A stretch of DNA of 64,000 nt from an uncultured SAR86 cluster bacterium (GTDB lineage: Bacteria; Pseudomonadota; Gammaproteobacteria; Magnimaribacterales; D2472), in assembly GCA_902602185.1 (NCBI GenBank), contig CACKPV010000001.1:296785-360784 (forward strand). The letters are read 5' to 3'. Positions 1 through 64,000 of the stretch are shown one piece after another. Each line of letters opens with the position of its first letter. The stretch's first letter is position 1. The notes beneath the pieces were generated by a model. That model made no database searches, had not been told where the DNA came from, and saw only the letters and a program-made list of their open reading frames with translations. Made by a program: the position numbers and the translations under genes.

Positions 1-2
1 TT

Positions 3-1892
3 GAAGCTTATAAACTTGCTGCAAAGAGGATGTTTTTCCCAATTCTTGCCTCAACCGGAACGACATTAGCAGCCTTTATCCCTTTAATTTTTTGGCCGGG
101 ATATACCGGTCAATTCATGAAATATCTTCCTTTAACTGTTTTTTTTGTACTTATTGCCTCATTTTTTTATGCAATGGTTCTCACTCCAGTTGTAGGATCA
201 TATTTTGGTCAACATAAATCAGTTTTGAGCACAGATAATGCAGTTGATAAAACTGGGCAAAGAATTTTTGATAATATCTCCCAGTTTTATGCAGATAAAA
301 TCAAGGTTTTTGTCCATAAACCTTTTGAGACAATAATTGCTGTGTTCTCAATCATTTCTCTAATTTTAATTACTTATAGTTATTATGGAAAAGGAACTGA
401 ATACTTTGCAACAATAGATCCAATTGAAGCAGAAATATCTATTAGAGGTCGTGGAAATTTTTCTGCTCTTGAAAAAAAAGAAATTATTGAATCTATCGAG
501 AATGAAGTCCTTAAGATTGAGGAGTTGAAAAGTGTTTACCTCAAAGCAGGTTCCCGATGGTGGGATGGAGGTAGTGACAAAATTGGAAGTGGGTTTGTTG
601 AGGTGGTGCCGGCATCAGAGAGATCTATAAGTGGTTTAGAAGCTATCGGAAAAATAACTAAATTAACAAAAAATATTCCAGGTATCGTTGTTGAAGCTGA
701 ACCTGATATGGGTGGTCCAGAGTTTGGTGCACCTATTGAGTTAGGTATTTATGGTGAGACTGAAAAAGAAGTAACACAGGCAGCAAAAAAAATTGAAACT
801 TACATGAGGACAAATATTAGTGGTTTAACGAATATTTTTTCAACTCGTGCCTATCCATCTGTTGAATGGAGTGTTCAGGTCGATAACCAAAAAGCTGCAC
901 AACTTGGAGTAAATGTTTTTGATGTTGGTGCATTGGTCCAAATGTTAACTTCAGGTTTTAAAGTTGGAGAATTTAATCCAGATGATGCAAGAGATGAAAT
1001 TGATATTAGAGCAAGATTTGAACCAGAGTACAGGACTATAACTGGCATTAACAATCTTAAAGTTCAAACAAAAAATGGGCTTGTTCCTGTGAGTAGTTTT
1101 ATTTCAGTTCAGCCAAAGCAATTCAGAGAGAGTGTTATTCGAAGAGATGGCAGATACTACCATGAGATTCATGCCTCTCCATGGCCTGATATTTTAGTAA
1201 GTGATAAAGTGAATGAAATTGATTCTTGGTTGAAAAGTGCAGATTTAGGTAATCAAATTAATTACAAGTTTCAAGGGCAGGCTGAAGAAGCTGATGAAGT
1301 CAATCAGTTTATGATTGTTGCTGGCATAACTGCCATATTTGTAATGTTATTGATGCTTCTCACTCAATTTAACAGTTTTTATCAATCTGCCGTTGTTTTA
1401 TCATCAGTCGTGATGTCTTTTGTTGGTGTCTTACTTGGTCTTTTGATTACCAATAAACCCTTCAGTTCAACTATGACGGGTATTTCGATAGTCACATTAG
1501 CTGGCATTGTAGTCAATAATAATATTGTCATGATTGATACTTTTAATAGGTTAAAAAGTGAAAGGCCTCATGAAAATATTCTTGATGTTATTACAGTATC
1601 GTGTAAACAAAGGCTCAGACCCATACTGCTGACAACTGTCACTACTATTTTAGGTTTGTTGCCACTTGCTTTGGGTTTGAGCATTGACCTAGTTGCTAGA
1701 GAGATTACAGTTGGAAGCAGAGTAGTTGATTGGTGGTCAAATCTTGCTCAATCAATTGTTTTTGGGTTAAGTTTTAGTACTTTGCTTACTCTAATATTTA
1801 CTCCTGCTGCTCTGGCACTGCCTTCACATCTCAAACATTTCCTTGCCTCTGTCAGTAATCAAGAATTAGATACACAACTAATTAATAAATAG
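3..1892 (+). CDS. RND-family efflux transporter permease, 3' part (5' end outside window)
   Basis: This is the C-terminal portion of a resistance-nodulation-division inner-membrane pump, which exports small molecules using the proton gradient. The frame is open from the first bases of the window, so the start lies upstream; about 630 of the usual 1,000-1,050 residues are visible. The fragment opens in the stretch AAKRMFFPILASTGTTLAAF, typical of RND helices 5-6. A large periplasmic porter/docking region follows, then the last helices with LRPILLTTVTTILGLLPLAL. The TM10 stretch reads AGIVVNNNIVMID, where AcrB has its proton-relay lysine (AKNAI); here the position is Asn, which some RND subfamilies share. 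Substrate cannot be told. It lies 13 bases upstream of xseB on the same strand, so it may share a transcript with xseB-ispA-dxs. Confidence 0.93.
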   Translation, partial: EAYKLAAKRMFFPILASTGTTLAAFIPLIFWPGYTGQFMKYLPLTVFFVLIASFFYAMVLTPVVGSYFGQHKSVLSTDNAVDKTGQRIFDNISQFYADKIKVFVHKPFETIIAVFSIISLILITYSYYGKGTEYFATIDPIEAEISIRGRGNFSALEKKEIIESIENEVLKIEELKSVYLKAGSRWWDGGSDKIGSGFVEVVPASERSISGLEAIGKITKLTKNIPGIVVEAEPDMGGPEFGAPIELGIYGETEKEVTQAAKKIETYMRTNISGLTNIFSTRAYPSVEWSVQVDNQKAAQLGVNVFDVGALVQMLTSGFKVGEFNPDDARDEIDIRARFEPEYRTITGINNLKVQTKNGLVPVSSFISVQPKQFRESVIRRDGRYYHEIHASPWPDILVSDKVNEIDSWLKSADLGNQINYKFQGQAEEADEVNQFMIVAGITAIFVMLLMLLTQFNSFYQSAVVLSSVVMSFVGVLLGLLITNKPFSSTMTGISIVTLAGIVVNNNIVMIDTFNRLKSERPHENILDVITVSCKQRLRPILLTTVTTILGLLPLALGLSIDLVAREITVGSRVVDWWSNLAQSIVFGLSFSTLLTLIFTPAALALPSHLKHFLASVSNQELDTQLINK

Positions 1893-1905
1893 ATACAATA
1901 CATTC

Positions 1906-2124
1906 ATGTCTAATTCTAAGAATACTTTTGAAGAATCTCTAAAAAAGTTAGAGAAGATTGTTGAAAAACTTGAGGATGGAAATGTAAACCTCGATGACTC
2001 CATCAAATCATTTGAAGAAGGTGTTGTTCTTGTTAAAGAATGTCAAAAACAATTAAGTGAGGCAGAAATCAAGATTCAAACACTTCTCGAGGATGGCAAT
2101 GTTGAACCAACAGAAGCTACCTAA
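1906..2124 (+). CDS. xseB: Exodeoxyribonuclease VII small subunit
   Basis: XseB is the small subunit of exonuclease VII, which degrades single-stranded DNA to short oligonucleotides together with XseA. The 72-residue product has the family's usual size. It shows the hallmark N-terminal pattern FEESLKKLEKIVEKLEDG, followed by the helix with LDDSIKSFEEGVVLVKEC. These form the two-helix antiparallel bundle known for the family. It sits directly before ispA and dxs, the classic gammaproteobacterial order xseB-ispA-dxs. The ATG at 1906 is the only sensible start. xseA is not in the window. Confidence 0.95.
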   Translation: MSNSKNTFEESLKKLEKIVEKLEDGNVNLDDSIKSFEEGVVLVKECQKQLSEAEIKIQTLLEDGNVEPTEAT

Positions 2125-2138
2125 TAATTAATCTTTCA

Positions 2139-3014
2139 ATGGCTGGTAATTTTTTAAAAGAATCTAGATTGCTTGTCTTAAATAAAATTAAATCTACCAT
2201 TACTGATAATACAACTATTGCTAAAGCTATGTGCTATTCAGCCCTTGCTGAAAGCAAAATGATTAGAGCAGGTTTGGTTTTTGCTTTTGGTAAAAATAAT
2301 AAACAACTCTCTAATCAAAGCTTACTAAGTTTGGCAACTAGTATAGAGTTAATGCATACCTATTCTCTCATCCATGATGATCTTCCTGCAATGGATAATG
2401 ATTATTGGAGACGTGGACAAAAGACAAATCACATTGAATACGGAGAAGATTTTGCAATTTTAGCTGGAGATGCTTTGCACTCACTGAGTTATGAAATAAT
2501 TGCCTTTGATAATGACTTAGAAGCAGAAGAAAAAATAAATGCAATCCAGTCATTATCGAGCTCATGTGGATTTCAAGGAATGGTTTTGGGTCAGGAGTTA
2601 GATATTCACTCTGAAACTAATAAAATTGATGAGATTTTTGTTGAAAAAATGCATTATCTTAAAACTGGAAAGCTTATTGAGACTGCGGTTTACTTTGGTT
2701 TTTTGGGTGAAAAAATAGATTCACAAACACAAAAAAATATTTTCAATTTCGCAAAAAATATTGGTCATGGATTCCAAATTAAAGACGATTTTTTAGATAT
2801 TTTTGGGTCGGAAGATAAGATTGGTAAATCATTGCATTCTGATAAAAAAAATAACAAAAAAAATTATATCCATCTGCTTGGAAAAAGAAGGACAGAAGAA
2901 AAATTAGTTAAGTATCATGAAAATGCATTAAAAAACCTACATCAAATTGACAGCTATGAAAATAATCCTGAAATATATGCATTAACTGATTTTATTTTTA
3001 AAAGAGAAAAATGA
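2139..3014 (+). CDS. ispA: Polyprenyl (farnesyl) diphosphate synthase
   Basis: This cytosolic enzyme condenses isopentenyl diphosphate with dimethylallyl or geranyl diphosphate to give farnesyl diphosphate, the precursor of undecaprenyl carriers and quinone tails. At 291 residues it has the usual IspA length. The first aspartate-rich motif DDLPAMD is at about residues 80-86 and the second, DDFLD, at 216-220; both bind magnesium-diphosphate. The usual GGKRLRP motif near residue 40 is divergent here (ESKMIRA), which is unusual but leaves the Arg. It starts 14 bases after xseB, and its stop overlaps the dxs start by four bases (ATGA), implying translational coupling within an isoprenoid operon. 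Product chain length is inferred from context. Confidence 0.93.
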   Translation: MAGNFLKESRLLVLNKIKSTITDNTTIAKAMCYSALAESKMIRAGLVFAFGKNNKQLSNQSLLSLATSIELMHTYSLIHDDLPAMDNDYWRRGQKTNHIEYGEDFAILAGDALHSLSYEIIAFDNDLEAEEKINAIQSLSSSCGFQGMVLGQELDIHSETNKIDEIFVEKMHYLKTGKLIETAVYFGFLGEKIDSQTQKNIFNFAKNIGHGFQIKDDFLDIFGSEDKIGKSLHSDKKNNKKNYIHLLGKRRTEEKLVKYHENALKNLHQIDSYENNPEIYALTDFIFKREK

Positions 3015-4873
3015 AGATATTTGATAGCATTCCCGAAAACATGCCGCAAACTCCTTTTTTAGACCGGGTTTCGGATCCAAATGATCTTAAAAAACTCTCT
3101 CAAAATGAACTGATACAGTTGGCAGATGAACTCCGAGAGTTTCTCCTTTATTCTGTCTCTAAGAGTGGTGGTCACCTCGGTGCAGGACTAGGAGTTATAG
3201 AGCTTACAATAGTTCTTCATTATCTATTCGATAGTCCAAATGACAATATTGTATGGGATGTTGGTCATCAAGCTTATCCACATAAAATTCTTACAAACAG
3301 AAAACATCTTATTGAAACAATTAGATCAAAAGAGGGGTTGTCACCATTTCCAAAAAGAAAAGAAAGTAAATATGATGCATTTGGAGTTGGCCACTCTAGT
3401 ACTTCCATAAGTGCAGCATTAGGAATGTCTATTGGAAATAAAATTAAAGGGCTGAATGATAAGACAGTTGCTATTATCGGTGATGGAGCAATGACAGCAG
3501 GAATGTCTTTCGAAGCTTTGAGCCATGCAGGTGCTGAAAAATCAAATATTTTAGTAATTCTCAATGATAACGATATGTCTATTTCTGAAAATGTTGGTGG
3601 TCTTAATAACTACTTTTCAAGAATTTGGGCTTCTAAACTATACACAGGTATAAAGAAAAGTGGGAAAAAAGTCTTGAAGAATCTCCCTACTGCTCATCAT
3701 CTTGCAAGAACTGTAGAAACAAGTATGAAAACCATGGTTGCACCAGGGGGTATCTTTGAAGAACTCGGATGGAACTATATAGGTCCTATTGATGGTCATA
3801 ATATTCAACAATTAATTGAAGTCATTGACAACTTAAAAAATTTAGAAGGTCCACAATTTCTTCACATTATTACAAAAAAAGGGGCAGGTTTTAATTTGGC
3901 AGAAAAAAATAGAATTAAATATCATGCCATTTCAAAAGGTCAGAGTTCTAAAAGTAAGAAAATTAAATATCAAGATATTTTTGGTAAGTGGATTGTTGAC
4001 ATGGCATCAATAAATGAATCATTAATTGGAATAACACCTGCTATGAGAGAGGGTTCTGGACTTGTGGAATTCAGCCAAAAGTTTCCAGAAAGGTATTTTG
4101 ATGTAGCAATTGCTGAGCAACATGCTTTAACCTTTGCAGCAGGTTTAGCATGTCAAAATCTAAAACCTGTTGTTGCAATTTACTCTACTTTTTTACAAAG
4201 AGCATATGATCAATTAATTCATGATATAGCCATACAAAACCTCAATGTAACTTTTGCATTAGATAGATCAGGTCTTGTCGGTGAAGATGGCCCTACACAT
4301 TCTGGTAATTATGATATTGCGTATTTGAGATGCATTCCTAATATGATTGTCACAACTCCATCAAATGAAGTAGAAACACGATTGCTCCTGACTTCCGCAT
4401 TCAACTTCGATGGACCTGCTACCGTTCGTTATCCGAGAGGTTCTGGTCCAAATAAGACTTTCGAAGAAAGCTTAAATGAAATTCCAATTGGCAAAGCAAA
4501 TCTTATTCGGAAAGGTGATAAAAAATCTATTATGTTAAATTTCGGTGCACTCTTGCATGAAGCTGAGAAAGTTGCTGAAAATTTGAATCTTACTTTAATA
4601 GATATGCGTTTTGTAAAACCACTCGATGAAGATATTCTTAAAAATCATCTAAAACAAGCTGATTTAGTTGTCACTCTTGAAGACGGTTGTATTGCAGGCG
4701 GTGCTGGTTCTGCTGTGCAAGAATTTTGCAGCAAACAAAGTTTTAATCCGAGGTTCTTAATTTTAGGGATACCCGATAGCTTTATTGAGCACGCTTCGAG
4801 AGACGAAATGCTAGAGGAGTGTGGACTGACAGCACCTAAAATAGAAGATAAAGTATTAAAAATGATGGAATGA
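3011..4873 (+). CDS. dxs: 1-deoxy-D-xylulose-5-phosphate synthase
   Basis: Dxs makes 1-deoxyxylulose 5-phosphate from pyruvate and glyceraldehyde 3-phosphate using thiamine diphosphate, the first step of the MEP isoprenoid pathway. The product is 620 residues, normal for the family. Visible signatures are SGGHLGAGLG near residue 52 with the conserved His, WDVGHQAYPHKIL near 82, the ThDP/Mg motif GDGAMTAG (157-164) with the downstream ND pair, and the transketolase pyrimidine domain with AIAEQHALTFAAGLA. The start overlaps ispA by four bases. The 3' end overlaps the convergent pgpA by 38 bases, so neither gene has room for a terminator. Confidence 0.97.
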   Translation: MKIFDSIPENMPQTPFLDRVSDPNDLKKLSQNELIQLADELREFLLYSVSKSGGHLGAGLGVIELTIVLHYLFDSPNDNIVWDVGHQAYPHKILTNRKHLIETIRSKEGLSPFPKRKESKYDAFGVGHSSTSISAALGMSIGNKIKGLNDKTVAIIGDGAMTAGMSFEALSHAGAEKSNILVILNDNDMSISENVGGLNNYFSRIWASKLYTGIKKSGKKVLKNLPTAHHLARTVETSMKTMVAPGGIFEELGWNYIGPIDGHNIQQLIEVIDNLKNLEGPQFLHIITKKGAGFNLAEKNRIKYHAISKGQSSKSKKIKYQDIFGKWIVDMASINESLIGITPAMREGSGLVEFSQKFPERYFDVAIAEQHALTFAAGLACQNLKPVVAIYSTFLQRAYDQLIHDIAIQNLNVTFALDRSGLVGEDGPTHSGNYDIAYLRCIPNMIVTTPSNEVETRLLLTSAFNFDGPATVRYPRGSGPNKTFEESLNEIPIGKANLIRKGDKKSIMLNFGALLHEAEKVAENLNLTLIDMRFVKPLDEDILKNHLKQADLVVTLEDGCIAGGAGSAVQEFCSKQSFNPRFLILGIPDSFIEHASRDEMLEECGLTAPKIEDKVLKMME

Positions 4874-5321
4874 TTGCAAAAAGCCCAGCAATTGCATCAT
4901 CCAGAACAATACCAAAAGCATTTTTAAGGTTTCTATCGATTAAGTAAATTGGGAAAACCTTCAATATATCAAAGAATCTAAAAAATATTAGTGCGGAAAT
5001 TGCATAAGTTATTCTTTCTTCCATAGAATTAAATAAATAAGTAGCTGGTAGAAGAGCAATCCACATTCCAACAAGCTCATCAATAACAATTGCCTTATGA
5101 TCTTTTACCTTTAAATCTCTTATAACTTCATTACAAACAAAGATACTAAGAACAAAAATAATCAATGTAGCAAAAAACATATTAATAAAATGAGAGAGGA
5201 CTATAAACAATACCAATGCAAAAATTGATCCAAAAGTACCGGGAGCAAATGCAATTAGACCTATTCCAAAAAGGGAAGCAAATAGGTCAAAAGGATTTCT
5301 TAAGTTGGGGAAAGTCTTCAT
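4836..5321 (-). CDS. pgpA: Phosphatidylglycerophosphatase A
   Basis: PgpA dephosphorylates phosphatidylglycerol phosphate to phosphatidylglycerol in the inner membrane. The 161-residue product matches the family length. It shows the N-terminal GTFGS motif after a hydrophobic segment (FGIGLIAFAPGTFGS), the conserved DHKAIVIDELVGMW stretch containing catalytic acidic residues, and a C-terminal DDAIAGLFA. Several membrane segments are evident. The ATG overlaps the stop of the upstream FAD oxidoreductase by four bases. In most Gammaproteobacteria pgpA directly follows thiL; here an oxidoreductase gene lies between them. Confidence 0.93.
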   Translation of the reverse strand: MKTFPNLRNPFDLFASLFGIGLIAFAPGTFGSIFALVLFIVLSHFINMFFATLIIFVLSIFVCNEVIRDLKVKDHKAIVIDELVGMWIALLPATYLFNSMEERITYAISALIFFRFFDILKVFPIYLIDRNLKNAFGIVLDDAIAGLFAIIPSFLILYLLF

Positions 5322-6379
5322 GTGGAAAGCATTTTAACAATTTTACGAGCAATTGATGGAGAAGTTGTCCACTTACCTCCAAAAATACTAAATAATTTTC
5401 CTTGTTTTTCAATAACAAAATCTCTTGATGCATTATGAAAATCATTAGAACCTTTTTTTATTAATGGCCTCACTCCAGAATATGAATCAATAATGGCATC
5501 TCTCTTAAATTTCTTTACAAAATAATTGTTGATGCTTTCGATTAGGTAATCTTCCTCAAATTTATTGATTGAGTGATAATTAGGATGATTAATTGGGACT
5601 TCTGTAGTGCCAACCAGTGTTCCTTTTGATGTAGGAAGAACAAAAATATACCTTTCTTTGTTAATATCAGGCAACATAAATCCTGCTGAACTTTCTGGAT
5701 TGAGATAATGTTCAAATACTAAGTGACTGCCTTTAATATAATCGATATCAAATTTGGTAAATATATTATTTCTATCTAACAATTCTTTGGTCCATGGTCC
5801 TGCACTTATAATGACAGCGTCATAAATTTCATTTCCCACTTTGCCATTACTGTCAAGGACATTTATTTCATGTTCTTCGATCAAACTCACCTGATTGGCT
5901 TTTGTTTGTTCAATAAGTTTTTGACTTAAAGTTTCTTTCATATGCCCATCAGAAAAAATAATCCCCTTTTGGAAATTTGGAAGCAATCCAAAACCTTCTA
6001 TAGTCTTATAATCTGCAATTTTGCTGGAAGATAAATTTTGATTCCCAGCAAGAAAATCATAAAATTTAACTCCCAAAAAATGCTTATAAAAATCTATATT
6101 CTTTTTTTGAAATGGAATTAAAAAAGATATTTCCTTGGTTTCGTTTGGAAAGTTTCTAAACCACCAGGCGCGATCATTTAATCCATTTTGGACTTCCTTT
6201 AATTGAAAACTTTCTAAGTATCTCAAGCCTCCGTGAATTAGTTGTGTAGTTTTTGAGCTTGTCTCCATCAAGAGTTTATTTTTTTCAAAAAGTGTAACTT
6301 CAAAGTTTTTTTTTGATAAAAATAATGCAGTAGTAAGACCAGTAATCCCTCCTCCAACTATTGCAACTTTTTTAAGCAA
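5318..6379 (-). CDS. FAD-dependent oxidoreductase of the DAO / glycerol-3-phosphate dehydrogenase type
   Basis: The protein begins with a Rossmann FAD-binding motif VAIVGGGITGLTTALFLS followed by an acidic residue at the end of the second strand (LFEKN). It then has TTQLIHGGLRYLESFQ, which closely resembles the start of aerobic glycerol-3-phosphate dehydrogenase (GlpD), and FVLPTSKGTLVGTTEVP and FSIFGGKWTT further on, also GlpD-like. At 353 residues it is much shorter than GlpD (about 500), lacking the C-terminal helical domain. A reaction on glycerol 3-phosphate or a related 2-hydroxy/amino substrate is inferred, not shown. The assigned start is TTG (6379), chosen because the Rossmann motif follows at once; it overlaps thiL by eight bases and pgpA by four, so all three are probably co-transcribed. 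Confidence 0.82.
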   Translation of the reverse strand: MLKKVAIVGGGITGLTTALFLSKKNFEVTLFEKNKLLMETSSKTTQLIHGGLRYLESFQLKEVQNGLNDRAWWFRNFPNETKEISFLIPFQKKNIDFYKHFLGVKFYDFLAGNQNLSSSKIADYKTIEGFGLLPNFQKGIIFSDGHMKETLSQKLIEQTKANQVSLIEEHEINVLDSNGKVGNEIYDAVIISAGPWTKELLDRNNIFTKFDIDYIKGSHLVFEHYLNPESSAGFMLPDINKERYIFVLPTSKGTLVGTTEVPINHPNYHSINKFEEDYLIESINNYFVKKFKRDAIIDSYSGVRPLIKKGSNDFHNASRDFVIEKQGKLFSIFGGKWTTSPSIARKIVKMLST

Positions 6380-7262
6380 ATGGATCCCAACCCTTTTGTT
6401 TTAAGTCAATTTTTTTATTAGCTTCATAAAATTCTATTTTTTGAGAGTTATCTATCTCTCCGATCATGTAAAATCCATTCTCTGCTAAATATTGAGTTGA
6501 ATGATCCGGAGCTGTAAAACACAATTCATAATCATCACCAAATGTTAAATCATTTAAGTCATAAGTTATTGGAATTTTTTCAATAAATATTTTTGCTCCA
6601 ACTTTTGAACTGAAACAAATTTGGTTTAAGTCAGAATAAAGACCATCTGAAATATCAATACAAGAAGTGGCATGATCTGAAATAATTTTTGCAAATTCAA
6701 ATTTAGGCTTAGGATAAAAGAAGTTATTGATAAAAGAAGTATCTCTCTTTGAATTCCAATCTTTTAGTCCCTGTCTTGATTTACCAAGTTGGCCTGTGAT
6801 AAAAACTTTATCACCAATATTTGCCGTACTTCTTTTCAATACCTCATTGAACGGATGCCCAAACACATTTACGCATACTGTTTTTGATCCTTTTGTAACA
6901 TCCCCTCCAATTAATAAAATATTATATTCCTTTATGATTTTTTGGAGGCCATTAGCAAACTGTTCATACCAAGAAATCTTGACTTCATCAGCCATTAGTC
7001 CTATTGAAAAAAATTTTGGATATGCTCCCATAGCAGCAAGGTCACTAAGAGCAATTGCAGTTGCTCTGTAAGCAATGTCTTCAGGTAAAGAATCTTTTGG
7101 AAAATGAACGTCTTCATGAGCAATGTCAACGGAGTGGACAAGGTCAAAATGATTAGCTGCAATGACTGCAGCATCATCACCTGGACCAATTTTTATTTCA
7201 TCTTGATTGGCCGGTGAAAAAAGATGTTTAAAACACTCAAGTATTCTTTTTTCTGTGATCAA
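6372..7262 (-). CDS. thiL: Thiamine-monophosphate kinase
   Basis: ThiL phosphorylates thiamine monophosphate to the active cofactor thiamine diphosphate with ATP. The 296-residue product carries the family motif GPGDDAAVI near residue 27, DIAHEDVHFP, YRATAIALSDLAAMGA with catalytic acidic residues, GGDVTKG, and the C-terminal DISDGLYSDL and FGDDYELCF. It is part of the minus-strand chain thiolase-thiL-oxidoreductase-pgpA. The likely start is TTG, overlapping the thiolase stop in a TTGA junction. The nrdR-rib-nusB genes that usually precede thiL lie in a separate block at 10.8-14.2 kb on the other strand, so the ancestral cluster has been split and inverted. Confidence 0.94.
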   Translation of the reverse strand: MITEKRILECFKHLFSPANQDEIKIGPGDDAAVIAANHFDLVHSVDIAHEDVHFPKDSLPEDIAYRATAIALSDLAAMGAYPKFFSIGLMADEVKISWYEQFANGLQKIIKEYNILLIGGDVTKGSKTVCVNVFGHPFNEVLKRSTANIGDKVFITGQLGKSRQGLKDWNSKRDTSFINNFFYPKPKFEFAKIISDHATSCIDISDGLYSDLNQICFSSKVGAKIFIEKIPITYDLNDLTFGDDYELCFTAPDHSTQYLAENGFYMIGEIDNSQKIEFYEANKKIDLKQKGWDPFA

Positions 7263-8452
7263 GAAGGATATCTTTCAAAAAGTCCACTAGCTCCCATGCC
7301 ACCTCCGATACACATCGTGACAACACCAAATTGTTTTTCTTGATTTTGAAGCTGTCTGGCTAAATGACCTACCTGACGAGAACCTGTCATGCCGTAAGGA
7401 TGTCCAATTGAAATTGATCCACCGTCAAGATTAAGTTTCTCCATAGGGATACCTAATTTATCTCTGCAATAAACAACTTGCACAGCAAATGCTTCGTTAA
7501 GCTCCCAAATATCAATATCTTCCATTGATAAATTATAATTTTTAAGGAGTTTTGGAACAGAGTAAACGGGGCCAATACCCATTTCATCAGGTTCACAACC
7601 CATTGTTGTGAAGCCTCTAAAGTACGCAAGTGGTTTTAATCCTAACTCTAGAGCTTTATCCTCAGACATGACAAGAGTGACCGAGGCACCATCTGATAAT
7701 TGTGATGAATTTCCTGCAGTTACAGAACCGTTTTCAGGATCAAATACTGGTTTTAAGGATGCTAGTCCTTCTAAAGTTGTCTCCGGACGATTACACTCAT
7801 CCTTTTCTACAGTATATTCAATTTCTTTAGATTCTCCTGTCTCCTTATTCATTAAGAGCATTTTTGTATGCATCGGTATGATTTCATCATCATAGTCACC
7901 TCGTTGTTGTGCCGATGCAGTCCTCATTTGACTTTCAAGTGCATACTCATCTTGAGATTCTCTTGAAACCTCATATCTTTTTGCAACAACCTCAGCAGTC
8001 ATTCCCATTGGAAAATAAATCCCTGGAGATTCTTCGGCTAACCTTTCATTGACAAAGTTATCCATATTTTGTTTCCCTTGAAGCATTGAAATAGTCTCTG
8101 CTCCACCTGCGATAACTGTATCGTAACAACCTGCCATAATCTGAGAGGCTGCCATGGATATTGATTGCATGCCTGATGAACAATATCTATTGATAGTTGT
8201 TCCACCAACAGTTATTGGCAAATTGGATAATACGGCGGCATTTCTTCCAACATTATGCCCTTGAGCCCCCTCTGGATTTCCACAACCCATAATAATGTCT
8301 TCAACTGCTTCAGGAGGTAAGTTGGGATTTCGCTCAAGCAATGCATTAATAATATGTGCAAGCATTTCGTCAGGGCGTGTCATGTTAAAACCACCTCGGA
8401 AGGATTTAGCAAGTCCTGTTCTTACACTGTCAACAATCACTGCATTCTTCAT
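7259..8452 (-). CDS. Acetyl-CoA acyltransferase (thiolase, FadA/AtoB-like)
   Basis: Thiolases cleave 3-ketoacyl-CoA or condense acetyl-CoA. The 397-residue protein has the complete thiolase fold. The nucleophilic Cys is in NRYCSSGMQSISMA (C91); other conserved elements are NEAFAVQ, the GHP motif in SISIGHPYGMTGSR, and the second catalytic Cys in CIGGGMGASGLFE near the C-terminus. The ATG at 8452 is preceded by a good GGAGAA ribosome binding site, so this is probably the first gene of the thiL-pgpA operon. Its partner FadB is not in the window, so degradative versus biosynthetic use is open. A broad-range 3-ketoacyl-CoA thiolase of beta-oxidation is slightly preferred. Confidence 0.92.
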   Translation of the reverse strand: MKNAVIVDSVRTGLAKSFRGGFNMTRPDEMLAHIINALLERNPNLPPEAVEDIIMGCGNPEGAQGHNVGRNAAVLSNLPITVGGTTINRYCSSGMQSISMAASQIMAGCYDTVIAGGAETISMLQGKQNMDNFVNERLAEESPGIYFPMGMTAEVVAKRYEVSRESQDEYALESQMRTASAQQRGDYDDEIIPMHTKMLLMNKETGESKEIEYTVEKDECNRPETTLEGLASLKPVFDPENGSVTAGNSSQLSDGASVTLVMSEDKALELGLKPLAYFRGFTTMGCEPDEMGIGPVYSVPKLLKNYNLSMEDIDIWELNEAFAVQVVYCRDKLGIPMEKLNLDGGSISIGHPYGMTGSRQVGHLARQLQNQEKQFGVVTMCIGGGMGASGLFERYPS

Positions 8453-8475
8453 AATTATTCTCCAAAAATATTTAA

Positions 8476-8793
8476 CTATTCTAATGTATCTTGGTGTTTC
8501 CTTAAAGACTTATACCATCTTGGAATAATATCAATTTTATGCTCTTTAGCTTTTTTAACTAGGTAAGGAATAGTGACGGGGCTAAATGGCAATAAGACTA
8601 AAAATCCCATCCCTAGACTTTTAATAAGTTCTTCCAATTGTTTGTTAGCATCATTCAGTTCATCATCTGTTGCCTTGCCATCAATAAACTTAAAATACAC
8701 ATCAAGCATTTTGGTGTTTTCTTGGTTTTCCTCCAAAAAAACCTCTTTTAATTGAAGCAGGTACTTTTGATATTTAATTAAACCCATATGCAT
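8476..8793 (-). CDS. Small conserved protein with a LETM1-like C-terminal segment
   Basis: This 105-residue protein has a charged, coiled-coil-like N-terminal half (LKEVFLEENQENTKML, DDELNDANKQLEELIKSLG). A short hydrophobic C-terminal segment, GMGFLVLLPFSPVTIPYLVKK, is followed by IDIIPRWYKSL. That order, hydrophobic LLPxxxxxxPxLxK then a basic tail with IxPxxY/F, resembles the ribosome-binding-like domain of LETM1 proteins. The similarity is by eye and function in bacteria is unknown. It lies divergently from nth and 24 bases before the thiolase. M1 (8793) or M3 (8787) could be the start; neither has a clear ribosome binding site. Confidence 0.6.
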   Translation of the reverse strand: MHMGLIKYQKYLLQLKEVFLEENQENTKMLDVYFKFIDGKATDDELNDANKQLEELIKSLGMGFLVLLPFSPVTIPYLVKKAKEHKIDIIPRWYKSLRKHQDTLE

Positions 8794-8815
8794 AAATTAG
8801 ACTAAACTTTAGATC

Positions 8816-9469
8816 ATGACAAGACAGGAGCGGGCATTAATAGTTGAAAGGATTTTGCATAAGCAATATCCTAGACCACCTATCCCACTCAACCATCATG
8901 ATAATTTTTCTTTTTTAATTGCAGTACTCCTGTCAGCTCAATGCACCGATGAACGAGTAAATACCGTTACTCCAGAATTGTTTAAGACTGCTGCCACACC
9001 AAAGGCAATGAGTAAACTAAAAAGAGAGAAAATCTATCAAATTATCAAGCCCTGTGGACTGGGTCCTAAAAAATCAAAAGCAATTAAAAATCTTTCTAAA
9101 ATTCTTGTTAATAAATTTAACAGCAAAGTTCCATCGAATTTTGATGATCTTGAAAGTCTTCCCGGTGTAGGTCATAAAACTGCTTCGGTGATAATGTCTC
9201 AAGCATTTGGAGAGCCAGCTTTCCCCGTTGATACTCATATTCATAGGTTAGCTCAAAGGTGGGGATTATCCTCTGGAAAAAATGTTGTGCAAACAGAAAA
9301 AGATTTAAAAAAACTTTTTCATCCCAAGAAATGGAATGCTCTTCATTTGCAATTTATATTTTGGGGAAGAGAGTTTTGCCAAGCAAGAGATTGCTTTGGA
9401 TTAAAATGTAAAATATGCAAAAAAACTTTTCCATTGAGAAAAAAAAGTTTTAAACACAAAAGGCCATAG
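8816..9469 (+). CDS. nth: Endonuclease III (DNA glycosylase / AP lyase)
   Basis: Nth removes oxidised pyrimidines from DNA and nicks the resulting abasic site. The 217-residue product has the helix-hairpin-helix [10 protein letters not shown] with catalytic Lys121 and the catalytic Asp139 in VDTHIHRL. Near the C-terminus four cysteines at about 188, 193, 198 and 201 occupy the place of the 4Fe-4S cluster. Their spacing (C-x4-C-x4-C-x2-C) differs from the textbook C-x6-C-x2-C-x5-C of E. coli Nth. The gene is divergent from the LETM1-like gene and upstream of glyA. Its ATG at 8816 is the only good start. Confidence 0.94.
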
Positions 9470-9507
9470 TTCATTTAAAATATGTTTTTCAAATCTTTAA
9501 AAGTTAT

Positions 9508-10779
9508 ATGATGAAATCAGATCCCATCTTTTCAAACCCTCAAGATATCAGTGAGTACGATAGTGAGCTATGGGACAGTCTCCAACTTGAAGAGCAGCGT
9601 CAAGAAGAGCACATTGAATTAATTGCTTCAGAAAATTATACATCTCAGAGAATACTTGATGCACAAGGATCAATATTAACAAATAAATATGCAGAGGGCT
9701 ACCCAAGTAAAAGATACTATGGTGGTTGTGAACATGTTGACCTTGCAGAGAATCTTGCAATAGAGAGAGCAAAGAAATTATTCGGCGCAGCTTATGCAAA
9801 TGTTCAGCCTCATTCAGGGTCATCGGCAAATGCAGCAGCATTTTTAGCTTTATTAGAACCTAATGATTCAATTTTGGGTATGAGTCTTGATCAAGGGGGA
9901 CATCTTACGCATGGATCAAAAGTGAACTTTTCAGGTAAAAATTATCAATCTTTCCAGTATGGTCTTCACCCAGAAACTTATGATATTCACTACGATCAAG
10001 TTGCGGATTTAGCACAACAGCATAAACCAAAAGTGATAATTGCAGGATTCTCAGCTTTCTCGGGTATTATTGATTGGAAAATTTTTAGAGAAATTGCTGA
10101 TAGTATTAATGCTTACTTACTTGTAGATATGGCTCACATATCTGGTTTGGTTGCTGCTGGAGTTTATCCGTCTCCAGTTCCTTACGCAGATGTAGTAACT
10201 TCTACAACTCATAAGACATTGAGGGGGCCCAGATCAGGTATTATTTTAGCTAGGGAAAATGAAGATATTCACAAAAAATTAAATTCAGCTGTCTTTCCTG
10301 GTTCTCAAGGTGGGCCACTAATGCATGTCATAGCTGCAAAAGCACTTTGTTTTAAAGAGGCATTAGAACCCTCATTTAAAGACTATATGCTGCAAGTTGT
10401 TACAAATGCGAAAACTATGTGTGATGCTTTTTTAAAAAGAGATATAAACATTGTAGGTGGGCATACTGAAAATCATATGTTATTAGTAGATCTTCGTGAT
10501 AAAAATGTTACCGGCAAGGATTGTGAGAACACTCTGGGATCTGCAAATATTACCGTTAATAAGAATGCTGTTCCCAATGATCCACAATCACCTTTTGTGA
10601 CTTCAGGTATGAGACTGGGAACTCCCGCAGTCACAACAAGAGGTTTTAAAGAAACAGAAATAAATCAAATTAGTAATTGGATTTGCGACATTGTTTTAGA
10701 TATTAATAATGAAAAATTAATAAGGGAAGTTAAAGAAGAGGTTATTGAACTTTGTAAAGAATTTCCAGTGTATAAATAA
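9508..10779 (+). CDS. glyA: Serine hydroxymethyltransferase
   Basis: GlyA interconverts serine and glycine with transfer of a one-carbon unit to tetrahydrofolate, using pyridoxal phosphate. The 423-residue sequence is full length. It has [40 protein letters not shown] and the PLP-binding Lys236 in [13 protein letters not shown]. It is directly followed by nrdR: the last base of glyA and the first of nrdR coincide (TAATG). The glyA-nrdR-ribD order is common in Proteobacteria. It also feeds the folate pool used by purU and the DmdA/MTHFR-like pair further along. Confidence 0.97.
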
Positions 10780-11258
10780 TGTTTTGTCCGTTTTGTCAGG
10801 CTGAAGCAACAAAAGTGGTTGATTCTCGCGTCTTTGCAGATGGATCACAAATTAGAAGAAGAAGAGAGTGTGAAGTTTGTAATGCAAGATTTACCACATT
10901 TGAAGTGGCTGACCTTGCTTTACCAAAAATAATTAAGAATGATGGGAAAAGACAAACCTTTAATGGTTCTAAATTAAAAAAAGGGATGTTAAGAGCACTT
11001 GAAAAAAGACCTTTATCATCAGAAAAGACAGATGCTTTATTTTCAAAAATTCTCAATCAAATAAGGTTTTTAGGAGAAAAGGAAATACACTCAAGAAAGG
11101 TTGGTGAAATAATGATGAATGCGCTTAAAGAAGTTGACTCTGTTGCTTATGTTCGTTTTGCCTCGGTTTATAGAGATTTTCAAGATATAAGTGACTTTTC
11201 TGAGGAAATAAAATCATTAAATCAGGAATCTAAAAATACTTCCAAAAAGAAAAAGTGA
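10779..11258 (+). CDS. nrdR: Transcriptional repressor NrdR
   Basis: NrdR represses ribonucleotide reductase genes in response to ATP/dATP. The 159-residue product has the expected N-terminal zinc ribbon with cysteines at 3, 6, 31 and 34 (FCPFC ... CEVC). The basic stretch RRRREC is present, then an ATP-cone domain starting at LPKIIKNDGKRQTF. It overlaps glyA by one base and ribD by four bases, so glyA-nrdR-ribD-ribBX-ribH-nusB look like one transcript. Confidence 0.97.
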   Translation: MFCPFCQAEATKVVDSRVFADGSQIRRRRECEVCNARFTTFEVADLALPKIIKNDGKRQTFNGSKLKKGMLRALEKRPLSSEKTDALFSKILNQIRFLGEKEIHSRKVGEIMMNALKEVDSVAYVRFASVYRDFQDISDFSEEIKSLNQESKNTSKKKK

Positions 11259-12274
11259 ATCACCAAAAGTATATGGAATTTGCAGTTGCTCTAGCTGCTA
11301 AAGGAAAATTTACAGCAAAACCAAATCCGGTAGTTGGCTGTGTAATAGTTAATAATAATGAAATTGTAGGTCAAGGCTATCATCAGAATTATGGAGGGAA
11401 TCATGCTGAAATAAATGCTATTAATTCTGTTTATAAAAAATATAAGAAAGCAAAAGATATACTCAAAGAATCAACTTTGTTTTGCACCCTCGAACCTTGC
11501 AATCATGATGGCAAAACACCACCATGTACAAATGCTATAATACAATCAGGAATAAAGAATATTATTATCGGTGCTATTGATCCAAATCCCAAAGTAAGTG
11601 GAACGGGTATTAATAAACTTATTCAACATGGTCTTCAAGTGCAATCCGGAGTTTGTGAGAGTCTAGTCGAAGATCAAAATAAATTTTTTTTCTTTAGGCA
11701 TAGAAAAAAAAGACCATTTATAACTCTAAAAATTGCTGCGTCAAAAGATGGTAAGGCTTTCCTTCAAAACTCAGATGAGAGAACTATCATTACATCACCA
11801 GAAGCAAGAGCAGATGTTCAATTAATAAGGGCAGAATATGACAGTATTCTTACTGGGGGCAATACATTGCGTAAAGATAATCCCAAAATGAATGCACGAG
11901 TTGAATTCAATGTTAATCAACCACAAAAAATACTTCTGAGTACTGAAATACATTCAAAAAAATATGAATTCTTTAAAAATAATGATGTTTTAATATTTAA
12001 CGGTAAAAATGTGTCAATAAATTCAATAATTAAAAAACTATCAGCTTCAGAAATAAACTCTATTCTAGTTGAAGCTGGACCTAAATTAGTGAATGCATTC
12101 CTAAAAACAAGCCTTGTTGATCAAGTAATTTATTTTGAAGCTCCTCATAATCTTGGCAGTCATGGTATGCCTTGGTTTGACACTGATAATTATCTTGAAT
12201 TAAATGGTTTTCAAAGAAGTTCCAGTAGTAGAATAGGGCCAGATAAAAAAATTATTTTCAGTAAAAATGATTAA
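11255..12274 (+). CDS. ribD: Bifunctional diaminohydroxyphosphoribosylaminopyrimidine deaminase / 5-amino-6-(5-phosphoribosylamino)uracil reductase
   Basis: RibD carries out the second and third steps of riboflavin synthesis, deamination and then NADPH-dependent sugar reduction. The deaminase domain shows zinc ligands HAE (50-52) and PCNHDGKTPPC (Cys82 and Cys91). The reductase domain follows from about residue 150 (ITLKIAASKDGKAF, IRAEYDSILTGGNTLRKDNP). At 339 residues it is a little shorter than the usual 360-370. Translation begins at GTG 11255 inside the nrdR stop region (GTGA). An in-frame ATG six codons later is an alternative. ribBX follows with an eight-base overlap. Confidence 0.95.
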   Translation: MNHQKYMEFAVALAAKGKFTAKPNPVVGCVIVNNNEIVGQGYHQNYGGNHAEINAINSVYKKYKKAKDILKESTLFCTLEPCNHDGKTPPCTNAIIQSGIKNIIIGAIDPNPKVSGTGINKLIQHGLQVQSGVCESLVEDQNKFFFFRHRKKRPFITLKIAASKDGKAFLQNSDERTIITSPEARADVQLIRAEYDSILTGGNTLRKDNPKMNARVEFNVNQPQKILLSTEIHSKKYEFFKNNDVLIFNGKNVSINSIIKKLSASEINSILVEAGPKLVNAFLKTSLVDQVIYFEAPHNLGSHGMPWFDTDNYLELNGFQRSSSSRIGPDKKIIFSKND

Positions 12275-13346
12275 GAGTAATATACAAGACATAGTTAAGG
12301 ATCTTGGGCTAGGCAAGGTAGTTATCATCGTAGATGATGAAGATAGAGAAAATGAGGGTGACTTAGTATGTGCAGCAGAGCTTGTCACAGCAGATATTGT
12401 TAATTTTATGGCGAAATATGGCAGAGGGTTAATCTGTTTAACCCTAACTAAAGAAAAGTGTCGAGAACTTGATTTGAAGCAAATGACTTCCTCCAACGAA
12501 TCCTCAAATAAAACAGCATTTACGGTTTCAATCGAGGCAAAAGATGGGATCACAACTGGTATTTCTGCTCAAGATAGGGCTACTACTATTCTTGCTGCAG
12601 TCCATCCAGAAGCAACTGCTGATGACATAGCACAACCAGGTCATGTGTTTCCACTGGAGGCAATGGATGGTGGAGTCCTGGCAAGAGCAGGACATACTGA
12701 AGCGTCATGTGATCTTGCAAAATTATCAGGTTTATCACCATCAGGAGTGATTTGTGAAATTATGAATGATGATGGCTCAATGGCAAGAAGAGACGACCTT
12801 GAAATGTTTGCTAAAAAACATGATTTAAAAATAGGGACAATCGCAGATCTTATTGATTTTAGATTATCTCAAGAAACCACCATTAAAGAGATTGAAAAAA
12901 GGAAAGTGGACACAGATTTTGGGGAATTTGAATTGCACATCTGGGAAGACATATTAGATCAAAATTATCATTTCTCTTTATCAAAAGGGTTAAATGAAGG
13001 TGTAGAAAATCCTCTGGTTCGTGTCCAAACTCAAAGTGTTTTGCAGGATACTTTGGGCATCAAGGAACTGGGCAAGAAATGGTCAGTCAGGCAATCTTTA
13101 AAAAAAATTGCACAAGAAGATGCAGGTGTACTTGTTCTAATAAATCATCGAGATGCAAGTTCATATTGGTTATCTCTTCTTAAGGGAAAAGAGTTAACTA
13201 AAAAAAGTAGAAGGGTTATTGGAGCTGGCTCACAAATATTGAGAGCTCTTGGATTAAAAAAAATCAGGGTCTTGGGAACACCAACTAAATATAATAATTT
13301 ATCTGGATTTAACATAGAAATTACAAGTTTTGAAAATGAAAGATAG
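12267..13346 (+). CDS. ribB: RibBX: 3,4-dihydroxy-2-butanone-4-phosphate synthase with degenerate GTP cyclohydrolase II-like domain
   Basis: The N-terminal domain (about residues 1-200) is a complete DHBP synthase, which makes the four-carbon unit of riboflavin from ribulose 5-phosphate. Motifs DDEDRENEGD (23-32), the RAGHTEAS segment (140-147) and the metal-binding acidic loop are intact. The C-terminal half aligns in position with GTP cyclohydrolase II, keeping PLVRVQTQ and a phosphate-loop-like end, but it contains no cysteine at all. The three zinc-binding cysteines and their glycine-rich loop, needed for GTP hydrolysis, are therefore gone. This matches the RibBX class described in Proteobacteria rather than a true RibBA. 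An active RibA must be encoded elsewhere. It overlaps ribD and ribH. Confidence 0.9.
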   Translation: MIKSNIQDIVKDLGLGKVVIIVDDEDRENEGDLVCAAELVTADIVNFMAKYGRGLICLTLTKEKCRELDLKQMTSSNESSNKTAFTVSIEAKDGITTGISAQDRATTILAAVHPEATADDIAQPGHVFPLEAMDGGVLARAGHTEASCDLAKLSGLSPSGVICEIMNDDGSMARRDDLEMFAKKHDLKIGTIADLIDFRLSQETTIKEIEKRKVDTDFGEFELHIWEDILDQNYHFSLSKGLNEGVENPLVRVQTQSVLQDTLGIKELGKKWSVRQSLKKIAQEDAGVLVLINHRDASSYWLSLLKGKELTKKSRRVIGAGSQILRALGLKKIRVLGTPTKYNNLSGFNIEITSFENER

Positions 13347-13830
13347 AAGAGCTATATTCATAATTTCCTCTGATTGGTATTCAGACTACATTTCTTCAAT
13401 GGAAAAGGCTGCATTATCTATTTTAGATAAAAAGAAACCAGTTTTTGAATTTAAAAGATTCTCTGTTCCTGGATCATTAGAAATTGCACCATTTGCAAAA
13501 CATGTATTAAATGAATATAGGTATCCATTAAATACACCTGTAGGCATTTTTTGCCTTGGGATAGTAATAAGGGGTCAGACTTCTCATTATGATCTTGTCT
13601 CCAACGAAGTATTCAGATCAATAGGTGAATTATCTATGACTTTCCCAAATATTGCTGTTATCAATAATGTGTTGTGTGTGGAAAATGAAGCACAACTTAA
13701 AGATCGACTCATTAAAAATACTAAGAGTAATGCGAGGGGAATGCTTGGGTTAATAAAAGAAAAGAAGCTTGCAATTAACAAAAAATCTTTTGGTTTAAAT
13801 GTACTCAAAACTAATCTTGATAAATTATGA
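13330..13830 (+). CDS. ribH: 6,7-dimethyl-8-ribityllumazine synthase
   Basis: RibH condenses the pyrimidine product of RibD with the DHBP made by RibB, giving lumazine, the direct riboflavin precursor. The 166-residue protein has RFSVPGSLEIAPFAK near residue 42 and the diagnostic GIVIRGQTSHYDLV near 81, with the catalytic His. The later region, usually PVxFGVLT, reads IAVINNVLCVEN, which is more divergent than normal. It overlaps ribBX by 17 bases; a second in-frame ATG six bases on (13336) would shorten the overlap. Riboflavin synthase (ribE), the next enzyme, is not in this block. Confidence 0.93.
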   Translation: MKMKDRRAIFIISSDWYSDYISSMEKAALSILDKKKPVFEFKRFSVPGSLEIAPFAKHVLNEYRYPLNTPVGIFCLGIVIRGQTSHYDLVSNEVFRSIGELSMTFPNIAVINNVLCVENEAQLKDRLIKNTKSNARGMLGLIKEKKLAINKKSFGLNVLKTNLDKL

Positions 13831-13839
13831 GACTTCTTC

Positions 13840-14247
13840 ATGAAGAATCTAGCAAAGCATAAAAAAAATATCCAAACTAGAGAAATTTCAGTACAAGCTA
13901 TCTATCAACTCCTCTTTGACAACACAATCTCCACAAAAAAAATTATCAAGCAATTCCAGGAAGAAAATTCTCCAAAAAGAGTCAATTTTCAAATGTTCTC
14001 TTCATATGTTCAAGAAATAAAAAATAAAGAATCTTATTTAAATGCAATTTTTGAAAAACTTGAGATAAATGATATCGATCTTATCGATAAGGCAATTATA
14101 TTTTTGGGGATTATCGAACTTGAACAAGAAAAGTTTCCAAAAGAGGTTACCTTTGACGAATGCATAAGGCTAGCAAGGAAATTTTCAAATCCTGAATCTT
14201 ATAAGTTTATAAACGCTTGTCTTGATAAATTTTCTAAATTGAATTAA
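13840..14247 (+). CDS. nusB: Transcription antitermination protein NusB
   Basis: NusB binds BoxA RNA with ribosomal protein S10 and supports rRNA transcription antitermination. The 135-residue, mostly helical product shows REISVQAIYQLLFDN near the N-terminus and the conserved ELEQEKFPKEVTFDECIRLARKFSNPESYKFINACLDKF pattern near the end (EL.....P..V.ineai.lak.f......FvNgvLd). It closes the riboflavin operon, starting nine bases after ribH, as in many Gammaproteobacteria. Its 3' end overlaps the convergent DUF3604 gene by 14 bases. Confidence 0.94.
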   Translation: MKNLAKHKKNIQTREISVQAIYQLLFDNTISTKKIIKQFQEENSPKRVNFQMFSSYVQEIKNKESYLNAIFEKLEINDIDLIDKAIIFLGIIELEQEKFPKEVTFDECIRLARKFSNPESYKFINACLDKFSKLN

Positions 14248-16477
14248 CAAAAATTGGGCTTGACCATGCCTGGGCATTACTTTTAGCTAAGCAATCTCCT
14301 CTATTTTGTTCATGTCCAGCTCGACAAATAGTAGTCTTAATGCATTCACCATCAGCATTAAATTCACAACCTAATGGGTCTGCACCAATTATATTTGATG
14401 CTTCCTCGATAACACGAACATAATAAACTGCATCTCTTTTTTGGCTTTCAAAATCTTCATCAATAAAGCGAAATTCACAAATAGATTTGTTACAGTTAAA
14501 ACTTTTCCACTTATCAAAGATTAATTCATTGATTGATTCATTTTCATAAGATTGAGGTAAAATCTTCACAACTTCTATCCTTTCGATAATCTTCCTTTCA
14601 GAAGATGGGTTGTAACATTCACTATTGCAAATTTCTTCCAATCTATCCTTGCCCAGCATGTTGTCACTATAATCGGGGCAACCGGGTTTTTGTTTAAATG
14701 AACCAGCAGTTTTGACCGTAAAAACAGGAGATTTATCAGTGTTAAACTCAGAACCCATGGGATAAATGTCCTCATCGTGATTGGCATTGAACCATAAGAG
14801 TATTCTCGTCCCAGTAGTTGCATAGACTTCTCTTCTATCCAGTGAATCCCAAATATCTTCCCTTGATTTAGATTCTGAATGGGTTGCCACAAGACCTCCA
14901 GTCATAAAATAAGCACTTTGTCTCTCAAGATCTGTTAGCCCTGTAAAACTTGAAGAATCAAGAACTTGTTCACGTGGTCTCATGTATGGTTTTAATTTTC
15001 CTCTTGGTAAATCCAAATTATTCAACCATTCGACTGTTGCATTAGAAAAGCCATATGCTTCAGTATTTTGATTCCTATCAATTTGTTTATAACCTGTTCC
15101 AGGTCTTGCGCCATGATTATCACTTGAACCAATAAAACCTGCTTTAATTCTATTTTTTATTCCGGGTTTGCTGAAGTCAGTCATAGCTAATATGTATTGG
15201 GCTGACCCTAAAGGCCTGTAATTAAATGCAGGTAAATAACAATCATTACACTGACCAGCATTTAAAAAGTCATCTGGTTCTGTTTCCCTAACTGCCATAA
15301 ATCCACCCGCTCCCATCAAGGCTGCGTTCTTCTTAGTAATTCGAACTAATTCATCACATTCGCTTGCTCTCATTCCTGAATCTTTGCAACGAGATTCCAT
15401 AATCTTTCCTGCTTGATGGCATGTTGGAATAAAATTACCGGAGGGTTCAGGACAATACGGGATGCCATCAGCATCGAGCAATGTATCATTCCATGTTCTA
15501 TATTCTTCATTATTTCCATGACCTGAAAAAATTTCAAAAAGGTTTTGCGTTTGTGGGTTATAAAAATCTTTTAATTGCTTTCTCCAATCAGCATTTGGTG
15601 GAGTATAAAACCCCCAGGTGGTCCCGTGTGGAATAACCATATAGGGAGTTTCCCAATCATCCAGTTTATCGGTTAACTCTTTTGGATCATTTGCTATTTC
15701 AATGCAATTTACATCAAGGTCTCTTGAGGATTCAGCCTCTGGGCACTGAGGCACTAACCCAACTTCTTCAATAAATTTTTGAAAATTAATAATCCTCTCT
15801 CTATTTTTAAAATCAACAATTGCAGGAAAAATTGTTGTTCGCATTGGGAGTCCTATTTGCATAAACTCACTTGCAATACCTCCTGCTGCGATAGGCCTGG
15901 GAGGCACTTTATCAACATTTCGCTCTCGGAAAATAATATTTTTGTGCCCAAAGTGCTTTTGATAATCTTGATTAACTTGCGTCCATTCATAACCTAAAAA
16001 TGATATGAGGTCATTTGATCCGTTAGAGAGATCATTACATTGATTAATGCTATCAATAGTTTCCCGCCATTTTCTCGGTGTTAATGCTTCAGCATGATCA
16101 TTGATAGACCAAAAATCTAAAGCTGAACAGTATCTTGCATAATCACAAGCATCGCCGATTGGTGATGCTCCTGTGCCATTGAGGTAAGGTAAAGAAAACA
16201 AAAAGGCATCTGTTGAATATGTTGTATGGACATGGAGATCACCAAAAAGTATCTGTTTATCTGTTTCCACAGTTAATTTAGTCTTTACCTTATCAACTTC
16301 CTGAACTCTGTCTTTAATAACTGATTGAGGCACTGCCTCCCCAGTAATTTTTCCAGGTCCTTCCAATGATCCTAGTTGCTTCGTATAAATTAAGAGAACA
16401 TAAGTGGAGAGTGACAGAAAAAGTGAGGCTAAAAGCAACAAAACAACTTTCTTGTATGAAAGACCCCTCTTAAACAT
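14234..16477 (-). CDS. DUF3604 family exported protein with PHP-like metal site
   Basis: The product is about 747 residues, with an N-terminal membrane segment (VVLLLLASLFLSLSTYVLLIY) that is a signal anchor or uncleaved signal. It then has the DUF3604 core: FGDLHVHTTYSTDAF near the start, DFWSINDHAEALTP, and GFIGSSDNHGARPGTGY further on. These histidine/aspartate motifs resemble the metal site of PHP-type phosphoesterases. Family members are common in marine heterotrophs and their reaction is unestablished; a periplasmic hydrolase is inferred. I chose ATG 16477 over an upstream TTG at 16519 because the TTG would place a non-hydrophobic leader before the signal and overlap purA by 35 bases. 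The gene starts seven bases after the purA stop and converges on nusB. Confidence 0.82.
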   Translation of the reverse strand: MFKRGLSYKKVVLLLLASLFLSLSTYVLLIYTKQLGSLEGPGKITGEAVPQSVIKDRVQEVDKVKTKLTVETDKQILFGDLHVHTTYSTDAFLFSLPYLNGTGASPIGDACDYARYCSALDFWSINDHAEALTPRKWRETIDSINQCNDLSNGSNDLISFLGYEWTQVNQDYQKHFGHKNIIFRERNVDKVPPRPIAAGGIASEFMQIGLPMRTTIFPAIVDFKNRERIINFQKFIEEVGLVPQCPEAESSRDLDVNCIEIANDPKELTDKLDDWETPYMVIPHGTTWGFYTPPNADWRKQLKDFYNPQTQNLFEIFSGHGNNEEYRTWNDTLLDADGIPYCPEPSGNFIPTCHQAGKIMESRCKDSGMRASECDELVRITKKNAALMGAGGFMAVRETEPDDFLNAGQCNDCYLPAFNYRPLGSAQYILAMTDFSKPGIKNRIKAGFIGSSDNHGARPGTGYKQIDRNQNTEAYGFSNATVEWLNNLDLPRGKLKPYMRPREQVLDSSSFTGLTDLERQSAYFMTGGLVATHSESKSREDIWDSLDRREVYATTGTRILLWFNANHDEDIYPMGSEFNTDKSPVFTVKTAGSFKQKPGCPDYSDNMLGKDRLEEICNSECYNPSSERKIIERIEVVKILPQSYENESINELIFDKWKSFNCNKSICEFRFIDEDFESQKRDAVYYVRVIEEASNIIGADPLGCEFNADGECIKTTICRAGHEQNRGDCLAKSNAQAWSSPIFVNSI

Positions 16478-16484
16478 TTCTAAA

Positions 16485-17702
16485 TTATATATAAATGCTC
16501 TGATCTCTTGAAGGTCCAATTGAGAGAATGCTAACTTTGGTTTTAGTAAAATCTTGAATAAAGGATATATATTCTTTTAACTTTTGGGGTAAATCATCAT
16601 ATTTCTTTATTTGAGATGTATTTTGCATCCAACCATCAAACCTTTTATATATCGGTTTATTGTCTTTGTAGTCAATACAAAGATTTATTTCCTCAAAACT
16701 ATCAAGAATATCAATCTTCGTAAGACATAATGAATCAACAGAATTCAAAAAAATTGCTTTTTTGAGTAATACAAGATCCAGCCAACCACAGCGTCTTGGT
16801 CTTCCAGTTGTTGCTCCGAATTCATTTCCTCGAGACGAAATCTCTTTGAGAATCTGATCAAAAACTTCAGTGGGAAATGGCCCTTCTCCGACTCTTGTTG
16901 CATAAGCTTTAGATATTCCAATTACTTTATCAATACTTTTAGGGCCAATGCCTAATCCAGTTGATACACCCCCTGCGGTAGTACTGGATGAGGTTACATA
17001 GGGATAGGTTCCATGATCGATATCTAAAAACGTACCTTGAGCACCTTCAAATAATAAGCTGTGATTTGATTCATGCCATTCTTGAATAAGTTCAGAAATG
17101 TCAGCAGAGTATTTTTTATAAAAATTTTTAAACCTTAATAATGAATCCAGAGTCTTTTGAGGATCACAAGGTTTTGATTTATGTAAATGTACCAAAATCT
17201 TGTTATGAACCTCTAGCAGGTTATTTACTTTTTTCTCAAGTGCAGCACTATCATTCAAATCACCGAATCTAATTGCTCTTCTTCCAACTTTATCTTCATA
17301 AGCAGGCCCTATACCCCGACCAGTAGTTCCAATTGATTCTTTTTTATCTCTAACCTTATCAATCAGAATATGGCTTGGAAGAATTAAAGGGCAGTTATTA
17401 CTGATAAATAATCTGTTTTCAAGGGAGATACCCATTTTGCTCAATTTTGAAAGTTCTTCACTTAATGCTTCCAGTGATAGAACAACACCATTACCAATTA
17501 CACATTTAATTTCAGGATGAAGCACACCGGATGGTATAAGGTGTAAAACGGTTGTAATATCATTAACTTTTAGAGTATGACCAGCATTATGACCACCTTG
17601 AAAACGGCAAACTGCATAAGCATTTTCACTCAGAACATCAACAATTTTGCCTTTTCCCTCGTCACCCCATTGCAGTCCAAGAACAAGGGTGTTTTGGTGC
17701 AT
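16485..17702 (-). CDS. purA: Adenylosuccinate synthetase
   Basis: PurA converts IMP and aspartate to adenylosuccinate with GTP, the first committed step to AMP. The 405-residue protein, slightly shorter than the usual 430, has the P-loop-like GDEGKGK (13-19), the catalytic QGGHNAGHT near 35-43 and the switch-like GTTGRGIGPAYEDKVGRR. GATTGRPRRCGWLDLV and TKIDILDSFEEI follow. It starts two bases after the hflC stop, keeping the gammaproteobacterial order hflK-hflC-purA. Confidence 0.97.
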   Translation of the reverse strand: MHQNTLVLGLQWGDEGKGKIVDVLSENAYAVCRFQGGHNAGHTLKVNDITTVLHLIPSGVLHPEIKCVIGNGVVLSLEALSEELSKLSKMGISLENRLFISNNCPLILPSHILIDKVRDKKESIGTTGRGIGPAYEDKVGRRAIRFGDLNDSAALEKKVNNLLEVHNKILVHLHKSKPCDPQKTLDSLLRFKNFYKKYSADISELIQEWHESNHSLLFEGAQGTFLDIDHGTYPYVTSSSTTAGGVSTGLGIGPKSIDKVIGISKAYATRVGEGPFPTEVFDQILKEISSRGNEFGATTGRPRRCGWLDLVLLKKAIFLNSVDSLCLTKIDILDSFEEINLCIDYKDNKPIYKRFDGWMQNTSQIKKYDDLPQKLKEYISFIQDFTKTKVSILSIGPSRDQSIYI

Positions 17703-17704
17703 TA

Positions 17705-18574
17705 TTATTCGTCGCCCAGTGATTTATTTAAGTATTGAAAAAAATCAGAGTCTGAATCGATCAGCATGACATCACTTTTGCTTTGAAAAGTTTCTGTGTA
17801 GGCTTTAATGCTCCTTGTAAATTCATAAAACTCAGGGTCTTGTGAAAAAGCATTTGCATAAATTGCAGCTGATTGTGCATCTCCCTCTCCTCGAATTTGC
17901 TCCGCAAGTTTATAAGCTTCAGCAAGGATAACAACTTTATCTTTGTCTGCAATAGCAGTAATCTCTCTTGATATTTCTTTACCTTCTGATCGCAGTTCTT
18001 CAGCAAGTCTTTTTCTTTCTGTTCTCATTCGTTCGTAAACCGAATTACTTAATTCAGAAGGTAAGTCTATTCGTTTAATTCTAAAGTCAATAACTTCAAT
18101 ACCTAGATCAACAACTGATGAATCAAGGTTTTCTCTCATAATATTCATGAGTTCATCCCTTTCACCGGAAACAACTTCAGTTACAGTCCTTTTACCAAAT
18201 TGATTTTTAAGTTCAAATTCAGTCCTTTGACCAAGTAAATTATTCAGATTGATGAAGCTTCCACCAGTAGCTTTATAAAATAATAGAACATCTGTTATTT
18301 TGTACTTTACAAAAGAGTCAACAAGAAGATACTTACTTTCGACGGTCAATATTCTGTCAGGATCCTCATCTAGTGATCTAATTCGTGAATCAAACTTTTT
18401 TACTTCATGGATAATTGGTGCTTTCAAATGGAATCCAACTTCTACGTTGGGTCTGATTGCTTCACCAAATTGCAACACAATAGCCCTTTCTCTCTCATCA
18501 ACAATAAAAAAACTGTTAAAAATGAGACCAATTAATAACAGTGCGACTACTAAATATGATGGTTTAATATTCAT
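17705..18574 (-). CDS. hflC: HflC, SPFH-family regulator of FtsH protease
   Basis: HflC forms with HflK a large periplasmic/membrane cage around the FtsH protease. The 289-residue product has one N-terminal membrane helix (YLVVALLLIGLIFNSFFIV), the SPFH opening DERERAIVLQFGEAIRPNVEVGFHLKAP, a helical region with VYERMRTERKRLAEELRSEGKEISREI, and the conserved AIYANAFSQDPEFYEFTRSIKAY. Its ATG overlaps the hflK stop by one base. The pair is in the normal order upstream of purA. Confidence 0.96.
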   Translation of the reverse strand: MNIKPSYLVVALLLIGLIFNSFFIVDERERAIVLQFGEAIRPNVEVGFHLKAPIIHEVKKFDSRIRSLDEDPDRILTVESKYLLVDSFVKYKITDVLLFYKATGGSFINLNNLLGQRTEFELKNQFGKRTVTEVVSGERDELMNIMRENLDSSVVDLGIEVIDFRIKRIDLPSELSNSVYERMRTERKRLAEELRSEGKEISREITAIADKDKVVILAEAYKLAEQIRGEGDAQSAAIYANAFSQDPEFYEFTRSIKAYTETFQSKSDVMLIDSDSDFFQYLNKSLGDE

Positions 18575-19614
18575 TAATCTTCTTCCTCATCTTGCTTTTT
18601 ATTTTGCTCCATAATTTTATCTAATGGCAAATATAGCAGGTTATTTCCACCTTCGACATCCACCATAATTTTGGTTGAATTAGATAAAACTCCTTGCATT
18701 GCATCAAGATATAACCGGTCTCTAGTAACTTTTGGCGCTTTTTGATATTCCGCAAGCAACTTATTAAAGCGCACAACTTCACCTTCTGCCTTAGCAATAA
18801 CTTCCTCACGATAAGCTTCTGCAGCCTGAATTCTTGCTTCTGCTTGACCTCGAGCTTCAGGAACGATAGTTAAGGCATAACGCTCAGCTTCATTCTGAAG
18901 TCTAATCTTATCCTCTCTTGCTGCGACCACATCATCAAATGCAGCTTTTACAGCACCAGGTGGGTCTGTTTTTTCAATATTTACTTGTTGTACTATTAAA
19001 CCTGCTGCATAAATATCTAAATAAGATTGCAATCTATCTTTAACATCTTGTGCAATTTGCTCCCTACCAACTGTCAATGTTTGCTCAAGAGAGTTGTCTC
19101 CAACAACAAATCTAAGAGCACTCTCCAAAGCTTTTCTGAGACTTGCTTCAGGATCTCTAACATTGAGAACAAAATCTTTTAAATTACTAATTCTATATTG
19201 AACAGATACAGTTACATCTACTAGATTTTCATCCTGAGTCAGCATATTTGCAGTTTGGGAATACCGTCTTGTTAAAGCAACATCTTCAACAAACCTTTGG
19301 TCAATACCCGCAAGCATGAACCTTAATCCTTCTGTTTCTTCCTTATAATATTTTCCAAGTCTCAATACTACAGACCTTTCACCAGGATCTAACTGGTAAA
19401 CACTCAATGCTGCATAAATTACTAGTAAAGCAAAAAAACCATAGGTCAGCATGCGTTTAGGTGAAAAACCAAATCCACCACCAGAAGGTGATTTACCATT
19501 TGTTTTCTTTCCACCAAGAATAGTTGAGAATTTTTTTAGTAAATCGTCAAAGTCTTGATTATTGCCTGAGTTATTACCCCAAGGGTCTTTATTATTTTGA
19601 TTGTCCCAATTCAT
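18574..19614 (-). CDS. hflK: HflK, SPFH-family regulator of FtsH protease
   Basis: HflK is the partner of HflC in the FtsH-regulating membrane complex. The 346-residue protein opens with the characteristic Asn/Gly-rich cytosolic tail (MNWDNQNNKDPWGNNSGN), one membrane helix (MLTYGFFALLVIYAALSVYQL), then DPGERSVVLRLGKY typical of HflK, and the SPFH domain. The C-terminal part includes ARIQAAEAYREEVIAKAEGE. The TATAAT box lies only seven bases before the ATG with no ribosome binding site between, so this message may be leaderless. In most Gammaproteobacteria hfq and hflX come between miaA and hflK; both are missing here. Confidence 0.96.
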   Translation of the reverse strand: MNWDNQNNKDPWGNNSGNNQDFDDLLKKFSTILGGKKTNGKSPSGGGFGFSPKRMLTYGFFALLVIYAALSVYQLDPGERSVVLRLGKYYKEETEGLRFMLAGIDQRFVEDVALTRRYSQTANMLTQDENLVDVTVSVQYRISNLKDFVLNVRDPEASLRKALESALRFVVGDNSLEQTLTVGREQIAQDVKDRLQSYLDIYAAGLIVQQVNIEKTDPPGAVKAAFDDVVAAREDKIRLQNEAERYALTIVPEARGQAEARIQAAEAYREEVIAKAEGEVVRFNKLLAEYQKAPKVTRDRLYLDAMQGVLSNSTKIMVDVEGGNNLLYLPLDKIMEQNKKQDEEED

Positions 19615-19621
19615 AGCCAGT

Positions 19622-19651
19622 ATTATATAACTTTAAAAGTATATAAGGTCA
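19622..19651 (-). promoter_or_regulatory. Candidate hflK promoter giving a leaderless transcript
   Basis: On the minus strand a perfect TATAAT occupies 19627-19622, seven bases before the hflK ATG. A weak -35 element (TGACCT at 19651-19646, spacing 18) lies upstream. Standard spacing would place the transcription start at or very near the A of the ATG. The stretch between miaA and hflK is only 59 bases and holds no Shine-Dalgarno sequence. Confidence 0.35.
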
Positions 19652-19673
19652 TTAAAAAAAAATTAAATAAAAA

Positions 19674-20600
19674 CTATTTAAAATAAGTTTTTACTAAATT
19701 TAAAATGTCTGTTAACTCCTGATTTTGAAATTGTCCTGAAAAATGAAAATTTTTCATCCAAGTCTTTTGTCTTTTAACAAACTGTCTTGTTGCGACAATG
19801 CATTTTTGAATCATTTCATCATAGGTGATTAAGCCATCTTGGAACATTAAAGTCTCTTTATAATTTATTGCATTCATTGCGGGATGATCTCTGGGAATAT
19901 TCCTTTTTATAAGATTTTTTACTTCATCTTCTAATCCATCTTTATACATTTGATAAACTCTTTTCCTAATTGATTCTTCCGCATGCATTTTATCTTGCGG
20001 CAATAATGCAATGTTCACAAAAGAAAAATCTTTAAAAAGGTTTAATTTAGGCAAATCTTGTAATTCACTCATTTTTTTTTGCGAAGATTCAAAAACATCT
20101 AAAGCTCTTAAGATTCTTTGCGTATCTTTTTGTTTAATGTTTCGAGCATAGTCTGGATCAATATCTTTAAGTCTTTTATATAAACTTTCGATACCATTAT
20201 TTTCAAGTTCATGCTCAAGATGATTACGTATTTTTATATTTGAAGCAGGAATATCATTGATCCCATCAAATAGACACTTAAAGTACATCATACTTCCCCC
20301 GACAAACAAAGGAACCTTGCCTTGTTCAAATATATAATTAACTCTCGTGAGTGCTTCCTCATAGAAATTCCAAACAGTAAAAATATTTCGAGGGTCAATT
20401 TCATCAACTAGATGATGCTTAATAGAATCAAGAATTTCTTGACTTGGTTTTGCTGATCCAACATCAAAGAATTTATAAATTTGAACAGAGTCAACACCTA
20501 TGATCTCAAAAGGTAATTCACGCACAAGTTTCAGAGCTAATTCAGTTTTACCACTTGCTGTGGGACCAATAATAGAGAAAATTTTCTTGTTTTGAGACAT
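19674..20600 (-). CDS. miaA: tRNA dimethylallyltransferase
   Basis: MiaA prenylates A37 in tRNAs reading codons that start with U. The 308-residue product has the P-loop GPTASGKTELA (from residue 12), GVDSVQIYKFFDVGSAKPS, HHLVDEIDPRN, the VGGSMMYFK motif, and KQKDTQRILRALDVFE. The C-terminal half has NYKETLMF and TRQFVKRQKTWMKN. It lies upstream of hflK-hflC-purA on the same strand and eight bases after the broken waaA, so it may be co-transcribed with it. DMAPP from the dxs/ispA pathway is its co-substrate. Confidence 0.96.
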   Translation of the reverse strand: MSQNKKIFSIIGPTASGKTELALKLVRELPFEIIGVDSVQIYKFFDVGSAKPSQEILDSIKHHLVDEIDPRNIFTVWNFYEEALTRVNYIFEQGKVPLFVGGSMMYFKCLFDGINDIPASNIKIRNHLEHELENNGIESLYKRLKDIDPDYARNIKQKDTQRILRALDVFESSQKKMSELQDLPKLNLFKDFSFVNIALLPQDKMHAEESIRKRVYQMYKDGLEDEVKNLIKRNIPRDHPAMNAINYKETLMFQDGLITYDEMIQKCIVATRQFVKRQKTWMKNFHFSGQFQNQELTDILNLVKTYFK

Positions 20601-20608
20601 CTTAGTAT

Positions 20609-21950
20609 TTAATTAATACATTCAAGGATGTAATCAGCTTGTCGCCTAGTAGAGCCCTTATTCTCATCTACAACTTTGATAGCATTAAGTTTTAGTCGTT
20701 CGCGAATATCTTTATCATTGAAAAAATCAAAACCAAAAGTACTTAAATCATTTTTGCCAATCACTAAAGTTGCTTGAGCATCTATAAATTTCTTTACCAC
20801 AGTATCAAAATTGAAAAAATGCTTTCCCAGAATAAAAGGGCATTCGTTTCTTGCTGCTTCAATTACATTATGTCCCCCTCGAGGAACCAAACTCCCCCCA
20901 ATAAAGGCAAAACTTGCATGAGCATATAAGCTATCAAGCATGCCTATTTCATCAACAATTATTATTGAAATCTCTCTAGATCTTTTTTTTTGTAAATCTG
21001 CTTCCATGTCCCCAGAATTTAGAGCCCCTATCCAATTCTTTTAATTCGGACAAGAGGCATGGTTTTTCTCCCATTTTTTTTGAAAGTTTTACTAAAGACT
21101 TTGATCTTTCAGGATGTCTTGGAACTATCACCAATGAAGATTCAACTGCAATTGGAAGAGGAGAAATCAGTTCTCTCATTTGTTGATATTCAGAAATAAT
21201 GATTTCTTCTTCTCCGGAATGAGTACTAGCAGCTAATACAAAAGGTTTATTGATGATATTTTCGATGAAATCATCATTAAATAAATCATTTTTTGTATGC
21301 ACCTCATCAAATTTAACTGTGCCAACTTTTTGGACAGAATTAGCATTGAGCAACTTAAATCTTTGAACATGATAAGAGTCTTGAGCAAGAATCATATTAA
21401 TATTCGGAAACATCCAAGGCGCGAGTTTAGATAATTTTTTATAATTAGTGAAACTCTTTTCTGAAATTCTTGCATTTGCAATGATAGTTGGAATTTTCTT
21501 TTTTGAGCACTGTTTAATTGTATTTGGCCAAATTTCGGTTTCAAAAAAAATAGCAATCTTAATATCAAATGTATTTAAGAATCTTGAGATAAAAGGTAAA
21601 AAATCCCAAGGTGAAAAAATTATTTGAATATCCTCTCCGTGAATATCAATTGCTCTTCGTAAACCAGTGCCAGTTGAAGTAGACAGTAATATTCTGTAAT
21701 TGTGAAATTGCTGATGCGAATTAAGATCTTTTTTGATTTCATCGATTAACCCTTTTGATGAAATTACCTCTCCTAAACTGACAGCATGAATCCAAATGAA
21801 TGACTTATCTGGAGAAAGATTCCTGACATACCCAATTCTATTAGCAAATTTTTTTAAATAAAATTTATCTGAAAGTCCTTTAATAAGAATTCTAATCATG
21901 ATGATAGGCATCAACAGGAAGAAAATTAAGTTATAGACAAAAAGAAACAT
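20609..21950 (-). pseudogene. waaA: 3-deoxy-D-manno-octulosonic acid (Kdo) transferase, split by a single-base frameshift
   Basis: WaaA adds Kdo to lipid A precursor at the inner membrane. The 5' part (21950 to about 20991) shows an N-terminal membrane helix, FIWIHAVSLGEV, LLSTSTGTG, FETEIWPN, IIANARIS and the donor-domain strand VIVPRHPERS. The 3' part continues in another frame with LYAHASFAFIGGSLVPRGGHNVIEAA, the classic C-terminal WaaA motif. Together they give about 447 residues, normal for the family. The break falls in a run of nine A (minus strand); eight would restore one frame. In the given frame translation stops six codons on (FTKKKI then TAG). Sequencing error, slippage-rescued gene and true mutation are all possible; loss would be surprising because the gene is usually essential. 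Confidence 0.85.
20983..20991 (-). repeat. A9 homopolymer at the waaA frameshift
   Basis: Nine consecutive T on the plus strand (A9 in the waaA mRNA sense). The upstream waaA frame and the downstream frame meet exactly here, and removing one base joins them. Such runs are prone to sequencing indels and to transcriptional slippage. Confidence 0.9.
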
Positions 21951-21995
21951 AATTAAAAAAGATTTTCAATAATGTAATAATAACCTTAAAAATTT

Positions 21996-22850
21996 ATGAA
22001 AAAAATTAATAGTTATATTTTGTATTTTTGCTGGAAACTTTTAATATCGATGCCCACAAAAATAAGATCAAGTCTAGTGAGTCTTCTTGCAAAGCACCTA
22101 AATTCTACAAACTTTAAGAGAAATAAATATGCCATTAGCAATTTAAAACAATGTTTTCCTGATTTAGATAAACATACCTTACAAAATCTGTATACCAAAA
22201 ATCTTTATTCTTTATATTCTGCTATATCACATACTGGTATTGCGTGGTTTTGGAATGATGAAAAGATAGATGCTAATTTTAATTATAGGATTCATAACTT
22301 AAACCTTTTAAAACAAGATTCTGGTGTGCTTTTAATCTTCAAACATTCTCATCATCTTGAATTAGATACAAGAATTCTTGGAATGCATGCTGAAATTTAT
22401 GGTGTCGAAAGGAGACATAATTCTGATGAGATGCAACAGTTGCAAGAAAAAGGAAGGCTGAAAGGTGTTAAAGGATTGGCAGATAAAAATAAACCACTTA
22501 CATTTATCCGCTGGTTAAAAAATAAAAAAATTGTTCTCTATGCTATTGATCAGGATTATGGCTTAGAAAATACTACAGAAGTACTTTTCTTTAATACTAA
22601 ATGTTCTACAACTAATGCCCCAATAAAAATTTTAAAATCTACACAATGCAAAGTTTTATTTTTAAATTCTTTTTTTAAGGATGATGAATTAGTTCTTTCA
22701 ATTGAAGAAATTAATAATTTAAAGTCTGAATCTGTTCTTCAAGACCTTACTACTCATATCGAAACCAAAATTAGAGAACATCCTGAAGAATACTTGTGGC
22801 AACATCGTCGATTTAAGTCAACCCTTGGTAAAAAATATTTTTATGGATAA
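21996..22850 (+). CDS. Lipid A late acyltransferase, LpxL/LpxM (HtrB/MsbB) family
   Basis: Members of this family add secondary acyl chains to Kdo2-lipid A using acyl-ACP at the inner membrane. The 284-residue protein has an N-terminal hydrophobic segment (YILYFCWKLLISMP), the NLKQCFP pattern, and the catalytic H-x4-D motif HHLELD (residues 119-124). Other conserved blocks are GVERRHNS near 135, LFFNTKCSTTNAP and EEYLWQHRRFK near the end. It is divergent from waaA, which makes its expected substrate. Whether it is the LpxL or LpxM equivalent cannot be decided from sequence alone. The downstream methyltransferase overlaps its end by eight bases. Confidence 0.88.
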   Translation: MKKINSYILYFCWKLLISMPTKIRSSLVSLLAKHLNSTNFKRNKYAISNLKQCFPDLDKHTLQNLYTKNLYSLYSAISHTGIAWFWNDEKIDANFNYRIHNLNLLKQDSGVLLIFKHSHHLELDTRILGMHAEIYGVERRHNSDEMQQLQEKGRLKGVKGLADKNKPLTFIRWLKNKKIVLYAIDQDYGLENTTEVLFFNTKCSTTNAPIKILKSTQCKVLFLNSFFKDDELVLSIEEINNLKSESVLQDLTTHIETKIREHPEEYLWQHRRFKSTLGKKYFYG

Positions 22851-23457
22851 TAAAATCGAGCAATTTAAAAATATTAAGGGCTTTTTAGATCACGCAGAAG
22901 GAGAATTCCTTTATGAGCTTGCAAGAACATACTGCAAAAAATCTTTTGCAGTTGAAATTGGTTCATACTGCGGAAAGTCAGCCTGTTATATTGCAGCTGG
23001 ATGTAAACAAAATAATAGGGTTCTTATTTCCATTGACCATCATAAAGGTTCTGAAGAGCAGCAATTTGGGCAAGAATATTTTGATCCAAAACTTTATGAT
23101 AAAGAAACTAAATCCATTAATACATTTCCTCACTTTCAAGCTACAGTCAAAAAATTTCAGTTTACAGAAACAATTATTCCTCTCGTAATGACTTCTCAAT
23201 CTGCCTCTAAAATTTTAAGTAATAATATTGATTTAATTTTCATTGATGGGAGTCATACTTTTGAATCAGCAAGAAACGATTATCAATTATGGAGTCAAAA
23301 ATTAAATAATACTGGTATTCTTGCTATCCATGATATCTATGATACCGAAGCTGAAGGGGGACAGGCTCCAAAAGAAATCTATGAAAAAGCTATATCAGAT
23401 GGTTTTATTTTAATTGATCGTGTCAAAAGTCTTGTTGCTCTCCAAAGATCGACCTAA
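22843..23457 (+). CDS. Class I SAM-dependent methyltransferase (Methyltransf_24 / CmcI-like)
   Basis: The roughly 204-residue product has a SAM-binding Rossmann fold: AVEIGSYCGKSACYIA (motif I), SIDHHKGSEEQQF, then IDLIFIDGSHTFESARNDYQLW and ILAIHDIYDTEAEGG. The IDGSH and DIY blocks are typical of the CmcI/Methyltransf_24 group, often encoded near O-antigen or glycolipid genes. I start it at ATG 22843, which overlaps the acyltransferase stop, rather than at the upstream TTG 22825. Substrate unknown; a sugar or lipid in the envelope pathway is inferred from the neighbours. Its 3' end overlaps the convergent toroid gene by 35 bases. Confidence 0.8.
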   Translation: MDNKIEQFKNIKGFLDHAEGEFLYELARTYCKKSFAVEIGSYCGKSACYIAAGCKQNNRVLISIDHHKGSEEQQFGQEYFDPKLYDKETKSINTFPHFQATVKKFQFTETIIPLVMTSQSASKILSNNIDLIFIDGSHTFESARNDYQLWSQKLNNTGILAIHDIYDTEAEGGQAPKEIYEKAISDGFILIDRVKSLVALQRST

Positions 23458-24403
23458 GACAGAAAAAAACGTTTTCAAAATCATCTTTCTGCCTGCAAAT
23501 AGCATGTGCAGCAATAATTACAGCAGCATTTGTCCAAGTTGAATTTTCATCTGGCCAAAATATTTTTTCCTTGAACTGATAGCCTGTTGGAAAAATGCCA
23601 TGATTATTTTGAAATTGTAAAATATCTTTAAGTAGTAGTTTTGCTATATCAAGGTTGCCATTTAATAGTGCTGCAATGGCACACTCGGAAGTTTCAGCAA
23701 AAGTAACCCATGGCTCCTCTTTGACACATTTCACTCCTAAATCAGTGACATAAAATTCTTGTAAGAGTTGTTCAAATTCACGTTTGCTTCTTTTTGCTCT
23801 AGCAAGAAATGGGTAGTAAAAATCCATCGAAAATCTTGAACGATCAATACCATCTCGATCAAACTTTATGCTCCAAAGTTTTGGATCATACACAATATTT
23901 GGATTCTCTTTATATGCTGCTATGGAAAGAAAAATCGACATGGAAGCTGTAATTAGAGAATTATCATCAAAGTTATTTTTATTTTTTGCCCAATAATAGT
24001 ATCCTTCAGAATCTTTGAAAGCAGCAAGTTGATTAAAAATCTCCTTAAGGTTTGATTCATTTTTATCAGTCATATTTGTGGTTCCCCTTATTAATTTGGA
24101 TTGAAGCAAAGGGACTGCAACATAAGGAGCATGATGACTTTCAAAGTGATTAGATATACTTTTTTCTTTCTTAAATTCAGCAGGAATAAAACCATTTTGA
24201 TCAAGATTATTAAAAAACCAATTAATGCCAAGATCAAAAGCTTCCCATTCTTCATAAATTGCTAAAGCAATTAAACATTCGCAATGATCCCAGGGGTCAC
24301 ATTTTCCTTTTTCATCCCAAAAAATTGCACCACTGTTGGATTGATTCTCTAAAATCCAATCCTTTGCAGGTATGAGCTTTTCTTTTAAATTATTCCAATT
24401 CAC
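23423..24403 (-). CDS. Alpha/alpha-toroid (prenyltransferase/glycosidase-like) protein of unknown activity
   Basis: The 326-residue product has repeated helical hairpins of the kind found in terpene-cyclase/prenyltransferase-like and six-hairpin glycosidase toroids. Examples are DPWDHCECLIALAIYEEWEAFDLGINWFFNN, DDNSLITASMSIFLSIAAYKEN, ETSECAIAALLNGNLDIAKLLL, and a final FWPDENSTWTNAAVIIAAHAI. No signal peptide is visible, so it is probably cytosolic. Translation starts at GTG inside the preceding gene's stop (GTGA). It is the last gene of a three-gene unit with a GT4 glycosyltransferase and a methyltransferase. Comparable trios occur in other bacteria, but no reaction is known to me. Confidence 0.72.
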   Translation of the reverse strand: MNWNNLKEKLIPAKDWILENQSNSGAIFWDEKGKCDPWDHCECLIALAIYEEWEAFDLGINWFFNNLDQNGFIPAEFKKEKSISNHFESHHAPYVAVPLLQSKLIRGTTNMTDKNESNLKEIFNQLAAFKDSEGYYYWAKNKNNFDDNSLITASMSIFLSIAAYKENPNIVYDPKLWSIKFDRDGIDRSRFSMDFYYPFLARAKRSKREFEQLLQEFYVTDLGVKCVKEEPWVTFAETSECAIAALLNGNLDIAKLLLKDILQFQNNHGIFPTGYQFKEKIFWPDENSTWTNAAVIIAAHAICRQKDDFENVFFCLRSIFGEQQDF

Positions 24404-25104
24404 TTTTTTTGAAAGTAAAAAGCTGAACTCTTCCCAATGATTGGATTCAAAATTTTATCTATAAAATTTAGTATTGGAGTGGATTTCAAAATCTGTAGCT
24501 CTAATATTTTTTTATATTGTTTGACTAAAAAATTTGTATCTTGTGTATCCCAAAAAAGACATCTCAACCACCAATATGGACTATGTAAGGCATGGAATTT
24601 TTCAGAGTTTAGATAAATGTAACCACGTTTTGTGACTAAATTTTTTAAAATATTTTTCTTAAAAATCCTTACATGACCTCCTGGCATTTCTTGATAGTCT
24701 TTTGAGAGTAACCAACAAATCTTTTCTGGTAAAAAACTGGGTACACTTATTAATAACTTTCCTCCAGGTTTTAACAATCTGTCAATCTCATTTAAAGCAG
24801 ATTTAAGATCCGAGACATGCTCAAGCACTTCTGAGCAAATTATTGTTTCAAAAGTTTGGTCATTGAAAGGAAGGTGATACAAAGATCCCTGTAAAAAATT
24901 TGATTCTTTGTTACTAATGCTGCTGAATAGGGTTAGATTCTTTTTGCTTTCTATTATGGATGGCAAGTCTAAATCAATACCAACACAATTTACATTGGCA
25001 TGAACATCCATGAAACCAAAAATATGTCTTCCTTCTCCACAACCGACATCTAACATGAATGAATCCTGAGATGGTGATATTTTTTTAAAATTAAAAGTGA
25101 GCAT
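24400..25104 (-). CDS. Class I SAM-dependent methyltransferase (UbiE/Methyltransf_11 type)
   Basis: The 234-residue protein has motif I LDVGCGEGRHIFG (from residue 18), the acidic end of strand 2 (GIDLD), ICSEVLEHVSDLKSALNEIDRLLKPGGKLLISVP, and a C-terminal region rich in aromatic residues. This is a standard methyltransferase with the DLKSAL...LLKPGG block. It overlaps the upstream glycosyltransferase by 14 bases and the toroid gene by four, so the three are translationally coupled and probably act on one glycan or glycolipid. Confidence 0.85.
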   Translation of the reverse strand: MLTFNFKKISPSQDSFMLDVGCGEGRHIFGFMDVHANVNCVGIDLDLPSIIESKKNLTLFSSISNKESNFLQGSLYHLPFNDQTFETIICSEVLEHVSDLKSALNEIDRLLKPGGKLLISVPSFLPEKICWLLSKDYQEMPGGHVRIFKKNILKNLVTKRGYIYLNSEKFHALHSPYWWLRCLFWDTQDTNFLVKQYKKILELQILKSTPILNFIDKILNPIIGKSSAFYFQKK

Positions 25105-26344
25105 TTTTGAATTCTTTGATGGTTCTTGCTATTGCCATTTCAAATTTTAAAGCAACATCATCCCAATTAAAGTTTTTTTCTATACTAATTAACGCACTGT
25201 CAGCTTTCATTTGGAACTTATCTGGTCGTTTGTAAAAATTACAAACTAAATTTGCTAACTCTTCTGAGTCTTCAGGTGAGAAATAAAAAGCTTCTCCATG
25301 CGTAACTTCAGAAAGTGTAGGTATATTAGAGGAAATAAGTGGTGTCCCACAGGCCTGTGCTTCAATTGCAGGAAAACAGAAACCTTCATAAAGGGAGCTG
25401 ACAATTGCCAAGGAACTAGATTGATATTCCTTTGCTAAATCTTCTTTTGAAAGGTTGCTTTTAAAATTTACTGAACCAGCTAGTCCTAATTTTCTGATCA
25501 GTCTTTGCGTATGTCCCTCTTCTTTAGGTTTACCAATCACAAGGAGTTGTACCTCTGGAAAACTATTTTTTACTCTTTGCATTGCTTTTATTGTAGTATC
25601 TAGGCCTTTTAAAGGAACATCTGCACTAGCCACTGTAATCAGTTTAAATTTTTTACGCTCAATATTCTTATCTGGCTTAAATACCTGAAGATCAATACCA
25701 TTATGGATCACACTAATCTTATTAGCTAAAACCTTGAAATCCTTTTGAATATCTTTTTTGGAGGCTGCTGATGGGGTGATAATTTGCTTTAATCTCGGTG
25801 CAACAAACTTATTCATTTTCAAAAATGAGTACCACCTATGACGAAAAAACCTTTGAATTATACCCTTGCTAAAAATAAGATCATATTTGTAATCTTGAGT
25901 AATAGGATGATGTAAGATTTCAATAAGAGGAAAATCTTTTTGTAATGCCAAAATGCCATAGCTTAATGACTGATTATCTAGAATAATGTCATACCCTCCT
26001 CTTTGAATTAATAATTTAGCAGTCCTTACCCCAAATGTTCTCATTTCTGGGAATCCCCCGATAAGAGTGACAAAAAATTCATAATAATCTAAATAATCTC
26101 TATTGCTTTTTTGTAAAAATTTTTTTAGGCGGTCGTTTAAATTAAAAGTTTCAAAGAGATCTAGGTTTTCAATTTTTTCAAACTTAACTCCTGAAGGTAC
26201 TTTCGGATATGGCGGTCCAGAGAAAATATGAATGTCATGTCCTAGTTTTTTTAAAGCTTTTGAAAGTTCATAAACATAAATCCCTTGTCCACCGGATAAT
26301 GGATCACTTCTGTAACTTAAAAATGCGATTTTATATTTTGACAA
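25091..26344 (-). CDS. Glycosyltransferase family 4 (GT-B fold)
   Basis: The 417-residue protein begins with SYRSDPLSGGQGIYVYELSKALKKLGHDIHIFSG, the typical GT4 acceptor-domain opening with a glycine-rich loop. It has the linker ITPSAASKKDIQKDF...ISVIHNGIDLQVFKP, and the nucleotide-sugar-binding block LYEGFCFPAIEAQACGTPLISSNIPTLSEV, where E-x7-E is the retaining GT4 signature. The start is TTG at 26344. It heads the GT-methyltransferase-toroid unit, 12 bases downstream of ilvE. Donor and acceptor sugars are unknown. Confidence 0.88.
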   Translation of the reverse strand: MSKYKIAFLSYRSDPLSGGQGIYVYELSKALKKLGHDIHIFSGPPYPKVPSGVKFEKIENLDLFETFNLNDRLKKFLQKSNRDYLDYYEFFVTLIGGFPEMRTFGVRTAKLLIQRGGYDIILDNQSLSYGILALQKDFPLIEILHHPITQDYKYDLIFSKGIIQRFFRHRWYSFLKMNKFVAPRLKQIITPSAASKKDIQKDFKVLANKISVIHNGIDLQVFKPDKNIERKKFKLITVASADVPLKGLDTTIKAMQRVKNSFPEVQLLVIGKPKEEGHTQRLIRKLGLAGSVNFKSNLSKEDLAKEYQSSSLAIVSSLYEGFCFPAIEAQACGTPLISSNIPTLSEVTHGEAFYFSPEDSEELANLVCNFYKRPDKFQMKADSALISIEKNFNWDDVALKFEMAIARTIKEFKNAHF

Positions 26345-26356
26345 AATGGTTTGAGT

Positions 26357-27274
26357 TTATATAAAGGTTAGCCAATCCAAATAGTGTTTTTCATTACCAA
26401 CTATGATTGATTGATATTTGTTTTGAATCTCTCTAGTCAAATTTCCAATAACTCCATTTGAAATAATTTCATTATCAATTTTAGTAACTGGTGTTACTTC
26501 AACTGCAGTTCCGGTGAGAAAAATTTCATCACTTTCAATAAGATCATCATAAGTCCAATCACCCTCTTCAACCTTATAACCAAAATCTTTTGCAATCGAT
26601 ATAATTGATTGACGCGTTATTCCATTAAGGCAGGCTCTTATTGAAGGTGTTCGCAAAATATTATCTTTAAAAAAGAAAATATTTTCTCCTGTACCCTCGG
26701 ATACAAAGCCTTCATCATCAAACATTAGGGCTTCATCTGCACCCTTGGAAACTGCATCTTGAAGAGCAACTACTGAATTAACGTAAGTACCCGTAATTTT
26801 ATGATTTGACCATAGTGGATTTTTATACTGTGGAAAACTTGATTTAACCATGCTAATACCTTTCACTTTGGATTGTGGGTCCATATATGACGGCCACTCC
26901 CAAGCAGCAATGATCACATTTACAGTAAGGTCTTCAGCCCTTAAACCCATTGATTCATCACCCAAGTAAATTAATGGCCTTAGGTATGCCTCTTGAAGTC
27001 TATTTTGATGAAGAATCTCACATTGAATCTTATTTAATTCCTCTTTGGAATAAGGAATCTTGATGTTAACAATTTCGGCAGCTTTAAAAAGTCTGTCAGT
27101 ATGATCTTGCAATCTAAAAATTGCAGTGCCTTGATCTCCCTTATATGCTCTTACTCCCTCAAACACTCCAACACCATAATGGAGTGTATGAGTTAAAGAG
27201 TGCACTGAAGAATTCTGCCAGTCTAAAAATTTACCATTTTGCCAAATCTTACTATCATTTATTTTTGTAAACAT
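26357..27274 (-). CDS. ilvE: Branched-chain amino acid aminotransferase
   Basis: IlvE transaminates the 2-oxo acids of leucine, isoleucine and valine with glutamate using PLP. The 305-residue product has LHYGVGVFEGVRAYKGDQG near residue 31, the catalytic Lys in NPLWSNHKITGTYVNSV, DEALMFDDEGFVSEGTGENIFF, and TGTAVEVTPVTKID near the C-terminus, all diagnostic of class IV aminotransferases of the IlvE type. It is divergent from algC, with 26 bases between them. Glutamate from the gltBD enzyme would be its amino donor. Confidence 0.94.
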   Translation of the reverse strand: MFTKINDSKIWQNGKFLDWQNSSVHSLTHTLHYGVGVFEGVRAYKGDQGTAIFRLQDHTDRLFKAAEIVNIKIPYSKEELNKIQCEILHQNRLQEAYLRPLIYLGDESMGLRAEDLTVNVIIAAWEWPSYMDPQSKVKGISMVKSSFPQYKNPLWSNHKITGTYVNSVVALQDAVSKGADEALMFDDEGFVSEGTGENIFFFKDNILRTPSIRACLNGITRQSIISIAKDFGYKVEEGDWTYDDLIESDEIFLTGTAVEVTPVTKIDNEIISNGVIGNLTREIQNKYQSIIVGNEKHYLDWLTFI

Positions 27275-27300
27275 TCTAAAACTCTTTTAGTGGGGTTATT

Positions 27301-28701
27301 ATGTCAAACAAGATAAGAAATCCAAAGGATATGAAAACACTGAATCAAACAATTTTTAGAGAATATGATATAAGGGGAAAATATCCTGAAGATCTTAATC
27401 CCAGTAGTATCAGATCTATTGCCTTCTCCATCGCAAAAAAATGTAAAGCAGAAAGTATTGATTCACTTGTAATTGGAAGAGATGGAAGGCTTTCTGGCCC
27501 TGAGCTAATTAAAATTTTAGAGGCAGAGCTTAATAACAATGGTATAAGTACTGAAAATATTGGAGTTGTAACGAGTCCACTTCTATATTTTGCTGCAAAA
27601 AAAAGTGCGACATTATCAGGCATTATGCTCACAGGTAGTCATAATCCAAAAAATTACAATGGAATTAAAATGGTTATTAATGACCAACCAATTTCTGGGA
27701 AAGAAATATATGAGGGCATATCATCTAAGCCATCCTCATTTAATCAAAATCAAGCTGTAAGAAAAAATCTTAATGTTGTACAAACTTATATTAATGAGAT
27801 TGTAAATTCGTTTTCATCAATACATAAAAAAATTGTTATTGACTGTGGGAATGGTGCAGCTGGAGAAATTGCACCCTATCTTTTTAAAAAAATTGGTTGT
27901 GAAGTAATTGAGTTATTTTGTGAAATCGATGGAAACTTTCCTAATCATCATCCAGATCCTGGAAAAAAAGAAAATTTGCAAGATTTAATCTTGACTGTAA
28001 AAAAGACCAATGCAGATCTCGGTATTGCTTTTGATGGTGATGGGGATCGGTTAGGTGTCGTTACTACAAAAGGAAAAATAATATATCCAGATCAATTAAT
28101 GATGATCTTTGCAGAAGATATTTTAGAAAAAAACAAAAAAGGCACTATCATCTTCGATGTAAAGTGTTCGGATCACCTTCCCAAGATTATTGAGGCAAAT
28201 CATGGTTCTCCTATTATGTCTCCAACTGGACACTTTCACATAAAGAAAAAGATAAAAGAGCATAATGCTCTTCTAGGTGGAGAAATGAGTGGTCATATTT
28301 TTTTTAATGATACATGGTACGGTTTTGATGATGGGCTCTACTCAGCTATCAGGTTGCTTGATATCTTAAACAGACAAAATATGGATTTAGATAAAATGGC
28401 AGCAAAATTACCAAAATCTTTCGCAACCGAAGAGTTAAATATTGATGTAAAGGAAGAAGAAAAATTTATGATCATCGAAAAATTTATAAAAGAACAAAGT
28501 CTTTCAAAAATTTTCAATACCCTGGATGGTATCAGATTATCTTTTGACAATGGGTGGGCTTTATTGAGAGCTTCTAATACGACTCCCAAATTAGTTCTGA
28601 GATTTGAGGCAAATTCGCAAAATCAACTGGAAACAATCCAAAAAGATTTTTTAGGTGAGTTAAAAAAAATTATTCCTTCACTTAATATTAATTTAAAATA
28701 G
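27301..28701 (+). CDS. algC: Phosphomannomutase / phosphoglucomutase
   Basis: This enzyme interconverts hexose 6- and 1-phosphates, feeding GDP-mannose and UDP-glucose for LPS and other polysaccharides. The 466-residue protein has FREYDIRGKYP near the N-terminus, the phosphoserine loop TGSHNPKNYNG (Ser113), the metal-binding DGDGDR loop, the sugar-binding GGEMSGH and the C-terminal RASNTTPKLVLRFEA. ATG 27301 has a TGGGG stretch upstream; an internal ATG ten codons later is possible, since family members often begin close to the FREYDIRG motif. It directly precedes slmA. In Pseudomonas algC lies in the dut-algC-argB neighbourhood. Confidence 0.93.
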   Translation: MSNKIRNPKDMKTLNQTIFREYDIRGKYPEDLNPSSIRSIAFSIAKKCKAESIDSLVIGRDGRLSGPELIKILEAELNNNGISTENIGVVTSPLLYFAAKKSATLSGIMLTGSHNPKNYNGIKMVINDQPISGKEIYEGISSKPSSFNQNQAVRKNLNVVQTYINEIVNSFSSIHKKIVIDCGNGAAGEIAPYLFKKIGCEVIELFCEIDGNFPNHHPDPGKKENLQDLILTVKKTNADLGIAFDGDGDRLGVVTTKGKIIYPDQLMMIFAEDILEKNKKGTIIFDVKCSDHLPKIIEANHGSPIMSPTGHFHIKKKIKEHNALLGGEMSGHIFFNDTWYGFDDGLYSAIRLLDILNRQNMDLDKMAAKLPKSFATEELNIDVKEEEKFMIIEKFIKEQSLSKIFNTLDGIRLSFDNGWALLRASNTTPKLVLRFEANSQNQLETIQKDFLGELKKIIPSLNINLK

Positions 28702-28705
28702 AATT

Positions 28706-29275
28706 GTGGCAGTCGAAAATAGAAAACAAATCATACTTCAATCACTTGTTAGTTTGCTTGAAGAAAGGAATCTCTCTAAAGTCACAACCGCACTTCTTGC
28801 AGAAAAATCAGATATCTCTGAGGCAGCACTATATAAACATTTTCCAAGTAAACGCTCTATTTACCTGGAATTATTTTCTTTTTGTGATGAAACTATTTCT
28901 AGTAAATGTGCAGAATATAAAAAAAATAAATCTTTTGATAAAAATGATTCTAAAAACTTATTCATGTTTTGTATTTTATTTATCGAAAAAAATAAGGGTT
29001 TTGCGAGACTCTTATCAAGAGAAGCATTGAGTGCAAATGAGCAAAATGTAGTGGATGCAACCAATCAATTTTACGAAAGGTTAGAATTAAATTTTAAACA
29101 ATTATTAAATAAAAATGCCAAGGCTTTGGTTACACAACCAGGGGTATCATCTCAATTGATAGTGACTACTTTTGAAGGAACAATTTCTCGATATATTCGA
29201 TCAAAATTTAAAGAAAAACCAAGTCAGTATATTGAAAATATATGGATCCTTCTTGAAAATACATTATTTAAATAA
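28706..29275 (+). CDS. slmA: Nucleoid occlusion factor SlmA (TetR-type)
   Basis: SlmA binds chromosomal sites and blocks FtsZ assembly over the nucleoid. The 189-residue product starts at GTG four bases after algC. The TetR helix-turn-helix reads KVTTALLAEKSDISEAALYKHFPSKRSIYLEL. The C-terminal half lines up with E. coli SlmA: NKGFARLLSREAL, a FYERLELNFKQLL segment matching FERIEAQLRQV, and GTISRYIRSKFKEKPSQ matching GMLSRFVRSEFKYRP. These shared C-terminal features separate it from other TetR regulators. It converges on mrcA with three bases between the genes. Confidence 0.85.
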   Translation: MAVENRKQIILQSLVSLLEERNLSKVTTALLAEKSDISEAALYKHFPSKRSIYLELFSFCDETISSKCAEYKKNKSFDKNDSKNLFMFCILFIEKNKGFARLLSREALSANEQNVVDATNQFYERLELNFKQLLNKNAKALVTQPGVSSQLIVTTFEGTISRYIRSKFKEKPSQYIENIWILLENTLFK

Positions 29276-29278
29276 CAC

Positions 29279-31726
29279 CTAATTCAAGTCTTCAGAAAAA
29301 AATAAATCAAAATAAGTCTGCTGTCCAGTTTCCTGAGTTTGCTTGCCGGTTCGCTTATCAACTCTGATGTAAGAAATTCCATCTGGCATTTCATTTGAAT
29401 CAGGTTCGAGACTGGGAAATGCTTTACCCATGTAATCTACCCATATAGGAAGAGCAGTAGTTGAGCCAAATTCATTATCTCCTAAAGATTGAAAATCATC
29501 ATTACCAACCCAAATTGTTGTGACTAAATCTGAATGGAATCCTGTGAACCAAGTGCTTACAGCATCATTTGTTGTGCCTGTCTTTCCAGCAAAATCTTTT
29601 CGAGATAAATATCTAGTGAGTCTTCCATTAGATCCTCTCTGAGCTGCCTCAGTTAAGATATCTTTTACTAAAAAGGTGATCCTTGGATCAATCACAGGTT
29701 CCTTTTGGTTTAATGGTTTTAATAAATAATATGGCTTTGATGCATCTAGCTGGACTGTTGTAAACCAAGGAAAAGCATTGAGAGATGAGACATTGATCTC
29801 TTCTTCTTTTTTATATTGATAAATTATATTGCCATTTTTATCTTCAATTGATAAAACATAATGTAGATCTGGAATCATCCCTTGATTGGCAAAAACTCCA
29901 AACGCTCTTGCAACCTCTGCGGGAGAAAAATTTCCTGATCCTAGAGCCAAACTCAAGTCTTTAGGTATCCTTGCGTCTTCAAAACCAAAATTTGATATGA
30001 AGGAAGTAGCAGTATCAATACCCAATTCTCTCAACAATTTGATGGAAACGATATTAATTGACTGAACAAGGGCTTCTCTTAAACTAGTAAGCCCATAAAA
30101 CTCTCCTGAATAATTTTCTGGTCTCCAGTATGTTTCCAGATTTGCATCATCGAAGATGATTGGAGCATCATTAATTAAATTTGAAGGACGATAACCTTGA
30201 TTAAAAGCTGCAGCATAAATAAAAGGTTTAAAAGCAGATCCAGTTTGAGGAAATGATTGTCGAACTCTATCAAATTGAGTTTGCGTAAAACTGGAGCCCC
30301 CAACATAAGCAATAACAGCACCAGTTTTGGGATGATAAGACAAGATGGAAGATTGAACATCTGGTATTTGATCTAATACTAACTCTCCATCTTTTTCTAC
30401 AAGGTATATAAAGTCTCCTGGACGAAGTAATGAAGAAAAGCCAGAGGGTTTAGTACCTCTTGTGTTCTCATCAATGTATTTTCGCATCCATTCATAAATC
30501 TCATCCCAGACAATAGTTCTTAATTGGAGCTCTTCATTTATGACAGTAAATCCCGTTTCCCAAGTTTCAATGACTATCCCTCTTTGATGAGATTTTATAT
30601 AAATATTTTCAGCAAAAATTGAGCGAAAAGTATCAATAAGATTTTCATTATCTAAAAGAGGGTCAGATGCACTAATCACCTCTTCACTGAATAAAACTGA
30701 GAAATCTTGGGCAGAAAGTTTATTAATATTGTCTTGACCAATTTCTGTGAAATAATTCCTCTTAGGTCTCCACCCATGTCTTTTATCATATTCTAGTAAT
30801 CTTGTTGCAATTGCTTTTTGAGCTTCTTTTTGATTCTCTGAGTTGATAGTTGTAAAAACTGACCATCCCTCCTCATATGCACGAATTCCATAACGATTAA
30901 TAACTTCAGATCTAACCAGTTCAGCTAGGTGTGAGGCGTCAAGATCATACCTTTCTATTGAAAGTGGTAAATTAATATCTTCACTAATGGCCTCTCTATA
31001 AGCATTAAAAGAAATAAAATCGAGCATTAGCATTCTCTTGAGGACCCAATTTCTTCGTGTTTGTGTTCTTTCAGGGTTACGAATTGGGTTCACAGTAGAT
31101 GGAAGTTGGGCTAATGAAGCAATAAGAGCAGACTCAGATATTGTTAAATCTTTTACAGATTTTCCAAAATAAGTATTCGCAGCAGCCTCAATACCATATG
31201 AGCGATTCCCTAAAAAGATTCTATTGACATAAAGTTCAAAAATTTCCTCTTTGGAGAAAGCACTTTCTAACATTAATGCAAGAAAAATTTCCTTGATTTT
31301 CCTCTCCACTCTTTTTTCTCTGGTAAGAAGATAGTTTCTGACCACTTGCATCGAAATTGTTCCACCTCCTGTAGCATCCAAACCCACAATTAAGTATTGA
31401 CTAAAAGCTCTGACTAAACTTGGGTAAGATATACCCCTGTGAATAAAAAACTGATCATCTTCTGCAGATAAAAATGCATTTTTTAAATCCTCAGGTATTT
31501 CCTCAAACTTAAGGGGTCTTCTTTTTTTCTCTCCAAATTCTCCAATGAGAACTCCATCACTTGTGTAAATTTTAAGGGGAAGTTGTAATTGTGATTGGTC
31601 GGCACCCATAACATTAGGGAGCTCATTCTTGTAAAAAATAAAAGTTCCTAAAACAGCAACAAAGACTGCTAATGTTAGAATCATCGCAAAAGAAATGAGG
31701 TATTTGAAAAGTCTATAAAAAAGCAT
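29279..31726 (-). CDS. mrcA: Penicillin-binding protein 1A (class A, bifunctional)
   Basis: PBP1A polymerises and cross-links peptidoglycan at the inner membrane. The 815-residue protein has an N-terminal membrane anchor (residues 8-32). The glycosyltransferase domain has catalytic Glu89 in SAEDDQFFIHRGISY and GGGTISMQVVRNYLL. A middle OB-type region follows. The transpeptidase has the Ser-x-x-Lys motif in TGSAFKPFIYA, the SxN motif in QSINIVSIKLL and KTGTTN. It is divergent from aroK-aroB. In Pseudomonas and relatives pilMNOPQ lie between mrcA and aroK; here only 54 bases separate them. Confidence 0.96.
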   Translation of the reverse strand: MLFYRLFKYLISFAMILTLAVFVAVLGTFIFYKNELPNVMGADQSQLQLPLKIYTSDGVLIGEFGEKKRRPLKFEEIPEDLKNAFLSAEDDQFFIHRGISYPSLVRAFSQYLIVGLDATGGGTISMQVVRNYLLTREKRVERKIKEIFLALMLESAFSKEEIFELYVNRIFLGNRSYGIEAAANTYFGKSVKDLTISESALIASLAQLPSTVNPIRNPERTQTRRNWVLKRMLMLDFISFNAYREAISEDINLPLSIERYDLDASHLAELVRSEVINRYGIRAYEEGWSVFTTINSENQKEAQKAIATRLLEYDKRHGWRPKRNYFTEIGQDNINKLSAQDFSVLFSEEVISASDPLLDNENLIDTFRSIFAENIYIKSHQRGIVIETWETGFTVINEELQLRTIVWDEIYEWMRKYIDENTRGTKPSGFSSLLRPGDFIYLVEKDGELVLDQIPDVQSSILSYHPKTGAVIAYVGGSSFTQTQFDRVRQSFPQTGSAFKPFIYAAAFNQGYRPSNLINDAPIIFDDANLETYWRPENYSGEFYGLTSLREALVQSINIVSIKLLRELGIDTATSFISNFGFEDARIPKDLSLALGSGNFSPAEVARAFGVFANQGMIPDLHYVLSIEDKNGNIIYQYKKEEEINVSSLNAFPWFTTVQLDASKPYYLLKPLNQKEPVIDPRITFLVKDILTEAAQRGSNGRLTRYLSRKDFAGKTGTTNDAVSTWFTGFHSDLVTTIWVGNDDFQSLGDNEFGSTTALPIWVDYMGKAFPSLEPDSNEMPDGISYIRVDKRTGKQTQETGQQTYFDLFFSEDLN

Positions 31727-31780
31727 AATTTAATATTCTATAACCTTTGATGATAAAATTCGCAACCTGAATTAAATTTT

Positions 31781-32290
31781 ATGAATATTTATATTGTTGG
31801 GCCCATGGGTTCAGGAAAATCAACTGTTGGGAGGATTGTTGCTAGCTCACTATTTTTAGATTTTTTGGATTCTGATGAGGAAATTGAAAAGAAAACAGGT
31901 GCTAACATTGATTGGATTTTCGATCTCGAGGGAGAGGAAGGTTTCCGTAAAAGAGAAACGAAAGTCTTAGAAGACATTGTGAAACTAAATTCTCATGTTG
32001 TTGCTACCGGAGGTGGAATAATATTGTCGCAGCATAATCGTGATTTGCTTGGAGCAAGGGGTATTGTGATATATCTAGAAACTCCCATAGAGGTTCAGGT
32101 AGAAAGGACAAATAAAGATGATGATCGCCCTCTTTTGCAAAATGGAGATCCCAAAGAGATTCTTACTAGACTCCATGAAGAAAGAGAAAACCTCTATAAG
32201 GAAGTATCGGATCATATAATTCCTACTAAAAATAAATCTAGCCAAAGTGTTGCAGATGAAATTATTAATGTAGTCAAAAAAAATGTATAA
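31781..32290 (+). CDS. aroK: Shikimate kinase
   Basis: AroK phosphorylates shikimate in aromatic amino acid synthesis. The 169-residue product has the P-loop GPMGSGKSTVG (from residue 7), the shikimate-binding DSDEEIEKKTGANIDWIF, FRKRE, and the glycine motif VVATGGGIILS, with the lid region RTNKDDDRPLL. It starts the aroK-aroB pair and overlaps aroB by eight bases. Confidence 0.97.
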   Translation: MNIYIVGPMGSGKSTVGRIVASSLFLDFLDSDEEIEKKTGANIDWIFDLEGEEGFRKRETKVLEDIVKLNSHVVATGGGIILSQHNRDLLGARGIVIYLETPIEVQVERTNKDDDRPLLQNGDPKEILTRLHEERENLYKEVSDHIIPTKNKSSQSVADEIINVVKKNV

Positions 32291-33392
32291 AAAAATCCTT
32301 GCAGGAGTCCATAAAAAATATCCAATAATCATTGGGAAAAAATCTATTTGTAAAGAATTCTTACCAAAAGCAGTGAAGAATAATTCTAAGGTAATGATTA
32401 TCACTGATTTTGGTGTTCCAAAAGAAATAATAGAATCTATCGACAAGATTCTCAAAAAAGAATCAAAATTCGTTAAAATCCATAAAATTGCTCAAGGTGA
32501 AAACTCAAAGTCTTTTGCTCAATTTGAAAAAACTCAAAATAAGCTTGCGCAGCTTCGTTTTGATAGAACTGACTGCATTATTGCTCTGGGTGGAGGTGTT
32601 GTAGGAGATTTAGCTGGTTATATTGCTTCAAGCTATCAACGCGGTATAGATTTCATTCAAATACCAACCACACTTTTAGCTCAAGTTGATTCCTCAGTTG
32701 GGGGTAAAACGGCAATTAATTTAGAACATGGTAAAAATCTTGTTGGTGCTTTTTATAACCCCAAATTAGTCTTGGTGTGTTCTGAATTTTTGAAGACTTT
32801 ACCTAAGAGGCAATATTATGCAGGTTTAGCCGAAGTCTTAAAATATGGGATTATAAGTAACAAAAAAATTTTTCATTTATTTAAAAATAACTTAAAGAAA
32901 ATAGACTCAAGACAACAAAAGATTATTAATGAATTAATTTTTTTGTCGATTAAAACTAAAGCAAAAATTGTTTTAGAAGATGAAAAAGAAAATGGAATTA
33001 GAGCAATTTTAAATTATGGTCATACATATGGACACGCTATTGAAGCATTATCAAATTTTAAAGATATCCTACATGGAGAAGCAGTATTAATAGGAATGCT
33101 TAAAGCTACAAATATGTCCTATTTTTCAGCTCAAGGTCAACTTTCTTGGGAAGAGAGGACTGAAATTGAAGACATTATTGTATCAATGATTAAAAAATTC
33201 AATCCAAATCTATTATCAACAAAATATAACTTAACTAAATTTAAAAGGTCTATGATGGGAGATAAAAAAGTTAAATCTGGAAAATTGAATTTAGTTCTAA
33301 TTAAATCAATTGGATCGGCATTTGTTACTGGTAGTTTTCTTGAAAGTGATTTAGATTTCTCAATAGAAATAATGCAAGCTAATTTTCCATAA
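32283..33392 (+). CDS. aroB: 3-dehydroquinate synthase
   Basis: AroB converts DAHP to 3-dehydroquinate with NAD and a divalent metal. The 369-residue protein shows the NAD-binding GGGVVGDLAGYIASSYQRGIDFIQIPTTLLAQVDSSVGGKTAINL, metal-ligand regions AGLAEVLKYGII and LNYGHTYGHAIE, and HGEAVLIGM. All catalytic blocks are present. The overlap with aroK suggests coupled translation; the usual gammaproteobacterial neighbour damX is absent. Confidence 0.97.
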   Translation: MYKKILAGVHKKYPIIIGKKSICKEFLPKAVKNNSKVMIITDFGVPKEIIESIDKILKKESKFVKIHKIAQGENSKSFAQFEKTQNKLAQLRFDRTDCIIALGGGVVGDLAGYIASSYQRGIDFIQIPTTLLAQVDSSVGGKTAINLEHGKNLVGAFYNPKLVLVCSEFLKTLPKRQYYAGLAEVLKYGIISNKKIFHLFKNNLKKIDSRQQKIINELIFLSIKTKAKIVLEDEKENGIRAILNYGHTYGHAIEALSNFKDILHGEAVLIGMLKATNMSYFSAQGQLSWEERTEIEDIIVSMIKKFNPNLLSTKYNLTKFKRSMMGDKKVKSGKLNLVLIKSIGSAFVTGSFLESDLDFSIEIMQANFP

Positions 33393-33439
33393 GGATTTAT
33401 AATCAATTTAACCAATTAATTAATTTTCATGGATAAAAA

Positions 33440-33808
33440 GTGAATCAATTAAATGTTTTTGATGAGGTTCTGAAGGAGTGCTGTTCAGATCCAATAACCG
33501 GTTTTTTTAGAGATGGTTTTTGTAATACTAATGAGTATGATCATGGTTTACACATAGTCTGTTGTCTCATGAATGATAAATTTCTTCATTATTCCCATAA
33601 ACAAGGGAACGATTTAATTACACCAAAGCCTGAATTTAATTTTCCAGGACTCAAAGAAGGGGATTCTTGGTGTGTATGTGCCCTTAGGTGGAAAGAAGCA
33701 TATGAAAATGGATGTGCACCAAAAATTTATTTGAGAAGAACGAATAAAAAAGTCCTTCAATTAGTAGATTTTAATATTTTGAAAGAATTTGCCTTAGACT
33801 TAGAATAA
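33440..33808 (+). CDS. DUF2237 family protein
   Basis: The 122-residue protein matches the DUF2237 pattern: NVFDEVLKECCSDPITGFFRDGFCNT, then HIVCCLMNDKFLHYSHKQGNDLITPKPEFNFPGLKEGDSWCVCALRWKEA and GCAPKIYLRRT. Conserved cysteines and tryptophans are spread along the protein. The family is widespread and its function unknown. Start is GTG at 33440, 47 bases after aroB. It converges on gltB with 28 bases between them. No signal peptide or membrane segment is visible. Confidence 0.85.
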   Translation: MNQLNVFDEVLKECCSDPITGFFRDGFCNTNEYDHGLHIVCCLMNDKFLHYSHKQGNDLITPKPEFNFPGLKEGDSWCVCALRWKEAYENGCAPKIYLRRTNKKVLQLVDFNILKEFALDLE

Positions 33809-33836
33809 ATGATACTGCTTATTGATATGAAAGAAT

Positions 33837-40994
<7,158 letters not shown>

Positions 40995-40998
<4 letters not shown>

Positions 40999-41879
40999 TC
41001 TTTTTTTGGAGTGTCCCACATACGCATTAAACCTTCTTGTGCGCAACTTGCAATAAGTCTTCCTTGTTGATCATAAAAAGATCCCCGTGCAAATCCACGA
41101 GCATTTCTTGCTATAGGGCTGTCAATGCGATGCAGAAACCAATTACTAAAATCAATTTTTGCATGGAACCACATTGCATGATCAAGACTAGCTGCTTGAA
41201 AATATTTAGACATAAAATTTATACCATGTGGATGTTGGGCTGTACCCAATAAACCTCGATCAGAGGCATACAATAACAAAGCCTGATTTATTTCTAAGTC
41301 TTTTGGAATTTCTCCATTTGGTCGCATCCAAATGTCTTTAACAGGATCAATTTTTTCTGGGTTGGCATAATCAACATGTTGTACACTGCGCATTTCAATT
41401 TCCTGCTCGCGCAAAAAAGAACTCTTAGGTCGTTGTGACTTCATTTTATCTATAGCATCTTTCCTGAGGTCCCAGTCACTTGGTAAATCATTTGGTTTGG
41501 GTACATCATTGAAGCTATCATCGATTTGATGCTCAAAACCTTTTTCATCTTTTTGGAAGGATATAGAGCATGCAAAAATAGCCTCACCATTCTGGATAGC
41601 TCTTACTCTTCTCGTGGTAAAACTTTTCCCATCCCTAATGCTATCAACATCAAAAAGGATTGAGTCCTCAAGGAGTCCAGGTCGCAGAAAATAAGAATGG
41701 AAAGAATGAGCAAAGTGTTTTTTCTCTATTGTTTGGTAAGCTGCAATAAGTGATTGAGCCATTACCTGCCCTCCATAAATACGATGCCAACCAAAATTTT
41801 CCCCTTGCCAAGAGAAAACATTTTTATCAATTTTTTCTAAGTCGAGTAATGCTAGGGTTTTTTCAATTGGAGAGGTCAT
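40995..41879 (-). CDS. tesB: Acyl-CoA thioesterase II
   Basis: TesB hydrolyses acyl-CoA to free fatty acid and CoA. The 294-residue double-hotdog protein has WQGENFGWHRIYGGQVMAQSLIAA near the N-terminus, HSFHSYFLRPG, GKSFTTRRVRAIQNGEAIFACSISFQ, the second hotdog with SLDHAMWFHAKIDFSNW, and ARGSFYDQQGRLIASCAQEGLMR at the end. It follows the SDR gene with a one-base TAATG overlap, so both are probably expressed together and may handle acyl-CoA or alcohol substrates. Confidence 0.94.
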
Positions 41880-42634
41880 TATTGAGCACTCAATCCACCA
41901 TCTAAAATAATTTCAGTGCCAGTAATAAAAGATGATTCATCTGAAGCAAGAAAAAGAGCTGCATAAGCTACATCGATTGGTTGTCCCAGTCTTTTGATAG
42001 GTATTTGTCTTACTAATTTCCCTTCAATATCAGCACTAGGATCACGATTTATTAAATCATTGAGAATATCAGTTTTTGTAAATGCAGGATGGATAGAGTT
42101 ACAGCGAACCAAATCAGAACTTCGCGCACAGTGAAGTGCTACTGATTTTGATAAATGACGAACACCAGCTTTGGCAGAATTATAAGCAGCCATATTATGG
42201 CCAGCAACAATACCTGAAATGGATGATATGTTAATAATTGATCCATTCCCTGACTTCCTCATTAAAGGTAATGAAAATTTACAACCAAAAAAAACTGAAT
42301 CGAGATCTACCTTGTGAACTTTTTCCCACGTTTCGAGATCACAGCTTTCAATATCTCCTCCAGCACCAATACCTGCATTATTTATGAGCACATGCAACTT
42401 TCCATAATCTTTCTCAATTTCTGCAATGACATTTTGCCAAGCCTCGGGCTCTGTTACATCTAAAACTTTGAATGGGGCATCAAGCTCGGTAGCAGTTTTT
42501 TCTAACAAATCTTCATTTATATCTGTAAGAATTACTTGGGCTCCCTCTTGAATTAAGAGTTCGGACATTGTTTTACCAAGTCCTTGTGCTGCTCCTGTAA
42601 CGAGAGCAATCTTATTTTTAACTCTATCAACCAT
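41879..42634 (-). CDS. Short-chain dehydrogenase/reductase
   Basis: The 251-residue classical SDR has the cofactor motif TGAAQGLGKTMSELL, an acidic residue after the second strand (LTDIN) that favours NAD(H), the NNAGIG motif, the catalytic Ser in INISSISG and the YNSAKAG motif with catalytic Tyr and Lys. It ends with FITGTEIILDGGLSAQ. The overall pattern resembles secondary-alcohol or hydroxysteroid dehydrogenases more than FabG, but the substrate cannot be fixed. It is the first gene of a two-gene unit with tesB and is divergent from cobS. Confidence 0.88.
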   Translation of the reverse strand: MVDRVKNKIALVTGAAQGLGKTMSELLIQEGAQVILTDINEDLLEKTATELDAPFKVLDVTEPEAWQNVIAEIEKDYGKLHVLINNAGIGAGGDIESCDLETWEKVHKVDLDSVFFGCKFSLPLMRKSGNGSIINISSISGIVAGHNMAAYNSAKAGVRHLSKSVALHCARSSDLVRCNSIHPAFTKTDILNDLINRDPSADIEGKLVRQIPIKRLGQPIDVAYAALFLASDESSFITGTEIILDGGLSAQ

Positions 42635-42703
42635 TTTACAAACTAAATCTGGAACTTTCTTTATTTAGGTTGTAGTATACAGGACTCAAAATTTGCATAT
42701 AAG

Positions 42704-43684
42704 ATGAATACACAAGAAACCATAAATTTACCCAAAAGACCAGATAGGCTGATTGATCTCAAAAAAGAGTTCAATATTCAATCAAATATCCAAGTCAAAG
42801 GATTCACTTCAAAGACAAAGTGGGTGCCAGAAATTGATCATGCATATGTTTTTGATAAAGCAACCACTCTCTCGATTCTTGCTGGATTCCAATACAATCG
42901 AAGGGTCATCATCCAAGGTTATCATGGCACTGGTAAATCAACGCATATTGAACAAGTTGCAGCAAGATTAAACTGGCCCTGTGTCCGCATTAATCTAGAT
43001 AGTCATATCAGTAGATTAGATCTTTTGGGGAAAGATGCTATTGTTCTTGAAGATGAAAAACAAGTGACAAAATTTGTTGAGGGTATCTTGCCATGGTCAA
43101 TTCAAAATCCTGTTGCATTGGTATTTGATGAATATGATGCCGGAAGACCCGATGTAATGTTTGTTATCCAAAGAATCCTTGAAGTTGAGGGAAAATTAAC
43201 TCTTCTCGATCAGAATACAGTGCTTAGTCCACACTCTGGATTTAGACTATTTGCCACCACCAATACCATTGGCATGGGAGATGCTTCGGGTCTTTATCAT
43301 GGAACGCAACAAATTAATCAAGGACAAATGGACAGATGGCATATCCTTTCAACTTTAAATTATCTCGAACCCCAGCATGAATTCTCAATAATTACTCAAA
43401 AGTTAAAATCATTTAAGAGCAAAAAATCAAAGGAAATGCTTGAAAATATGATTAAACTTTGCAATTTAACTCGTCAGGGTTTTATCAATGGAGATATATC
43501 AAATTTGATGTCGCCAAGGACCCTTTTAACCTGGTGTGAGAATTATCAAATTTTTAAAGATTTACAGATTTCTTTTGAATTATCATTTCTCAACAAATGT
43601 GATGAATTAGAGAAGCCTATTATTGCTGAATATTTTCAAAGATGCTTCGGGGAAGAACTTAATGATTTCATTGATAGTACATAA
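42704..43684 (+). CDS. cobS: CobS-type AAA+ ATPase (cobaltochelatase small subunit family)
   Basis: CobS is the AAA+ motor that, with CobT, drives CobN to insert cobalt into hydrogenobyrinic acid diamide. The 326-residue protein has Walker A GYHGTGKST (72-80), Walker B ALVFDEYDAGRPDVMFVIQRILEVEG, the sensor-1 region LFATTNTIGMGD, and the CobS-specific GLYHGTQQINQGQMDRW. The match to CobS rather than generic MoxR ATPases is clear by eye. It heads an eight-gene plus-strand run and is four bases from cobT. No cobN or other corrin gene is in the window, so the actual client is uncertain. Confidence 0.92.
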   Translation: MNTQETINLPKRPDRLIDLKKEFNIQSNIQVKGFTSKTKWVPEIDHAYVFDKATTLSILAGFQYNRRVIIQGYHGTGKSTHIEQVAARLNWPCVRINLDSHISRLDLLGKDAIVLEDEKQVTKFVEGILPWSIQNPVALVFDEYDAGRPDVMFVIQRILEVEGKLTLLDQNTVLSPHSGFRLFATTNTIGMGDASGLYHGTQQINQGQMDRWHILSTLNYLEPQHEFSIITQKLKSFKSKKSKEMLENMIKLCNLTRQGFINGDISNLMSPRTLLTWCENYQIFKDLQISFELSFLNKCDELEKPIIAEYFQRCFGEELNDFIDST

Positions 43685-43688
43685 ATAA

Positions 43689-45416
43689 GTGGCTACAAAC
43701 AGAAAAGATGAAATTCAAGAAGCTGTCCTTTCATGGGCAAAGGCATCAACTAAGAATAAGAATTTAGCCATTGAAAATACTGCAACCCTAGTTCCACCTA
43801 AAAATAAAATCAATTTAAGAAAACCACCACGCGGGAGGAAAAAGTTAAAATCATGGCGAGGAGTTGCTGACAGGCAGGTTTTTTGGCATAACTTTTCTCA
43901 TAAACAACATAATCTATCAGGAGAAGCTGGAGATGTTCTAACTGCTCTCCAAATGAGTAGAGCTGAGATTCTAGGATCTATGCTTTTTCAGGGATCTCGC
44001 ATAAATATTGAATTAGAAACCATAGAAAATAATTTTCTATCCGATGATGATCCTAAATTTTCTGAAGTGATAAGATCTTGGTTCAAAAGTATAAATGGTT
44101 TCGGGTTATCGCAAGATAATCAAAAGTTTATAAATGCGATGGAGGAGTTACAAACAGAGGGTACAAAAAAAATTGCAGTTAATTTATGTCAATCCATCAA
44201 TGATGAAACAACGTTTTTAAAACATGCATTATTGCTAGTTAAAAATTTTGGGCTGATTGATAAGGAAGATGAAGGTTCTGCTGATTCTGAATACGAACAA
44301 GCAGAACAAAATGTTGAAGATACTCCTGAAGAAATTCCTACTGAAGAAGACATCCAGACTACACTTGAACAACAATCACCAATTGAATCAGAGGCCACTG
44401 AGGGTGATGACTTTGATGATCATCAAATAGCAGAAGTTTCGATTGATGAGGAGCTAGAAGCAGTCCCAGTTCCTAAAAACCATAATTTTATGAAGACAGA
44501 TTCTTATCAAATCTTTTCAAACAAGTTTGATGAAATTATTCATTCTTCTGAATTAGCAAATATAAAGGAAATCAATAGATTGAGGCTTCAACTAGATAAA
44601 TTAATAAAACCTCACTTGTCTACAATTGGAAAACTTGCTAATCGCTTGCAAAGATTATTGTTGGCAAGACAAGAAAGAGCATGGCAATTTGATATGGATG
44701 AAGGTATTTTAGATACATCAAAGTTGACTCGAATTGTCACTGATCCCGGTCAGCCTTTAAGTTTTAAAGTAGAAAAAAATAGTGAGTTTAAAAATACTGT
44801 TATCTCTTTGTTAATTGATTGTTCGGGTTCAATGCGAGGGCGCTCGATAAATCTAGCAGCTGTTTGCGCAGAAATTATAGGCACAACTCTCGAAAGGTGT
44901 TCTGTTAAGACAGAGGTGCTTGGTTATACAACTAAACATTGGAAAGGCGGTGATTCTCGAAAGCAATGGATGCAAAGGGGATCTTTTTCTTCTCCTGGTC
45001 GCTTGAATGATTTAAGACATATTATTTTTAAGGCTGCAGATGATAACTGGAGAAAGTCAAAAAAATCATTGGGAGTTATTTTGAAAGATGGTTTATTGAA
45101 AGAAAATATCGATGGTGAAGCTTTGGCATGGGCTCATAATAGATTGGTTCAAAGAGATGAAGAAAGAAAAATTTTGATTGTAATTTCAGATGGTGCGCCT
45201 GTTGATGACAGCTCCTTGAGTGCCAATCATTCCCATTTTTTGGAAGAACATTTGCACGCAATGATTCACAATGTAAATCAAGCACAACAAGTAGAGCTTT
45301 TAGCAATTGGTATTGGGCATGATGTTGGTAAATACTATGACAATGCCATCACTATAAATAACGCAGAAACACTGGGTGAAACCTTGTTAGAAAAATTGAC
45401 TGACCTTTTTGAATAA
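43689..45416 (+). CDS. cobT: CobT-type MIDAS protein (cobaltochelatase subunit family)
   Basis: CobT forms a ring complex with CobS and contacts the chelatase subunit through a von Willebrand/MIDAS domain. The 575-residue product has a helical N-terminal region, a highly acidic linker (about residues 196-260, rich in Glu and Asp), and a C-terminal MIDAS domain. The domain has DCSGSMRGRSIN near 377, GYTTKHWKGGDSRKQW, GRLNDLRHIIFKAADD, ENIDGEALAWAHNRL and SDGAPVDDSS. All the CobT blocks are intact. Start is GTG 43689. The next gene, a diiron protein, begins 14 bases on, raising the possibility that the CobST motor serves that enzyme. Confidence 0.92.
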   Translation: MATNRKDEIQEAVLSWAKASTKNKNLAIENTATLVPPKNKINLRKPPRGRKKLKSWRGVADRQVFWHNFSHKQHNLSGEAGDVLTALQMSRAEILGSMLFQGSRINIELETIENNFLSDDDPKFSEVIRSWFKSINGFGLSQDNQKFINAMEELQTEGTKKIAVNLCQSINDETTFLKHALLLVKNFGLIDKEDEGSADSEYEQAEQNVEDTPEEIPTEEDIQTTLEQQSPIESEATEGDDFDDHQIAEVSIDEELEAVPVPKNHNFMKTDSYQIFSNKFDEIIHSSELANIKEINRLRLQLDKLIKPHLSTIGKLANRLQRLLLARQERAWQFDMDEGILDTSKLTRIVTDPGQPLSFKVEKNSEFKNTVISLLIDCSGSMRGRSINLAAVCAEIIGTTLERCSVKTEVLGYTTKHWKGGDSRKQWMQRGSFSSPGRLNDLRHIIFKAADDNWRKSKKSLGVILKDGLLKENIDGEALAWAHNRLVQRDEERKILIVISDGAPVDDSSLSANHSHFLEEHLHAMIHNVNQAQQVELLAIGIGHDVGKYYDNAITINNAETLGETLLEKLTDLFE

Positions 45417-45430
45417 ATCATAATACATGC

Positions 45431-46531
45431 ATGAAAATAAAGGTTCAAAAGGGTCCTCCTGAGGATCTTCTTTACTTTGACGATGATTTGCCATTGTCAC
45501 AATCACAAGTTGAAGATGTTGTAGAAATCTTCAATACTCCCCTAACGGGTTCTTACAATTGGGACTATACAGTTGCAGATAACAGAATTAAAAAATTATA
45601 TGAATTAGGAAAAGAACTCAACTGGAATGGGTCGATTGATCTAAATTGGGAGTATACACATCCAGAAAATGAGAGAATTATCCAGCCAGATGAGGAGTTA
45701 CCTCATGAGTCTCTCGATGTTTATCTTAACTTGTCTGATGAAGATAAGATTCTTTTTGACCGACATAGTGTTGCTGAATTAATGAGTCAGTTCTTACATG
45801 GTGAGCAAGGTGCTTTGTTAGTAGCATCACAATTGGCAAGTTGTGCTCCAACTTTTAATGCAAAATTATATGCTGCATCACAAACTTTTGATGAAGCTCG
45901 TCATGTGGAAGTATTCAATAGGTACTTACAAGAAAAAATTGGTATTCATTATCCAATCAACCCCGCCTTAAAAACTCTTTTAGATAAAATCCTAACGGAT
46001 GAACGCTGGGATCTAAAATTTATTGGAATGCAAATAATAATTGAGGGTCTTGCACTTGCAGCATTTTCAATGTTGAAATCCATCACTAAAGATCCTTTAT
46101 TAAAGCAACTGCTTCACTATGTTATACGTGACGAAGCAAGGCATGTAACATTTGGCATTAATTATCTTGAAGATTATGTCAAAACATTAAGTCAAGATGA
46201 AATTAATGATCGTGCAAATTTTGCCTATGAAGCCTGTGTAATCTCCCGAGAGAGACTGATCAATACCAAGTCTGAACAACGTTTCTTAAAAATGACAGAA
46301 AGTGAGGCTCGGGATTTTACTCTCAGCACCTCCTCTTTTGCTATGTTCAGAAACTTTTTATTTTCTCGAGTTATACCTAATCTCTCTCGCATAGGTCTTT
46401 TAACTGATGAAGTGAGGCCAAAGTTTGATGCACTTGGGCTGCTCGAATATGAGCAAGCGCCTGATGATTTTGAATGCGATTGGGCTGAGTTAAAGAAACC
46501 TCTTGAATCATTTGACGAGGTTGCTACCTAA
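45431..46531 (+). CDS. Ferritin-like non-haem diiron protein, putative oxygenase
   Basis: The 366-residue protein carries a complete four-helix diiron site. Glu125 is in HGEQGALL, Glu155 and His158 in FDEARHVEVF, Glu205 in IIEGLALAAF, and Glu235 and His238 in RDEARHVTFG. This E, ExxH, E, ExxH set is that of ribonucleotide reductase R2-like and AurF-like oxygenases. No radical-site tyrosine can be assigned by eye, and the sequence is not standard R2. Substrate is unknown. It lies directly between cobST and a Bax-inhibitor-like membrane gene, with gaps of 14 and 5 bases. Confidence 0.75.
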   Translation: MKIKVQKGPPEDLLYFDDDLPLSQSQVEDVVEIFNTPLTGSYNWDYTVADNRIKKLYELGKELNWNGSIDLNWEYTHPENERIIQPDEELPHESLDVYLNLSDEDKILFDRHSVAELMSQFLHGEQGALLVASQLASCAPTFNAKLYAASQTFDEARHVEVFNRYLQEKIGIHYPINPALKTLLDKILTDERWDLKFIGMQIIIEGLALAAFSMLKSITKDPLLKQLLHYVIRDEARHVTFGINYLEDYVKTLSQDEINDRANFAYEACVISRERLINTKSEQRFLKMTESEARDFTLSTSSFAMFRNFLFSRVIPNLSRIGLLTDEVRPKFDALGLLEYEQAPDDFECDWAELKKPLESFDEVAT

Positions 46532-46536
46532 AAAAA

Positions 46537-47349
46537 ATGTCTAAACATAGCGCCTTAAATAGATTTGGTCGATCTGGAAATCCTGTATTTCAGGATCACT
46601 TTTCATCTCCATCCCAAACTCAAGGCAGAACTGATGTTGCAAGCCCAAGCTTACAAACAGATATAGCTAGTCCAACTCAATCAGTGACAGCACAATCTCA
46701 ATATATGACCCTAGATGGAACAGTTAATAAGACAGGTATGCTTTTAGTGTTGTGTGCTATTGGTGCGTTCTTAGGCTGGACAAATCCCAGTCCAGTAATA
46801 ATTATATCCAGTGCAATTATTGGTTTTGTACTTGCTCTCATAACTACATTTAAACCTCAAAATGCTCAATACACAGCAACCTTGTATGCTGCTGTTGAAG
46901 GAGTTTTTCTTGGTGGTATAACCTTTTTTGCCGAATCCCAATTTCCAGGTATTGGCATTCAGGCAGTTGGTCTTACTTTTGGAATTTTAGCCTCTCTTTT
47001 ATTTTTTTATAAAAGTGGGATTATCAAACCTACAGAAAATTTTAGATTAATGATATTTTCAGCTACTGCTGGAATTGCCCTCTTATACTTAATTAATTTT
47101 ATTATGTCTTTCTTTGGAACAGGTATAGGTTTCATTCACTCAAACGGACTCTTTGGAATCGGATTCTCCGTTTTTGTTGTTGGTATTGCTGCTCTCAATC
47201 TTGTTCTTGATTTTGATTTTATTGAAGAAGGTTCTGAAATTGGATTACCTAAGTTCATGGAGTGGTATGGTGCCTTTGCCTTGATGGTCACACTGATTTG
47301 GTTGTACATTGAGATTCTTCGATTATTAATGAAGTTAAGATCGCGTTAA
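46537..47349 (+). CDS. Bax inhibitor-1-like (BaxI_1/YccA-related) membrane protein
   Basis: The 270-residue protein has a polar Ser/Gln/Thr-rich N-terminal tail of about 60 residues that includes the typical SGNPVFQDHF motif, followed by about seven membrane helices. Conserved family features are LYAAVEGVFLGGITFF and the acidic loop NLVLDFDFIEEGSEIGLPKFMEWYGAFALMVTLIWLYIEILRLL at the C-terminus, containing the paired aspartates of BI-1 proteins. BI-1 relatives conduct or sense calcium and protons, but the role of this bacterial branch is unknown. Its TAA overlaps the ATG of the next small gene (TAATG). Confidence 0.85.
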   Translation: MSKHSALNRFGRSGNPVFQDHFSSPSQTQGRTDVASPSLQTDIASPTQSVTAQSQYMTLDGTVNKTGMLLVLCAIGAFLGWTNPSPVIIISSAIIGFVLALITTFKPQNAQYTATLYAAVEGVFLGGITFFAESQFPGIGIQAVGLTFGILASLLFFYKSGIIKPTENFRLMIFSATAGIALLYLINFIMSFFGTGIGFIHSNGLFGIGFSVFVVGIAALNLVLDFDFIEEGSEIGLPKFMEWYGAFALMVTLIWLYIEILRLLMKLRSR

Positions 47350-47495
47350 TGATTGAAAATATATTCTTTTTTATACTTTTGATTGTATCTCTCTTTATAT
47401 TTTTTAGTTTGGGGAAGGTGAAAGCTTCAAAGAAACAACTAGATCGGAAGGATAGAATTAATTGGGGTTCACGACCGTGGTCAAAAGATGACTAG
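47349..47495 (+). CDS. 48-residue single-span membrane peptide
   Basis: The product is 48 residues with a strongly hydrophobic N-terminal span (IFFFILLIVSLFIFFSLG) and a basic, polar tail that ends GSRPWSKDD. The start codon is shared with the stop of the Bax-inhibitor-like gene (TAATG), a common sign of coupled translation. Base composition and spacing fit the operon. No family is recognised. A small accessory subunit for one of the flanking membrane proteins is plausible but not shown. Confidence 0.6.
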   Translation: MIENIFFFILLIVSLFIFFSLGKVKASKKQLDRKDRINWGSRPWSKDD

Positions 47496-47535
47496 TTTTT
47501 TAGATTTTTGTCTTAAAAAATATTAAAATCTCCCA

Positions 47536-48786
47536 GTGGACAAATCTGTTTTAATTTTCCTTGCTATCCCTGTGTTCTATGCCTTGATGATAATAGAATT
47601 CACTTATGGGGTTATCATCAAGAAAAATACCTATCGTCTGAATGATACCTTTGTCAGTATCTCCATTGGATTAATAAGCCGTTTTCCTGTGATATTAAAT
47701 TTAGGTTTTAATACCCTTATTTTCTCATTGGCAGCAACAACTTTTAACTTAAAGTTACTGCCCTTAGATAGTTGGGTGACTTGGGTAGTTGGTTTTGTAT
47801 TATATGATCTAACCTATTATGTGCAGCATCGTTTGCATCACGAAATAAAATTATTATGGGCAACTCATATCGTGCATCACCATGGTGAGGAATTTAATCT
47901 ATCGACAGCGCTCAGACAAACCAGCACTGGCTGGTTGTGGAAATGGATGTTTTATATTCCAATGATTGTCATTGGGGTGCCTGCTGAAGTTTTTATTACA
48001 GTTGGTGGACTTAATTTGCTCTATCAGTTTTGGGTGCATACTGAACATATTCCAAAACTTGGATTTATCGAAAAGATTTTTGTCACTCCCTCAAATCATA
48101 GAGTCCATCATGCGAAAAATCCTGAATATATTGATGCAAACTATGGGGGGGTGTTTATTTTATGGGATCGTATGTTTGGAACTTATATTGAAGAAAAAGA
48201 AAATATTAAGCCAGTTTATGGCACAGTGAAAGCCCTTGAAAGTTGGAATCCTATCTGGGCAAATATAGAAGTCTTTTATAACATGCTCTTAGATTCTATT
48301 CGCACCAAAAAATGGTCTGATAAAATTAAAGTATGGTATGCACCTACCTATTGGAGACCTGATGACGTTGCTAAGGAATATCCAAGCAAACCCCTCAATC
48401 TTCAAACTAAATATAATCCAAAAATAAGCACGACTTCAAAAATATATGTTGTTGTTCAAATGATTGGCATTATGTTTATTTCAAATGCTTTATTTTCACA
48501 AATCTCAACTTTGTCGTATCAAGAAATAGCAGTAGTTTCTATAATATTAACTTTAATACCCACACTCACTGGAATTTACATGCAGAATAATGCAAATGCT
48601 CTCCTTGCTATAAGTATATTTAGTTTAACCTGCATAGGATTAATTCTGTGGTCAAATTTATTTCCTGTGAATAGCCTTATTACTCAAGCTGCATTGATCC
48701 TTATGCTTATCAACTTAAGTTTTGTGTCTATTCACTCTATCAATGGAAGTTATGTCGGACCCGAAAATATCCAGCAGAAGGTTTAA
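47536..48786 (+). CDS. Fatty acid hydroxylase / sterol desaturase superfamily membrane protein
   Basis: This 416-residue integral membrane diiron enzyme has the three histidine boxes HRLHH (98-102), HIVHHH (111-116) and NHRVHH near 190. These are the hallmark of the C5-sterol desaturase/alkylglycerol monooxygenase group. The overall layout, with WVHTEHIPKLG and FGTYIEEKE after the core and four extra membrane helices at the C-terminus, is closest to alkylglycerol monooxygenase-like proteins (TMEM195 type). The lipid substrate is unknown. Start is GTG 47536; the next gene begins inside its 3' end. Confidence 0.87.
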   Translation: MDKSVLIFLAIPVFYALMIIEFTYGVIIKKNTYRLNDTFVSISIGLISRFPVILNLGFNTLIFSLAATTFNLKLLPLDSWVTWVVGFVLYDLTYYVQHRLHHEIKLLWATHIVHHHGEEFNLSTALRQTSTGWLWKWMFYIPMIVIGVPAEVFITVGGLNLLYQFWVHTEHIPKLGFIEKIFVTPSNHRVHHAKNPEYIDANYGGVFILWDRMFGTYIEEKENIKPVYGTVKALESWNPIWANIEVFYNMLLDSIRTKKWSDKIKVWYAPTYWRPDDVAKEYPSKPLNLQTKYNPKISTTSKIYVVVQMIGIMFISNALFSQISTLSYQEIAVVSIILTLIPTLTGIYMQNNANALLAISIFSLTCIGLILWSNLFPVNSLITQAALILMLINLSFVSIHSINGSYVGPENIQQKV

Positions 48787-49876
48787 GAAATCTCCTTTTT
48801 TTGATTGCTACCATCACGATGATGTGCTTTATGGGGTTTATAACAAAAGATTGTATCCTTTATCCTGTGGCTACGATGTAAATAGTCACTATGAGCACTT
48901 GATCACAAATGCTTGCATGTACGATGTCCCGGAAACACCTTTACGTTTCTCAGGTCCTGATGTCGTGACTTTCATGGAAAAAATTTTTACTAGAAATATA
49001 AGAGATATTTCTCCCGGAAGAGCAGTATATGCTTTTGCATGTAATGAAAATGGAGGCATTATTATGGACGGAGTCTTACTTCACCCAAATGAAGAGGAAT
49101 ATATTTATGTTCAAGCAGATGGAGATTTTATCAATTGGGCAAATGCACAAAAAGGTGATCTCGATGCTTCGGTTGAAGATTTTAATTCCTGGGTATTACA
49201 AATCCAAGGGCCTTCTTCTTTAAAAATATTAGAAAAAATTACTGGAATTAAAGCATCTGAGTTTTCTTACTACTCAGCTACTATTACTTCTATCAATAAT
49301 GCGAAGTTTTATGTATCTAGAACTGGCTGGACTGGAGAGAAAGGTTTTGAAATTTATTCCTTTGATGATGCCTTTAATGGAGAAAAACTTTGGAATTATT
49401 TATTGGAAGCAGGTGAAGAATTTGGATTAATTGCTTCGGATATTGCTTCCATGCACATTCGACGAATCCAAGCAGGAATACTGGATTATGGTACTGATTT
49501 TGATGATAGTTTGAATCCATATGAATTGGGTTTAGGAAACTTTATTGATTTAGAAAGAAGTTTTATCGGTCAATCTGCTCTCAAGGGAAAACAAGAAAGT
49601 CCTCTCAAGATTTTTGGTCTGACCTGTGACAATCATACGCCCACCTATGAAGATAAAGTTGTAAATGCTCGACAAGAAGTTATTGGTTCAGTTTCTGCTG
49701 GGGCAAAATTACCTTCTAAATATGGCACAAATATCGGTATCATGAGGATTGATGTTCCAGATAAAGTTAGTGATGACATTTACTTGCTAACTCCTGATAA
49801 TAAAATCATTGATATAAAATTAGTCAAACTGCCTTTCAAAGATCCAGAAAAACAAATCCCTAAATCTAATGATTAA
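48752..49876 (+). CDS. GcvT-family THF-dependent methyltransferase, DmdA-like
   Basis: GcvT-family enzymes transfer one-carbon units from a substrate to tetrahydrofolate. The roughly 374-residue product resembles DMSP demethylase (DmdA) more than glycine-cleavage GcvT. It has an N-terminal SSRRFKKSPF followed by YGVYNKRLYPLS, the middle block VSRTGWTGEKGFEIYSFDD, and RRIQAGILDYGTDFDDSLNPYELGLGNFIDLERSFIGQSAL, matching the DmdA pattern of SYGND...NPYECGLG. Substrate assignment to DMSP is tentative, because DmdA and related demethylases are hard to separate by eye. I start at ATG 48752; ATG 48743 is possible. The next gene, an MTHFR-like reductase, overlaps by eight bases. Confidence 0.8.
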   Translation: MSDPKISSRRFKKSPFFDCYHHDDVLYGVYNKRLYPLSCGYDVNSHYEHLITNACMYDVPETPLRFSGPDVVTFMEKIFTRNIRDISPGRAVYAFACNENGGIIMDGVLLHPNEEEYIYVQADGDFINWANAQKGDLDASVEDFNSWVLQIQGPSSLKILEKITGIKASEFSYYSATITSINNAKFYVSRTGWTGEKGFEIYSFDDAFNGEKLWNYLLEAGEEFGLIASDIASMHIRRIQAGILDYGTDFDDSLNPYELGLGNFIDLERSFIGQSALKGKQESPLKIFGLTCDNHTPTYEDKVVNARQEVIGSVSAGAKLPSKYGTNIGIMRIDVPDKVSDDIYLLTPDNKIIDIKLVKLPFKDPEKQIPKSND

Positions 49877-50729
49877 TTCACAAAACTTTATTTATACTGC
49901 TGAAACTACTCCAGACTTATCCACTAATCTGTCTAATAGTGTTAGTAAAATTGATCCTCTTGTTGGTTTAGCAGATGCAGTCAACATAACTGATTCTCCA
50001 AATTGCAACACAAAATTATCGAGTATCTTGTCGGCAGCAGAAATAAAGAAAAAAGGTTTAGATGTGATCCTGCAACTTACCGGAAGGGATAGAAATAGAA
50101 TTGCCTTGGAATCTGAAATGTTAGGTGCTCTTTCAATCGATGTTAATAAAGTCCTATGCTTAACAGGAGATCAACCCAGTGAAGGTGGTCCAAAAGCAGT
50201 TAATGAATTTAATGGTACCTCTTTAATTGAACTAGCAATGAGAATCAGCAAGGGACAACTAACAGATGGCTCTGAAATTCAAGAACCTAAAACACTTCAT
50301 CCAGGAGCTGCAGATGATCTTTATACCCATCAATCAAATCCAAATGCAATTGTCTCATTGATCAAAAAGATTCATATGGGAGCTACCTTTGTTCAAACTC
50401 AGTACTGTTTTGATGTAAATATAATCAAAGCTTATTCTGATTTACTAATGAATAATGGCAAGGATAGCTCATGGAAAACCATAGTGGGCATGGGCCCACT
50501 CAAGTCAGCCAAGCAAGCAGATTGGATGCGCAAAAACCTATGGGGTATTAATATTTCAGATGAAATTATTCATCGATTGGATGCTGCAACTAACCCAATT
50601 AATGAAGGAATTGAAATCTGTACTGAAATTATCAATGAAATTAAAGATTTTGAGGGAATTGATGGTGTTCACTTGATGGGACCAAATTGCGAAGAGCTCT
50701 CTGCTCAGATTATCAAAGAAACTAAATAA
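49869..50729 (+). CDS. Methylenetetrahydrofolate reductase-like protein
   Basis: MTHFR-family flavoproteins interconvert 5,10-methylene-THF and 5-methyl-THF. The 286-residue protein has VGLADAVNITDSPNCNTKLSSI near residue 32, DVILQLTGRDRNRIALESEMLGAL, VLCLTGDQPSEGG and ATFVQTQYCFDV, the main folate/FAD-binding blocks. It lacks the usual MetF N-terminal opening and may be a paralogue. Coupled to the DmdA-like gene, it could recycle the methyl-THF that demethylation produces. It ends the eight-gene run; a separate tRNA gene follows. Confidence 0.87.
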   Translation: MINSQNFIYTAETTPDLSTNLSNSVSKIDPLVGLADAVNITDSPNCNTKLSSILSAAEIKKKGLDVILQLTGRDRNRIALESEMLGALSIDVNKVLCLTGDQPSEGGPKAVNEFNGTSLIELAMRISKGQLTDGSEIQEPKTLHPGAADDLYTHQSNPNAIVSLIKKIHMGATFVQTQYCFDVNIIKAYSDLLMNNGKDSSWKTIVGMGPLKSAKQADWMRKNLWGINISDEIIHRLDAATNPINEGIEICTEIINEIKDFEGIDGVHLMGPNCEELSAQIIKETK

Positions 50730-50741
50730 ATATTAAATTTA

Positions 50742-50770
50742 TTGGATATCCGAATTGATATGGGTAAAAT
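50742..50770 (+). promoter_or_regulatory. Candidate sigma70 promoter for tRNA-Ala
   Basis: TTGGAT at 50742-50747 and TAAAAT at 50765-50770 are separated by exactly 17 bases. This puts the transcription start just before the tRNA at 50781. Confidence 0.55.
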
Positions 50771-50780
50771 GAATCACTTT

Positions 50781-50856
50781 GGGGCTATAGCTCAGCTGGG
50801 AGAGCGCCTGCTTTGCACGCAGGAGGTCAGCGGTTCGATCCCGCTTAGCTCCACCA
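50781..50856 (+). tRNA. tRNA-Ala (anticodon TGC)
   Basis: A complete 76-base cloverleaf can be folded by eye. The acceptor 5' strand is GGGGCTA, the D arm is GCTCAGCTGGGAGAGC, and the anticodon arm CCTGC-loop-GCAGG carries TGC at 50814-50816. The T arm contains GGTTCGATCC, and the 3' CCA is encoded. No integrase gene or repeated tRNA end was seen nearby. Confidence 0.97.
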
Positions 50857-51003
50857 AATGCTTTTATCAAAACCCGACAAAGCTTGGGTAGAGGCAGTTA
50901 TGAGAACAAAAAAAATGGCAGTGTTTTTTGGTTTTCAATTCCTTTATATAGCAAATAGTTAACATTCCTGACACACAAAATACATTTTTGCCACAAAAGC
51001 GTT

Positions 51004-51033
51004 TTGATTTTGATACAAAAATGTAAATAAAAT
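51004..51033 (+). promoter_or_regulatory. Candidate promoter of the lipoprotein-TonB receptor pair
   Basis: In the 251-base gap after the tRNA, TTGATT (51004-51009) and TAAAAT (51028-51033) are 18 bases apart. A good ribosome binding site, AAGAGG (51095-51100), lies before the lipoprotein ATG, leaving a leader of about 70 bases. No terminator or clear operator was recognised in the rest of the gap. Confidence 0.35.
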
Positions 51034-51107
51034 TTTTCATAAAACCAATCTAAAGTTCACTAAGAAATCATTAAATAAGTTAATTAATTTTTTTAAGAGG
51101 AATTCTT

Positions 51108-54038
51108 ATGTGCCTAAAATCAACTAAAAACTTATTTTTAATTTTTTCAATTTTCATTATAGCTTCGTGTGGAGGTGGTGATACTAATATTGCATCTCCT
51201 GGTGAGCTGGGTCCATTATCACCCCCAAGTGATGGTGGTAATGGTGGGGGCGGTAATAGTAATTTACTGACGGGAACCTGTCCTTCTTCTCCATTTATTT
51301 CTAATGATTCAACTCTTGGTGGTAATACATTATGCGCAATTGTTGGTCCAATAACTTCAGATTTAACACTTACAACTGATGTAATGTATCGTCTATCCGG
51401 CTTAGTTGATGTTGGTGTCGATATGGGCGGAGATGGAACAAAATCTGGAGGAGTCGCTGCAACACTAACAATTCCAGCTGGAGTAACGCTTGCTCAAAAA
51501 ACACCTGATGATTATATTGTTGTTCAAAGAGGATCAAAAATTGTTGCTAACGGAACCAGATCCAAACCTATTAGATTTACTGCAGCTTCCGCGATTGACG
51601 GATCTTTAACTAACCCAGACAGTGCGAGTGGTCTTTGGGGTGGAATAGTTATTTTAGGTAAAGCACCAATTAATAAGTGTAGTAATGATGTTAGAGGAAC
51701 TGCTGCTTGCGAGAGAGTGGTTGAAGGTTCTACTAATGCTATTATGGGTGGAGCTTCTCCAGATGATAACTCTGGAGTTTTAAACTTCGTTAGAGTTGAA
51801 TATGCAGGTAAAGAAATATTCCCAGGCAATGAATTAAATGGTATTACCTTTGGCGGTGTTGGTTATGGAACAAAGGTGGACTATGTTCAAGTTCATAATA
51901 ACCAAGATGATTGCGTAGAGTTTTTTGGTGGAACTGTAAACGTAAAACATTTAGTTTGTACCAATGCAGGTGATGATAATCTTGATATCGATTGGGGTTA
52001 TCAAGGAAAAATGCAATTTGTTGTTGTTAAACAAAATGTTGGCGCAGGAGATCATATTGTAGAATCAGACAATACAAATTCTGATGCAGCAGTAGGTTAT
52101 CTAACAGAACCCAGATCACAACCAATGGTTGCCAACTTTACCTTTATTGGAGGAGGAGCTGACGAACCACTTAAGTATAAAGAAGGTGTATCTGGAATTT
52201 ATATCAATGGTATTGTTGTAAACCAAGCATCACAGAATCTCGTTGAAGGTACTTTTTTAGAAACTATTCAAGATGGTGCATTAACAGACAAAATTGCCCA
52301 TCATTCAATATTTTTTGATTCGGGCAATGAAACAGACTTTCCTGTAAAGTTTGATGCAGCAACAGCTGCAGAATTTGCAGCATCACTTGCATCTAGATCG
52401 ACTAATTTAAACTTTGGGTCGAATACAATGGTGGATACATACTTCTTAGGTGATACTGAATCTGCTGTTCCAAGCGCATTTTCAATATCAGAAATTGACG
52501 ATATGTGTGCGGTTGGAACTCATGCAGCCGGAGCTTTAACAGAACTATGTCCTGGATACGATGATGGAAATTACGTTGTTAATAATTGGTTTTCAGCAAC
52601 TGATTATGTTGGTGCTTTTTCACCTGGATCAGATGCAGAAAATAACTGGGCCGCAGGTTGGACTGTTGGTCTATTTACCGATCCTGAGTGTCCTGCTGGA
52701 ACTCTTGAATCTGAAATTCTTTTAGGTAGAAAGGTTTGTGACTTAAGTGGAGTTATAACAGATGATTTAACTCTAGTAGCAGGAAACTATTATAAGCTTG
52801 ATGGTAAAGTTCAAATTGGTGTTGATGTTGGAGCAGATGGTACTGCTTCAGACGGCGACTCAGCTACATTAACTATTAATCCTGGTGTAACAGTTTTTGG
52901 TGAATCAGGTAATGATTATTTAGTAATTATGAGAGGATCGGATATTAATGCTGTAGGAACAAGATCTGCTCCAATCGTGATGACTGGAAGACAAGATATT
53001 CTTGGTCAAGCAGACGTAAACTTAACACGAGGACTTTGGGGAGGCTTAGTCATTCTTGGTCAATCACCAATTAATAAGTGTTCATACGCTTCTACAGGAG
53101 TTAGAACCACTCCATGTGAGAGAGAGGTTGAAGGATCAGCCGGAGATGTAATGGGAGGTGAAATACCAACTGATAGCAGTGGAGCACTCAAATATCTAAG
53201 AGTTCAGTATGCAGGTTATGAGGTATTCCCAGGTAATGAGCTCAACGGAATCACTTTTGGTGGTGTTGGAAGTGGTACTTCGGTTGAATACATTCAAGTT
53301 CATAACAACGCAGATGATTGCGTCGAGTTCTTTGGTGGAACAGTTGATGTAAAACATCTGATCTGTACAGGAGCAGATGATGATAACTTAGATATTGACT
53401 GGGGTTATCAAGGAAGACTTCAATACGTTATAGTTCAACAGGCTAATGATAAAGGTGATCATATTGTCGAATCAGATAATGTTAACAGTGATAGTACTGT
53501 TGGTTATTTAAGTGAGCCTAGATCAAATCCAATTGTTGCTAACTTTACTTTTGTAAGTAGAGGTCATGACGATATATTTAAGTTAAAAGAGGGTGTATCA
53601 GGTCAATATTATAATGGAGTTGCTGCTGTTCTTAACGAAGTTACAGGCAAATCAACAAATTGTATAGAGACTACTAAAACAGAAACACCTCTTGATGGAG
53701 CCATAACACCTAATTTCTCTATGAACTCTGTAGCATTTGATTGCCCAGGATTTATTAAAACTAACGACGGTGTTGCAGTATCAGCAATTGAGGCTATTGT
53801 TAAGGAATCTCCTGATACTAACTTATATGCAGCTACATCTGGTGGTGGTACTTATGTAAATACACTTAGTGGAGTTGTGAACGGTTCTGCAGAAAGTGGT
53901 GCTGCAGTTACAGCTGTTCCTGCAATATACAATGCCGATGGATTTTTTGAAGAAACTACATACATAGGTGCAGTTAGTGGAGTGACTGATAATTGGTACA
54001 AAGGATGGACAGTACCTGGATCAATAAAACTTAACTAA
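51108..54038 (+). CDS. Large secreted lipoprotein with two tandem beta-structured domains
   Basis: The 976-residue product has a lipoprotein signal with lipobox IIASC and Cys21 as the lipidation site, then a Gly/Ser/Pro-rich linker. Two copies of a roughly 450-residue domain follow, at about 60-525 and 530-976. Each copy shows LWGG.VILG..PINKC, EVEG or VVEG, FPGNELNGITFGGVG, HNN.DDCVEFFGGTV, DDNLDIDWGYQG and GDHIVESDN. The repeat-rich beta pattern suggests a parallel beta-helix or adhesin-like surface protein. Related lipoproteins occur next to TonB receptors in marine Gammaproteobacteria and their ligand is unknown. The TonB receptor follows by 29 bases. No enzymatic motif was recognised. 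Confidence 0.85.
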   Translation: MCLKSTKNLFLIFSIFIIASCGGGDTNIASPGELGPLSPPSDGGNGGGGNSNLLTGTCPSSPFISNDSTLGGNTLCAIVGPITSDLTLTTDVMYRLSGLVDVGVDMGGDGTKSGGVAATLTIPAGVTLAQKTPDDYIVVQRGSKIVANGTRSKPIRFTAASAIDGSLTNPDSASGLWGGIVILGKAPINKCSNDVRGTAACERVVEGSTNAIMGGASPDDNSGVLNFVRVEYAGKEIFPGNELNGITFGGVGYGTKVDYVQVHNNQDDCVEFFGGTVNVKHLVCTNAGDDNLDIDWGYQGKMQFVVVKQNVGAGDHIVESDNTNSDAAVGYLTEPRSQPMVANFTFIGGGADEPLKYKEGVSGIYINGIVVNQASQNLVEGTFLETIQDGALTDKIAHHSIFFDSGNETDFPVKFDAATAAEFAASLASRSTNLNFGSNTMVDTYFLGDTESAVPSAFSISEIDDMCAVGTHAAGALTELCPGYDDGNYVVNNWFSATDYVGAFSPGSDAENNWAAGWTVGLFTDPECPAGTLESEILLGRKVCDLSGVITDDLTLVAGNYYKLDGKVQIGVDVGADGTASDGDSATLTINPGVTVFGESGNDYLVIMRGSDINAVGTRSAPIVMTGRQDILGQADVNLTRGLWGGLVILGQSPINKCSYASTGVRTTPCEREVEGSAGDVMGGEIPTDSSGALKYLRVQYAGYEVFPGNELNGITFGGVGSGTSVEYIQVHNNADDCVEFFGGTVDVKHLICTGADDDNLDIDWGYQGRLQYVIVQQANDKGDHIVESDNVNSDSTVGYLSEPRSNPIVANFTFVSRGHDDIFKLKEGVSGQYYNGVAAVLNEVTGKSTNCIETTKTETPLDGAITPNFSMNSVAFDCPGFIKTNDGVAVSAIEAIVKESPDTNLYAATSGGGTYVNTLSGVVNGSAESGAAVTAVPAIYNADGFFEETTYIGAVSGVTDNWYKGWTVPGSIKLN

Positions 54039-54067
54039 TAACTTTATAAAACCTATTTGGAGTAAAA

Positions 54068-56686
54068 ATGAAATCAACAAAAACAACAAACAAAATCTTG
54101 GTTTTTTTAAAGTTTGCTTTACCCTTCATAATAGTTTCTCCATTGTTTATCAATGCTCAAGAAATTGAAGAAGTGGTAGTAAGTGGATCTTTTATACCAG
54201 ATGAGAAAAGAGATACATCCGAGATTTCAGCAATATTAGATTCATCAGAAATCGAAAGAACTGGTGATGACAATATTGCTATCGCCCTTACAAGACTTAC
54301 GGGTCTTAGTCTAGTGCGAGGTAAATATGTATATGTAAGAGGTTTAGGTGACAGATATTCATCTGCTTCACTTAATGGTCTTAATCTTCCTAGTCCAGAA
54401 CCACTCAGGAGAGTCGTACCTCTTGATCTTTTTCCTACAAGCATCATTGAGTCATCTGTAGTGCAAAAAACCTATTCAGCTGACATGCCTGGTGAATTTG
54501 GAGGAGGTATGATTGAGATAAATACAAAAGCTGTTCCATTAGATAGGATCTTTGAATTTTCAGCTTCAGCAGGTTATAACTCTGCTACGTCGTTAAAAGA
54601 TGATGGACTAATGTATGACGGTGGTAGCGATGATAGTTTTGGTTATGATGATGGGACAAGAGCTATACCAGATACTATTAAGAGAGCTATTAATAACAAT
54701 CTTAAACTTGATAGGTCCAACTTTAATTCAACGCAATTAGCTAATTTTGGTCGAGATTTTGAAAATTCAAAACTATGGGTTTTACAATCAGGAGATGTTC
54801 CTCTAGATCAATCTTATAGTTTGACTTATGGAGATAGTCTTGATGGTTTAGGAATTGATAAAATTATTGATGACCCTAGTGCAACAATGGGCTTCATGTT
54901 TACTGCAGGTTTAAAAAGTTCATGGGATACACAAGAAGGAATCAGGCAAACTGGTGATTTACAAAACCAAGGTGATGGTACTGTAGATGTTGTTGTTCAA
55001 AATGACAAAACTTTTAAAAGCACATCAAATGATGTTACAGCATATGCAATGGGTGTTGTTGGTGTTGAAACTGATTCATCTGAAATAAAATATACTGGGC
55101 TATACATTCATAAAGGAACAAAAGAAGCACGTATCCTCCAAGGATATGATTCAAGTGATTCAGCTAATGTCCGTGAAGATTATCTAGAATTTTATGAAAG
55201 AGAGCTAATAAATCATCAGTTTAATTATAATAAGACTTTTGAAAATAACTGGACTTTAGATGTAAGTTTGGGGGACGGAAGGGCTGAAAGAGATTCTCCA
55301 TATGAAAGAGTTGCTTTCTATGAAGATGGAGATGAAGACGGAGTCTACTTATATGATGTTAATACAGGTAGGAACCAAACCCAATTTAGTATGGTCCAAG
55401 ATCAAAATGCAAATGTTGTTTTAGATCTAGAGATACCCCTTGGCGAGTCAACATTTTTGAGTACTGGAGTTGAAAAAGTTGAAAATGATAGATCAGCCGA
55501 AGTTAGAAGCTTTAGATTTCTGGCTGCTGGTGGTCCATTACCTCAAGATGGCTTAGATAATAGAATAGATTATATCTTTGCTGACCAAAACTTTGATCCT
55601 AACAGATTGCTGGTAATCGAGAATACTGCAAGTTCATCACCAGCTGGGTACTTAGGATTATTGGAAATTGATTCAGCATACATTAGTGTTGAATCATCAA
55701 TTGGAGATAATTTTGAATTTACTGCTGGAGTTAGACAAGAAGAAGGTCTGCAGCAAGTTAATACATATGATTTATTTTCAGGTGTTGATTCCTTAATTGA
55801 TAAATCAATAGAAGAAGATTATCAGCTACCTTCAATGACATTAACATATCTCCCTGACTTTGATGAAAACCTTCAAATTAGATTGGGCGCTTCTCAGACA
55901 ATTGCTAGGCCAACCTTCAGGGAACTATCTCCAACGCTGTTTATAGATGTTGATACTGACAGAGTAATAGCTGGCTCACTATATTTAGAAAATAGTGAGA
56001 TTGACAATATTGATTTAAGACTTGAATACTACTTTGGATTTAATCAGTTTTTTACAGCTGGTATTTTCTCAAAGGAAATTCTTAATCCTATCGAAGAAAC
56101 TGTAAATGAATCAGGTGATTTAATTATTACCTCTTACCAAAACGTTCCTTTGGCTGAAATCAATGGATTTGAAATCGAATATGAGCAAGTATTCGAGGCA
56201 ATTATGGATTCACCTAACGACTTAATTGTTAAGTTTAATTATACGGAAACTGAATCTGAAGTAATTGTAAATCCTGGAGATACCTATATAAACAGTATTG
56301 GTACTGTTGTAGATGCTCAAAGTCTTCTTGCGAATGGCAGGGATACCAGATTGCAGGGTCAATCAGATACAATTGCAAACTTTCAAATCGGTTTAGATAA
56401 TTTACAAAACCAAACTCAAGCAACCCTAATTGTTAACTATGTTAGTGATAGGGTAAGAGCTAGAGGTATTGATGTTTTACCGGATATTATTGAAGAACCT
56501 CCACTATTAGTTGATTTTGCATTCTCAAAAATTTATTCATACCCTGAATTTGAGCTAAAACTATCTCTTGAGCTAAGAAATTTACTAGATGAGGAGTACT
56601 ATGCATCAATGAGAAATATCGCAATATATGATCAATATGATCTTGGAACATCAGCTTCATTAGGATTTAAATTCTCCTTTAAATAA
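54068..56686 (+). CDS. TonB-dependent outer-membrane receptor
   Basis: The 872-residue protein has a signal peptide (to about residue 30, ending INAQ) and a TonB-box-like IEEVVVSG. The plug domain has VRGLGDRYSSASLNGLNLPSPEPLRRVVPLDLFPTSIIESSVVQKTYSADMPGEFGGG, a pattern of a specific carbohydrate/protein-ligand receptor subgroup rather than siderophore receptors. A long beta-barrel ends in an aromatic residue next to the last position (FSFK). It pairs with the upstream lipoprotein, which may capture or present the ligand. A palindromic terminator follows. Confidence 0.92.
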   Translation: MKSTKTTNKILVFLKFALPFIIVSPLFINAQEIEEVVVSGSFIPDEKRDTSEISAILDSSEIERTGDDNIAIALTRLTGLSLVRGKYVYVRGLGDRYSSASLNGLNLPSPEPLRRVVPLDLFPTSIIESSVVQKTYSADMPGEFGGGMIEINTKAVPLDRIFEFSASAGYNSATSLKDDGLMYDGGSDDSFGYDDGTRAIPDTIKRAINNNLKLDRSNFNSTQLANFGRDFENSKLWVLQSGDVPLDQSYSLTYGDSLDGLGIDKIIDDPSATMGFMFTAGLKSSWDTQEGIRQTGDLQNQGDGTVDVVVQNDKTFKSTSNDVTAYAMGVVGVETDSSEIKYTGLYIHKGTKEARILQGYDSSDSANVREDYLEFYERELINHQFNYNKTFENNWTLDVSLGDGRAERDSPYERVAFYEDGDEDGVYLYDVNTGRNQTQFSMVQDQNANVVLDLEIPLGESTFLSTGVEKVENDRSAEVRSFRFLAAGGPLPQDGLDNRIDYIFADQNFDPNRLLVIENTASSSPAGYLGLLEIDSAYISVESSIGDNFEFTAGVRQEEGLQQVNTYDLFSGVDSLIDKSIEEDYQLPSMTLTYLPDFDENLQIRLGASQTIARPTFRELSPTLFIDVDTDRVIAGSLYLENSEIDNIDLRLEYYFGFNQFFTAGIFSKEILNPIEETVNESGDLIITSYQNVPLAEINGFEIEYEQVFEAIMDSPNDLIVKFNYTETESEVIVNPGDTYINSIGTVVDAQSLLANGRDTRLQGQSDTIANFQIGLDNLQNQTQATLIVNYVSDRVRARGIDVLPDIIEEPPLLVDFAFSKIYSYPEFELKLSLELRNLLDEEYYASMRNIAIYDQYDLGTSASLGFKFSFK

Positions 56687-56751
56687 GAGGTTTATTTCTA
56701 TGAATCGAAGTTAAGTTTTTGTTTTTTCTCTGTTTATAATAAAACACTTCA

Positions 56752-56779
56752 AAAAGGCCATATTTAAATATGGCCTTTT
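56752..56779. terminator. Perfect 28-base palindrome, intrinsic terminator-like
   Basis: A perfect inverted repeat with arms AAAAGGCCATATTT and AAATATGGCCTTTT, followed by C. The stem ends in a T tract on the plus strand and an A tract mirrors it, so it could terminate both ways. It lies 65 bases after the TonB receptor and before the aquaporin gene. The remaining gap up to 56962 holds no gene or other signal that I recognise. Confidence 0.75.
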
Positions 56780-56962
56780 CTAATATGAGTATTAAATTAA
56801 TTTAATTACTATTAAAGATAAAGAGAGCTACTTAACGAAATGAATTTAAATAAAACACAAGAAGTAGTTTTCTTAATATTGATGTAAAAATATAAATTAA
56901 AAACAGGGAAATTGTATGAGCTTTTATATTAATTTAAAGAAAAAAGTTTGATTTAAGAATTA

Positions 56963-57607
56963 ATGAAAATAAAAAAATACATTGCTGAATTTTTAGGAAC
57001 CTTTTTTTTAGTGGCTACAGTCATTGGTTCCGGGATCATGGGTGATAATTTATCTTCTGGTAATGTGGCAGTGGCTTTATTAGGTAATACGATTGCAACC
57101 GGAGCAATTCTTTATGTCATCATTAAATCTTTTGAAGATTTATCAGGAGCTCACTTTAATCCAATTGTCTCAATAGTCTTTTATTTTTTAAAAGAGATCA
57201 ACTTAAAAGATTTACTCTTCTATTTAATTATTCAATTCATTGCAGGATTTTTCGCAGTAATATTTATTCATTTCATATTTGAACTTAGTTTGCTTCAAAT
57301 TTCATCCAAACCCAGGATGGGAATCAGTATGGTTTTAAGTGAAATAATTGCATCATTGGGATTAATTTTAACTATCTTAATGGTTAGAAAAAATAATAAG
57401 TCTAATGTAGCTATTTCAGTGGCTTTATTTATTACAGCGGGTTACTGGTTTACATCGTCTACCTCATTCGCAAATCCAGCAGTAACTCTAGCTAGGACAT
57501 TTACGGATACTTTTACTGGAATTTCACCAGAGTCGATTATTTATTTCTTTTCAGGCCAATTAATTGGTCTGTTCATTGCTTTGTATATTTATAAATTTTT
57601 AAGATGA
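56963..57607 (+). CDS. MIP/aquaporin family channel, probably arsenical-associated
   Basis: The 214-residue membrane protein has six hydrophobic spans and two pore motifs. The first is GAHFNPIVS (66-68 NPI, where Asn-Pro-Ala is usual) and the second FANPAVTLARTFTDTF (171-173 NPA, with the conserved Arg178). The N-terminus FLGTFFLVATVIGSG is typical of MIP channels. Because arsC follows with a four-base overlap, the channel probably lets arsenite formed by ArsC leave the cell, as AqpS does in some Alphaproteobacteria. That role is inferred from context; water or glycerol transport is the alternative. Confidence 0.85.
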   Translation: MKIKKYIAEFLGTFFLVATVIGSGIMGDNLSSGNVAVALLGNTIATGAILYVIIKSFEDLSGAHFNPIVSIVFYFLKEINLKDLLFYLIIQFIAGFFAVIFIHFIFELSLLQISSKPRMGISMVLSEIIASLGLILTILMVRKNNKSNVAISVALFITAGYWFTSSTSFANPAVTLARTFTDTFTGISPESIIYFFSGQLIGLFIALYIYKFLR

Positions 57608-58023
57608 GAGAATCGAAGAAAATATTATTTCTCTGCACTGGAAATTCTTGTAGATCGCAAATGGCTGAAGGTTTTGCAAAAAAATTTACTACTTTTCAGG
57701 CTTATTCAGCTGGCACTAGAAAATCTAATTTAAATTCATATGCAATCAAAGTAATGTCAGAAGTCAAAATTGATATATCTGATCAATTCTCTAAAACCAT
57801 AAACGAATTGGAAGACAAAGATTTTGATTATGTTTTTACTTTATGTTCAGATGCTGAAGAAAACTGTCCAGTCTTATTCAAAGGGAAGACCATACACAAA
57901 GGTTTTGAAGATCCTCCTATGCTCTCAGAAAATATAAATGATGATGAAAAAATATTAAATATTTACAGAAGGGTAAGGGATGAAATTCTTGATTTCATTC
58001 TAAATATCAATCATGACATTTAA
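57604..58023 (+). CDS. arsC: Arsenate reductase, thioredoxin-coupled low-molecular-weight phosphatase type
   Basis: ArsC reduces arsenate to arsenite. The 139-residue protein has the P-loop CTGNSCRS with nucleophile Cys11 and Arg17. The two further cysteines needed for thioredoxin coupling are Cys81 and Cys88 in LCSDAEENCP, equivalent to Cys10, Cys82 and Cys89 of the staphylococcal enzyme, and EDPP supplies the general-acid Asp. The presence of all three Cys favours arsenate reductase over a protein tyrosine phosphatase. A phosphate transporter fragment lies 73 bases downstream. Confidence 0.92.
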   Translation: MRESKKILFLCTGNSCRSQMAEGFAKKFTTFQAYSAGTRKSNLNSYAIKVMSEVKIDISDQFSKTINELEDKDFDYVFTLCSDAEENCPVLFKGKTIHKGFEDPPMLSENINDDEKILNIYRRVRDEILDFILNINHDI

Positions 58024-58096
58024 ATTTAGTCATACTGGGACAACAGTTTCTTAACAATCTTGTAGTAAAATTATTTTTAATTTAGAGACTCTAAAT

Positions 58097-58270
58097 ATGG
58101 AAACTTTGTTTTTGGACCCTTTTAACATACTTTTGATTGCAGGATTTATTGGTTTTTTTATGGCTTTCGGCATTGGGGCTAACGATGTTGCAAACTCCAT
58201 GGGGACTTCTGTAGGAAGCAAAGCTATAACTATTCAACAGGCAATTATAATTGCGGCGATTTTTGAATGA
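58097..58270 (+). pseudogene. 5' fragment of a PiT-family inorganic phosphate transporter
   Basis: The first 57 codons encode the N-terminus of a PiT transporter: [49 protein letters not shown], including the GANDVAN signature. The frame then hits TGA at once, whereas normal PiT proteins continue for over 350 residues after this point. The next sequence belongs to a different, oppositely oriented gene. This is a truncated stub left by a deletion or insertion. It sits beside arsC, a usual partner of PiT transporters. Confidence 0.8.
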
Positions 58271-58520
58271 ATTGAATATCATTCACAATATCATGTTTTC
58301 TGGCTTGTTTAATTTCCTCTGTAAGTTCAGCTTTAAAAGCTAGTCGTTGTTTTCGCCACTGTTCTTTTGCAGAACTTCTATAGATAGTTGCTGGGGCAAG
58401 ATCATATTGCTTAATAAGACTATCCAAGGATTGAAAGCTTCTTCTGCCATCTTTATGAATAGTGCCAAAAATATATTCATGTTTCAGGCTCTCTCGGTGT
58501 TGACTATTCTTCAAAGACAT
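58245..58520 (-). CDS. Small HTH protein resembling phage terminase small subunit N-termini
   Basis: The 91-residue product has a helix-turn-helix-like stretch: [38 protein letters not shown]. This pattern, with a following basic W-x-x-Q-R segment, resembles the N-terminal DNA-binding part of phage terminase small subunits and some stand-alone regulators. ATG 58520 has a good AGGAG ribosome binding site. The last dozen residues are read from the antisense strand of the PiT stub, so the natural C-terminus is missing or replaced. It may be a remnant of a mobile element that truncated the transporter. Confidence 0.5.
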
Positions 58521-58587
58521 ATTTCAATCTCCTAAAGAAAGGGAGTAATTGATTCCAGTTTGAAACCAATTGCTCCACCAAATTTTT

Positions 58588-60036
58588 TCAATCTTCTATA
58601 TCAAGAAATTTTAAGTTGGAATCTTTGATAGGCATCCATCTGACTGAAAAGATATCTTTTAGATAATTTTGATAATTTTTCCAAGGGGCACGGTTGCCTT
58701 GTTGAGGCATTTTACTCAAACCTCTTTGTACATATCCAGAGTTAAAATCTATGAGTTTATCACTGCCGTAAGCACTCTTATCATCAACTGGCATGCAAGT
58801 TTTTGCTCGTTTCTTATCCATCATATTTATTAATTTACATACATACTCACATGTTAGGTCTGCTCTTAATGTCCAAGAGGCGTTCACATAACCAAATGAT
58901 AGTGCAAAGTTAGGAACACCACTCAACATCATGCCCTTATAAGTCAATCTTTTATGAGCACTTACTCTTTTATCATCAACTGAAAGATGAATGTCATTCA
59001 AAGAATTCAGCTCAATCCCAGTTGCCGTGATAATAATGTCAGCACTAATTTTTTTTCCTGAGTTCATCAAGATTCCATCAGTTTCAAACTGCTTTATTGT
59101 GTCAGTGACCACTGAAGCTTTTTGATTTTTTATAACTCTAAAAAGATCGCTGTCTGGGACTAAACATACTCTCTGATCCCATGGATTGTATGAGGGGGTA
59201 AAATGTTTTTTAACATCATAACCCTCTCCTAATTCTTCTTTTATGAGATTGATAATTGTAGTTTTAATTTTTTGTGGGAAGGTTCGAGCAAGAAAAAATG
59301 TATAGCTCTGCCAAAGAATATTTTTCCATCTGACTAAAAAATAGGTTAGTTTAATGGGAAGAAATTTCTTTAACACCTTATTAATTGAATCCTCACTAGG
59401 TCTAGAAACAACATAAGTGGGAGATCGTTGAATCATCACCACATGCTTGGCATCCTGCGCAATTGCAGGGACAAGAGTAATGGCAGTTGCTCCACTACCA
59501 ATAACAGCAATTTTTTTATTGGTATAGTCAATTTCTTCACTCCAAAACTGAGGATGAATTATTTGACCATTAAAATTTTCTTGACCTTTAAAAGTAGGAA
59601 TATGTGGTTGTGAATAGCTAAAATATCCCCCACACAAAAATAAGAAGTTGCATGTCATGTCTTTGTCTTGATCTTTTTCTTTTATTTTAAGATGCCATTT
59701 TGATTGATCTGAATCCCAGTTTGCTGCAACGACTTTGTTATTTAAGACAATTTCATTTCGTAATTGATAATCATCAATAGTTTCATTTAAATAATTAAGA
59801 ATTGAAGGACCATCCGCAATTGATTTATTGTGGATCCAGGGTTTAAATCTAAATCCAAGAGTATGCATATCTGAATCAGATCGTACTCCAGGATATTTAA
59901 ATAAATCCCAAGTCCCTCCAACTTCATTTCTTCCCTCTAAAATAAGGAAAGATTTTTGAGGGCAATTTTTTTTCAAGTTATACCCTGCAGCAATCCCAGA
60001 GATTCCAGCCCCTACAACAATTACATCTTTATGCAT
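58588..60036 (-). CDS. Flavin-containing monooxygenase / Baeyer-Villiger-type monooxygenase
   Basis: The 482-residue protein has the FAD motif VVGAGISGIAAG (from residue 8), the NADPH motif IGSGATAITLVP (179-190), and a Baeyer-Villiger fingerprint-like FNGQIIHPQFWSE (155-167; the usual final Pro/Asp is Ser). GTWDLFKYPGVRSDSDMHTLGF and the C-terminal TATGIEL are typical of the EtaA-like branch. Ketone or sulfur/nitrogen oxidation is inferred. It begins six bases after purU, on the same strand. Confidence 0.9.
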   Translation of the reverse strand: MHKDVIVVGAGISGIAAGYNLKKNCPQKSFLILEGRNEVGGTWDLFKYPGVRSDSDMHTLGFRFKPWIHNKSIADGPSILNYLNETIDDYQLRNEIVLNNKVVAANWDSDQSKWHLKIKEKDQDKDMTCNFLFLCGGYFSYSQPHIPTFKGQENFNGQIIHPQFWSEEIDYTNKKIAVIGSGATAITLVPAIAQDAKHVVMIQRSPTYVVSRPSEDSINKVLKKFLPIKLTYFLVRWKNILWQSYTFFLARTFPQKIKTTIINLIKEELGEGYDVKKHFTPSYNPWDQRVCLVPDSDLFRVIKNQKASVVTDTIKQFETDGILMNSGKKISADIIITATGIELNSLNDIHLSVDDKRVSAHKRLTYKGMMLSGVPNFALSFGYVNASWTLRADLTCEYVCKLINMMDKKRAKTCMPVDDKSAYGSDKLIDFNSGYVQRGLSKMPQQGNRAPWKNYQNYLKDIFSVRWMPIKDSNLKFLDIED

Positions 60037-60042
60037 AATTAA

Positions 60043-60903
60043 TTAAATTAAAACTACAGTCTTGTTTCCATTTAAAAGAACTCTTTTTTCTGCATGCCAT
60101 CTAACTGCTCTAGCTAAAACAATAGATTCAATGTCATTACCTTTTCTGACAAGATCTTCTGGAGTGTCATAATGACTTATTCTTTCAATATTTTGTTCGA
60201 TTATGGGTCCTTCATCAAGGTCAGGAGTGACATAATGAGCTGTTGCCCCAATAATTTTTACCCCTTTACGAAAAGCTTGTTGATATGGATCAGCACCTTT
60301 AAAGCTGGGCAAAAAGCTATGATGAATATTAATACATTTTCCAAACCATTTATCACTTAACTCCTCTGTAAGAATTTGCATATATCTTGCGAGAACTACT
60401 AGTTCAGCATCTGTTTTGGTGACAATTTCTTGAAATAAGTTTTCTTGAGCCACTTTTGATTCTAAGTCTTTTTCAATAGGTAAATAATGGAATTCAATAT
60501 TATTAAACTCAACAATTTCTCTGAAATCCTCGTGGTTAGAGACTACTCCTACAATCTCAATAGGCATATTTCTATACTTTGCTCTAAATAAGAGATCGTT
60601 AAGGCAATGACCATATTTTGAGACAGCAATAATAGTTTTAATTTTTTTATCGGCAGAATCCATTTCCCAATCCATATCAAATTCTGCAGCAAGAGAATTA
60701 AAATCCTCTTTGATTTGATTTATGCTAAATTCATCTTCAGACAGATTAAAAACAACTCTAGAGAAAAAGGTATGTGTTTCACTGTCTGAAAAAGATTTTA
60801 CATCTGTTAAAAAAGCACTCCTTTCAAACAAAAAGGTAGAAACCTTTGATTGAATGCCTGCTTTATCATTGCAGGAAAAAATTAGAATAAAAGATTCGGG
60901 CAC
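60043..60903 (-). CDS. purU: Formyltetrahydrofolate deformylase
   Basis: PurU hydrolyses 10-formyl-THF to formate and THF, balancing the one-carbon pool. The 286-residue product has an N-terminal ACT domain (FILIFSCNDKAGIQSKVSTFLFE) and a C-terminal formyl-transferase fold with ARYMQILTEEL, NIHHSFLPSFKGADPYQQA containing the catalytic Asn/His, ATAHYVTPDLDEGPIIEQ with the catalytic Asp, and VRKGNDIESIVLARAVRWH. It shares a minus-strand run with the monooxygenase downstream and a PsiE protein 17 bases upstream. Confidence 0.95.
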   Translation of the reverse strand: MPESFILIFSCNDKAGIQSKVSTFLFERSAFLTDVKSFSDSETHTFFSRVVFNLSEDEFSINQIKEDFNSLAAEFDMDWEMDSADKKIKTIIAVSKYGHCLNDLLFRAKYRNMPIEIVGVVSNHEDFREIVEFNNIEFHYLPIEKDLESKVAQENLFQEIVTKTDAELVVLARYMQILTEELSDKWFGKCINIHHSFLPSFKGADPYQQAFRKGVKIIGATAHYVTPDLDEGPIIEQNIERISHYDTPEDLVRKGNDIESIVLARAVRWHAEKRVLLNGNKTVVLI

Positions 60904-60920
60904 AACGAACTCAAAAAGAA

Positions 60921-61331
60921 TTATTGATTTTCTTTTTCACGAGTTTTTAATTTTGATAAGCTATTTTTCTCCTTCATACTCATAATATATGCCGCAATAG
61001 AAAGTAAAAGAATACCCGATGCTTCAAAAAGAATGTTGATGGCATCTAAATCTTTACTCTCTTGAATAATCATTCTCGTTAAGGCAGTCATGGCAATAAT
61101 GATCGGCAGAGTGACAGGAATTCTATTATCACGGTAAAAGACCCCGACCATACCTAATACTTCAGCATAGATAAAAAGTAAAAATAAATCACTTAGATTT
61201 ACTGATTGAACCGAAATAATTCGAACCAATTCTATGAGTGTTGCAATGATTGTTGCAACTGCAATCACCAACAAAATACCTCTTTCAGAAATAAAAATAA
61301 AATTTTGTATGGGTTTTATTTTTTTACTCAT
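60921..61331 (-). CDS. PsiE family membrane protein
   Basis: The 136-residue protein has about four membrane spans and the PsiE-family pattern ELVRIISVQSVNLSDLFLLFIYAEVLGMVGVFYRDNRIPVTLPIIIAMTALTRMIIQESKD. PsiE is named for induction by phosphate starvation in E. coli; its molecular role is unknown. It overlaps the upstream duplicated membrane protein by eight bases. Confidence 0.82.
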   Translation of the reverse strand: MSKKIKPIQNFIFISERGILLVIAVATIIATLIELVRIISVQSVNLSDLFLLFIYAEVLGMVGVFYRDNRIPVTLPIIIAMTALTRMIIQESKDLDAINILFEASGILLLSIAAYIMSMKEKNSLSKLKTREKENQ

Positions 61332-61770
61332 AGGTAACTCTTTGTGTTGTCACATCTCGGGTTACATAAAAGTTATGAAGCGCATAAAACCAGAAAGCAT
61401 TGATAATGGGTTCAACAAATGCATCTATAGCTGCAAGATTAATTGAAGCCTTGAAAATTAACATCCCACATAGAGATGCAATAGTTATGTGACCGATAGT
61501 GTATATTGTGGTTAGCATAAACTTCCCGAGAAGGTTTTTACAAAGTCGATGTAATGCATAAAACCAAAATCCATTAATTATAGGTTCGATAAAGGCATCA
61601 ATGGCAGCTAAATTTAATGGGGCATTAAAAATGAAGGCAGCACATAAGATTGCAATCCCTATATGTCCAATTGTATAAATGATTGCTAATGCTAGACTGC
61701 CAAAATTATCAATAAAAATCGTAATCCGATTAAAAATTGCAAGGTAGCTTTTTACAATATATTTTGTCAT
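61324..61770 (-). CDS. DUF2061-like membrane protein with internal duplication
   Basis: The 148-residue protein consists of two nearly identical units of roughly 55 residues, starting near residues 30 and 87. Each has IYTIGHI.IA, then A.N....LAAIDAF.EPIIN.FWFYALH. This resembles DUF2061, normally a single unit of about 50 residues with the same G-H, Ala-rich and E-x-x-x-x-x-x-F-Y-x-x-H spacing. Two tandem copies in one chain would suit a protein that works as an antiparallel or dimer-like unit. It overlaps psiE and is the first gene of that minus-strand run. Confidence 0.65.
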   Translation of the reverse strand: MTKYIVKSYLAIFNRITIFIDNFGSLALAIIYTIGHIGIAILCAAFIFNAPLNLAAIDAFIEPIINGFWFYALHRLCKNLLGKFMLTTIYTIGHITIASLCGMLIFKASINLAAIDAFVEPIINAFWFYALHNFYVTRDVTTQRVTYE

Positions 61771-61828
61771 AAGTTCTATTTTATAGTTCTTGAAAGCATT
61801 TTTTCAAATAAATTCATGTTTTAAAAAA

Positions 61829-61852
61829 ATGGGCAGCACTAGTGCTGCCCAT
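61829..61852 (-). terminator. Perfect 24-base palindrome, intrinsic terminator of the TonB receptor
   Basis: Arms ATGGGCAGCACT and AGTGCTGCCCAT form a perfect GC-rich hairpin. On the minus strand it is followed by a run of seven T (A on plus, 61823-61829). It lies about 65 bases beyond the stop of the TonB siderophore receptor. Confidence 0.85.
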
Positions 61853-61918
61853 GATTGAGTTATGGACTATGATTAAAGGAAGTATATGGGTCCAGTAACT
61901 CTACCTCAAAATTTACCT

Positions 61919-64000
61919 TTAAAAGTTCCTTTGCAAGGAAAGTCTAAAGTTTCGTTCTCTACCAACTGAAGCTTGGTGTGTACTATGCGAATGAGGGAAA
62001 TACAACTCATCCGTTAAGTTTTCCATATGCAGTCTCAATGAAAGATCATCAGATATCATATAGTAAACTGCTGCATCAAACCTTGTATATTCGGGGAGGA
62101 TTTGCGAACCACCATCTTTAATTAGTGATTCTCCTTGATGCATAATACCAACAGCCCAACCGAGCTTTGGATTGACTTCATAGTTTGCCCACATTGAGTA
62201 CATGGTTTCTGGGATTTCTCTGGCATCTTTTGTGCCGTTCTTCCCTTCCATGCTGGTATAACCAAAAGTAACATCCAAGTTATCGTTTACTCTGCCTTTG
62301 AGTTCAAGTTCGATTCCGTCAACTACTAGTCCTCTCTCGACAATATATTCTGCACTCGAACCGTCATAGCCAGCTTTATCAGCTTCACTATCAAAGTATG
62401 CGGCTGTCAAACTAAGATCAGAACTTAGATCAACTTTTACACCTAATTCTGTATTCTCAAAATAGTCAGGTCTAAGTGTTTCACCAGAACCAGGAGCTCC
62501 ACCAGTAAGTTTCTTATATTGCTCACCAGATCTTGGTGCAAAACTCTCACTGTAACTATAATAAATAGAAACTGCGTCTCTTGGTTTGAAGATTACTCCC
62601 ATTCTTGGTGAAAATTCACTATCTTCTCTCGATGCTGAAGTTCCATTCTTGATATCATCAACAGTCACATCAAAAGTATCATGACGCCCACCTAAAACAA
62701 GTACTATGTTATCTGTTAAATCAACTTGATCTTGAATATAAAAGGAAGTAACTGATATGTCAGTTTCTGTATCTGTTTTCAATGAACATGGATTCGTATA
62801 TTCTACCGCTGTGGGTAATCCACCTGCAGTCACAGTGAAGTCCATTGGATCAGTAATATTGAATGATTCTTGATCATATCCACTCACTGAACAATCTTTT
62901 GATGTCCAATACGTATTGTACCTAAAGTTACTATTTTCTGTGTCTATGCTTTCAAAACCAGCTAATACTGTATGGGTTGTATTACCAATAATAAGCTCGT
63001 TTACCAGACTTCCAGTCACGATAAAATTGTCTCGCTCTGTAGGATCATGATATCCATCCATTGTTACAACACCACTATCAGCTGTGTGTGAAGCTGCATA
63101 GGTATTCTGATACATTTTTTCAAAACTATTTGAAGTTACAGAAAGGTTTCCTTTTCTTGTATCCGAAAAAACATGACTAACTGTTGCTCTAAATACTGAT
63201 GCTTCAACAGTATGAATATTGTTATCTTTGTCTCCAAAAACAATACCTGCAAATGCCTTAACTGGCTCATTATTAGCTGTCGGGATACCTCTATCGATAA
63301 ATCTTTCGTGATCGATGTGCTCATAAGATAGGTCCAAGGTTGTATCAGCACTAAATTTCATTCTTAAAGTTGGATTGAAACCAAGTCTGTCTCCATCATA
63401 ATAGTCTCTGTGGTTTTCTAATGTATCACTGTGCACATTCAATCGTAGTGCCATTGTGTCACTTAAATCCATGTTGACATCAGCGGCTAAGTCAAATGCA
63501 CCAAATGAGTCCATGCCAACATTTACCGTTCTAGCATCACTGCCTATCATTGCTTTTTTTGTGACTCTGTTGAGTGCTCCACCAGTACCACCTCTTCCGA
63601 ATAAAAGTGCATTTGGACCTCTTAAGATCTCAACTTGTTCAACGTTATATAGTGAACGGTAATATTGCACATCATCTCTTGCACCATCTTGGAAAAAGTC
63701 AGCTGTTGATCTGACACCTCGAAATACTACTGCATCACGATGACCCTCACCTTGCGATGTATTAACACCAGGTGTATACCTGATAATGTCTCCAACTGAC
63801 CTCATGCCCTTTTTAAGCATTTCATCATCAGTAATGATAGAAAGAGACTGGGGCACATTGATAATAGGTGTTGGTGTCTTAAGTGCATTCACTTGATCTG
63901 ATTGAAGAACTTTGCCTTTGACAACAACTTCTTCCACTTCTGCATCTTGAGCAATAATTGAAGTTGAAATAAAAAATCCGCAAACGGCTACTAAACTTAA
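61919..64000 (-). CDS. TonB-dependent siderophore receptor (5' end outside window)
   Basis: The visible 693 residues include the tail of a signal peptide (VCGFFISTSIIAQDAEVEE) running off the window end, so the start codon is not seen. The plug has VPQSLSIITDDEMLKKGMRSVGDIIRYTPGVNTSQGEGHRDAVVFRGV and VEQVEILRGPNALLFGRGGTGGALNRVTKK, diagnostic of the siderophore-receptor (TonB-siderophor) family, close to catecholate receptors such as Fiu. The barrel ends in an aromatic residue (LQRNF). It would import ferric siderophores through the outer membrane. A strong terminator hairpin follows. Confidence 0.93.
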   Translation of the reverse strand, partial: LSLVAVCGFFISTSIIAQDAEVEEVVVKGKVLQSDQVNALKTPTPIINVPQSLSIITDDEMLKKGMRSVGDIIRYTPGVNTSQGEGHRDAVVFRGVRSTADFFQDGARDDVQYYRSLYNVEQVEILRGPNALLFGRGGTGGALNRVTKKAMIGSDARTVNVGMDSFGAFDLAADVNMDLSDTMALRLNVHSDTLENHRDYYDGDRLGFNPTLRMKFSADTTLDLSYEHIDHERFIDRGIPTANNEPVKAFAGIVFGDKDNNIHTVEASVFRATVSHVFSDTRKGNLSVTSNSFEKMYQNTYAASHTADSGVVTMDGYHDPTERDNFIVTGSLVNELIIGNTTHTVLAGFESIDTENSNFRYNTYWTSKDCSVSGYDQESFNITDPMDFTVTAGGLPTAVEYTNPCSLKTDTETDISVTSFYIQDQVDLTDNIVLVLGGRHDTFDVTVDDIKNGTSASREDSEFSPRMGVIFKPRDAVSIYYSYSESFAPRSGEQYKKLTGGAPGSGETLRPDYFENTELGVKVDLSSDLSLTAAYFDSEADKAGYDGSSAEYIVERGLVVDGIELELKGRVNDNLDVTFGYTSMEGKNGTKDAREIPETMYSMWANYEVNPKLGWAVGIMHQGESLIKDGGSQILPEYTRFDAAVYYMISDDLSLRLHMENLTDELYFPHSHSTHQASVGRERNFRLSLQRNF

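Follow-up and report, generated by a model that had tools for sequence, protein, structure and literature searches.

The locus examined here raises the question of what might be captured by a lipoprotein of two similar domains encoded beside a TonB-dependent receptor in an uncultured SAR86 bacterium; by the window we mean the whole stretch of DNA analysed, 64,000 nucleotides long. Phosphate is often scarce in the surface ocean. SAR86 is counted among the most abundant bacteria of these waters, and the accessible part of the same source discusses SAR86 TonB transporters mainly in terms of siderophores (PMC11582366). The earlier note on this DNA had considered the target of the pair unknown, which proved too cautious, since the gene neighbourhood places both genes in a phosphate-starvation system and ElpS/CC0171, a pair that looks homologous, had been reported in 2010. 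We hold it reasonably probable that the two proteins constitute an ElpS-type phosphate-starvation system of SAR86, in which a surface beta-helix lipoprotein would feed the TonB receptor with a phosphorus ligand. This assignment of the pair to the Pho system in SAR86 is new here: none of the titles and abstract openings found in the literature search, whose coverage left most subscription journals outside, described the pair in SAR86. The phosphate link gives a testable function to a lipoprotein family for which neither Pfam nor NCBIfam has a model, and makes the joint role of ElpS and CC0171 testable in Caulobacter.

Both open reading frames of the earlier note were confirmed at the positions listed in Table 1, the receptor gene starting 29 bp downstream of the lipoprotein gene. 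The lipoprotein presented the lipobox IIAS-C21, with similar lipoboxes in its relatives, and matched zero Pfam families at E up to 1; it was single-copy in its genome (82% complete). The three motif blocks noticed earlier (including CVEFFGGTV and GDHIVESDN) occurred once in each half of the protein. The alignment of the two domains, each of about 450 residues (aa 58-520 with aa 528-969), revealed 228 identities in 434 aligned residues, with a local alignment score of 1035, whereas the best of 200 shuffles scored 82. Moreover, 102 of the 228 identical residues were encoded by differing codons, and the divergence between the domains reached dN 0.46 and dS 1.21 (NG86).

Table 1. Features of the lipoprotein-receptor locus and its surroundings, in window coordinates
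Feature	Position	Strand	Basis
tRNA-Ala (TGC) adjoining the cassette	50781..50856	+	ARAGORN
phoR 3' end (17 codons + stop), before the lipoprotein gene	50905..50958	+	NKKNGSVFWFSIPLYSK and stop, against PhoR end NKKNGSIFWFTLPLHSK and stop of L025
Weak Pho-box-like direct repeat, 8/10 positions of TGTNAC N5 TGTNAC	51011..51027	+	motif scoring
Tandem-domain putative surface lipoprotein, ElpS-like, 976 aa	51108..54038	+	ORF and domain self-alignment
Lipidated Cys21 and post-cysteine motif IASPG (aa 28-32)	51168..51203	+	motif common to alphaproteobacterial relatives
Domain D1 (aa 58-520)	51279..52667	+	self-alignment
Acidic ladder of D1 (D267 D268 E271 D289 D290 D293 E319)	51906..52064	+	invariant in 91/91 domains
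Domain D2 (aa 528-969), predicted right-handed beta-helix	52689..54014	+	self-alignment, fold prediction
Acidic ladder of D2 (D736 D737 E740 D758 D759 D762 E788)	53313..53471	+	invariant in 91/91 domains
Partner TonB-dependent receptor, 872 aa	54068..56686	+	Plug PF07715; TIGR01782 203.6 bits, under cut-off 310
MIP-family channel, probable arsenite channel	56963..57607	+	TIGR00861 below cut-off; L252 counterpart 99.7% identical, passes Pfam MIP
ArsC-type arsenate reductase / low-molecular-weight phosphatase family	57604..58023	+	best NCBIfam TIGR02691, below cut-off
PiT phosphate permease 5' fragment (57 codons)	58097..58270	+	94-97% DNA identity, 228 bases, five relatives

The pairing proposed in the earlier note proved to be real. 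When a receptor gene within 2.5 kb and on the same strand was sought before or after the lipoprotein gene, homologues were not mostly without a TonB receptor nearby, and nearly all relatives surveyed had one. It adjoined 39 of the 43 ORFs in 41 SAR86 loci (the four misses all run off the contig end), 6/6 in other SAR86 families, 3/3 in named sphingomonads, 21/29 in the class survey, 44/46 in the phylum survey and eight of the nine plasmid records examined, out of 21 found. The lipoprotein itself was unmatched in 5 of the 10 genomes of its own genus and in 20 of 41 relatives, many of them incomplete, as well as in 337 of the 369 genomes of the class survey and 347 of the 398 of the phylum survey, and the family recurs in Proteobacteria and Bacteroidota. 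An AU test against a single SAR86 receptor clade gave p = 0.031, for a group named only after inspection of the tree, so that it offers no more than a hint of transfer between Alphaproteobacteria and SAR86 group I.

The pair is assigned to the Pho system because a phosphate-gene neighbourhood recurs in SAR86 loci. At least one of phoB, phoR, ppx, ppk2, PiT, phytase and gsp genes was carried by 37 of the 41 loci, the remaining four being stretches under 6 kb; phoB and/or phoR were on the stretch in 29 loci and type II secretion system (T2SS, gsp) genes in 28. For example, L021 and L025, whose proteins are 98-99% identical to those of the window, show the order pilD / phoB-phoR-ElpS-TBDR-gspC-D-E-F, and G013 has phoB-phoR-ElpS-TBDR-gspC-D-E-F on a single strand. 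In G035, from another SAR86 family with a single-domain protein, the stretch holds plcP-like, phoB, phoR, ppx, ppk2, PiT, pilD, ElpS, TBDR and gspC-F. T2SS genes after the receptor, as in the ElpS-type order, were thus seen in orthologues of the window gene, as an associated and not a defining feature. Similarly, PhoBR-PstS precede the pair and ExbB/ExbD/TonB follow it in Alteromonads, and T2SS genes follow it in Alphaproteobacteria. Arsenate genes were linked to the pair in three SAR86 families, which fits a role in phosphate uptake. Four loci of family f4 of SAR86 showed neither phoBR nor gsp genes in the 15 kb examined.

Of 19 SAR86 genes, 17 had Pho-box-like repeats upstream, compared with 14 of 74 control upstream regions, for a motif chosen after viewing the sequences; the repeat of the window reached a shuffle p of 0.13, and those of most relatives were stronger. 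Canonical Pho-box scoring fell short of significance, as did canonical half-sites (3/19 versus 8/74, and 7/19 versus 15/74 control upstreams). Genome-wide, exact boxes on both strands compared with a reversed-pattern control numbered 9 versus 0 in the genome of the window, 7 versus 1 in G026, 3 versus 0 in G010 and 2 versus 0 in G013, and were not above the control in G015 (2 versus 2) and G035 (1 versus 1). A promoter and terminator scan remained at chance level.

In the window, the pair lies away from phoBR and T2SS genes, flanked by the phoR 3' end and by the PiT 5' fragment, whose translation terminates at a stop. These phosphate-gene remnants at the cassette ends had gone unnoticed in the earlier note. 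DNA identity to L025 begins at 50905, and the pair is 98.6% identical in DNA to the L025 operon copy. As judged from this comparison, the pair was relocated from a phoBR/T2SS operon; the same genome carries a phoB-phoR-gspC order without it on contig C6.

The SAR86 pair resembles ElpS (CC0170)/CC0171 of Caulobacter crescentus in its putative surface lipoprotein with a lipobox, the receptor gene directly downstream, the T2SS operon next to it and, probably, the phosphate-starvation response, according to the accessible part of PMC2996285; it is homologous-looking by gene order and literature. ElpS was described there as a surface lipoprotein induced by low phosphate, beside CC0171 and T2SS genes, and by analogy with those experiments the SAR86 lipoprotein would be surface-located and induced in the same way. 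The secreted form of ElpS is about 50 kDa and probably has one domain, whereas the SAR86 lipoprotein has two, and the T2SS operon is next to the Caulobacter pair, whereas the window pair no longer sits in a phoBR/T2SS operon. In the accessible text of that report, expression of cc0171 was constitutive, ElpS was still produced when cc0171 was deleted, and a change in intracellular phosphate was not detected (PMC2996285). The Flavobacterium johnsoniae FI/FII proteins are likewise low-phosphate lipoproteins next to a TonB receptor, FII within the phoBR operon, and their authors describe them as relatives of the Caulobacter protein, with 31-36% identity (accessible part of PMC8115612). Unlike the SAR86 pair, they belong to Bacteroidota, and they are likened to it by description. 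The Bacteroidota members examined here (L166, L169, L170) had a single domain.

Each domain is predicted to form a right-handed beta-helix (domain model, pLDDT 88.1, pTM 0.91), the full-length model (pLDDT 75, pTM 0.67) being too weak for the domain arrangement. Seven stacked acidic residues per domain were kept in all 91 domains compared. The lipoprotein would be exported to the cell surface and tethered there through the acylated cysteine and a flexible linker, displaying the two beta-helix domains. We infer that the acidic ladder of each domain probably binds divalent cations (Ca2+), which would then hold an anionic phosphorus-containing ligand such as a phosphoester or inositol phosphate, and that this ligand, or products cut by extracellular enzymes, might be passed on to the neighbouring TonB receptor and imported at the cost of energy. 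Hydrolases would reach the same space through type II secretion, and having two domains could provide higher avidity, or leave one of them free for capture with the other docked on the receptor.

The same fold could also belong to a surface hydrolase or lyase that cuts a phosphate-bearing or masking polysaccharide and leaves the product to the receptor, an unlikely reading in our judgement. Structure matches were mostly beta-helix carbohydrate enzymes (PL6, PL9, AlgE/AlgG types, GH28) and phage tailspike depolymerases, with Z 18-23, the stacked Asp/Glu residues are invariant, and a polygalacturonase resemblance of the Flavobacterium relatives was noted in the accessible part of an ISME J 2020 paper. 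However, this likeness comes from the predicted fold: the best Foldseek matches all fell short of E 0.001, PDB searches by sequence and profile returned none up to E 1, 1 and 10, and basic residues were never invariant among the 91 domains (best R84 in 82, H207 in 75). In addition, alkaline phosphatase activity was absent from refolded or precipitated ElpS in the accessible text of PMC2996285. Less likely again is that the lipoprotein activates or anchors a T2SS-secreted phosphatase, near the proposal of the ElpS authors, with an independent job for the receptor. T2SS genes do adjoin, and ElpS overproduction raised secreted phosphatase activity, but that activity was unchanged in the elpS deletion, as the accessible part of the same report states (PMC2996285), and the receptor was the most constant neighbour, even on stretches without T2SS genes.

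The SusD-SusC analogy of the earlier note stands as an analogy of working only, because a SusD domain is lacking and the domains are predicted to fold as beta-helices. SusD-SusC, BtuG-BtuB and XusB-XusA of Bacteroidota share with the SAR86 pair a surface lipoprotein and a TonB receptor, capture and hand-over being assumed. SusD, whose fold differs from a beta-helix, has its own Pfam domain, whereas the SAR86 lipoprotein gave no SusD match, and XusB is a beta-propeller. PF07980 was absent from the genome of the window (82% complete) and present in the Bacteroides control; in the receptor, neither a SusC/RagA model nor a carboxypeptidase-like N-terminal extension was found, with only Plug (E 2e-7) above the Pfam cut-off and TIGR01782 sub-threshold. 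SusD/SusC membership is ruled out by these Pfam and NCBIfam results on both proteins and the genome. A SusCD-like capture of glycans or siderophores, unlinked to phosphate, would share the architecture of these systems, but is highly improbable given the missing SusD domain, the Pho, T2SS, phytase and arsenate neighbours in several SAR86 families and the Pho genes in Alteromonads. It is scarcely credible that the relocated cassette is a mobile or misassembled by-product, out of the Pho system in this strain: neither junction was common to the nine other genomes of the genus examined and the block is mosaic, drawn from two sources, yet both genes are intact, close in DNA to the L025 operon copy, and no second lipoprotein copy was found in the same genome.

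The domain tree of SAR86 group I supports the earlier view of an old, retained duplication: its D1s and D2s form two distinct clades (99 for each, with eight rows apiece), a separation that rules out a recent duplication within SAR86. In the full-length domain tree, 8/8 alphaproteobacterial doubles pair each with its own partner domain. An independent duplication per alphaproteobacterial lineage, as read from that tree, is disfavoured by a tree of the domain ends only and by the reversed sign of the identities between ends and core; these two results lead us to favour one old duplication, common to SAR86 and Alphaproteobacteria, with a core homogenised within each protein. AU tests on full-length domains rejected the constraint grouping four D1s (p-AU 2.5e-5) and did not reject the L198_D1 + L209_D1 constraint alone (p-AU 0.196). 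The evidence for such a history is new here, and the lipoprotein gene would illustrate clearly how the two halves of one gene evolve in concert. Tentatively, the phosphate-starvation system may be extended to a non-Bacteroidota, proteobacterial form of lipoprotein-assisted TonB import dedicated to phosphorus compounds, in which two cation-ladder beta-helices sharing a lipid anchor would capture organophosphate for a receptor of their own, their ligand-binding cores kept alike by repeated intragenic conversion and their ends diverging for different docking roles. In the gammaproteobacterial proteins L103 and L106, ends and core were both more alike within than between proteins, so that these look like recent duplications.

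The lipoprotein gene and that of its TonB-dependent receptor partner were separated by 29 bp, with the receptor downstream, in a SAR86 genome of 1.09 Mb (12 contigs, 82% complete). The lipoprotein had no match at E up to 1 among the families of Pfam and NCBIfam, and a PDB sequence search with it found no relative. Its two halves, the domains D1 (aa 58-520) and D2 (aa 528-969), were identical at 228 of 434 aligned residues, with an alignment score of 1035 against a maximum of 82 among 200 shuffles, and used different codons at 102 of these 228 residues. A siderophore-type TonB-dependent receptor (TIGR01783 above cut-off), unrelated to the pair, was also found in the window.

Coordinates of the pair, its flanks and related features in the window and in loci of relatives (L numbers)
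Feature	Sequence	Position	Strand
Lipoprotein ORF, 976 aa	window	51108-54038	
TonB-dependent receptor ORF, 872 aa	window	54068-56686	
tRNA-Ala	window	adjoins the pair	
phoR 3' end	window	54 bases from 50905	
PiT 5' end, cut off	window	58097-58270	
Siderophore-type receptor	window	61919-63937	-
Three-domain lipoprotein, 1356 aa	L164	5459-9526	
Second receptor and phytase	L252	10914-14544	
Second receptor and phytase	L253	13394-17082	
Second receptor and phytase	L251	1361-4958	
Small conserved protein gene	L247	4304-4765	-
Small conserved protein gene	L252	3012-3485	-
Small conserved protein gene	L253	12062-12508	-
Small conserved protein gene	L254	4670-5092	+
Small conserved protein gene	L257	9889-10170	-

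Gene order provided the decisive evidence for the phosphate link of the pair. Among 41 SAR86 loci, phoB and/or phoR were present in 29, T2SS genes in 28, and one or more of phoB, phoR, ppx, ppk2, PiT, phytase and gsp genes in 37, the remaining four being short stretches of only 4.7-5.7 kb. The most frequent order, pilD / phoB-phoR-lipoprotein-receptor-gspC-D-E-F, was shared by L021 and L025, whose proteins were 98-99% identical to those of the window, and a further order was phoR-ppx-ppk2-lipoprotein-receptor-MIP-ArsC-receptor 2-phytase-PiT, with genes identified by Pfam. The response regulators tested had PhoB as best NCBIfam match, yet below cut-off. In another SAR86 family, a genome with a single-domain protein (G035) presented plcP-like / phoB-phoR / ppx-ppk2 / PiT / pilD / lipoprotein-receptor-gspC-F, and in four loci of family f4 the linked genes were MIP and ArsC only. 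In Alteromonas and relatives the pair was surrounded by PhoBR-PstS and ExbB/ExbD/TonB genes, and in many Alphaproteobacteria it was followed by T2SS genes. An Alteromonas macleodii plasmid carried a three-domain lipoprotein within a phoBR-pstS cluster. Additionally, a second TonB receptor adjoined a Pfam phytase gene in three SAR86 phosphate islands, in two of which (L252, L251) an exact Pho-box-like repeat was placed just upstream of this receptor; the two genes are a candidate unit for phytate or inositol-phosphate uptake.

In the window, positions 50905-56704 were 98.2% identical to L025, of the phoBR-T2SS operon type, and the spacer, MIP and ArsC were 99.2-99.7% identical to L252 and L028, of the MIP-ArsC type, whose lipoprotein gene was just 78-83% identical to the window's. 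Another contig of the same genome (C6) carried phoB-phoR-gspC without the pair, near ppk2, ppx, PiT, phytase and a second receptor. Neither junction of the block 50905-58270 was found in nine other genomes of the genus. This block is most likely a mosaic, relocated from a phosphate island, with an assembly chimera as the less probable alternative, and either way both flanks connect the pair to phosphate genes. The mosaic at tRNA-Ala would comprise the phoR 3' end, lipoprotein and receptor from one SAR86 source and the MIP-ArsC-PiT fragment from another.

Pairing, defined as a same-strand receptor no more than 2.5 kb from a lipoprotein ORF of at least 100 bits, was observed for 39 of 43 ORFs in the 41 SAR86 loci, all four misses reaching a contig end. 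It was also found in other SAR86 families (6/6 ORFs), named sphingomonads (3/3), a class survey (21/29, the receptor being upstream in 18 of the 21 pairs), a phylum survey (44/46) and plasmids (8 of the 9 records read, of 21 found). No receptor was near the ORFs below 100 bits in L120 and L121. The unpaired group L109, L110, L113, L123 and L168 had no lipobox, a different N-terminus and no TonB receptor nearby; a domain relative in L108, whose stretch reaches a contig end, likewise presented no lipobox and a different N-terminal region. Two alternative motifs followed the lipidated cysteine, (I/V)(A/S)SPG in most Alphaproteobacteria and SAR86 group I (window aa 28-32) and CGGDIN(I/L) in many Alteromonads, and are candidate signals for surface export or receptor docking.

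Within group I of SAR86, the D1 and D2 domains formed separate clades (support 99 each), and in all eight alphaproteobacterial two-domain proteins the domains of the same protein were nearest each other. On the tree of 80 receptors, the single- or double-domain state took just 5 changes (shuffled mean 26.8). The conflict between these self-pairing domains and so few changes was resolved by splitting the alignment. With the outer columns (153), the D1/D2 label took 2 changes among alphaproteobacterial doubles, and SAR86 D1 grouped with their D1 and SAR86 D2 on their D2 side (supports mostly 73-92); with the central columns (212) it took 8. In 8/8 of these doubles, orthologues resembled each other more closely at the ends (+0.04 to +0.18), and the two domains of one protein did so in the core (-0.08 to -0.30), which argues that the duplication is old and that the acidic core has been homogenised, gene conversion being the probable cause.

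The D2 model, built from 25 aligned domains, was confident (pLDDT 88.1, pTM 0.91) and resembled right-handed beta-helices at VIA Z 18-23 and rmsd 2.5-4.3 over some 250-315 aligned residues, namely tailspikes, NosD, AlgE/AlgG, PL6 and PL9 lyases and GH28; Foldseek gave no match as good as E 0.001. The residues D211, D212, E215, D233, D234, D237 and E263 (D2 numbering) were unchanged in all 91 domains compared, which came from SAR86 and other Gammaproteobacteria as well as from Alphaproteobacteria and Bacteroidota, and positions E150, D164 and E186 were always acidic. Since D211/D233, D212/D234 and E215/D237 are each 22 residues apart, approximately one helix turn, the acidic pairs should stack on one face. 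These residues may resemble the calcium ligands of the pectate lyase Pel9A (PDB 1ru4), a structure among the fold matches. No Lys or Arg was invariant among the 91 domains, and the acidic site is thus taken as one of cation-mediated binding rather than catalysis.

By description rather than sequence, the SAR86 pair would best be filed as a tandem variant of an ElpS-type system. The Caulobacter study (PMC2996285) describes ElpS (CC0170) as a surface lipoprotein induced at low phosphate, its gene followed by that of the constitutive receptor CC0171 and then by a T2SS operon, with both proteins detected in low-phosphate stalk extracts; ElpS overproduction raised secreted phosphatase activity, and elpS deletion caused no decrease. 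The Caulobacter PhoB regulon includes T2SS and several TonB receptors (PMC11208175), and related low-phosphate lipoproteins of Flavobacterium adjoin receptors (PMC8115612). By analogy with XusB-XusA (PMC13142918), the pair likely works by capture and hand-over, in which the lipoprotein would capture a putative ligand and pass it to the TonB receptor.

A repeat of TGTNAC half-sites 11 bases apart, one mismatch tolerated, preceded the lipoprotein gene in 17 of 19 SAR86 cases, compared with 14 of 74 control upstreams, with a motif set post hoc after inspection and several of the 19 genes closely related. Canonical half-sites gave no significant difference between the same sets (3/19 against 8/74 and 7/19 against 15/74), and the repeat upstream of the window's lipoprotein gene was weak. 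The exact double motif was rare genome-wide: in G026 all matches were at most 14 kb from the lipoprotein gene, including a cluster that preceded this gene by about 220 bp, and in G010 one match preceded a PhoD phosphatase gene. Exact Pho-box-like repeats were also found at or near the gene of a small conserved SAR86 protein (about 140-158 aa where complete) in L247, L252, L253 and L254. The L247 and L253 copies of this protein matched no Pfam family when scanned, and it is possibly an unrecognised phosphate-starvation protein of SAR86.
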